Below are positions 1-33,216 of a stretch of DNA of 33,216 nucleotides, piece after piece. A program made the position numbers and the translations under genes. Origin of the DNA: Verrucomicrobiota bacterium (GTDB lineage Bacteria > Verrucomicrobiota > Verrucomicrobiia > Chthoniobacterales > UBA10450). The notes below the pieces were generated by a model. It was given only the letters and a program-made list of their open reading frames with translations, had not been told where the DNA came from and searched no databases. The stretch is taken from contig QHQO01000122.1 of NCBI GenBank assembly GCA_003221195.1, forward strand, positions 1 through 33,216. Reading direction: 5' to 3'. The number at the start of each line of letters is the position of its first letter. The stretch's first letter is position 1.

Positions 1-127
1 GGCCGAATGTCAGCGCCACGCCAACATGCGTAACTGCACCACCGGTGGTTTCGTCAATGACGATTGCGCCTGTCCCGGCGAAGACGAGAGCAAAGGTCCC
101 GATGAATTCAGCCGCAAGGCGCTTCAC
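1..127 (-). CDS. Aquaporin / MIP-family channel of the ars operon (N-terminal fragment)
   Basis: Translating the minus strand from the GTG at 127-125 gives about 42 residues beginning MKRLAAEFIGTFALVFAGTG, followed by GAVTHVGVALTFG, and running off the window edge. The AEFIGTF opening and the first-helix pattern are typical of the major intrinsic protein family. The GTG start overlaps the TGA stop of arsC (GTGA), which implies translational coupling. Aquaporins in this position (AqpS-type) are known to let arsenite leave the cell after ArsC has reduced arsenate, replacing an ArsB/Acr3 pump. The two NPA loops that define the pore lie outside the window, so aquaporin versus glycerol facilitator cannot be decided. 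Confidence 0.8.
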   Translation of the reverse strand, partial: MKRLAAEFIGTFALVFAGTGAIVIDETTGGAVTHVGVALTFG

Positions 128-567
128 ACTTTGTCCGCAACGCAATGTTCTTCGCAGAACGAATCGATCTTGGCGCGAATCTCATCGCGAACGCGACGTG
201 TTCCCTCCAAGCGTTCCTCGTATGTCCCCGTGAATTTCGAAGGATCGTCGAATGGCCAATGCAACCGAGTGGTGACTGCCGGGAAAATAGGACACCCTCC
301 AGCCTCGGCCTCGCTACAAACTGTTACTACAAACTGAAACATCTGTCCCGACTTCCAAACATCGAAAACGCGCTGCGTTGTGTTCTTGGAGATATCAATT
401 CCGAGCTCCAGAAGCGCTTCCACGACCAGTGGATTGATGGTGCCTGGTTCTAACCCCGCACTCTGGGCTTCAAAGAATTCGCCACACGTTTGATTCAATA
501 GCGCTGCCGCCATTTGGCTGCGGGCACTGTTATGGACGCAAATGAACAGAACTTTTTGTTTTCGCAT
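124..567 (-). CDS. arsC: Arsenate reductase, low-molecular-weight phosphatase fold, thioredoxin-coupled type
   Basis: This cytoplasmic enzyme of 147 residues reduces arsenate to arsenite. The chosen ATG at 567 is preceded by a good GGAG ribosome site and gives the canonical N-terminus MRKQKVLFICVHNSARS; the same frame is open further upstream but that part overlaps arsR. The phosphatase loop C-x5-R starts at Cys10, and two further cysteines, Cys84 and Cys92 (VTVCSEAEAGGCP), sit where the thioredoxin-coupled family (S. aureus pI258 ArsC type) places its disulfide relay. A catalytic acid is likely in the HWPFDDPS segment (Asp107/108). It overlaps arsR by 38 bases upstream and the aquaporin downstream. 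All key residues are present, so it should be active. Confidence 0.93.
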   Translation of the reverse strand: MRKQKVLFICVHNSARSQMAAALLNQTCGEFFEAQSAGLEPGTINPLVVEALLELGIDISKNTTQRVFDVWKSGQMFQFVVTVCSEAEAGGCPIFPAVTTRLHWPFDDPSKFTGTYEERLEGTRRVRDEIRAKIDSFCEEHCVADKV

Positions 568-940
568 TTGTTCTCCTTCGGTTTGCGCCGCGTCTGAATA
601 CGCTGCGCGGCTTACAACAGCTCTTTGCAAGCTTGGAAAACTTTTCCGCATCGCGTTTGAACACTGGATCAGTTTGAACGCAGTCCTGTAAACATTTCAG
701 ATTTCGCTCCAATTCGTTCGCCCGTTGTTGAGGTAGCGAATAGATAACCCAATTCTGTTCCTTCTTTGTGTTCACCATCCTTCGGCTGCGCAAGTAAGCG
801 AGATGTTTTGAAATCTTAACCTGTGGCTCACCCAGAATGCCCTGAAAATGGCAAACGCAGAGAGGGGATCTTCTAAGGAGATGGAGAATGCGCAACCGCG
901 TCCGATCGCAAAAGCACTGATAGATTTGGATCAGGTCCAT
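530..940 (-). CDS. arsR: ArsR-family metalloregulatory repressor
   Basis: The product is a 136-residue winged-helix repressor. The start at the ATG at 940 (MDLIQIYQCFCDRTRLRIL) matches the usual family N-terminus; an upstream in-frame ATG at 973 would run into the preceding gene. The metal-sensing motif is SPLCVCHFQGIL with Cys28 and Cys30, the As(III)-type CxC of ArsR proteins, although the usual aspartate after it is His here. The recognition helix is VKISKHLAYLRSRRMV (about 41-56). Additional cysteines occur at 10/11, 83, 87 and a Cys-Cys pair at 108-109 near the C-terminus, which may add ligands. It probably binds the palindrome at 1411-1431 and represses its own operon until arsenite is present. 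Confidence 0.92.
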   Translation of the reverse strand: MDLIQIYQCFCDRTRLRILHLLRRSPLCVCHFQGILGEPQVKISKHLAYLRSRRMVNTKKEQNWVIYSLPQQRANELERNLKCLQDCVQTDPVFKRDAEKFSKLAKSCCKPRSVFRRGANRRRTNAKTKSSVHLRP

Positions 941-945
941 CCCAG

Positions 946-1401
946 TTAACAACAAGCCGCGGACGTGGTGCAACAGTCAGCTGCTGTTTCGGATTCACGA
1001 CGCTCACGCGTCCGGCATTGCGTCCGGCCCCGCTGAAGGATCAGATTCAGGTGCTCGCCATCTGGCGCGGCTTCAGCGATTGGATACTGCGCGACGACAC
1101 AGCAGTCGTATTCGACATCTACATCAAGGTCTGCACTCGGAATCACCCGGTTTCCCATCTGCAGGATTTTTGCAAACCGATCTGAGCGAAGCCGATGATC
1201 GGTGTCATCGCCAACGTGTGTTTGGAGCAGGATCTTTTCCTCTTTTCCAGTTAGTTCACCGCAATCGATGAAATTCCTGACCACATGCCCCACCTCAGTA
1301 ACATGGGCGTGTGCAGGGATGTAATCACCATCCGGCAACACAAATCGCGGGAACTGCTTCGGATTCGCCTCGAGCGCATTCTGTAAATCATGGAGTGTCA
1401 T
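946..1401 (-). CDS. DUF6428-type protein, first gene of the ars operon
   Basis: A 151-residue soluble protein beginning MTLHDLQNALEANPKQFPRF, with the pattern PDGDYIPAHAHVTEVGHV..FIDCGEL that I recognise as the DUF6428 family, which is frequently found next to arsR and arsC. No catalytic role is known to me. The C-terminus is unusual: after a basic linker it ends in two double-cysteine motifs (ADCC-TTS-AACC), an obvious soft-metal or arsenite ligand set. The ATG at 1401 lies only 9 bases from the operator palindrome and has no Shine-Dalgarno, so the transcript may have a very short leader. The ArsR start lies 5 bases beyond its stop. A role as arsenic chaperone or accessory sensor is inference. 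Confidence 0.75.
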   Translation of the reverse strand: MTLHDLQNALEANPKQFPRFVLPDGDYIPAHAHVTEVGHVVRNFIDCGELTGKEEKILLQTHVGDDTDHRLRSDRFAKILQMGNRVIPSADLDVDVEYDCCVVAQYPIAEAAPDGEHLNLILQRGRTQCRTRERRESETAADCCTTSAACC

Positions 1402-1410
1402 GCCAAATCT

Positions 1411-1431
1411 ATATACCTATTTAGGCATATA
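1411..1431. promoter_or_regulatory. ArsR-type operator palindrome overlapping the ars promoter
   Basis: The bases ATATACCTATTTAGGCATAT form an interrupted dyad, ATAT-n-CCTA-nn-TAGG-n-ATAT, in which 16 of 20 positions are self-complementary. It ends 9-10 bases upstream of the first ars start codon (1401) and itself contains TATAT sequences that could serve as the -10 element. Position and symmetry fit a repressor site for the ArsR encoded two genes downstream. A weaker relative lies at 2773-2788. Confidence 0.65.
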
Positions 1432-1539
1432 GCAACCAGCAATTATTATACACGCAAAACGTTCGTTCATTGTCCATCTTCCTTTCTGCGCCTGCAGAAT
1501 CCTCTTTGCGAAATGTCGCCCAGGGATAAGGTGTATTCG

Positions 1540-1752
1540 ATGAAGCTGCGGGCGCGAGTTGTACTTTGCGCGCTTACCGTCAGCGTTGGCCTTCTGTCTC
1601 CGACAATGCCCAGTGAAATGCCTGACGCAGCGTCGCGACAACAGAGCGTTGTGCTTACCAGGTCACGACTAGTCAATATTGCAGAAGCCAATCGCAGCCG
1701 GCCGCATCCAGTTCGGCCATGCGTTCGAATTGCTGTTCTGGAGTTCTCGTGA
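1540..1752 (+). CDS. Possible small exported protein, not recognised
   Basis: The ATG at 1540 gives 70 residues starting MKLRARVVLCALTVSVGLLS, a convincing signal-peptide-like stretch, after which the sequence (MPDAASRQQSVVLTRSRLVNIAEANRSRPHP...) has no family resemblance that I can see. A weak AAGG lies upstream. The tail is rich in Arg and Pro and looks partly like out-of-frame sequence, so this could be the 5' remnant of a longer exported protein. It lies between the divergent ars operon and the Cys-rich peptide gene at 1818, and the stretch 1432-1817 otherwise shows no gene. Confidence 0.3.
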   Translation: MKLRARVVLCALTVSVGLLSPTMPSEMPDAASRQQSVVLTRSRLVNIAEANRSRPHPVRPCVRIAVLEFS

Positions 1753-1817
1753 GCGACGGCTCGCCGCGCATATATGCGTCGTCGAGTTTTCTTCAGCAAA
1801 AACGAAAAGGAGGACTT

Positions 1818-1943
1818 ATGAAATATCTTCTCTTGATTGCTGCGTTGACAGCAGCCATCGGCACAGCGACGGCAACGCCGCCCGCGGGTGGCGACTGCTG
1901 CAAAGGCAAAAAGTGCTGTGGCACTGAATGCTGTAAGAAATAG
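1818..1943 (+). CDS. Secreted metallothionein-like Cys-rich peptide
   Basis: A 41-residue product with a strong AAGGAGGA ribosome site a few bases before the ATG. A classic signal peptide (MKYLLLIAALTAAIGTATA) is followed by a mature part of about 20 residues, TPPAGGDCCKGKKCCGTECC plus two lysines, containing six cysteines as three Cys-Cys pairs spaced by basic and glycine residues. The composition is that of a periplasmic soft-metal (Cu, Ag, As) chelator. It is convergent with the CDF transporter gene and separated from it by a hairpin at 1955-1999. A second peptide of the same design lies at 14593-14748. The family is unknown to me; a metal-buffer role is inference from composition and neighbours. 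Confidence 0.75.
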   Translation: MKYLLLIAALTAAIGTATATPPAGGDCCKGKKCCGTECCKK

Positions 1944-1954
1944 CAGCTAGATTA

Positions 1955-1999
1955 CAAACGAAACGCTCGTCGGAGAGATCCTGCGAGGGTTTTCGTTTG
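1955..1999. terminator. Hairpin between convergent genes, probable bidirectional terminator
   Basis: CAAACGAAA at 1955-1963 pairs perfectly with TTTCGTTTG at 1991-1999, and CTCG (1966-1969) with CGAG (1984-1987) extends the stem. The hairpin sits between the Cys-rich peptide gene (ends 1943) and the CDF gene (ends 2007), which face each other. Pyrimidine-rich TTCTCTTT follows on the plus side; no clean T-run follows on the minus side. Confidence 0.6.
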
Positions 2000-2006
2000 C
2001 TTCTCT

Positions 2007-2729
2007 TTAGCCACTTCCTTCCTGCTCGCGGATGCTGGTGCGCAGACTCGTGTCGTTGCATGCAGAGCAAGGCTCGCCAGAAATAGCAGCACGAGCTTCT
2101 TTGATAAGGAACGGGATCAGCGCCAGCGCAGCGACGCTGTCCAGCCACCACCAGCCGAGCAATCGGGTCGCGGCCAAGCCTACCATCAAGACGATCGACA
2201 AGTAACCACACGTGATCGATTCGATTGCGTCGGCTCGTAACGCTCCGGAATTTAGGCGAGCTGCAACTTTCAGTTTGTAACCGGCTAGAATCGGCATTCC
2301 GACCTTTGCCACTGCGCCGATGAGAATACCCCAGATGCTTTCGTACGTGTCTGTGATTTGTTTGGCAATGAACAATCCATAACCCGAATTAAGCACGATG
2401 TACGCGACTAACACATACAGTGAATGTCCAACGTAACGCGCAGCGCGACGTTCGACTTCTTCGGCGCGCTCCGCACTTACCACACCACTCGCCTCAACGC
2501 ATAGTCGCCAAAGCAAAATGAACGCACTGAACAACTCGATGACGCTGTCAATGCCAAAAGCCTCGAGTAACAAACTCTTCGACGCCCAGCCGAGCAGGAG
2601 CGATGCCGCTCCTTCGATCGTCATCCAGCCGAGCGTGATGTAAGTAAGCAGCAGCGCTTTTTGAAGATCGCCAGCACGTGAGGTGTCAGAGGCGCTCAGT
2701 TTTTGTAGTGGCTGCGTTTCAGTCTCCAT
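2007..2729 (-). CDS. Short cation-diffusion-facilitator-like metal transporter
   Basis: A 240-residue polytopic membrane protein. The pattern LTYITLGWMTIEGAASLLLGWASKSLLLEAFGIDSVIELFSA followed later by ALRADAIESITCGYLS is that of CDF transmembrane helices 2 and 5. The four classical metal ligands (D/HxxxD) are replaced by DSVIE and DAIES, that is DxxxE in both helices, and no C-terminal cytoplasmic domain follows; the protein ends soon after helix 6 in a tail with EPCSACN. That makes it a CDF-superfamily variant rather than a standard zinc exporter. The ATG at 2729 lies 73 bases after the permease gene, with an operator-like palindrome in between, so it may have its own regulated promoter. 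Substrate unknown. Confidence 0.75.
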   Translation of the reverse strand: METETQPLQKLSASDTSRAGDLQKALLLTYITLGWMTIEGAASLLLGWASKSLLLEAFGIDSVIELFSAFILLWRLCVEASGVVSAERAEEVERRAARYVGHSLYVLVAYIVLNSGYGLFIAKQITDTYESIWGILIGAVAKVGMPILAGYKLKVAARLNSGALRADAIESITCGYLSIVLMVGLAATRLLGWWWLDSVAALALIPFLIKEARAAISGEPCSACNDTSLRTSIREQEGSG

Positions 2730-2772
2730 GATATCGCGCGACCTGGTTGAGCCCAGCGTCGTAGGTATGCAT

Positions 2773-2788
2773 ATACTTCATCAGGTAT
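2773..2788. promoter_or_regulatory. Operator-like palindrome upstream of the CDF gene
   Basis: ATACTTCATCAGGTAT is a 16-base dyad with 12 self-complementary positions. Extended by four bases on the left and aligned with the ars operator at 1411-1431 it keeps 13 of 20 positions, including ATATAC and AGG. It lies about 45 bases upstream of the CDF start in the only gap of that part of the gene run. Binding by the window's ArsR or a paralogue is a hypothesis. Confidence 0.4.
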
Positions 2789-2802
2789 TCGCCGCTTCTA
2801 CC

Positions 2803-3933
2803 TTAAGCCATATGAGCCAGGATCTTCGGTCCGCCTGTTTTAAAAAAGCGAATCACTAACCAAATGGCGATCGCCAGAAAGATGATGTTCATGACGGTCG
2901 TGTAGTTGAATGTGATCGACGCTTCGACGATTTGCGCGTTGCGTTGTGAGGGCACGAGACCCAGCGCTTGGAAAAGTAATTCGATGATCAGCGCCGCAGC
3001 CATCATCGCGATATAGAACACACCGATAATCAGACCACTCACTTTCCAGCCGTAGTATTTTCGGTAGATGTCGATGATTGGCAGGACAATCAAATCGGCG
3101 TAGATGAACGCGATCACGCCGCCAAAGCTGATGCCACCATTCCAGAGAACGGCGGCGAGAGGGATATTTCCAACCGAGCATACGAACGAAATGACAGCGA
3201 CGAGCGGCCCGATAATTGGACCCCAAATTGCCGCCGCTACGGGGTGGGGCGTGAGGAAGAAATGCTTCCAAAAATCCTGTGGAACCCACGCCGCTAACGC
3301 TCCCGCAATGAGTAGCCCGCCTCCAATGTCCTTCCACACCGATACCCAGTCCATCACGAAATAGTGGCTGATTGCAGTGAGGCCTTCGCTTGACTTGAGA
3401 CGTTGCCAGAGCGAACGGCCGTTCTCGACGCTCATGTCCATCTCAGCATGACCTTCCATGCTGCCTTTGATTCCTTTATCCGCCTGTGCGCGTGCTTCCC
3501 GCACGAGCTTGCGCGATAGAAAGATTTTGAACAGCACTGCCACGATCGCGACCATGAGCGGTCCACCGGCAAATTCCGCGGCCGCGAATTGCCAGCCCAT
3601 CAGCACGATCAGAATGATACTGAGTTCCGCGACAAGATTCGTCGAGGCGAGCTGGAAGGCCATCGCTGCGGTGAAATCGGCCCCTTTGCGAAAGATCGAT
3701 CGCGCTAATGCCACCGCCGCATAAGAGCAAGACGATGATGCTGCGCCTAGTCCGCAGGCAATCGCCAGTGTTTTTGGCGCATCGTCAGGCAGCAGTCGGC
3801 TCATCTCTCGCTTGGAAACAACGGCCTGCACCAAATCCGAGAGCCCGAAGCCGAGAATGAGCGGCCACAAAATTTCCCAAAACATCGCAAACGCCATCCA
3901 AAGGGCATCGCCAAGCGGAGCAATCAAGTTCAT
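2803..3933 (-). CDS. DUF318 / ArsP-superfamily permease
   Basis: A 376-residue membrane protein with about eight to ten hydrophobic segments in two halves. Motifs of the DUF318 (YraQ/ArsP) permease family are visible: LGAASSSCSYAAVALARSIF followed by KGADFTAAMAFQLASTNLV in the first half, and SVGNIPLAAVLWNGGISFGG in the second. The halves are separated by a hydrophilic loop (about 145-190) containing an acidic and Met-containing segment (MEGHAEMDMSVENG). Family members include exporters of organoarsenicals, but many have no known substrate. The gene lies 19 bases after the 33-residue peptide gene and in the same orientation as cusCBA, so it probably belongs to the copper-efflux transcription unit. 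There is no strong ribosome site before the ATG. Confidence 0.85.
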   Translation of the reverse strand: MNLIAPLGDALWMAFAMFWEILWPLILGFGLSDLVQAVVSKREMSRLLPDDAPKTLAIACGLGAASSSCSYAAVALARSIFRKGADFTAAMAFQLASTNLVAELSIILIVLMGWQFAAAEFAGGPLMVAIVAVLFKIFLSRKLVREARAQADKGIKGSMEGHAEMDMSVENGRSLWQRLKSSEGLTAISHYFVMDWVSVWKDIGGGLLIAGALAAWVPQDFWKHFFLTPHPVAAAIWGPIIGPLVAVISFVCSVGNIPLAAVLWNGGISFGGVIAFIYADLIVLPIIDIYRKYYGWKVSGLIIGVFYIAMMAAALIIELLFQALGLVPSQRNAQIVEASITFNYTTVMNIIFLAIAIWLVIRFFKTGGPKILAHMA

Positions 3934-3952
3934 CGGTTTTTGGTTGGCGCGT

Positions 3953-4054
3953 TTATTTTTTCAGCAACTTCACGATTACTACGATCAGCAACACGATAAG
4001 TAGAATGCCAAAGATGCCCCAAATCCACATCATCCACATCGGACACATCATCAT
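3953..4054 (-). CDS. 33-residue Met/Trp-rich single-pass membrane peptide
   Basis: The minus strand encodes MMMCPMWMMWIWGIFGILL, then about ten more hydrophobic residues, then VKLLKK and TAA. An AAGGAGG lies 9 bases before the first of three ATG codons, one of the best ribosome sites in the window, which strongly supports translation. The peptide has a short N-terminus with six methionines and one cysteine, one transmembrane helix and a positively charged C-terminus, suggesting an N-out, C-in orientation with the methionines on the periplasmic side. It is placed between cusA and the DUF318 permease. I do not recognise a named family; a small copper-binding or pump-associated peptide is the natural guess. 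Confidence 0.75.
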   Translation of the reverse strand: MMMCPMWMMWIWGIFGILLIVLLIVVIVKLLKK

Positions 4055-4141
4055 GATTCACCACCTCCTTTCCCAGAGATCGACCACGCTCGATGGCTTT
4101 CCGGGTTTATCATTCACTACGTTTTCTACAGCACAGGCTCG

Positions 4142-7100
4142 TTAGCGCGCAGTCAGTGAGAAACTTGTTTCGCCTTTGCCGAGCGGGCCGTCGAAAGAAA
4201 TTTTGGTATTCCAATCGCCGGACATATCAATCTTGATTTTCGCGCGGTAGCGGCCAGCCGTGTTCGTCGGTTCGATTGTGGCACCGCCATGCATCTGCAT
4301 CCCGGCCATGTTCATGTCGATCTTGAAATTGACTGTGCCGACATCGACAAGTTGACCGCTGCGATCGCGAAAATCGATCATGGCCTCGTTGTCACCTTTT
4401 CGAAGGCCGCCTTCGCGATTGATCAAGTTCACGGTCAGATCGTTGACAGTCTGAGTAACGAATGGCGCGCCGGAAGTCTTTGCGGGGCGAAGTCTTTGCC
4501 ACGCGAAGTTTCCGACGCTGAAGATCGTGATCATAGCGATGACCAGCGCGATCCATTTTAATCCCGAACGCATTCGGGACCGCATTTGACGCAATGGAAC
4601 GAGCTCAGGAGGAACAAACGGCGCGGCCTTTTCAGTTTTATCCGGCAATTCGCGTCGTCGCCAGATGACGTAAATCACCGGGTAGATGAGCAACTCCAGG
4701 ATTGCCGAAGTGACAACGCCGCCGATCATCGGCGTCGCGATGCGCTTCATCACGTCGGCTCCTGCTTGCATGACCGGCGACCACATGATCGGCAATAATC
4801 CGAATAGAATCGCGCACACGGTCATGATTTTCGGCCGAACACGGCCCACCGCGCCTTCGATCACCGCGTCGTGCAAATCGCGCATGTTGTTCATGCGTCG
4901 TTCAGCTTTGAAATGCTCCCAGGCATGATCGAGGTACAGGAGCATCACGACGCCAGTTTCGGCATCGAGACCTGCGAGCGCGATGAGTCCGACCCAGACG
5001 GCCACGCTCATATTGTAACCGAGCAGCCAAAGGAGCCAGAACGCGCCGACTAACGAAAACGGAACGGCCAACAGCACGATCGCCGTTTTTGTGATGGAAC
5101 GCATATTGATATAGAGCAGAACGAAAATAATCAGGAGCGTGAATGGGATTACCAGCTTGAGCCGCTGCTTCGCCGCCTCGAGATATTGAAACTGTCCGGC
5201 CCATTCGGTGTAGTAGCCGGCCGGATACTGAAGGCGCTGGCTGAGATGCTGCGACGCCTTACGCACATAACCGTCGATGTCACTCGTGGTCACATCGACA
5301 AAAACAAAGCCGACGAGCTTGCCGTTTTCGCTCCGCACTGAGGGCGGTCCGGTTTTGTATTTGATGTCGGCCAATAACGAGATGGGGACTTGCGCGCCTG
5401 TAGGTGTTGGCACGAGCACGCGTTTGAGCGCATCGATGTCTTGGCGAAAATCGCGTGCATAACGCGTGTTGACCGGATACCGCTCGCGGCCTTCGACAGT
5501 AGTCGTAATATTTTTGCCGCCGATCGCTGACTCGACGATGTCGTTTACATCGCCAACTTTCAGACCGTAACGCGCCGCGGCTTCGCGGTTGACGGTAAAG
5601 TCGAGGAAATATCCGCCTACGGTTCGCTCTGCGAATGCGCTGCGAGTATTCGGAAGTTCGGCCAGTTCTTTCTCGATCTGCACCCCGAGCTTCTGAATGC
5701 CACCAAGATCCGGCCCGAAGACTTTTATTCCGAGAACGCTGCGGAAACCGGTGGTCAACATTTCGGTGCGCGTTTGGATCGGCATCCAGAAGATGTTCGC
5801 CATCCCCGGCGTTTTAATGTTGGCGTTAACTTCCGCGAGCAGCTTGTTCCACGTCATTCCCTTGCGCCATTCGTTGGGCGGTTTGAGCGCGACGATCGTC
5901 TCGAACATCGAGAGCGGCGCGGGATCGGTAGGCGTTTCGGCCTGACCGGCTTTGCCGAACACCGTGACAGCCTCGGGAATTTTTTTCAGTTGTCGATCTT
6001 GTATCTGTAAAATCTTCGTCGCTTCCGTAATCGACATGCCTGGCACCGCCGTCGGCATGTAGAGCAACGTGCCCTCGTTAAGTGGCGGCATGAATTCGCT
6101 GCCCACTCTGGCGAACGGAAAAATCGTGAGCCCGAGAATGACGAGCGCGCATGCCAGTGTAAACCAGCGATAGCGAAGCACGAAGTTGACGAAAGGTTGA
6201 TAAGCCCAAATCAAAAAGCGGTTCACCGGGTTTTGATTCTCCGGTGTGATCTTGCCGCGAATGAGCAACGTCATCAGCACCGGCACCAGTGTGACGCCAA
6301 GGAAGGAGGCGAAAAACATCGAGAACGTTTTTGTGAACGCGAGCGGGCGAAACAGGCGGCCTTCCTGCGCCGTGAGCGAAAACACGGGAATGAAACTCAC
6401 TGTGATGACGAGTAGTGCGAAGAAGAGCGAGCGGCCGACGCTTTTCGCCGCCTCCACAATTACTGCAAAACGCTCACGGTTGTCCGGCTCCCGGCCGTGT
6501 TTTTCTCGAAACTGCTCAAGGGCCTTGTGTGCGTTCTCGATCATGATAATTGCCGAATCGACCATGGCGCCGATCGCGATGGCAATGCCGCCGAGCGACA
6601 TGATGTTGCTCGTCAGACCCAGCCACCACATCGGGAGGAACGAAAGAATAATGGCGATGGGCAGCGTAATGATCGCGACCAGCGAGGAGCGGACGTGCCA
6701 GAGGAAAATGATGCAGACGAGCGCTACGACAATGCTCTCCTCGATCAGCTTTTCGCGAAGTGTGCTGATCGCGCGTTTGATCAAATCGCTGCGGTCGTAA
6801 GTCGGCACGATCCGCACGCCATCGGGCAGCGACGGTTTGATCTCTTCGATCTTCTTTTTGATTCCATTGATCACGTTGAGCGCGTTCTCGCCGTACCGCA
6901 TGACGACGATGCCGCCGACGGTCTCACCACGGCCGTCCAGCTCGGCCACGCCGCGCCGAATGTCGCCTCCGAGATGAACTTTCGCGACGTTCTTGATGTA
7001 AACCGGCGTGCCGTTCTCGACCTTCAGGGCGATGTTCTCAATGTCCTCAATTTTTTTGATGTAACCCCGGCCGCGGATGAAATACTCCGTTGTCGCGACT

Positions 7101-7819
7101 TCTAGTGTGCGCCCGCCCACATCAGCGTTGCTGTTCTTGATCGCGCTGACGACCTCGCTTAGCGGAATATTGTAGGCAACCAGCGCGTTCGGATCGAGGT
7201 CTACCTGATATTGCTTTACGAAGCCGCCAACTGGAGCGATCTCCGAAACCCCAGGCACCGATGCGAGCGCGTAACGTAGGTTCCAATCCTGAATTGAACG
7301 CAGCTCTGCGAGGTCGCGCTTGCCGCTGTCGTCAACCAGCGCGTACTCGTAAACCCAGCCGACGCCAGTCGCGTCAGGGCCAATGACGGGGTTGACCCCT
7401 TCCGGCAAAGAGCCGCGCACGGAATTCAGATATTCAATGACGCGCGAACGCGCCCAGTAGATATCGGTGCCGTCCTGAAAAATGACGTAAACGAACGATT
7501 TGCCGAACATCGATTCGCCGCGGACGAATTTTACCTTCGGCGCAGCGATGAAGACGGTGGAGATAGGATAGGTGATTTGATCTTCGATCAGGTCCGGCGA
7601 CCGCCCTTCCCAATCGGTGTAGACGATTACTTGAACGTCGCTGAGGTCCGGAATCGCATCGAGCGGTGTATGGACGAGACCGTAGATACCGGCAGCGATC
7701 GCGAAGATCGCGAAGATAAAAATGAGAAACTTATTCCGCGCACTCGCTTCGATGACGCGCTCGATGAACGTCTCTCGCTTGGCCACCGACGGTTCTGCGG
7801 CTGAAGTTCCGACGGTCAT
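4142..7819 (-). CDS. cusA: Copper/silver RND efflux pump CusA with extra TM and C-terminal YtkA-like domain
   Basis: The inner-membrane proton-driven pump of the CusCBA tripartite system, 1225 residues against roughly 1050 for the family. The three methionines that carry Cu(I)/Ag(I) in E. coli CusA (Met573, 623, 672) align with constant offset to Met588 (LLYMP), Met638 (APLSMFET) and Met687 (RTEMLTTG), so copper/silver specificity is well supported. Helix 4 has GAMVDSAIIMIENAHK with the proton-relay Asp421, and LDAETGVVMLLYLDHA supplies the relay Glu. After the usual last helix there is a linker, an additional hydrophobic segment (about 1088-1107) and a 103-residue beta-rich domain ending the protein, with KIDMNMAGMQMHGG and DMSGDWNTKISFDGP, resembling YtkA/FixH-like domains. 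The ATG overlaps the cusB stop (ATGA). Confidence 0.95.
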   Translation of the reverse strand: MTVGTSAAEPSVAKRETFIERVIEASARNKFLIFIFAIFAIAAGIYGLVHTPLDAIPDLSDVQVIVYTDWEGRSPDLIEDQITYPISTVFIAAPKVKFVRGESMFGKSFVYVIFQDGTDIYWARSRVIEYLNSVRGSLPEGVNPVIGPDATGVGWVYEYALVDDSGKRDLAELRSIQDWNLRYALASVPGVSEIAPVGGFVKQYQVDLDPNALVAYNIPLSEVVSAIKNSNADVGGRTLEVATTEYFIRGRGYIKKIEDIENIALKVENGTPVYIKNVAKVHLGGDIRRGVAELDGRGETVGGIVVMRYGENALNVINGIKKKIEEIKPSLPDGVRIVPTYDRSDLIKRAISTLREKLIEESIVVALVCIIFLWHVRSSLVAIITLPIAIILSFLPMWWLGLTSNIMSLGGIAIAIGAMVDSAIIMIENAHKALEQFREKHGREPDNRERFAVIVEAAKSVGRSLFFALLVITVSFIPVFSLTAQEGRLFRPLAFTKTFSMFFASFLGVTLVPVLMTLLIRGKITPENQNPVNRFLIWAYQPFVNFVLRYRWFTLACALVILGLTIFPFARVGSEFMPPLNEGTLLYMPTAVPGMSITEATKILQIQDRQLKKIPEAVTVFGKAGQAETPTDPAPLSMFETIVALKPPNEWRKGMTWNKLLAEVNANIKTPGMANIFWMPIQTRTEMLTTGFRSVLGIKVFGPDLGGIQKLGVQIEKELAELPNTRSAFAERTVGGYFLDFTVNREAAARYGLKVGDVNDIVESAIGGKNITTTVEGRERYPVNTRYARDFRQDIDALKRVLVPTPTGAQVPISLLADIKYKTGPPSVRSENGKLVGFVFVDVTTSDIDGYVRKASQHLSQRLQYPAGYYTEWAGQFQYLEAAKQRLKLVIPFTLLIIFVLLYINMRSITKTAIVLLAVPFSLVGAFWLLWLLGYNMSVAVWVGLIALAGLDAETGVVMLLYLDHAWEHFKAERRMNNMRDLHDAVIEGAVGRVRPKIMTVCAILFGLLPIMWSPVMQAGADVMKRIATPMIGGVVTSAILELLIYPVIYVIWRRRELPDKTEKAAPFVPPELVPLRQMRSRMRSGLKWIALVIAMITIFSVGNFAWQRLRPAKTSGAPFVTQTVNDLTVNLINREGGLRKGDNEAMIDFRDRSGQLVDVGTVNFKIDMNMAGMQMHGGATIEPTNTAGRYRAKIKIDMSGDWNTKISFDGPLGKGETSFSLTAR

Positions 7820-9222
7820 TGCTTCGCAGAGGGCGATGTAGTGTTGTCTGCTTCGAAGTCGCTCAGCGCGCCTTGGACTTTCGATTCCGCATCGATCAGA
7901 AAATTCGCACTCGCGACGACGCGCTCGTTTTCCCGCAAACCACTTTGCACTTCGTAGCTGTCGCCATACTTCGCTCCAAGTTGCACGACGCGTGGCTTCA
8001 GTTTGCCTCCGCCTTTATCGATAAAAACAATATTGCGGCTGCCCGTCGGCATCACCGCGCTTGCAGGAATCGTTAGGCCTTCGCCCATCTGCATCACGAG
8101 CTCCGCGTTCACGTACATTGCGGGACGCAGCTTGAAATCTGGATTCGGAATATCGATTCGGACGCGTGCCGTTCGCTTTGCCGGATCGAGAAACGGATTG
8201 ATTACGCTAATCGTGCCTTGGAATATTTCGCCCGGATAAGATGCCGTTGTGATGGCGAACTCCTGGCCGGCTTGCAACATCGACAATTCATTCTCGTAAA
8301 ACTCCGCCCAAACCCAAACAACGCTGAGATCTGCGACTTCTACGAGCATGTCGCCCACCTTGACGTTTTTGCCTTGCTCGACGGGCACCGATTGGACGAC
8401 GCCGCGGAAGGGAGAGAGCAGAGTGAGGGTCTCGGAAGCTTTCCGTGTTTTTTCCAGCTCGGCGATCTGTTGGTCAGTAACGTTCCAAAGTTGCAGCCGG
8501 CGTTTCGCCGATTCGATCAAGCGCCGCGGTGTTTCGCGCGCGTCCTTTGATCTCGCTTCATCGCGCATGCGCAGGAGTTCGACGAACTCACGCTCGCTGC
8601 TGAACAAGTCAGGGCTGTAAATGGATAAGAGCGGTGCATCTTTTTCGACGAGCTCGCCAGGCGCGGTTACGTCCAGCCTTTGGACATAACCATCGACGCG
8701 CGAGACGAACTGCCAATTCCGTGCTTTGTCCGGCACAATCATGCCGACTGCGCGGATGGTGTGAGCCAGCGCCTTGCGCTCGACCTTGGCGTAGGTCACG
8801 CCGATTTGCTGTTGTCTCTCGACCGGGACAACGAATTCGTGTGTCTGCGCTCCTTGCGCCACGCTGCCGGGCGGTGGACCGTGGGCCCCGTGCCCGGCAT
8901 GTCTGCCTTGCATTCCGGCCATGCCTTCCATGCCCTGCATCTGTCCACCTTGCTTCTCACCGTCTCCCTTCGTTCCTTGCGGCTGCGGCGAAGTTTCAGT
9001 TGCTTCGCTGCCGCCTTTCTTCATCACCGGCACGAGGTCCATCGAACAAATCGGACATTTCCCCTTCGGGTCCTGCGATTTCACCGATGGATGCATGGTA
9101 CACGTGTAGTAATCGACGTTGCTCGGTTTGCCCGACGGGCTCTTTCTGCCGCAGGCGGTCGCGGTAAAAAGCAAGGCGACGATGGAAAGTAAAAGCGTTG
9201 TGTTTTTCGTAAATATTTTCAT
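7816..9222 (-). CDS. cusB: CusB-type periplasmic adaptor with heavy-metal-binding domain
   Basis: A 468-residue membrane-fusion protein linking CusA to the outer-membrane channel. An N-terminal hydrophobic leader ends in TATAC-G, giving a weak lipobox with Cys24. Residues 37-66 (YYTCTMHPSVKSQDPKGKCP ICSMDL) form the small HMBD metal-binding module, and a Met/His/Gly linker (about 94-115, QMQGMEGMAGMQGRHAGHGA) follows, which could receive Cu(I). The remainder has the expected lipoyl, hairpin (FVELLRMRDEARSKDARETP), beta-barrel and membrane-proximal parts. The start is fixed by an AGGAGGG ribosome site and by the ATGA overlap with cusC; the stop overlaps cusA in the same way. Confidence 0.95.
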   Translation of the reverse strand: MKIFTKNTTLLLSIVALLFTATACGRKSPSGKPSNVDYYTCTMHPSVKSQDPKGKCPICSMDLVPVMKKGGSEATETSPQPQGTKGDGEKQGGQMQGMEGMAGMQGRHAGHGAHGPPPGSVAQGAQTHEFVVPVERQQQIGVTYAKVERKALAHTIRAVGMIVPDKARNWQFVSRVDGYVQRLDVTAPGELVEKDAPLLSIYSPDLFSSEREFVELLRMRDEARSKDARETPRRLIESAKRRLQLWNVTDQQIAELEKTRKASETLTLLSPFRGVVQSVPVEQGKNVKVGDMLVEVADLSVVWVWAEFYENELSMLQAGQEFAITTASYPGEIFQGTISVINPFLDPAKRTARVRIDIPNPDFKLRPAMYVNAELVMQMGEGLTIPASAVMPTGSRNIVFIDKGGGKLKPRVVQLGAKYGDSYEVQSGLRENERVVASANFLIDAESKVQGALSDFEADNTTSPSAKQ

Positions 9223-10532
9223 CGGGAGTTCCCTCCTTTCGATATGTGCGGCCTGGCTGAATAAACATCCGCGCCAATTACTGCCTCCAAGTCAGCGACA
9301 GCCATTTGGTAGTGCGCCAAATGATCCCGCGCCATTGCTTCGATATCGCGCAGGTTGCGTTGCGCGCCGATCCAGTCGAGAAAGGTCGCTTTCCCTGACT
9401 CGTAACTTAGCTGTGTGGCCTCAAACGCCTGCTGCGCCTGGGGCACGAGCTTGTCTTGGAAAAGTTCTACGTGATGATGAAACGTCTCGACCTTAGACAA
9501 CTGATCACGTAAGAGCCGCGACGCTTCCTTTTGTTCGCGCTCAAGCCCCTGCTCGGCAGCCGCAAGATTGGCGCGCCCCTCCCGAACGCCGGCCGAGTAT
9601 TTTCCGGGATTCACCCACGGGATTGTGAATGACACGCCCGCGTCGAGTTCGCTTACCGCTTCTGCGGCGTCGTTGTAACGCTGGCCTTTCACCATCAGCG
9701 TCGGGTCGGGGATCCATGCGCGGTGCGCGAGCTGAAGCTTTGACTTCTCGCCGTCGATCTTCGCGCGCGCTATTTGCACTTCGGGCCGTTGCGCGAGCGT
9801 GATCGCGTGCAACCTGGTCGCAGAGAGATGCGCGTGGTTAACAGTTGCTGTGCCTGGCGTGCTCAGTGGCGCAAACGCGTCACGATTCATCAGCGCGTTC
9901 AACTGCGACTGCGCATCAGACAAATTGCGCTCCAGATCGCGCCGCGCTTCCTGCAGCTTGCTATAATCTGTCTCGGCAACGAGCACATTCGCCGCGCTCT
10001 CTAAACCCGCTTCGTATCGGGAGCGGCTGATATCAGCGATCTGTTTTAGCGAGGTAAGATTTTTGTTGTTGATCTCAAGCTGGTCATAAGCATTCGCCAG
10101 TTGAAAGTAGGTAGCGCGGGCCTTCGCGATCACATCGAGTTGCACGCGTCGGACTTCTTCAAAGACCGACAACGCTTCGGCCGCTGCAGCACGTCCGCGC
10201 ACCAGATTTTTGCCGGTGATGGGGATCAGTTGCTCGATGGCCAGCGTTTGATCCATGAAGGCGTTCGGTGGCACATCGACATAGCGGTGCGCGAGCCACT
10301 CACCGGCAACGCGCGGATCATCCCACGCCTTCGCTTGTAAAATGCGCTCCCTTGCAGCCCGCCAGTGGTTTTCGGCCTCTTTAATTGCCGGATTATTCTG
10401 CAGCACGGCGCGCGTAACCTCGCCTAACGAAAGCTGGGACGAAGTGGCAGCGTATTCGCCGCCATTAGCGGCGATCAGGTTTCGAATTGATAAAGATGTA
10501 GTTAATAAGAGTAAAAAAATTGTGGTTTTCAT
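9219..10532 (-). CDS. cusC: CusC-like outer-membrane efflux channel (TolC family)
   Basis: A 437-residue outer-membrane factor. The chosen ATG at 10532 gives the signal peptide MKTTIFLLLLTTSLSIRNLI; upstream in-frame codons would add an Arg/Pro-rich stretch without sense. Two OEP repeats are visible: LSLGEVTRAVLQNNPAIKEAE near residue 35 and LHAITLAQRPEVQIARAKID in the second half, each followed by long heptad-rich alpha-helices (QLEINNKNLTSLKQIADISR, then GLEREQKEASRLLRDQLSKV). It is the first of the three coupled cus genes, and 119 bases separate it from the Cys-rich gene upstream. There is no lipobox, so it is probably not acylated, unlike E. coli CusC. Confidence 0.92.
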   Translation of the reverse strand: MKTTIFLLLLTTSLSIRNLIAANGGEYAATSSQLSLGEVTRAVLQNNPAIKEAENHWRAARERILQAKAWDDPRVAGEWLAHRYVDVPPNAFMDQTLAIEQLIPITGKNLVRGRAAAAEALSVFEEVRRVQLDVIAKARATYFQLANAYDQLEINNKNLTSLKQIADISRSRYEAGLESAANVLVAETDYSKLQEARRDLERNLSDAQSQLNALMNRDAFAPLSTPGTATVNHAHLSATRLHAITLAQRPEVQIARAKIDGEKSKLQLAHRAWIPDPTLMVKGQRYNDAAEAVSELDAGVSFTIPWVNPGKYSAGVREGRANLAAAEQGLEREQKEASRLLRDQLSKVETFHHHVELFQDKLVPQAQQAFEATQLSYESGKATFLDWIGAQRNLRDIEAMARDHLAHYQMAVADLEAVIGADVYSARPHISKGGNSR

Positions 10533-10651
10533 TTGATCCAGGATTGCGATTGGCCCCGAACTCCGAACGCTTTCGCGAGCAGGAGCCTTCGGGGGCGTGA
10601 TGACCAGGCATGCCGACAAATGGGCACACCCCGGGCGTCAGCGTCCTTGGA

Positions 10652-11002
10652 TCAGATAAGAAAAGTGCAGAGCAACGAAAGTCGCGGCGGCGAGAGTGCC
10701 GCGAATGCGAGGTCAGTTCTGGTTACCGAACGATCTTCCGTTAATTGATGCAGCACGACAAACTCCGTCGGGGCGCATATCGTGTTTGTGGCGGACGCCG
10801 AATCACTCTTGGCGAGGGGCTGCGACGAAGGAGCTGTATTCTTCGACGACGTGACACAACACGTCATATTGGCACAGCAACGTGGATGACAGGCCTTTTG
10901 ACTTGGCGCGTTGACCAGGATGCACGATCGCGCGGCGGAGCCCATGGGAGCCGCCGCCAGCGTGACAGCAGCAACAAGCGAAATCATGATCCTGCTCAGC
11001 AT
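10652..11002 (-). CDS. Exported Cys-rich protein at the head of the cus operon
   Basis: A product of 116 residues from the ATG at 11002 (alternative ATG at 10987, with AGGA only 2 bases upstream). The N-terminus MLSRIMISLVAAVTLAAAPM is a signal peptide with a likely cut after GSA or AARS. The mature part begins with a cysteine cluster, SCILVNAPSQKACHPRCCAN followed by MTCCVTSS (seven Cys and one His within about 30 residues), then a Ser/Pro/Ala linker and a hydrophobic C-terminus ending LSLLCTFLI. I know of no named family, but small Cys-rich exported proteins next to Cus systems are plausible copper chaperones. It points in the same direction as cusC and is divergent from the aldolase gene. 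Confidence 0.65.
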   Translation of the reverse strand: MLSRIMISLVAAVTLAAAPMGSAARSCILVNAPSQKACHPRCCANMTCCVTSSKNTAPSSQPLAKSDSASATNTICAPTEFVVLHQLTEDRSVTRTDLAFAALSPPRLSLLCTFLI

Positions 11003-11062
11003 CGAGGTTCGTATAGCACAAGTTAGACTGTCAGTCGAAGAAAAGCGTTCAGAGCTCTTTCC
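11003..11062 (-). promoter_or_regulatory. Candidate promoter and palindrome of the cus operon
   Basis: Reading the minus strand upstream of 11002 there is TCGACT, 17 bases, then TATACG, each matching four of six sigma-70 consensus bases, with TGTGC just before the -10. A perfect 11-base palindrome GACTG-T-CAGTC (11026-11036) overlaps the -35 area and could be a regulator site. No CueR or CopY consensus was seen. Confidence 0.35.
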
Positions 11063-11164
11063 CATTTACTCTCGTGCTTTTTCCACGGGAATGGCTGGGA
11101 ACCTTCACTACTTACGCATTTTTTTCGTTGGCAATTTCTTCAAGCCATTTGCAATAATGGCGAT

Positions 11165-11170
11165 TATAAT
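11165..11170 (+). promoter_or_regulatory. Likely -10 element of the aldolase gene
   Basis: A perfect TATAAT lies 27 bases upstream of the aldolase ATG in an AT-rich stretch. No good -35 is found 16-18 bases upstream (AAGCCA is the nearest), so the assignment rests on the -10 and its position. Confidence 0.45.
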
Positions 11171-11197
11171 TCACTCCTCAACCATCAGAAAACAGTT

Positions 11198-12223
11198 ATG
11201 AAAGATGACAATTTGCAGTCTATAGCAAAAAAGCTGGTCGCGCCGGGGAAGGGGATCCTGGCAGCGGATGAAAGTACGGGGACGATCGAAAAGCGATTGA
11301 AAAGCATCAATGTTCCTTCTACGGAAGAAAACCGGCGGGCATATCGCGAAATCCTGTTTACCACGAAGGACGCCGGCGAATTTATTAGCGGCGTAATTCT
11401 CTTCGACGAAACGATTCGGCAGAAGACTAGCGACGGCCGCACGTTCGTGAAAGCGCTGGAAGATCAAGGCATCATTCCAGGGATTAAAGTGGACAAGGGC
11501 GCCAAGGCGATGGCGAATTTTCCTGGTGAAAAAATCACGGAAGGTCTCGACGGGTTGCGCGAGCGGTTGGCGGAGTATCGAAAACTTGGCGCGCGTTTTG
11601 CGAAATGGCGCGCCGTGATCGCAATCGGCGACAACATTCCCACGCAGACATGCATCGACGCGAACGCGGAAGCATTGGCGCGTTATGCAGCGCTTTGCCA
11701 GGAAGGGGATTTGGTGCCCATTGTCGAACCAGAAGTGCTCATGGACGGCACACACACGATTGAACGGTATTTCGAAGTCACACAGCAGACCCTGGAAAGC
11801 GTGTTTCACGTTCTATACGAGCACCGGGTTGGACTCGAAGGGATGCTACTGAAACCGAATATGGTTCTCTCGGGAAAAGATTGTCCCCAACAAGCTTCAG
11901 TGCAGGAAGTAGCAGAGGCCACTGTGCGCTGCCTGAGACGCGTCGTTCCCGCCGCTGTCCCCGGTATTGTCTTCCTCTCCGGTGGGCAGACCGATCAGCA
12001 AGCCACTGAGCATCTCAATGCGATGAATCAGTTCGGTGACTTGCCCTGGCAATTGAGCTTCTCCTACGGGCGCGCGTTGCAAGCACCTGTGCTCAAAGCC
12101 TGGAAGGGCGATCAAGCGAACGTGGCTAAAGCGCAACAGGCGTTCCACCACCGGGCCTGGTGTAATAGTAAAGCGCGCTTTGGTAAATACACCGAAGACA
12201 TGGAAACCGCCAAGGCGGCGTAA
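11198..12223 (+). CDS. Class I fructose-bisphosphate aldolase (animal/plant-like type)
   Basis: A glycolytic and gluconeogenic cytoplasmic enzyme of 341 residues that cleaves fructose-1,6-bisphosphate through a Schiff base. Lys219 in GMLLKPNMV corresponds to the Schiff-base Lys229 of rabbit aldolase; Lys136 (FAKWRAV) and Glu177 (VEPEVL) match Lys146 and Glu187 with the same offset of 10. GKGILAADESTGTIEKRL and FLSGGQTDQQATEHLNAMN are further family signatures. The C-terminal tyrosine of the vertebrate enzymes is absent; the chain ends TAKAA. It is a single-gene unit with its own -10 element; upstream of the ATG there is only a weak ribosome site. Its place between two copper loci appears incidental. 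Confidence 0.95.
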   Translation: MKDDNLQSIAKKLVAPGKGILAADESTGTIEKRLKSINVPSTEENRRAYREILFTTKDAGEFISGVILFDETIRQKTSDGRTFVKALEDQGIIPGIKVDKGAKAMANFPGEKITEGLDGLRERLAEYRKLGARFAKWRAVIAIGDNIPTQTCIDANAEALARYAALCQEGDLVPIVEPEVLMDGTHTIERYFEVTQQTLESVFHVLYEHRVGLEGMLLKPNMVLSGKDCPQQASVQEVAEATVRCLRRVVPAAVPGIVFLSGGQTDQQATEHLNAMNQFGDLPWQLSFSYGRALQAPVLKAWKGDQANVAKAQQAFHHRAWCNSKARFGKYTEDMETAKAA

Positions 12224-12282
12224 GGCGCGACGAATCAGCGAAACGGAGAAACGGCGACATCGCCGATTCGTCGTTGTGCGCC
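12224..12282. terminator. Long hairpin after the aldolase gene
   Basis: GGCGC plus GACGAATC directly after the stop codon pairs with GATTCGTC (12265-12272) and GCGCC (12278-12282), forming a stem of at least eight contiguous pairs with further outer pairs and a loop of about 28 bases. No T-run follows, so it is either a Rho-assisted 3' end or a messenger-stabilising hairpin. Confidence 0.45.
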
Positions 12283-12299
12283 TTCGTTTCCCGTATTGA

Positions 12300-12345
12300 C
12301 TGGCATTCCTTCGGCATTCGACATTCGTGCTTCGTCATTTTATAG
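12300..12345. repeat. Degenerate GCATTC/ACATTCG-type spacer repeat
   Basis: Within about 45 bases the motif C(A/G)TTC recurs (GGCATTCCTTC, GGCATTCGACATTCG, TGCTTCGTCATT). On the minus strand it reads as runs of GAATGCCGAA and ATGACGAA. I associate this kind of low-complexity spacer with Verrucomicrobia genomes; here it lies in the leader of copA. Confidence 0.4.
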
Positions 12346-12413
12346 ACATCGCAAGCGCGACTCTCGGAAAGTCCCGCCCACGACGTCAGCCTGAGCAACT
12401 CAGCCCCCTCCCG

Positions 12414-14525
12414 ATGATCTACACCTGCCCCATGCATCCGGAGATCGAGCAGGATCACCCGGGGGCGTGCCCGAAATGCGGGATGACTCTGGAGCCGAAG
12501 GCCATCGGGGCAGAGGAACACGAGCACGGGGAAACGCAATCGCTATCGCGAAAATTCTGGATCGCGCTAGTTCTTACCATTCCGGTCTTATTGCTGGCAA
12601 TGGGTCATGTCATTCCCGGTTTGGAGATCGATTCGATTGTTCGAAAACAAATCGGCAAGTGGATTGAGCTTTGCCTAACAACACCCGTGGTCCTTTGGGC
12701 TGGAGGCTTTTTCTTCGCGCGCGCGTGGCAGTCGCTTGTGAATCGCAGCCTCAACATGTTCACGCTCATCGCTGTGGGCGTCGGCGCGGCATATTTTTAT
12801 AGCGCCGTTGCAGTGATCGCGCCTGGAATTTTTCCTACTTCTTTCCGGCGCCACGGAGAAGTCGATCTTTACTTTGAAGCAGCAGCGGCAATTACAACTT
12901 TGATTCTGCTGGGGCAACTGATCGAGGCAAAAGCGCGGAGCCGCACCGGCCATGCGATGAAAGCACTGCTCAGCCTCGCGGCAAAAACCGCGCACCGAGT
13001 TCGGGGCGGACAAGAACAGGAAATCGCGGTGGACAAAATCCAGAAAGACGACGTGCTCCGTGTGCGGCCGGGCGAGAAAGTCCCAATCGACGGTGTGATC
13101 ATCGATGGTCAGAGCAACATCGACGAATCGATGATCACTGGCGAACCGATGCCGGTAAGCAAACGGGCAGGCGAGAAAGTGATTGGGGCAACAGTAAATC
13201 AGACCCGCTCATTTTTGATGCGCGCGGAGCGCATCGGTTCGGAGACGGTGCTCGCGCAAATCGTGCAGATGGTGGCCGACGCACAGCGCAGCCGCGCCCC
13301 TATTCAAAAACTCGCTGACACTGTAGCCGGTTATTTTGTTCCTGCGGTGATCGGTGTTGCGATCATTACTTTTATCGTTTGGTCGATCGTCGGACCTGCC
13401 CCGTCGATGGCTTATGCACTGGTGAACGCTGTCTCAGTCCTGATCATTGCCTGTCCGTGTGCACTGGGATTGGCAACACCCATGTCGATCATGGTCGGCG
13501 TCGGACGCGCCGCGCAAGCCGGAATCCTGATCAAAAACGCGCAGGCGATAGAGGTCACTGAAAAAGTCACGCACTTGGTCACAGACAAAACGGGCACGCT
13601 GACAGCCGGTAAACCAGAAATCGTCACCCAGATCGGGACGAACAACGTAAGTGAATGTGATCTTTTAAGGATTGCAGCATCAGTGGAATCTCAGAGCGAG
13701 CACCCGCTTGCACGGGCAATCGTAGAAAGCGCGAAACAGGAAAAAATTGAATTGCGCGACGTAACCGATTTTCAGTCGATCACTGGTGGCGGAGTATCGG
13801 GAAAAGTCGAGGGCAAAGCAGTCCTCGCTGGAAAAGAAAAATTCCTAGCCGATTCGAATGTCAGATTTCCTGAGGAGCTGATGAAAGAAGCTCGTCGCTT
13901 ACAGGAAAAAGCAGAAACCACAGTCTGGCTTGCGGTAAATGGAAACGCCGCTGGGGTTCTGGGTATCGCGGATCCAATCAAGCCGACAACCAAGGGAGCC
14001 GTCCGTCAGCTTCATGCAATGGATCTGAAGATCATCATGTGCACAGGCGACAATCTGCGGACAGCTGAATCTGTTGCGCGCGAACTGGGCATCGATGAGT
14101 TCAGGGCGGAAGTAATGCCAGATGAGAAGATCGAAATCGTCAAAGATCTTAAATCCAAAGGCGCGATTGTTGCCATGGCTGGGGACGGGATCAACGACGC
14201 GCCAGCGCTTGCAGCGGCGGATGTCGGAATTGCGATGGGGACAGGCACCGACGTAGCGATCGAAAGCGCCGGCATCACGTTGGTTAAAGGCGATCTGATG
14301 GGAATCGTCAAAGCGATCAATGTCAGTCGCGCCGTGATGCGAAATATCCGGCAGAATTTATTTTTCGCGTTTATCTACAACGCGCTGGGTGTACCCATTG
14401 CCGCGGGTGTGCTTTATCCGTTCTTTGGTTTGCTCCTGAGTCCGATGATCGCCGGCGCCGCGATGAGCTTCAGCTCGGTTTCTGTTATCGTGAATGCGCT
14501 TCATCTGCGATCGATCAAATTGTAA
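12414..14525 (+). CDS. copA: Copper-exporting P1B-type ATPase
   Basis: An inner-membrane pump of 703 residues that moves Cu(I) (or Ag) out of the cytoplasm. In place of the usual CxxC heavy-metal-associated domain it begins with an HMBD module, [23 protein letters not shown] (3-28), the same module as in CusB. The transport Cys-Pro-Cys is at 347-349 ([13 protein letters not shown]), the TGE actuator motif at 242-244, the phosphorylated Asp391 in DKTGT, SEHPLA in the nucleotide domain and [10 protein letters not shown] near the end of the P-domain. The ATG at 12414 gives the standard [10 protein letters not shown] start; the frame is open to an ATG at 12327, but that extension has no family resemblance. 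There is no clear Shine-Dalgarno. Confidence 0.95.
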
Positions 14526-14592
14526 CGACTCGCGTGGCAAATCGCTTACGGACAATCATTGCCTGCTAATTCAAAGCAAGTCGCCAGGCTTA

Positions 14593-14748
14593 CTAGCAAG
14601 TGCAACTCTTTCCGCAATTGCACGCTTTACCATCGTTCATCGGGCAATTCTTGCCAGTCTTCTGACAGCTGGGCTTGTCTGCCGCGAAAGCCACTGTGCA
14701 AATCGCAGCTATCAGGATTGAAAACAAGACTTTGAGGTAACTCTTCAT
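14593..14748 (-). CDS. Second secreted Cys-rich metal-binding-type peptide
   Basis: A 51-residue product convergent with copA. MKSYLKVLFSILIAAICTVA forms a signal peptide, probably cut after AFA. The mature peptide of about 28 residues, ADKPSCQKTGKNCPMNDGKA followed by CNCGKSCTC, has seven cysteines in CxC and CxxxC spacings like a metallothionein, with lysines between them. It differs in Cys pattern from the peptide at 1818-1943 but shares its size, export signal and copper-gene context. The longer reading frame upstream (to 14895) runs into metG and is unlikely. The ribosome site is weak. Periplasmic copper buffering is inference. Confidence 0.7.
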   Translation of the reverse strand: MKSYLKVLFSILIAAICTVAFAADKPSCQKTGKNCPMNDGKACNCGKSCTC

Positions 14749-14811
14749 AGCCAACCGTCGCTCGCGAGTATCGCGAACGCGAGTGGAAAACATAGGAATA
14801 CGCGAACAACC

Positions 14812-14830
14812 GGCAAGCGAGGCGCTTGCC
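14812..14830. repeat. GGCAAGCG/CGCTTGCC hairpin in the metG leader
   Basis: GGCAAGCG and CGCTTGCC are perfect 8-base complements with a three-base AGG loop. The element lies 34 bases before the metG start and just behind the divergent peptide gene. The sequence type (GGCAAGCG...CTTGCCCTAC) resembles dispersed REP-like elements. A role in metG expression is possible but not shown. Confidence 0.5.
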
Positions 14831-14863
14831 CTACAACGATTCGTCCGGCAGTTTGTGGCACAA

Positions 14864-16528
14864 ATGCCAAAGACATTTTTCATCACCACAGCCATCGATT
14901 ACACGAATTCGCCGCCGCACATTGGACACGCTTATGAAAAAGTGCTGGCCGATGTCATCGCGCGCTATCATCGGCTCAAAGGTGACAGTGTCTTCTTCTT
15001 AACTGGCGTCGATCAGCATGGCCAGAAGGTTCAGCAATCCGCCGCTAAAGCGGGTGTTCCTCCAGCTGAATTCGTGAAAGAGATCACGCAGAAGTTTGTC
15101 GATCTTTGGAAGATACTCGACGTGAAGTACGACGAATGGGCTGAGACAACCAGCGAACGGCACAAAAAAGTCGTTCAAGGAATTTTGCAGCGGTTATTCG
15201 ATGCCGGCCAAATCTACAAGGATAAACAAGCCGGCTACTACTCAGTCCGTCAGGAACAATTTTTAACTGACAAAGAACGCGGTCCGGATGGCGAATTTGG
15301 TTCGGAGTGGGGACAAGTCGAGTTTCGCGAGGAAGAGAATTATTACTTTCGACTCTCACAACACAAGGACTGGCTTTTGTCTTACCTCGACAATCGAAAG
15401 GACGCAGTCATTCCAAATTTTCGTCAGACAGAATTGCGAAATGCTGTTGAGAAACTCAGCGGCGATCTGTGCATTTCGCGTCCGAAATCACGGCTCGACT
15501 GGGGGATCGAGTTGCCGTTCGACAAAGATTTCGTCAATTACGTCTGGTTCGACGCCCTAACGAATTACATTAGCTTCGCTGGCTACGATCCGAAGGCTGA
15601 CAATTACGAGAAGCAGCCGCAGGAATTCCGTGATCGTTGGTCGAAGGACACGCTCCAAATCATCGGCAAAGACATTCTCGTCCCGGCGCACGGCATTTAC
15701 TGGCTGATCATGCTGCACGCGATCGGATTTCCTAACGACGCGATGCCACAACTGCTCGTTCATGGCTGGTGGAATCTCGGGGGAGCGAAGATGAGTAAGA
15801 GCGCGGGCAACGTTATCGATCCATTTGTGCTGGCCGATAAGTACGGCGCCGAAGCGCTGCGATTCTATTTGGTGAGCGACATCGCGACTGGAAAGGACGC
15901 GGATTTCAGCGAAGAACGCGTAATCGAACGTTACAATGCCGACCTGGCGAACTCGTTGGGCAATTTGCTCAACCGGACGCTTAGCATGGTGAGCAAATAT
16001 GTGAGCGGTCGCCTTCGGACAACAGCTATTAGTCTAAATGACGAGTCAAAACAGATTCCTGCTGGTGAACCGATTAGCCTGCCGACTCGATCTGGCGAAC
16101 CCATGTCGCTGCCAAACGCAAAAGAACTGGGCCTTCGGGAGCTAATTGAGAACTCACCGAGAATCTATGTACGCGCGATGGAATCCTCTCTTATTTCATT
16201 AGCTCTGGTAATACCTGGGGAAATCTCCGAACATTGTAACCGACTCGTTCAAAACACAGCACCCTGGCAACTGGCGGAGGATCCGATGCAAAACGAGCTT
16301 TTGTCTGCTGTGATGTACCATTTGGCGGAAGCCCTCCGCATCATCGCGGTTTTGATTTCGCCGGTGTTGCCGAAAGCGGCGCACGGAATTTTCGATCAAC
16401 TAAATTGGAAGATGGACTTGAGCGGGAATGACAAACGATTCTCACTGGCAGATGCGGAGTGGGGAAAATTGCCGGACGGCCATGTCGTCGGCAAGGCAGT
16501 GCCGTTATTTCCCCGGATTGAATCCTGA
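14864..16528 (+). CDS. metG: Methionyl-tRNA synthetase, short zinc-less form
   Basis: A class I synthetase of 554 residues that charges tRNA-Met. The HIGH signature is HIGH at 19-22 (SPPHIGHAYEKV) and KMSKS begins at 309 (GGAKMSKSAGNVID). In the connective peptide region the usual zinc-knuckle cysteines are missing (YYSVRQEQFLTDKE..GPDGEFGSEW), which marks the zinc-independent subfamily. The C-terminal EMAP-like tRNA-binding domain is absent. The anticodon domain carries a low-complexity insertion with the near-repeat GEPISLP...GEPMSLP around residues 407-425. The ATG at 14864 (MPKTFFITTAIDYTN) is the family start; an earlier ATG at 14783 would read through the hairpin. Confidence 0.95.
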   Translation: MPKTFFITTAIDYTNSPPHIGHAYEKVLADVIARYHRLKGDSVFFLTGVDQHGQKVQQSAAKAGVPPAEFVKEITQKFVDLWKILDVKYDEWAETTSERHKKVVQGILQRLFDAGQIYKDKQAGYYSVRQEQFLTDKERGPDGEFGSEWGQVEFREEENYYFRLSQHKDWLLSYLDNRKDAVIPNFRQTELRNAVEKLSGDLCISRPKSRLDWGIELPFDKDFVNYVWFDALTNYISFAGYDPKADNYEKQPQEFRDRWSKDTLQIIGKDILVPAHGIYWLIMLHAIGFPNDAMPQLLVHGWWNLGGAKMSKSAGNVIDPFVLADKYGAEALRFYLVSDIATGKDADFSEERVIERYNADLANSLGNLLNRTLSMVSKYVSGRLRTTAISLNDESKQIPAGEPISLPTRSGEPMSLPNAKELGLRELIENSPRIYVRAMESSLISLALVIPGEISEHCNRLVQNTAPWQLAEDPMQNELLSAVMYHLAEALRIIAVLISPVLPKAAHGIFDQLNWKMDLSGNDKRFSLADAEWGKLPDGHVVGKAVPLFPRIES

Positions 16529-16529
16529 T

Positions 16530-16672
16530 GTCCGGGCAGCGCACGCGTCCCACGTGTCTGGCCATCGCGAACTTTGCTCCAACGCGACGCAACCTCTGAA
16601 AATTTCGCTTCAAGAAAGATTGTTTCGGCGCGACACCGAAACCAACACGCGAGACGCGTGCGCTACCCAGAC
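16530..16672. terminator. 28-base inverted repeat with nested hairpin between metG and folC
   Basis: Arms at 16530-16557 and 16645-16672 match in 24 of 28 positions around the core GCGCACGCGTC. All four mismatches are C/A or A/C on the plus strand and therefore G-U pairs in a minus-strand RNA, so the folC-side transcript can pair along the full 28 bases. Inside the loop GTTTCGG (16622-16628) pairs with CCGAAAC (16636-16642). The element occupies the gap between two convergent genes and is probably a 3'-end structure; it also resembles a dispersed repeat. Confidence 0.55.
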
Positions 16673-16695
16673 ATGCGCGTTTTCGTTTGGCGTGA

Positions 16696-18000
16696 CTATT
16701 GCGCGCACTCTTCGAATGCAGCTGGCTCACCGCGCAGATGCGCGAGCACTTCGCCGGCGAAATGAAGTGAACCGGTGATTAGAATTGGATTCGGTTTCGC
16801 GCGTGCTAGCGCTAACGCCTCGTCGATCGATGAAGTGATGGAGTAGGGGACTGGTGACGTGATAGTAGAGAAAATCTGCGCCAGCATCACTGGATCAGCC
16901 GCGCGCTCGCTTCGAATTTTCGGGAGGAGAACCAACTCACTAATCGGCGCAAGCGCTTCGCAGATGCCGTGCAAGTTTTTATCGGAAAGGATTGCCAGTA
17001 CGAGCGTGGCGCGCTGGGTGCCAAACATTTCGCGCCATGTTTCTGCAAGCGTACTCGCAGCGGCGGGGTTATGCGCGCCGTCAATGATTGTCCGTTGATC
17101 CCATCTTTGGAAGCGCGCAGGCCAATCGATAGAGGCAAGTCCTCGTGCAATCGCCGAGTCGTCGACATCGATCTTTGCTGCGTGAAGCGCTCCAATCGCA
17201 AGAGCTGCATTTTCTCTTTGATGCGATCCCGCGAGGGCGATCGGAGCCTTATCATAAGGATTGGTCGCAAACTCCATCGGCGCTCCGCACTTAGCTGCAC
17301 GCCCACGAATCACTTCTTCGGCCTCTGACCGCTGAGAGGCAGAAACAACAGGAACGCCTGGTTTGATAATGCCAGCTTTTTCAGCGGCGATTTCGGAAAG
17401 TGTTTTGCCCAACCATTTTTCGTGATCGAAATCGATTGGCGTGATCACCGAAACATCTGATTGAATGGCGTTCGTAGCATCGAGCCGGCCGCCTAGACCG
17501 GTTTCCAGGATAACGATCTCGACCTTTGTGTTCGAGAAGTGCTTGAGAGCTAGCGCGGTCACAACCTCGAAAAATGTGGGATGCGGATCCCAGTTTGCGA
17601 CAAGATTCCGGATAGTCGTTAGGTCATCAACGACCGCCTCTTCAGAAATCATGTCACCGTTCACGCGAATACGTTCGCGAAACGTCACGAGGTGAGGGGA
17701 CGTGAACAGTCCGGTGCGATATCCTTGTGCGCGGCAAATCGAATCGATCATGGCGCAAACGGAGCCTTTGCCATTCGTTCCGGCGACGTGAATGACTTTC
17801 CAAGGAGCGGCTTGCAAGAGGTCACTGTTTGAAAGTTCTTCGAGCAACCGCTCGATGTTTTCCAGACCAAGCTTAATTCCGAAGCGTTGGAGGCTGTAAA
17901 GCCAACTGAGCGCGTCACGATAATTGATCGCCGCGTCGCACGCGCCAGCCCTCACGGGCTTGCCCGTCCATTTCGCTCGGCTCCCGCCGGCTCGATTCAC
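16696..18000 (-). CDS. folC: Folylpolyglutamate synthase / dihydrofolate synthase
   Basis: A cytoplasmic ligase of 434 residues that adds glutamate to dihydropteroate and folates. VIHVAGTNGKGSV (69-81) is the Mur-ligase-type P-loop, LVTFRERIRVNG and ILETGLGGRLDATNAI are the folate and catalytic loops, DFDHEKWLG follows, and DGAHNPAAA lies in the C-terminal domain. The GTG at 18000 overlaps the accD stop (GTGA). It yields about 25 extra residues before INYRDALSWLYSLQRFGIKL, where relatives usually begin; the extension (VNRAGGSRAKWTGKPVRAGA) is encoded by repeat-like GC-rich DNA containing AGCCC-TCAC-GGGCT. It is last in the CPBP-comF-accD-folC run. Confidence 0.93.
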   Translation of the reverse strand: MNRAGGSRAKWTGKPVRAGACDAAINYRDALSWLYSLQRFGIKLGLENIERLLEELSNSDLLQAAPWKVIHVAGTNGKGSVCAMIDSICRAQGYRTGLFTSPHLVTFRERIRVNGDMISEEAVVDDLTTIRNLVANWDPHPTFFEVVTALALKHFSNTKVEIVILETGLGGRLDATNAIQSDVSVITPIDFDHEKWLGKTLSEIAAEKAGIIKPGVPVVSASQRSEAEEVIRGRAAKCGAPMEFATNPYDKAPIALAGSHQRENAALAIGALHAAKIDVDDSAIARGLASIDWPARFQRWDQRTIIDGAHNPAAASTLAETWREMFGTQRATLVLAILSDKNLHGICEALAPISELVLLPKIRSERAADPVMLAQIFSTITSPVPYSITSSIDEALALARAKPNPILITGSLHFAGEVLAHLRGEPAAFEECAQ

Positions 18001-18842
18001 GGCGCGACAGTGAAGTAATTGAGCAATCGGCTGATCTGCTCACGCATTTTCTTGCGGTGCACAATCATGTCGATCAAACCGTGCTCGTCGAGAAACTCGG
18101 CAGTCTGAAATCTCTCGGGCAAGTCCTGATGCGTGGTCTCTCTGATGACGCGCGGACCAGCGAAGCCGATCATGCTTCTGGGTTCGGCTATAATGACATC
18201 GCCCAGCGACGCGAAGCTCGCCATCACGCCAGCTGTGGTCGGATTCGTCAGGACCGAGATGTAAGGAAGCCTCGCTTCTGCATGACGACTGAGTGCGCCG
18301 CTTGTTTTGGCCATTTGCATCAAGCTCAACATTCCTTCGTACATGCGAGCTCCGCCGGAAGCGGCAACGATGATCACTGCGCAGCGCTCTGCGGTTCCAT
18401 ATTCGATGGTGCGCGTGATTCTTTCGCCAACCACCGAACCCATTGTCGCCGCCAGAAAGCCGAAATCCATCACCGCGATCGCGACCTTGTGACCGTCAAG
18501 AACTCCGTGCCCGCTGATTACAGCATCAAGAAGGCCGGTACGTTCCTGATAATCCTTTAGCCGATCTTTGTAGCTTGCCATTCCTTGGAAACGTAAGACG
18601 TCCACTGATTTCAAGCCGGCATCCATTTCCACAAAAGAGTCCGGGTCGAGCAGATTCTGAATTCGCTCCTTGGCCGGTTGCGCAAAATGATAATCACAGC
18701 GTGGACAGACACGCTGGTTCTGCGCGAGCTCGATCTCCGGCACGACCTCCGAACAGCCGGGACATTTTTGAAAGAGACCGCGCGGAATTTCCTTCTTCTT
18801 CCCGCCTTCCGCCTTAATTGCCGGCTTTTTGAAGATGGCCAT
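17997..18842 (-). CDS. accD: Acetyl-CoA carboxylase carboxyltransferase beta subunit
   Basis: A 281-residue subunit that, with AccA, transfers the carboxyl group from biotin to acetyl-CoA to make malonyl-CoA for fatty acid synthesis. The N-terminal zinc ribbon has Cys27, Cys30, Cys46 and Cys49 (CPGC..RVCPRCDYH). The crotonase-fold core shows DAVISGHGVLDGHKVAIAVM, AASGGARMYEGMLSLMQMAK and SMIGFAGPRVI, with length and order as in the family. It starts 6 bases after the comF stop and shares a GTGA overlap with folC. The ribosome site is weak. No accA is in the window. Confidence 0.96.
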   Translation of the reverse strand: MAIFKKPAIKAEGGKKKEIPRGLFQKCPGCSEVVPEIELAQNQRVCPRCDYHFAQPAKERIQNLLDPDSFVEMDAGLKSVDVLRFQGMASYKDRLKDYQERTGLLDAVISGHGVLDGHKVAIAVMDFGFLAATMGSVVGERITRTIEYGTAERCAVIIVAASGGARMYEGMLSLMQMAKTSGALSRHAEARLPYISVLTNPTTAGVMASFASLGDVIIAEPRSMIGFAGPRVIRETTHQDLPERFQTAEFLDEHGLIDMIVHRKKMREQISRLLNYFTVAP

Positions 18843-18848
18843 TGCAAT

Positions 18849-19577
18849 TTATGCGCGCGCCGCCGTTGCAGCGTGAACAGAGATTGCGCCCGAGCGTTTC
18901 AAGATACGCGCGCACTCACTGAGGGTAGAACCCGTTGTAAGAACATCATCTATTAACAGCACCCGTAAGCCTCGCACGTTCGCGTTCCTTCGTAAACGGA
19001 ACGCGTTATGCAAATTTTCCATTCGCTCCGCGCGATCGAGCGCGGTTTGCGTGGTTGTGTATCGAACGCGCTTGAGCACAGGCTTAGACGGAATCGATAT
19101 CTGCGCGGTTAACAATTCAGCGAGCAGGTTAGCTTGATTGAATCCGCGTTCTCGTTGGCGCGCTGGATGCAATGGCACAGGCACGATCATGTCGAACTCG
19201 CGCCCTCGGAGACGCTCATCGTCAAACGCTGCGTAGAGCCAACGTGCTACGAGATGTCGCAAATGAATCTGACGGCCGTACTTAAAATCGTGAATGATTT
19301 GCCGGACAATACCGCGGCCGCGGTATGCGGCCACTGCTGCATCAAAGTAAATTGTGCGATGGGCGCAGTTGGCACATGTGAACGCCGTCGCAATAGCGCC
19401 TTCGAAGGGTTCGGAGCATTGCTGACAAAACGGCGCGACGATAGGGGTGGCTTTTGCTTCGCATCGCTCGCAGAGATATTCGCCAGCGCGAGTCTTGCCG
19501 CCGCACAGCGTGCATACCGGCGGGTAAAGAAGCGACACCGCCGCTTCGAGCAATTCAAACTTGCGAAGCGCGATCAT
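18849..19577 (-). CDS. comF: ComF-family phosphoribosyltransferase-like protein
   Basis: A 242-residue protein with a double zinc ribbon at the N-terminus (Cys22/25/36/39 and Cys51/54/68/71) followed by a phosphoribosyltransferase-fold domain with the PRPP-binding signature VLLIDDVLTTGSTL (about 205-218), FDMIVPVPLHPARQRERGFNQ and the TQTALDRAER segment. ComF proteins support DNA uptake and natural transformation in some bacteria, while in others the role is unclear; no other competence gene is nearby. It overlaps the upstream CPBP gene by 23 bases, and only one start codon is available. Confidence 0.92.
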   Translation of the reverse strand: MIALRKFELLEAAVSLLYPPVCTLCGGKTRAGEYLCERCEAKATPIVAPFCQQCSEPFEGAIATAFTCANCAHRTIYFDAAVAAYRGRGIVRQIIHDFKYGRQIHLRHLVARWLYAAFDDERLRGREFDMIVPVPLHPARQRERGFNQANLLAELLTAQISIPSKPVLKRVRYTTTQTALDRAERMENLHNAFRLRRNANVRGLRVLLIDDVLTTGSTLSECARILKRSGAISVHAATAARA

Positions 19578-20436
19578 ATTTCGTCCAGATGCGCATTATT
19601 ACCCAAGTGAGGGCGGCTACACCAAGCGGGATAATTCCCACCAGCAAATTCTTTCCCACCCAGGGAAGTCCAGGTGTTCGCTGACGAGCTAGTAAGCTAA
19701 AAGTGCCACTGCCGAAAATCCATCCGGCATGCAGTCCAATTGACAGCCACAACGAATGAGTAAGCACGCGTGCGTCAGCGAGAATCCAGCCGATGACAAA
19801 TAATGTCGCGAACGCTGAGGCCAGCATCATGGGGTCCGCAATTCCGTTAAATGCGTGGCCAATCGAGCTGAAGCCGGACGTCCATGTTACTATCTCGGAC
19901 GTTCGCTCCGGAGCCTTTAGAAAATGCACGGCTGCAAAAATCACTGAAACGGCAAAGATCGCCATGTACTTCCGGCCGGTTCTGAGTAAGAGGCCTAAAA
20001 CGATCCCACGAAAAAAAGCCTCTTCAATGAACGGAACCGCGATTGATGCCAAAAGCATCTTGCCAAAGCGAGGCCAGGCGAAGCTGTGCCGAAACGCATA
20101 AACGTGAAGTGAGATGAGTAGAATCGCGCAAAAGAGCAGGGGAACCACCGAGACAACAGCGCCCGCGCACAGATCGCGAGCCCAACGCGAATTAGGTGCA
20201 ATGTCCAGATCGGCCAGGTATCGCACGTGGCTTATTCGTAGCAATGGCCAGAGTAAAAGTACGGCGGCAACCAAAAGGGCGCGATGAAAGAATGTTTCGA
20301 AATCGTACTTCGCCAGAAACGAAAATACGCCGTGCGCTGCGAGCGATTGAGCAGACCAAAAAAGAATTGGCGCAAGCATCGCCCCGATGACAAGCGTGGC
20401 GATAAAATATGCCGCCAATTTAATTACGTCTTTCAA
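19555..20436 (-). CDS. CPBP-family intramembrane metalloprotease
   Basis: A membrane protein of 293 residues with about eight hydrophobic segments. The three CPBP (CAAX/Abi) motifs are intact: EEAFFRG with Glu138, Glu139 and Arg143; FAAVHF with His171; and SIGLHAGW with a third His near residue 238. These form the expected glutamate/histidine active site. Substrates in bacteria are mostly unknown. The start is read as TTG at 20436, since no ATG or GTG fits, and there is no ribosome site, so the first codons are uncertain. It heads the minus-strand operon and is divergent from the gene at 20463 with only 26 bases between. Confidence 0.88.
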   Translation of the reverse strand: MKDVIKLAAYFIATLVIGAMLAPILFWSAQSLAAHGVFSFLAKYDFETFFHRALLVAAVLLLWPLLRISHVRYLADLDIAPNSRWARDLCAGAVVSVVPLLFCAILLISLHVYAFRHSFAWPRFGKMLLASIAVPFIEEAFFRGIVLGLLLRTGRKYMAIFAVSVIFAAVHFLKAPERTSEIVTWTSGFSSIGHAFNGIADPMMLASAFATLFVIGWILADARVLTHSLWLSIGLHAGWIFGSGTFSLLARQRTPGLPWVGKNLLVGIIPLGVAALTWVIMRIWTKYDRASQV

Positions 20437-20462
20437 GTTCGCTAATGTAGGGTTTTACCGCG

Positions 20463-20723
20463 ATGCCGATTCAACACATATGGACAGACAGAAATCAAGA
20501 TGGCAGAAAGCGCGAGGTGCGCGCCACGAAGTTCGGCGGCGCCTGGCGGCTTCAGGCGAAAATGACCGGCGATCTTGACTGGACCTACTACGATCGTCCG
20601 TTGCTGGAGGATTTGTTAACATTGAAAGAAATCCTTGTGCGAAAATACCAACGGCGACGCGCTTCAGTCGAGGACGTTGCCTCAATCGAGAAACTAATCG
20701 AAAAACAGCACGGCCATCAGTGA
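20463..20723 (+). CDS. Conserved-looking 86-residue protein of unknown function
   Basis: A small soluble basic protein, MPIQHIWTDRNQDGRKREVR..TKFGGAWRLQAKMTGDLDWTYY, with a C-terminal helix LLEDLLTLKEILVRKYQRRR. Its reading is clean, the composition is protein-like, and it ends 12 bases before bioA, which suggests it is translated as the first gene of that operon. I recognise no named domain; the N-terminal half looks like a small beta sheet and the C-terminal half like one or two helices. There is no Shine-Dalgarno, and the 26-base gap to the divergent CPBP gene must hold both promoters or leaderless starts. Confidence 0.7.
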   Translation: MPIQHIWTDRNQDGRKREVRATKFGGAWRLQAKMTGDLDWTYYDRPLLEDLLTLKEILVRKYQRRRASVEDVASIEKLIEKQHGHQ

Positions 20724-20735
20724 TGCAAGAACCTC

Positions 20736-22070
20736 ATGACTGAATGGAATACAAAAGCTCTGATCGAAGCCGACAAGCGATTCATCTGGCACCCTTTTAC
20801 TGACATGCGTGAGTGGTGCGCCCCGGAGCATGAACCGCTGATTCTGGTCGAAGGGCAGGGGGCAACGCTGCGTGACAGCACAGGTCGCGAATATATCGAT
20901 GGAAATTCATCTATCTGGACGAATATTCATGGACACAATAATCCACACATTAATGCGGCAATCCGTCGGCAGCTTGATCGGGTTGCGCATACTTCGTTCC
21001 TCGGCTTCACGAATCCCGCCGCCATCGAACTCGCGCAAGCAATCGTTGAACTCTTCCCAGATAACCCCACGAGCAGGGTCTTTTTCTCTGACGACGGCTC
21101 AACGGGAATTGAGGTCGCTTTGAGAATTGCCGATCAGTATTGGCGGCTCCGGCATTCGAGAAGACATCAATTTATTGCCTTTCAGAATGGCTATCACGGC
21201 GACACAGCCGGAGCAGCGAGCTTGGGGGCGGCGACAATGTTTCAGATCGGATCGACCCGCTGGAACTTTCCGGCTATGCAGGTTCCAAATATCAAGGCAC
21301 TGGAAGCCCTCGCACCAGCCGAAATAGCGAAGACTGCTGCCGTTGTGATTGAGCCGCTTATCCAGGGAGCCGCGGGGATGCGCCTCTGGCCGCCTGGCAC
21401 ACTGAGAGCTGTTCGCGAATGGTGCAGTCGGACCGATACCCTGTTGATTGTTGACGAAGTGATGACCGGATTTGGCAGAACCGGTCGGATGTTTGGATCC
21501 GAGCACGAAGCGGTGATTCCAGATATTATGGTGATGGCTAAAGCATTGAGTGGAGGGTATCTTCCGCTAGCTATTACTTTGGTAACTGAAAAACTATTTT
21601 CAGCCTTTGATGGGTCAGTAGCGGAGGGCAAAGCCCTTGCTTATGGGCACAGCTATACCGGAAATGCGCTTGCTTGCGCGGCAGCCAAGGCGAGTCTGGA
21701 GATTTTCGAGAACGAACGCGTGCTGGAAACCTTGCAGCCCAAAATCCGGCACTTAAGCGCGACCCTCGCTGATCTGGAGAAACTGACAGGTGTAAAGGAG
21801 GTGCGGCAGTGTGGTTTTATTGCCGGAATTGAGATGAAGGAATCGCCGAGCAGCGCAGGATCCAACCTGGCAGCGGCTGCTTGCGTCGAAGCGCGTCGCT
21901 ACGGACTGCTGACCAGACCGATAGGGAATGTCATCGTTCTCATGCCGCCATTATGCATCACGATGGATCAGTTAACTAAAGCTGTAGAGGCTCTTGGTGT
22001 GTCGATCGCCGACGTATGGCGTCGCTCCGTTATTGCCGCAAAAAAGAATGCCGAAGAAGTTACGGCTTGA
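20736..22070 (+). CDS. bioA: Adenosylmethionine-8-amino-7-oxononanoate aminotransferase
   Basis: A PLP-dependent class III transaminase of 444 residues in biotin synthesis; it converts KAPA to DAPA using S-adenosylmethionine as amino donor. Lys269 in MAKALSGGYLPLAI is the PLP lysine, Asp240 in LLIVDEVMTGFGRTG binds the pyridine nitrogen, and SDDGSTGIEVALR and NGYHGDTAGAASLG are the phosphate and substrate loops. The early FIWHPFTDMREW segment is diagnostic of BioA rather than other class III enzymes. No other bio gene is adjacent. The stop lies 23 bases inside tlyA. Confidence 0.94.
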   Translation: MTEWNTKALIEADKRFIWHPFTDMREWCAPEHEPLILVEGQGATLRDSTGREYIDGNSSIWTNIHGHNNPHINAAIRRQLDRVAHTSFLGFTNPAAIELAQAIVELFPDNPTSRVFFSDDGSTGIEVALRIADQYWRLRHSRRHQFIAFQNGYHGDTAGAASLGAATMFQIGSTRWNFPAMQVPNIKALEALAPAEIAKTAAVVIEPLIQGAAGMRLWPPGTLRAVREWCSRTDTLLIVDEVMTGFGRTGRMFGSEHEAVIPDIMVMAKALSGGYLPLAITLVTEKLFSAFDGSVAEGKALAYGHSYTGNALACAAAKASLEIFENERVLETLQPKIRHLSATLADLEKLTGVKEVRQCGFIAGIEMKESPSSAGSNLAAAACVEARRYGLLTRPIGNVIVLMPPLCITMDQLTKAVEALGVSIADVWRRSVIAAKKNAEEVTA

Positions 22071-22788
22071 TCAGCTTCTGGTCGGTAAGGGGTTATTTCC
22101 AAGCCGCGAGCAGGCGCGGCGCGCGGTGATGGCTGGCGATGTAAAGGTCGGCACACGAATTGCAGTGAAGCCATCTGAACTGCTCGAAGAAGAAGCGCCG
22201 ATCTCAATAAAGCCGGCGCCCAAATACGTCGGGCGAGGTGCGCTGAAGCTGGAAAGCGCTCTCGACCATTTCAAAGTCGACGTACACGGAAAAACGGCGC
22301 TGGATATCGGTGCTTCCACCGGCGGTTTTACAGATTGCATGTTACAACGGGGCGCCGGGAAGGCTTATGCAGTTGATGTTGGCCATGGCCAATTGAATTG
22401 GAAACTGCGCAACGATCCTCGCGTGATTGTTCTGGAAAAAGTCAATGCGCGTGCGCTCTCTCGCAGACACGTTCCGGAGCTTGTCGATCTTTGCGTGATT
22501 GATGTTTCCTTTATCTCGCTGACCTTAGTCTTGCCAAACGCATTCGACTTGATAACCCCAAACGGCGTGATTCTTGCATTGATCAAACCACAGTTCGAAC
22601 TGCAACGCGGGGACGTAGGCAAAGGCGGAATCGTTCGGGACCAGGAGCTGCACCGAAAGGCCCAGGACAAGATAGTCGCGTTCGTTACAGATTCAGGCCA
22701 TGTGGTGACCGGACTTGTTCCATCGGCCATCAAAGGCGCGGACGGTAACCAGGAATTTTTCGCATGCATCCGAAAACGATCGGCATAA
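22048..22788 (+). CDS. tlyA: TlyA-family rRNA 2'-O-methyltransferase (hemolysin A family)
   Basis: A protein of 246 residues with an N-terminal S4 RNA-binding domain (KKLRLDQLLVGKGLFPSREQ, about 1-60) and an FtsJ/RrmJ-like methyltransferase domain with the SAM motif ALDIGASTGGFTDCML, followed by DVGHGQLNWKLRND, DLCVIDVSFISL and LIKPQFELQRGDVGKGG. Family members methylate cytidine ribose in 16S and 23S rRNA; the haemolysin name is historical. The start at 22048 follows the family N-terminus and overlaps bioA by 23 bases, and the end overlaps nadK by 25 bases. The tlyA-nadK pairing is common in bacteria. Confidence 0.94.
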   Translation: MPKKLRLDQLLVGKGLFPSREQARRAVMAGDVKVGTRIAVKPSELLEEEAPISIKPAPKYVGRGALKLESALDHFKVDVHGKTALDIGASTGGFTDCMLQRGAGKAYAVDVGHGQLNWKLRNDPRVIVLEKVNARALSRRHVPELVDLCVIDVSFISLTLVLPNAFDLITPNGVILALIKPQFELQRGDVGKGGIVRDQELHRKAQDKIVAFVTDSGHVVTGLVPSAIKGADGNQEFFACIRKRSA

Positions 22789-23630
22789 TCGCGCATCCAC
22801 GAAAACCGGGTGTCGGTGACCTGGTCAACGCAATCGCCCAGGAGTTCAATCGTCTTTCGATCAAAGCTTTGCTGGAAAAAGAAACAGCGCGAATTGCCGG
22901 AAAAAAATCCGAGTATTCCATCGTAGAACTCGGCGCCGCGACGGATCTTCTGGTTGTAGCCGGGGGCGACGGAACGATTCTGCGCGTAGTGGGCCAGCTC
23001 GGCGAAGCCATCAAGCCGATTTTTGGCATTAACGTCGGCTCCCTTGGTTTCCTGACCACCGCAAGTTCTGCGAACTATCGCGAGGCGGTGGAATGCCTGG
23101 CCAAAGATCGGATCAATTTTAGCCAGCGGGCGTTGCTCGAGGCTCGGGTAAGACTCGCCGAAAAACAAACGGCCAAAATGCTTGCTCTAAACGACGCGGT
23201 GTTGAGCCGTGGCGAGCTTTCGCGCCTGGTGCGGTTGCACACGCGGGTGAATGACGAACCACTCACCGAATTCAACGCCGACGGCCTGATTGTTGCAACG
23301 TCCACAGGCTCGACAGCGTACTCGCTGTCCGCTGGCGGACCGATCCTCGATCCGGAGTCGGGTGTTTTCGTGATCACACCGATTTGCCCACATGTTCTCA
23401 CGAATCGATCGATCATTGTCGCCGAGGGATCGATCATTGAGATTGAAGCAAGCGATCCCGATTATCCGGTGTTCCTAACCTTGGACGGCCGCAAGCCGAT
23501 ACATGTCGAACGTGGATCGGTGGTCACCATCCGTAAGGCGAAGAAGACACTGCCGCTGGCGTCATTGCCTGATGCCTCGTTTTTCAGCGTGGTGAGGCAG
23601 AAATTGAAGTGGAGCGGTAGCAATGTGTGA
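22764..23630 (+). CDS. nadK: NAD kinase
   Basis: A 288-residue cytoplasmic kinase that makes NADP from NAD. The GGDGT motif is at 67-71 with the catalytic Asp69; INVGSLGFL, LNDAVLSRGELSRLV, FNADGLIVATSTGSTAYSLS and GGPILDPES are the other family blocks, in the usual order and spacing. The length is typical. The ATG lies inside tlyA and is probably translationally coupled to it. Its TGA overlaps a GTG (GTGA) that opens a doubtful reading frame. Confidence 0.96.
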   Translation: MHPKTIGIIAHPRKPGVGDLVNAIAQEFNRLSIKALLEKETARIAGKKSEYSIVELGAATDLLVVAGGDGTILRVVGQLGEAIKPIFGINVGSLGFLTTASSANYREAVECLAKDRINFSQRALLEARVRLAEKQTAKMLALNDAVLSRGELSRLVRLHTRVNDEPLTEFNADGLIVATSTGSTAYSLSAGGPILDPESGVFVITPICPHVLTNRSIIVAEGSIIEIEASDPDYPVFLTLDGRKPIHVERGSVVTIRKAKKTLPLASLPDASFFSVVRQKLKWSGSNV

Positions 23631-24007
23631 AAACGGTTACGTCAAATAGGCCTGCCCATGGTCTGCTTTTTCCCATTCTTCTCAGGCGAGCAAGTGGATT
23701 AGACGGAATAATTCCGCAGAAAAATACGGAGAATCTTAGACTGGAGCAGATGCTGGCCGAACAAGCTTGGGCGGCTTTTCACATTTGGGACAGAACGCAG
23801 CGCGGTATCTTTCCGAAGGGGACTTTCGAAGCGACGGGTGGGGGCGCTCCTGTGCGGCTTGCTCAAAACGGCGGGCGGCGAAACTTGGTGGCGCACTGCC
23901 AAACAGATCGGGTTCCCTCCCGGGTTCGTCTCGGACGTCAGGCCGTGCTTACCAAGAACGGTGAAGAGGCTGTCGGCGTGAATTCGATGGAATCGCCCAA
24001 GACCTAA
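23627..24007 (+). pseudogene. Doubtful 126-codon frame after nadK, probably non-coding or decayed
   Basis: A reading frame opens at the GTG overlapping the nadK stop and stays open for 126 codons, but the product (MKTVTSNRPAHGLLFPILLR..., then Gly/Arg-rich GTFEATGGGAPVRLAQNGGR) lacks hydrophobic periodicity or any recognisable domain. Two other plus or minus frames across the same DNA are equally open, which indicates chance. The GTGA overlap is the only point in favour. The stretch 23631-24071 may be the eroded 5' part of the membrane-protein gene that follows. Confidence 0.3.
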
Positions 24008-24071
24008 CGAGGCGCTCAATCCAGATGCCCGTATAGCATTTCAGTCCCTCGGGAAAGCGGCGATCTGGCTT

Positions 24072-24299
24072 ATGTTTGTCGTGGGAGCAGGTTGCGCTTT
24101 CGCAGCCATAGGGCTGTGGCGAAGATCTTTGTGGGGAATACGGATAGCATTAGTCATTCTGTCACTCAACATTTTCGGCGATCTGTTGAATGCGGTATTA
24201 CGTCATGATTACCGCGCATTAATTGGATTACCCGTCGGCGGAGCGATGATCTTTTATTTGGCCCGCTATAAAACGGCTGATAGTTCATCGTCAAGATGA
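24072..24299 (+). CDS. Small polytopic membrane protein, possibly N-terminally truncated
   Basis: Seventy-five residues with about three hydrophobic segments (MFVVGAGCAFAAIGLWRRSL, WGIRIALVILSLNIFGDLLN, ALIGLPVGGAMIFYLARY). It reads like the C-terminal two thirds of a longer small membrane protein. The frame stays open upstream to about 23979 and there encodes plausible sequence (NEALNPDARIAFQSLGKAAI), but contains no ATG, GTG or TTG before 24072, and a TGA lies just before it. Truncation by deletion or frameshift is therefore likely. Function unknown. Confidence 0.5.
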   Translation: MFVVGAGCAFAAIGLWRRSLWGIRIALVILSLNIFGDLLNAVLRHDYRALIGLPVGGAMIFYLARYKTADSSSSR

Positions 24300-24686
24300 A
24301 CACACTTCAGTGGGGCCGGTGTCGGTTTTGTCAAACATCGGTGTGAAAGAGCCGCAGAAGTGCTGCAGTTAGCATGTCACTCGCTAAATGGTGTGATGCC
24401 GATTGGCCAGAATTGGCACCAAGCCCCACGTGATTGGTGTTGGTGCCGGGTTGATTGCGAGCTTAGCAAAGGCAATCAGACCCAACGCCATGCGATTTCA
24501 TATGACATATATTGTCTGATGTTGTAGGCGGGGTTCCAGGGCTCGTGAGTGAGCTGCTTTTTTCAAGAACCGCTTGTCCTTTCCTTTTGGCTACCATTGC
24601 GGGACCAATCATCATTGCCACCGCCGCGAGCCTTGACGTTCCGCCGCCGGCTGCTAGCGTCGCCCAACCTTAATCCTTAAAGTACG
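24300..24686. other. 387-base spacer without a gene; two hairpins
   Basis: No convincing reading frame was found. GGCACCAA (24415-24422) pairs perfectly with TTGGTGCC (24440-24447). Further on, GGCTC (24540-24544) pairs with GAGCT (24551-24555) and is followed by CTG or GC and a run of six T (24558-24563), a weak Rho-independent terminator on the plus strand for the nadK-side transcript. The remainder is mixed-composition DNA. Confidence 0.45.
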
Positions 24687-25178
24687 ATGAATACTTCCAG
24701 CAACGTTCTTATTTGTTATTCGATACTTGGTCTTTGCGTGATTTTTGCCTGCACCGCGCCGGTTAATGCGGCACGCGAGGAAGCATCGGGTAGCATCCAG
24801 CAAGCGATGACACCAGAAGAGTTCAAAGCCGCCGGTTTGAGCAAGCTTTCGTCGCAGGAACTAGAAAAGCTGAACGCCTGGCTGCAAGGCTACAGAGAGG
24901 TCGCCGAAAAGAAGGCTACCGAGCGGGCCGCGAAGGTCGAGCACACCAAGCTCGATATGCTTGTAAGCCGTGTGGATGGAACATTTAACGGACTGACCGG
25001 TCGGACCGTGATCCGTTTGGAAGACGGAACTGTGTGGAAACAGGCTAATGCCGACGATCGATATCGACCAAAAGTAACTGATCGTCCGGCGGCCGTCGTC
25101 ATTCACGGCGTCTTCGGATACAAAATGCAGGTTGAGGGAACCCAGGAGTTCTACGTCGACCCAGTCCGGAATCCTTAG
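24687..25178 (+). CDS. Exported protein of unknown function
   Basis: A 163-residue product. The N-terminus (MNTSSNVLICYSILGLCVIF ACTAPVNA) is a signal peptide with a probable cut after VNA. The mature part begins with a helical segment, MTPEEFKAAGLSKLSSQELE then KLNAWLQGYREVAEKK, a pattern seen in many small periplasmic hypothetical proteins, followed by a basic coil and a beta-rich C-terminal half, LTGRTVIRLEDGTVWKQ..., VVIHGVFGYKMQVEGTQEFY, that could bind an envelope partner. No catalytic motif or cysteine pair is present in the mature part. It is a single-gene unit after a long spacer and ends in a 257-base stretch (25179-25435) in which I see nothing. Confidence 0.7.
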   Translation: MNTSSNVLICYSILGLCVIFACTAPVNAAREEASGSIQQAMTPEEFKAAGLSKLSSQELEKLNAWLQGYREVAEKKATERAAKVEHTKLDMLVSRVDGTFNGLTGRTVIRLEDGTVWKQANADDRYRPKVTDRPAAVVIHGVFGYKMQVEGTQEFYVDPVRNP

Positions 25179-25435
25179 GAGTTCTCAGTTTCGTGCTTGC
25201 AGGGCCCGGGCGTGCCAACTGCGAGCATTCGTCATGATGAGATTCGTGGCGTTCCATACGTAAGGCCACTTGCTTTAGTAGTTTAGCTAGGTTATTACGC
25301 CATAGCTAATACGCGCTCCAGCCACCAAATGCCGCGGCGATCACCCTCCCTACTTACGAGTTTTGGAACCAAATGGTTGGATTTCTTTGGCCGTGGCTGC
25401 GTGTTTGCTCAGGACCGCCTTGGAACCCTATCCTC

Positions 25436-25936
25436 CTATTCCAATGGAAGTTCGATAGGCTCTTCGGGCTCTCGCGGAACAAGGCCGTTTCGGGCGATGA
25501 TTCGCACGCACGTATTCCAGCGCAGGATCGCGTCATCGTAGCCAGGCGGACGAATGGATTCGGCTTTTTCGAAACAAGTCATCGCCTCGCGCAAAAGATC
25601 GTAAGCTTGAAACCGGCAATCTGGCGTGTTCTGACGTAGTTTCATCTTCGCGCGGCGTTCGGCCACGATTCCGGAATAATACGCGTGGTCGTATCCTGAT
25701 TTCATTCGCGACAGCAATTCCTTTGTTTGCGTATCGCTGACGCCGTAACCTTTTTCGAAACGGTCGGTCAATGCGAGCAGGAGCGTGATAATTGCCTGCT
25801 GATTTTCGGGGTCAACATGGAGAATGTCTAGGCAGATGCTCTCCGCTTCGCCCGGTTCGTTGAGCAAACGGTAACGCTCGGCTTTTTCAAGCGCCGCAGG
25901 GATCGCGTCTGTGTGGAGCGATTTTAGATCAGGCAT
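25436..25936 (-). CDS. TPR-like protein at the end of the sdh gene run
   Basis: A 166-residue, all-helical soluble protein. ALEKAERYRLLNEPGEAESI CLDILHVDPENQQAIITLLL resembles two tetratricopeptide helices, and AYDLLREAMTCFEKAESIRP with PGYDDAILRWNTCVRI looks like a further pair. It ends with an acidic, proline-rich tail (PREPEEPIELPLE). It lies after sdhB in the same direction, separated by a repeat-containing spacer of 105 bases. A link to assembly of the dehydrogenase is possible by position only. No family name is recognised beyond TPR-like. Confidence 0.7.
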   Translation of the reverse strand: MPDLKSLHTDAIPAALEKAERYRLLNEPGEAESICLDILHVDPENQQAIITLLLALTDRFEKGYGVSDTQTKELLSRMKSGYDHAYYSGIVAERRAKMKLRQNTPDCRFQAYDLLREAMTCFEKAESIRPPGYDDAILRWNTCVRIIARNGLVPREPEEPIELPLE

Positions 25937-26054
25937 GTTGTACGGTTGAAAAGTTACAAAGTTAAATAATCAAAACGAGCGACGCGGCCTGGTGCCGCTT
26001 AACCGTGCAAAAGGTTGCATCTCTTTTAACTTTTCAGCCTTTCAACTTTTTAAC
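25937..26054. repeat. Spacer A: GTTAAAAAG-type repeats in inverted orientation
   Basis: The left part (GTTGAAAAGTTACAAAGTTAA) and the right part (TTTTAACTTTTCAG, then CCTTTCAACTTTTTAAC at 26038-26054) are inverted versions of the same AT-rich unit, enclosing a GC-rich core with GCGGC-CTGGT-GCCGC. The rightmost copy overlaps the last codons and stop of sdhB, which therefore ends in Lys-Leu-Lys-Ser encoded by the repeat. Confidence 0.6.
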
Positions 26055-26794
26055 TTCTGCTTCATCCATTTCCAGATCCAACCGAATGGATCGTAAAAAT
26101 CGTCCACTACGCGTTCCTTTAGCGGGATAATTCCGTTATCGGTGATTTGAATGCTTTCGGGGCAAACCTTCGTGCAACATTTTGTGATATTGCAATAGCC
26201 GATCCCCTGCTCGTTTCGCAATTCATCGATACGATCCTCGGTATCGAGCGGATGCATCTCGAGCGCAGCGACGTGAATCAAAAAGCGCGGCCCAATAAAC
26301 TTTTCGTGCATCTGGTGGTCGCGCAGCACATGGCAGACGTCCTGGCAAAGAAAGCATTCGATACATTTACGGAATTCTTGTACACGATCGATATCCTCCT
26401 GCTGCATTCGCCATGTCCCGTCGGCCGCATCAGGAGGTCGAGGCTTAAATGGCTTGATTGTTTTTTTCACACGAAAGTTCCAGGAGACGTCGGTGACGAG
26501 ATCTTTTAACGTCGCAAAAGCTTTCATCGGTTCGATTGTCACCGGTTTTTCCAATGGAAGCTCGCTCAGTCGCGTCATGCACATCAGTTTGGGCATTCCG
26601 TTAACTTCCGCTGAGCAGGAGCCGCACTTACCGGCCTTACAATTCCATCGGCACGCCAAGTCCGGCGCCTGAGCGCACTGAATATCATGAACTGCATCGA
26701 GCACGACCATGCCCTCAGCAACTTCCGCGGTGTAATCGCGAAATTCGCCGCTGTTCGCGTCGCCTCGCCAGATCCGAAATGTGGCTGTCGCCAT
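26042..26794 (-). CDS. sdhB: Succinate dehydrogenase / fumarate reductase iron-sulfur subunit
   Basis: A 250-residue electron-transfer subunit. The plant-type 2Fe-2S cluster is bound by Cys52, Cys57, Cys60 and Cys72 (CKAGKCGSCS..LMC); the second domain has Cys144/147/150/154 (CIECFLCQDVC) and Cys201/206/207/211 (CNITKCCTKVCP) for the 4Fe-4S and 3Fe-4S centres. The sequence and the gene order SdhC-SdhA-x-SdhB resemble the Sdh1 type of mycobacteria more than the E. coli type. The start at 26794 and the stop at 26042 both abut copies of the AT-rich spacer repeat. It is separated from sdhA by a four-helix-bundle gene. Confidence 0.94.
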   Translation of the reverse strand: MATATFRIWRGDANSGEFRDYTAEVAEGMVVLDAVHDIQCAQAPDLACRWNCKAGKCGSCSAEVNGMPKLMCMTRLSELPLEKPVTIEPMKAFATLKDLVTDVSWNFRVKKTIKPFKPRPPDAADGTWRMQQEDIDRVQEFRKCIECFLCQDVCHVLRDHQMHEKFIGPRFLIHVAALEMHPLDTEDRIDELRNEQGIGYCNITKCCTKVCPESIQITDNGIIPLKERVVDDFYDPFGWIWKWMKQKLKS

Positions 26795-26807
26795 GACCGA
26801 AAAGTTA

Positions 26808-26828
26808 AAAGGTTAAAAAGTTGAAAGG
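26808..26828. repeat. Left copy of a perfect 21-bp inverted repeat flanking the four-helix gene
   Basis: AAAGGTTAAAAAGTTGAAAG plus G is the exact reverse complement of 27286-27306. It touches the stop codon of the four-helix-bundle gene (26829) and lies in the leader of sdhB. Further degenerate units (AAAAGTTA) precede it. Confidence 0.85.
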
Positions 26829-27284
26829 TTAAACAGTGTCTCTGAATTCATAGAGCAGTTCGTCTTCACCAGCAGATTCGCGAACGGTCAGCGAAGCTCC
26901 GGCTTTGCGCTCACGAAGAAACCGAATGTACCCGTTTATGAGACGCTGCACTTCTTTCGCTCGTTCCTTCAGCTCGACTATCTCGGCTGTGGGAAGGTAA
27001 TGCTCATCGTGACAAACATTCAGATCGTCTAGTAGTTCCGCGAGCGAACCGCGCGATTGAATCTGGAACTTGATTTCGTCGAGGTAGTGATAACGTCCGT
27101 GACATTCAGCGATATTGTTAGTCAACGAAACAGCAGCTCGACGGATCTGACGACCAAGTTCATACTTTTCAAAATCCGGGAGTTTCCGTGCAGCTGCGTA
27201 CATTCGTTTTCGGAATTCCCGAGCTTTTTGATAAACGTCGAGGTCCTCAAATGTTCGAAATGCAGCGTCCTGATGTTCTGGCAT
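26829..27284 (-). CDS. Four-helix-bundle protein of the S23 / 23S-rRNA intervening-sequence family
   Basis: A 151-residue all-helical protein starting MPEHQDAAFRTFEDLDVYQK AREFRKRMYAAARKLP, then GRQIRRAAVSLTNNIAECHG; FEDLDVYQKAREF and IRRAAVSLTNNIAEG-like blocks are hallmarks of the four-helix-bundle family found in intervening sequences of 23S rRNA genes, as free-standing genes, and related to the Avd accessory protein of diversity-generating retroelements. The ATG at 27284 fits the family start; a TTG at 27293 is also in frame. AAAGGA, provided by the inverted repeat, lies directly against the ATG. The gene is inserted between sdhA and sdhB and framed almost flush by perfect 21-bp inverted repeats. 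Molecular function unknown. Confidence 0.88.
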   Translation of the reverse strand: MPEHQDAAFRTFEDLDVYQKAREFRKRMYAAARKLPDFEKYELGRQIRRAAVSLTNNIAECHGRYHYLDEIKFQIQSRGSLAELLDDLNVCHDEHYLPTAEIVELKERAKEVQRLINGYIRFLRERKAGASLTVRESAGEDELLYEFRDTV

Positions 27285-27285
27285 T

Positions 27286-27306
27286 CCTTTCAACTTTTTA
27301 ACCTTT
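27286..27306. repeat. Right copy of the 21-bp inverted repeat
   Basis: CCTTTCAACTTTTTAACCTT plus T is the exact reverse complement of 26808-26828 and lies one base upstream of the four-helix gene's ATG, supplying its ribosome-binding purines. A further degenerate unit (CAACTCTTTAACTTCC) follows toward the sdhA stop. Its first 17 bases recur identically at 26038-26054. Confidence 0.85.
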
Positions 27307-27335
27307 CAACTCTTTAACTTCCCTAATTCATCGCT

Positions 27336-29147
27336 TTAACTGTTCTCTTCGATTACCCGTTTGAGATAGTCCGGCATTTCCGGCAACGGTTCCAAACGAA
27401 CTTCCATTGAGCCGTCTGCGGCTTTCGCAATCATCGTGTTCACTTTGGCAAACTGCTCGTTCTTGTCGGGATAATCATCCCGGAACTGCGCGCCGCGACT
27501 TTCCTTTCGTTCCAGCGCAGCGCGCGCGATCGCTTCCGAAACTGTGAGCAGATTTTTTAAATCGAGCGCAGTGTGCCATCCGGGATTGTATTCCCGGTTG
27601 CCGCTGGCTGCAGCCCTTTCGGCGCGCTTTTTCAAACCATCGATCTTCTCCAAAGCTTCGCGCATCTCGCTTTCGTTACGCACGATGCCAACCAAATCTT
27701 GCATTGTGTCCTGCAAATCCTTTTGCACCTGGTAAGGATTTTCGGCATCACGTCGCTCGAATGGCGCGAGCGCTTCACGCGCGACGTTTTCGAATCTGCC
27801 GTCGTCGATCTTGCCTAACGAATTTTTTTTCGCGAACTTCGCAGCGAATTCGCCGGCGCGTTTCCCGAAAACCAAAAGATCGGAGAGCGAATTGCCGCCC
27901 AGGCGGTTCGCGCCGTTAATTCCAGCGGCGCATTCGCCTGCGGCAAACAAGCCGGCTACGCGCGACATCTGCGTATCGGCATCCACCTGGACGCCCCCCA
28001 TGATGTAATGCGTCGTTGGCCCAACTTCCATCGGTTGCTCTGTGATATCGATGTCGGCCAGTTGTTTGAACTGGTGATACATACTCGGCAGTTTGCGCTT
28101 AATGTGTTCGGCCGCGTGGGGCAGCTTTTGTTTGATCCAGGAAATGTCGAGATGAACGCCGCCGTGCGGGCTTCCCCTGCCCTCTTTGATCTCACGCACG
28201 ATGCAACGTGAGACATGATCGCGGGTCAGAAGTTCTGGCGGCCGCCGCGCATCTTTACTGCCCTGACAATAACGCCAACCTTCTTCTTCGTTGTCCGCAG
28301 TTTGAGCGCGATAGTTTTCCGGAATCGCATCGAACATAAAACGGCGACCCTCCTTATTTGTCAGGATCCCGCCTTCGCCGCGCACGCCTTCGGTCACCAA
28401 AATTCCCATCACACTCGGCGGCCAAACCATGCCGGTGGGATGAAATTGCACGAACTCCATGTCGATCAGATCTGCACCTGCGTCATAAGCGAGCGCGTGA
28501 CCGTCGCCGGTGTACTCCCAACTGTTGCTGGTAATTTTGTACGCCCGCCCAATTCCGCCAGTGGCCAACACCACCGCTTTGGCGCGGAAAATCTTGAAGC
28601 GTCCGCGTTCGCGTTCGTAACCAAATGCGCCGACCACTCGGTCGCCATCTTTCAAGAGGGAAAGAACGGTGTGCTCCATATAGATATCGATGCCTTGGTG
28701 CACGCCATGATCCTGCAGAGTCCGAATCATCTCCAAGCCCGTGCGATCGCCCACGTGCGCTAAGCGTGGATATTTATGACCGCCGAAATGGCGTTGCAGA
28801 ATGCGCCCGTCTTTTGTGCGATCGAATACGGCGCCCCAAGCTTCGAGCTCTCGTACGCGATCGGGCGCTTCTTTCGCGTGCAATTCCGCCATTCGCCACT
28901 GATTCACGTATTGCCCGCCCCGCATGGTGTCGGCAAAATGCACTTTCCAGTTGTCGCGTTCGTCCACGTTTGCGAGTGCCGCAGCGATTCCGCCTTCCGC
29001 CATTACGGTGTGCGCTTTGCCTAACAAGGATTTGCACACAAGTCCGACGCGCACTCCAGCAACGGAAGCCTCAATCGCGGCGCGCAGCCCCGCGCCTCCA
29101 GCGCCAATCACCAAGACATCGTGTTCGAAAGTTTCGTAATCGGGCAT
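27336..29147 (-). CDS. sdhA: Succinate dehydrogenase / fumarate reductase flavoprotein subunit
   Basis: A 603-residue catalytic subunit. VLVIGAGGAGLRAAIEAS (11-28) is the FAD-binding fold; His46 in GKAHTVMAEGGIAAA is the likely covalent FAD attachment site; MEFVQFHPTGMV, VRGEGGILTNKEGRRFM, HYIMGGVQVD and GLFAAGECAAGINGANRLGG are the family's active-site and FAD blocks. The C-terminal helical domain has the usual length. It lies between SdhC (86-base repeat-containing spacer) and the inserted four-helix gene. Direction of catalysis (succinate oxidation versus fumarate reduction) cannot be told from the flavoprotein alone; the aerobic-type sulfur oxidation neighbours favour succinate oxidation. 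Confidence 0.95.
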   Translation of the reverse strand: MPDYETFEHDVLVIGAGGAGLRAAIEASVAGVRVGLVCKSLLGKAHTVMAEGGIAAALANVDERDNWKVHFADTMRGGQYVNQWRMAELHAKEAPDRVRELEAWGAVFDRTKDGRILQRHFGGHKYPRLAHVGDRTGLEMIRTLQDHGVHQGIDIYMEHTVLSLLKDGDRVVGAFGYERERGRFKIFRAKAVVLATGGIGRAYKITSNSWEYTGDGHALAYDAGADLIDMEFVQFHPTGMVWPPSVMGILVTEGVRGEGGILTNKEGRRFMFDAIPENYRAQTADNEEEGWRYCQGSKDARRPPELLTRDHVSRCIVREIKEGRGSPHGGVHLDISWIKQKLPHAAEHIKRKLPSMYHQFKQLADIDITEQPMEVGPTTHYIMGGVQVDADTQMSRVAGLFAAGECAAGINGANRLGGNSLSDLLVFGKRAGEFAAKFAKKNSLGKIDDGRFENVAREALAPFERRDAENPYQVQKDLQDTMQDLVGIVRNESEMREALEKIDGLKKRAERAAASGNREYNPGWHTALDLKNLLTVSEAIARAALERKESRGAQFRDDYPDKNEQFAKVNTMIAKAADGSMEVRLEPLPEMPDYLKRVIEENS

Positions 29148-29155
29148 GAGAAGAG

Positions 29156-29220
29156 GTTAAAAGAGTTAAAAGGGTTACACGTTAAAAAGGCAGACCGTTT
29201 TAACTTTTTAACATTTTAAC
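29156..29220. repeat. Spacer D: GTTAAAA-type units with hairpin before sdhA
   Basis: Several GTTAAAA units run in one orientation and then in the other. GTTAAAAAG (29181-29189) is perfectly complementary to CTTTTTAAC (29204-29212), and a tighter alternative pairs GTTAAAA with TTTTAAC (29198-29204) around GG-CAGA-CC. It lies between sdhC and sdhA. Confidence 0.55.
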
Positions 29221-29233
29221 GAATCAGTTGCGG

Positions 29234-30016
29234 CTATAAGAGCCGCCAATCATGCCAGACACCCATCGCGCAAAGCCGCACATAAAGGTCGGCAAATCCG
29301 ACCCAGAACAAACTGAGCCATGCCCAGAGCATGTGACGACGATTAAAACAGGTCACACATGCGTACGTCCGATAGCATGTGGGTGATTTGGAGAATTGAT
29401 CTAAAAAACCGCCAGCCAGATGCCGGAGCGAGTGACAACCAAAAGTATAACCCGCAAGCAGGACGAGATTGATTGCCAACACGATGGTGCCGATGCCAAT
29501 TCCAAACCCGTCCGCAAACCACAGCGCTTTCCAGACATCGTACGCCAGAACCAGCAGAAAGAAGAGCGCGAGGTAGAGAAAGTAGCGATGAACGTTTTGC
29601 ATGATCAATGGGAACGAACGCTCGCCCCAATAGCTTTTTCGCGGCTCGCCCACTGTGCATGCTGGCGGATCCGCCCAAAATGCCTTGTAATAGGCGCCGC
29701 GATAATAATAGCAGGTCAACCGAAATCCACCCGGCGCCCAAAGAACCAACAACGCGGGGGAGAAGATTAGCCAATGCGGCCACCAATTAGGTTTTGGTCC
29801 AAACCAACTGTGGGGTGAGTCGCCGAGTATTTCTGGCGAATAAAAGGGCGAGATGTAATTGCCAGAAAAATAATTTTGCCCCTGAAACGCCGCCCATGTG
29901 GAATAGACGATAAAAATCGATAACCCTGCAAAGACCAGTAACGGTTGCGTCCACCAAACGTCGGCGCGCATGGTTTCTCCAAACGATCGGCGTGGCAGCG
30001 CAGTCGTTCCGTTCAT
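29234..30016 (-). CDS. sdhC: Sdh1-type succinate dehydrogenase membrane anchor with Cys/His cluster
   Basis: A 260-residue integral membrane protein with about five helices, larger than the E. coli SdhC or SdhD anchors. It contains WFGPKPNWWPHWLIF, APGGFRLTCYYYRGAYYKAF, MQNVHRYFLYLALFF and, in the C-terminal half, GCHSLRHLAGG (Cys194, His195, His199) and SPTCYRTYACVTCFNRRHML (Cys214, Cys220, Cys223, His228). These residues are unlike the usual two-histidine haem b anchors and resemble the anchor of mycobacterial Sdh1 (Rv0249c type), for which I recall a membrane-embedded Rieske-type cluster being reported. The ATG overlaps the stop of the CstB-like gene (ATGA) and has GGAAG upstream. Assignment as anchor is firm by context; the cofactor is inference. 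Confidence 0.85.
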   Translation of the reverse strand: MNGTTALPRRSFGETMRADVWWTQPLLVFAGLSIFIVYSTWAAFQGQNYFSGNYISPFYSPEILGDSPHSWFGPKPNWWPHWLIFSPALLVLWAPGGFRLTCYYYRGAYYKAFWADPPACTVGEPRKSYWGERSFPLIMQNVHRYFLYLALFFLLVLAYDVWKALWFADGFGIGIGTIVLAINLVLLAGYTFGCHSLRHLAGGFLDQFSKSPTCYRTYACVTCFNRRHMLWAWLSLFWVGFADLYVRLCAMGVWHDWRLL

Positions 30017-31476
30017 TCGCTATCTGGTTCTTCCACCGGCAGCTTCGCCTTTTTCCATGCTTCCCAGCTACCAGGAACATTCCAAAGGTCGGTGAACCCT
30101 TGCGGTTTCAGAATACTGGTGGCAATGCTGGCGCGATAGCCACTGCCGCAGTAAACGGCGGTCGGTTTGTTGCGATCGAGTTCAGCCATTCGTTTGGCAA
30201 GTTCCGGCACAAAAATGTGCTGTGCCCCTGGAACATGTCCCTTCTTCCATTCGCCGGGTGAACGCACATCGATAATCTGCAACTGGGCCTTTCGCTCATT
30301 CAATTCGTGAACGCTCATCTGGCCGATTCTTTCCAGCGCGAATCCCGCCGCGTCCCATGCTTTCATTCCACCAATTAGATACCCGGCGAATTTTGTAAAG
30401 CCGGTGCGTACGAACAGGCGCACGATTCGTTCAAGATCCTCATCGCTTTCCATGACGAGAAGGATCGGTTTTTCCGAGTCAAGCATCCATCCCGCCCAGA
30501 TGGAGAGAATTGGCGTGCCGCCAATGTTGAGCGCGCCCGAAATATGGCCGCCTCCAAACGCAAGCATGTTACGTACATCCACGAGAACGCCAGCCTTCTT
30601 GTCGATTGCTTCCTTGAACGCCTTCGGCGTAAGAGCGGGAACGCGTGGAAGGTTTCCCAGCACTTTTGGCCCCTCCGCGTTCACTCTTTTCATGATCGGA
30701 TAATAATGCGGGACCGGCGGCGCACTGTTGATCGCGTAATCTGTGAAACTTTTCGCGTCGGTGAATTGCAAAAATTTATTAAATTTTCTCTCGTAACCGA
30801 TCGTGCTGCTCAATCGCGATCCAATGTCCGCCCCGCAGGGCGACCCTGCGCCGTGATTGGGATAAATCATCACGTGATCGGGCAGATTTAAATAGAAGTC
30901 GCGCAGGGTATGAAATTGTTGCTCTGCGAGCTGCTTCGTATGTTTCTCGCCTAACAAGTCCGGCCGACCAGCGGATGAAACGAAAAGCGAATCGCCGGTG
31001 AGTACGGCCCAGGGCTCGTCCGGATGATCTGCTTCGGCCAGTAGGTAAGACATATGCTCCGGCGTATGCCCCGGAGTATGCCGCGCTGTTACGAGCACTT
31101 CGCCAAAAGTGAAACGATCGCCATCCTTTATCTTTTCAGGTCCAAAGCCGTATTCAGCGCCGCCTTCTCCACTGGAATAAACCTTTGCCGATTCAAGACG
31201 CGCAGAAAGCTCGCGTGAACCGCTGACTAAATCGGCATGGATATGCGTTTCGAAGATATGCGTGATAGCGAGCCCCGTTTCGCGTGCCATCTCAACATAA
31301 ATCTCAACATCGGCTCTTGGATCGAAAATCGCTCCCACACCTTCGTCGTCGTCGCCAAGGAGGTATGAGAGTTCGGCTATGCCTTCGGTCTGGATTGTTT
31401 TGAAGACAAGCGACACGACGAGATTTAACGCGATGCCCGAATGCCGTGCAAGCTTGCAACTTGCGCCACATTTCAT
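30013..31476 (-). CDS. CstB-like persulfide dioxygenase-sulfurtransferase (MBL + two rhodanese domains)
   Basis: A 487-residue three-domain protein. The metallo-beta-lactamase-fold domain carries THIHADLVSG (His78, His80, Asp82), HTPGHTPEH (His133, His137), LTGDSLFVSSAGRPDL (Asp162) and YPNHGAG (His208), as in ETHE1-type persulfide dioxygenases. The first rhodanese domain (about 285-380) lacks the catalytic Cys (LLVMESDEDLER); the second (about 390-480) has it as Cys443 in AVYCGSGYRAS. This arrangement matches CstB, which oxidises persulfides to sulfite or thiosulfate. The ATG at 31476 gives about 20 extra residues before VSLVFKTIQTEGIAELSYLL; a GTG at 31416 is a good alternative. It is next to a sulfite-oxidase-like gene and coupled to sdhC. 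Confidence 0.9.
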   Translation of the reverse strand: MKCGASCKLARHSGIALNLVVSLVFKTIQTEGIAELSYLLGDDDEGVGAIFDPRADVEIYVEMARETGLAITHIFETHIHADLVSGSRELSARLESAKVYSSGEGGAEYGFGPEKIKDGDRFTFGEVLVTARHTPGHTPEHMSYLLAEADHPDEPWAVLTGDSLFVSSAGRPDLLGEKHTKQLAEQQFHTLRDFYLNLPDHVMIYPNHGAGSPCGADIGSRLSSTIGYERKFNKFLQFTDAKSFTDYAINSAPPVPHYYPIMKRVNAEGPKVLGNLPRVPALTPKAFKEAIDKKAGVLVDVRNMLAFGGGHISGALNIGGTPILSIWAGWMLDSEKPILLVMESDEDLERIVRLFVRTGFTKFAGYLIGGMKAWDAAGFALERIGQMSVHELNERKAQLQIIDVRSPGEWKKGHVPGAQHIFVPELAKRMAELDRNKPTAVYCGSGYRASIATSILKPQGFTDLWNVPGSWEAWKKAKLPVEEPDSE

Positions 31477-31494
31477 TGGCGCTTCGCAGGGCCG

Positions 31495-32574
31495 CTACGG
31501 TCCCACCGTCACCTCAATCGGCAACAAATGATTGATCACGTAGGTGCCTCGGTCAGGATCGCGATGCGCCGGTTGCGTTTGGCCACGTGAATCAGTCGCG
31601 CGAGCAACAAGTGTTTGCTTCCCGGGCGCGGTTGGCGTTTTCCAATTGAATTCCCAAAATCGCCAGGCATTTGCTTTTGATTCCCCGAGTAGTGTCGCCT
31701 CTTTCCACGTCGAGCCCCCGTCGGTGCTCACCTCCACTCGAGCGATTTCGGCATCGCTTGCCCAGGCGGCACCGTGAATCCGCATGGTGGAATTCGCGGG
31801 AACTGTTTCGTTTTGGGACGGCTTGGCGATTTCTGCCTTGACCTGCAGTTCTGTGACCGGACTGAGCTCGGCAGTGTCCTCTCGCCTTTTCCAGTACGCA
31901 TAATCCAGGGTCTGATAATAGCCGGCGAATGGCCGGTCCGTGACGATGATTCGTTGCAACCATTTTACGGAGGCCATGGCGTACCAGCCGGGCACGATCG
32001 CGCGTACCGGAAACCCGTGTTCTGGCGGAACATCGTTGCCGTTCATTCTGTAGGCTAGCAGCACATCGCGTTGAGCTTTCTCCAATGGAATGGAACGGGA
32101 ATAACTCAACTCGCCTGGAGGGCTTTTCGGATCATCGAGCATGCCGTGGTCTACTCCTTCGAAAACAACCTCGCGTGCGTTTGGCCTAACAACTGCGCGA
32201 TGGAGCAGGACTGATAAAGGCACGCCAGTCCACTCAGCAGTGCCGACTGCGCCTAATTCCCATTGCACTCCTTTTACTTTCGGTTCGAGAAAATGTCGAT
32301 TGTTGCCGGCGCACTCCAGCGTCACGGGGACCGTCAGCGATTCTAACTTGAGCAACTCTTCGTAATTAAGCGCGAATGGTTTTTCGACTTCGCCTTCCAC
32401 GTGCAGCCACCACGCGTCCCTGTCGATCTTCGGAATCGGGAAATGCGTTCGTACGTAGAATGATTTAGTCGGCGTGATGAAGCTCTCGACCGTTTCAAAC
32501 GGCATCTCCAAGTTAAGCGGCGCTTCGCTCCGAACGATTCTGCCGTCGCGCAATTGGATGTAGTTTTCTGGCAT
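31495..32574 (-). CDS. Sulfite-oxidase-family molybdopterin enzyme, cytoplasmic
   Basis: A 359-residue protein with the SUOX molybdopterin domain followed by a Mo-co dimerisation (Ig-like) domain. Cys88 in VPVTLECAGNNRHFLEP is the conserved molybdenum ligand; VQWELGAVGTAEWTGVPLSV, GVDHGMLDD, HGFPVRAIVPGWYAMASVKWL and the C-terminal IHGAAWASDAEIARVEVSTD GGSTWKEA are family blocks. There is no Tat or Sec signal, so unlike SorA or YedY it should act in the cytoplasm, where the CstB-like enzyme next to it would release sulfite. It starts 19 bases after hutU and ends 18 bases before the CstB-like gene. Oxidation of sulfite to sulfate is the likely reaction; its electron acceptor is unknown. Confidence 0.9.
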   Translation of the reverse strand: MPENYIQLRDGRIVRSEAPLNLEMPFETVESFITPTKSFYVRTHFPIPKIDRDAWWLHVEGEVEKPFALNYEELLKLESLTVPVTLECAGNNRHFLEPKVKGVQWELGAVGTAEWTGVPLSVLLHRAVVRPNAREVVFEGVDHGMLDDPKSPPGELSYSRSIPLEKAQRDVLLAYRMNGNDVPPEHGFPVRAIVPGWYAMASVKWLQRIIVTDRPFAGYYQTLDYAYWKRREDTAELSPVTELQVKAEIAKPSQNETVPANSTMRIHGAAWASDAEIARVEVSTDGGSTWKEATLLGESKANAWRFWEFNWKTPTAPGKQTLVARATDSRGQTQPAHRDPDRGTYVINHLLPIEVTVGP

Positions 32575-32593
32575 GAAGTCTTAAAGCAAAATA

Positions 32594-33216
32594 CTAGTCT
32601 CGCGGTTGAGGCGGCATCGGGATCTCGATGTTGTGCTCAGCTGCGAATTCGATCGCGCGCGAGTAGCCGGCATCCGCGTGACGAAGAACACCCATGCCAG
32701 GGTCGCTGGTGAGGACACGCTCAAGGCGGCGTGTGGAGTTATCGGTACCGTCGGCGACGACAACCATCCCAGCGTGCTGTGAGAAACCGATGCCCACGCC
32801 GCCGCCGTTGTGGATCGACACCCAGGATGCGCCTGCTGCAGTGTTAATCAGCGCATTAAGCAGCGGCCAATCTGCGATAGCATCGCTGCCGTCGAGCATC
32901 CCTTCGGTTTCGCGATTGGGCGATGCGACCGAACCCGCGTCGAGATGATCGCGTCCAATCACAATCGGCGCTTTGATTTCGCCGCGCTTCACCAGTTCGT
33001 TGATGGCAATGCCGAACTCGGCCCGTTCGCCGTATCCGAGCCAGCAAATCCGAGCCGGCAAACCTTGAAACTGAATTCGTTCACGGGCGAGCTTCATCCA
33101 GCGAGCGAGCGTTTGGTTTTTCGGAAATAGTTCGAGCGCGAGTTTGTCCGTGCGGGCAATGTCGTTGGCATCACCGCTCAATGCCACCCAGCGAAACGGG
33201 CCGCGTCCTTCGCAAA
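32594..33216 (-). CDS. hutU: Urocanate hydratase (C-terminal part; start outside window)
   Basis: The visible 207 codons begin [20 protein letters not shown] at the window edge and end [31 protein letters not shown]-like sequence ([20 protein letters not shown]) carries the conserved catalytic-region cysteine, and [20 protein letters not shown] and [20 protein letters not shown] are urocanase hallmarks. The enzyme hydrates urocanate to imidazolone propionate in histidine degradation, using NAD as prosthetic group. It precedes the sulfite-oxidase-like gene by 19 bases in the same direction, so they may be cotranscribed; no functional link is apparent. Confidence 0.95.

Follow-up and report, generated by a model that had tools for sequence, protein, structure and literature searches.

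The four-helix-bundle gene that separates sdhA from sdhB in the genome studied here, together with the repeats on either side of it, probably constitutes a mobile or horizontally exchanged hairpin element, in which facing arms of tandem repeats enclose in their loop a gene of the S23 family (predicted to have the fold of Avd), and which is lodged between the genes of an operon. Our results further suggest that a hairpin element of this kind is widespread, occurring in several phyla, and that the intervening sequences (IVS) of rRNA are a special case of it. S23 (TIGR02436), also called "four helix bundle protein", is very common and has been described mainly in connection with inserts in 23S rRNA, and to our knowledge the family has no known function. 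We likewise know of no agreed explanation for the short intergenic tandem heptamers of many bacteria.

The window (the whole stretch of DNA analysed, 33,216 nucleotides long, to which all positions refer) comes from a Verrucomicrobiota genome, G000, of 3.1 Mb in 276 contigs. On its minus strand, sdhA (27336-29147; FAD_binding_2 and Succ_DH_flav_C domains) lies upstream and sdhB (26042-26794; Fer2_3 and Fer4_8 domains) downstream of an ORF of 151 amino acids (26829-27284, minus strand), which was assigned to the S23 family by PF05635, TIGR02436 and a structure model; the division of sdhA from sdhB by an S23-like gene had been proposed in the original prediction, and these domains agree with it. 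The same prediction had described 26808-26828 and 27286-27306 as exact reverse complements, one touching the stop codon and the other one base before the ATG. Both statements were borne out, the first by a repeat search and the second by the sequence itself. The perfect 21-bp repeat is, however, only the core of a longer pair, 26800-26828 and 27286-27314, of 29 nt with 93% complementarity; this extent had been missed, as had the construction of the arms from tandem octamers with the unit GTTRAARR. The facing arrays of this 8-nt unit were located at 26804-26833 (plus strand) and 27289-27318 (minus strand). A pattern for it (GTTRAARRGTTRAARRGTTRAA, up to 3 mismatches) had 10 matches in the window, compared with a mean of 0.00 over 100 dinucleotide shuffles.

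Sequence, repeat search and folding all define the same two arms. Read in the sense of the operon, the 5' arm (27286-27314, minus strand) is a purine-rich array and the 3' arm (26800-26828, minus strand) a pyrimidine-rich array directly 3' of the S23 stop codon, the TAA of which overlaps the array on its side. The terminus of the purine-rich arm reads AAAGG-A-ATG, the AAAGG preceding the S23 start codon lies within the stem, and by its sequence the repeat may supply the ribosome site, as had been proposed. The ATG of sdhB begins 5 nt past the stem. When the operon-sense RNA was folded, the arms paired over 29 uninterrupted base pairs in both the minimum free energy (MFE) and centroid structures and left the S23 ORF in the loop (z = -4.5 relative to 100 shuffled sequences), and the proposal that the whole unit of 499 bases could fold as a stem enclosing the gene is thus upheld. 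A known RNA family or an rRNA context for the unit was ruled out, since Rfam at its gathering thresholds gave no match in the window or at the ten S23 loci of the genome (L001-L010); a tRNA search of the window found none. Elsewhere in the window, between 124 and 14525, there are ORFs that by eye resemble an arsenate reductase, an ArsR-type regulator, an RND metal efflux system (three genes) and a copper P-type ATPase, which stand outside the S23 finding.

The S23 protein of the window matched PF05635 with 100.1 bits (cut-off 33.8; E = 1e-28) and TIGR02436 with 89 bits (cut-off 24; E = 2.2e-25). Its Pfam and NCBIfam matches comprised 23S_rRNA_IVP, TIGR02436 and two related hypothetical families, with bAvd (PF22296, 27.3 bits against a cut-off of 40) and Avd (NF033474, 26.6 bits against 80) below cut-off. 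With both Avd models far below cut-off, the accessory protein Avd of diversity-generating retroelements (DGR) was ruled out as the identity of S23. A structure predicted from the single sequence was poor (pLDDT 59), and an AlphaFold model made from a 53-row alignment was used instead (pLDDT 86.2), which predicted a four-helix bundle. All five Foldseek matches to this model at E ≤ 0.001 were to 2GSC (best E = 4e-7), followed by 2RLD at E = 1e-3; the Avd structures 8UB7 and 4DWL, which represent Avd both alone and in the retroelement ribonucleoprotein, followed at E = 5e-3 to 7e-3 with a probability of 1.00. As modelled, therefore, the S23 protein of the window has the fold of Avd. No known catalytic domain was found in S23, and three S23 proteins gave no match to the PADLOC models at E ≤ 0.001, on which ground a known anti-phage defence gene was ruled out. 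The dN/dS ratio of S23 was below 1 in all three usable pairs, and on this evidence the protein seems to be kept.

Copies of the same repeat families that enclose no gene occur elsewhere in the genome of the window. The GTTRAARR octamers form gene-free facing pairs at two more junctions of the sdh operon, as well as at other places in the genome. One, at 25937-26057 downstream of sdhB, has arms at 25945-25966 (plus strand) and 26025-26054 (minus strand); the plus-strand arm of the other, at 29156-29220 upstream of sdhA, is irregular and lies below the threshold of the genome-wide octamer pattern scan. The original prediction was right about the pair around S23 and had overlooked these two. Patterns derived from arms at two further S23 loci in G000 (GATACTG and GTGAGAAG) revealed the same dispersed gene-free hairpins. 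By a hand count from the listed matches, the three repeat families have 13 gene-free pairs with arms no more than 100 nt apart, all convergent, and three long-loop pairs, each enclosing an S23 gene and convergent like the gene-free ones; the remaining matches had no listed partner at that stringency. The original prediction had named, as evidence against itself, the same repeats around unrelated genes with S23 vertically inherited at the locus; what we found in all three families was that the close facing pairs were gene-free.

The S23 gene with its arms is no peculiarity of the sdh operon, but the common architecture of the S23 genes that we sampled. A search of the genome of the window for further copies of gene plus repeat, which had been suggested at the outset, yielded ten S23 genes, six of them with an inverted-repeat score of at least 26 and with repeat units that differ by locus. 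In a family sample, made up of best matches and of stretches fetched by place (82 of 87 distinct S23 loci scored), 67 of 82 loci had facing arms at this score, compared with 8.3% of mismatched flank pairs. Among genes other than S23 at these loci 22 of 270 reached the threshold, falling to 10 of 255 once S23 duplicates were removed, a set in which an ORF antisense to S23 is still present. We chose the threshold of 26 after seeing the scores; S23 genes also exceeded the controls at 20 (76/82 for S23 versus 67/270 for controls) and at 40 (25/82 versus 10/270). Narrower scoring at the borders of the profile domains, which missed arms overlapping the ORF ends and left S23 genes among the controls, gave 46/81 versus 31/338.

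Similar results were obtained with other samples, all of which, like the family sample, are best matches rather than random draws. Among named loci, selected for their similarity to a single part of the S23 family and taken as the best 80 of at least 528 relatives (one being too short), 64 of 79 reached the threshold, compared with 7.3% of mismatched pairs. Within these best 80, the counts by group were 27/29 for Verrucomicrobiota, 11/13 for Planctomycetota, 16/24 for Bacteroidota, 3/3 for Acidobacteriota and 5/6 for Proteobacteria, with single loci from the CPR (1/1), an apparently mislabelled bin (1/1), Chloroflexi (0/1) and Tenebribacter (0/1). In eight of the genomes that contain named loci, 22 of 30 S23 loci were at threshold, or 17 of 22 without the eight loci already among the named ones (one of these eight, L319, at the same place as L222, was wrongly framed in the set of 30). 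In the class of a Vreelandella genome, where 49 of 369 genomes gave matches and the best were taken, 21 of 25 scored S23 loci reached the threshold (mismatched pairs 6.5%), four of the 29 loci having been skipped as too short or with the frame missing. With the design recurring at S23 loci of several phyla, a local oddity of one genome was ruled out, and both the anatomy and its generality among S23 loci are well supported. Two genomes merit separate mention. In G083 (Vreelandella), the arms of locus L315 are very long, with S23 flanked by about 185 nt of facing AGTGGTG-like heptamers; and G087 (Acidobacteriota) has eleven S23 genes at E ≤ 1e-8, of which seven were fetched, with differing repeat units and six of the seven at threshold.

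The best period was 7 nt in 93 of 131 arms and 8 nt in 26. On RNA folding, a flank stem of at least 10 uninterrupted pairs was present at 120 of 162 S23 loci, compared with 15 of 166 control genes. At 131 of 148 loci the fit between a locus's own two arms exceeded the median fit to arms from other loci with the same repeat family (4 equal, 13 worse), as it did at 128 of 134 when the comparison was limited to loci with an own score of at least 22; pairing has therefore been kept while the sequence changed. Because at least five loci (L181, L182, L185, L199 and L203) are common to the family sample and the named loci, the pooled totals of 131, 148 and 162 count at least five loci twice.

A gene lying between two palindromes has complementary flanks too, but in that case the pyrimidine-rich arm comes first. 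The 5' arm at S23 loci was purine-rich in 122 of 131 cases (at half in six and below half in three), as is the left arm of the gene-free hairpins, and S23 therefore occupies the loop. Only 2 of 10 control genes with an inverted repeat had a purine-rich 5' arm, one of the two being the ORF antisense to S23. Thus, S23 lies inside the palindrome, where the gene-free copies have a short loop, whereas other genes with complementary flanks, including most of our controls, lie between palindromes, a second respect in which the pattern departs from repeats set around unrelated genes. These results bear on a simpler explanation, in which S23 is an ordinary gene and dispersed palindromes have settled in its intergenic flanks, as they do around other genes in these repeat-rich genomes. 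The octamer palindromes are indeed dispersed in the genome, and other genes do lie between two palindromes, as the 10 of 255 controls at threshold illustrate. Nevertheless, the difference in frequency (67/82 versus 10/255), the opposite orientation, the tracking of the S23 tree by arm type (see below) and the recurrence of this layout across several phyla, built there from unrelated repeat units, all argue against it, and we regard this explanation as most unlikely and already disfavoured.

The proposal that the unit may be an inserted cassette called for comparison of the sdhA|sdhB junction in relatives. We counted junctions where both sdhA and sdhB lay in a fetched stretch, which gave 63 from 61 genomes: 23 hold S23 and 40 do not. 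In 20 of the 40 the gap is closed to 10 nt or less. The other 20, judged by eye, comprise about 16 gene-free palindromes or half-palindromes, two intervals of about 800 nt with a different ORF (L054 in G057 and L102 in G011), one short fragment and one apparent decayed remnant, the 77-nt junction L060 of G069, where one heptamer arm is followed by sequence resembling the start of S23. Gene-free palindromes (CCACGGATTACACGG..., GTCATCCCGAGC..., GGGTAGCGCACGCG...) are found at the junctions of G051, G079, G063, G042, G074:C155, G078 and others. It is as if the sdhA|sdhB junction were a landing place for hairpins.

The occupied junctions have three types of arm, built from the octamers GTTAAAAG and GTTGAAGC and the heptamer GAATCGT, types having been assigned by word counts, with one of 22 labels (L043) a tie. 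In trees of the same 22 rows (one N-rich row was left out), the arm type changed twice on the S23 tree, which is the minimum, and seven times on the SdhB tree, which argues that S23 and its arms form one unit that does not follow the operon. Pairwise identities of S23 and of SdhB were scarcely correlated (r = 0.09), and starred sister SdhB lineages bear S23 genes of different clades and arm types (G016 versus G013 and G025:C12; G000 and G071 versus G070), and many other branches of the two trees are weak, stars standing on 8 of 29 and on 12 of 58. Synonymous differences were clearly fewer in S23 than in sdhB in two of three usable pairs (6/85 versus 37/157, p = 0.001; 13/54 versus 82/158, p = 0.0004), the third pair giving 42/81 versus 102/160 (p = 0.10). 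Nucleotide identity between the window and G071 showed no clear step at the borders of the unit and so gave no sharp cassette edges; the synonymous-site comparison, with its three usable pairs, is the only trace. In the trees S23 clade and arm type go together and not with the operon, and inheritance or transfer of S23 and arms as one unit is likely. From the trees and the unoccupied sites we infer movement of the unit, which agrees with the cassette first proposed. No transposition, target duplication or excision of the unit was caught, and recombination between operons could be an alternative route of spread.

An S23 gene that was ancestral at sdhA|sdhB and has since been lost on many occasions, its arms being renewed locally through slippage and gene conversion, would account for occupation of the same junction in several genera, for the apparent decayed remnant in G069 and for the evolution of arms as matched pairs. 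It is at odds with the sister SdhB lineages that bear different S23 clades and arm types, with the near-zero correlation of S23 and SdhB identities and with the lower synonymous divergence of S23 in two of three pairs. Strict vertical inheritance at the locus is unsupported by the trees, although both have many weak branches, and we find this history hardly credible.

Units are found at other junctions as well. For the 76 named loci with two mechanically called neighbours (from the best 80 of at least 528 relatives), the median gaps between neighbour ORFs and the matched part of the arm were 65 and 68 nt, and 54 of the 76 units lie in sense between two co-directed ORFs. Of the 62 units in this set that have co-directed neighbours, 8 run antisense to those neighbours, which is unexpected for a purely RNA-level element. 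Other sites, recognised by eye from the flanks, include nuoB|nuoC, cysD|cysN and response regulator|kinase. The closest relatives of the sdh S23 genes outside sdh (L073, L074, L081, L083, L087, L091 and L094) lie by eye at an apparent nuoB-nuoC junction, with GTTAC/GTTAAA-type arms, and L077 and L079 at a different junction that also appears to belong to complex I. There is also a second, distant complex II operon, with SdhB about 28% identical, in which an S23 gene of another subfamily lies beside sdhB; examples are G010:C302, G054:C220, G071:C221, G070:C6 and G020:C41, all five with GTTGAGA-type arms, and there are others.

This setting could also indicate a regulatory device of the host, with S23 and stem kept to set the ratio or stability of the neighbouring messages, for instance through a cut between sdhA and sdhB, and S23 acting as an autoregulator. 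Such a role would fit the position of units between genes that serve a single complex or pathway (sdhA|sdhB and, by eye, the three junctions just named), the 54 of 76 named units in sense between co-directed ORFs (again among the best 80 of at least 528), the placement of the S23 start site and of the region upstream of sdhB at the stem, and the dN/dS values below 1 in the three usable pairs. Against it stand the 40 of 63 junctions of relatives that do without the unit, the failure of the unit to follow its operon, and the presence of the same design at unrelated genes, sometimes antisense. We consider a regulatory device rather unlikely, and the mobile or exchanged hairpin element remains our preferred reading.

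How such an element might live between genes can be outlined. In the RNA the arms could pair, here over 29 bp, and hold the S23 ORF in the loop, which is the anatomy of S23-bearing rRNA intervening sequences. The double-stranded stem would be cut by RNase III, as in rRNA, or melted by ribosomes, and a position between operon genes would be tolerated because both neighbours would stay translatable. More speculatively, and by analogy, the S23 protein with its Avd fold might bind hairpins of its own repeat family and take part in their maintenance or spread.

We examined whether the repeats are more abundant where their cognate S23 is present. Among 83 genomes, at least five matches to GTGAGAAG were found in 11 of 20 genomes with an L002-type S23 (at least 66% identity, split genes included) versus 10 of 63 without (p = 2.2e-4; the unit's own arms included). 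Five of the 20 bearing genomes had zero matches, and six genomes lacking even a 42% relative had at least five. For a second type (GTTGAGA), the medians were 15 in 28 cognate genomes versus 6 in the other 55 (p = 1.6e-5), but the reversed control pattern gave a similar number of matches, the unit being almost a mirror image of itself, and this test is therefore weak. Both comparisons are raw, uncorrected for phylogeny, genome size or the unit's own arms, and repeat abundance tracks cognate S23 only loosely.

A broader proposal, to which we would give somewhat less than an even chance, is that S23 proteins are the dedicated partners of an unrecognised, phylum-spanning class of hairpin elements with facing 7-8 nt tandem repeats; the repeats would be specific to S23 subfamilies, the gene-free palindromes would be non-autonomous copies, and the rRNA intervening sequences would be those members that came to lie in rRNA. 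Should S23 genes generally reside in facing heptamer arrays, the S23 family and the heptamer repeats would be parts of one element, and an unexplained family and unexplained intergenic arrays would gain a common explanation. Dispensable, intron-like inserts would then be present in operons of central metabolism, those of complex II here and apparently of complex I in relatives, and the element's mode of life would be directly testable, through binding of S23 to its own hairpin, cutting of the messenger at the stem and dependence of copies on a cognate S23.

Among known systems, the 23S rRNA IVS of Coxiella burnetii shares this anatomy: its ends form a terminal stem of 28 bp, which RNase III cleaves, and it contains an S23 ORF whose ATG is preceded by tandem GACAGAT heptamers in strain-variable number (PMC4990558). 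The sdh unit resembles it in having an S23 ORF as the loop, complementary ends (29 bp versus 28 bp) and similar size (499 bases versus 428-444 nt), and both kinds of element are patchily distributed and presumably of horizontal origin (PMC4990558). The authors of that study concluded that S23 of the IVS is probably not made in vivo and is expendable (PMC4990558), a conclusion that speaks against the protein being necessary there. In CPR bacteria, the Pfam domain 23S_rRNA_IVP occurs in inserts of both 16S and 23S rRNA genes (PMC11270868). The sdh unit differs in lying between protein genes of an operon rather than within an rRNA gene, and arms of the sdh type are facing tandem arrays, with a unit that varies by locus and gene-free relatives scattered in the genome. 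Avd of diversity-generating retroelements shares the predicted fold (8UB7, 4DWL) and gives a weak profile match (NF033474), and the relation of PF05635 to Avd has been noted in print (PMC10053308); the score is nevertheless far below cut-off, and the neighbours of S23 here are sdhA and sdhB.

Other heptamer systems share the arms and not the gene. In the P6b stem of the cyanobacterial tRNA-Leu intron, a stem of 7-nt repeats stays paired as the class and number of repeats change, but it belongs to a group I intron within a tRNA gene, described with no S23 gene (PMC4476775). The TAACTGA repeats of Beggiatoaceae, cyanobacteria and others are intergenic tandem heptamers, often just before start codons, but they are direct repeats, with one inverted case in one genome, and "S23" and "four helix" are absent from the main text of the article (PMC4679880). 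The GGGAATC repeats of Xanthomonas are closer, being convergent pairs of 7-nt tandem arrays, mostly intergenic, with 70 in one genome and 75 in another; they were described without a link to a gene family, "four helix" and "intervening" being absent from the main text (PMC4692102). The S23 structure 2GSC is from Xanthomonas, and the exact GGGAATC unit was found in no arm among the 30 loci of the eight genomes and the scored loci of the Vreelandella class. Within the consulted part of the open-access literature (subscription papers and preprints lay outside its scope), no article joined non-rRNA S23 genes to facing heptamer arrays. The nearest functional analogy to S23 units is provided by REPINs and their RAYT genes, where dispersed inverted pairs of short repeats occur with a gene beside a cluster of the same repeat family, and several distinct families of repeat plus gene coexist in one genome (PMC3116915). 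S23 is a four-helix bundle with no known catalytic site, and not a tyrosine transposase like RAYT, and it lies inside the palindrome, with arms of tandem heptamers or octamers. The likeness in dispersal is matched here by the 13 gene-free convergent pairs and the three repeat families of G000.
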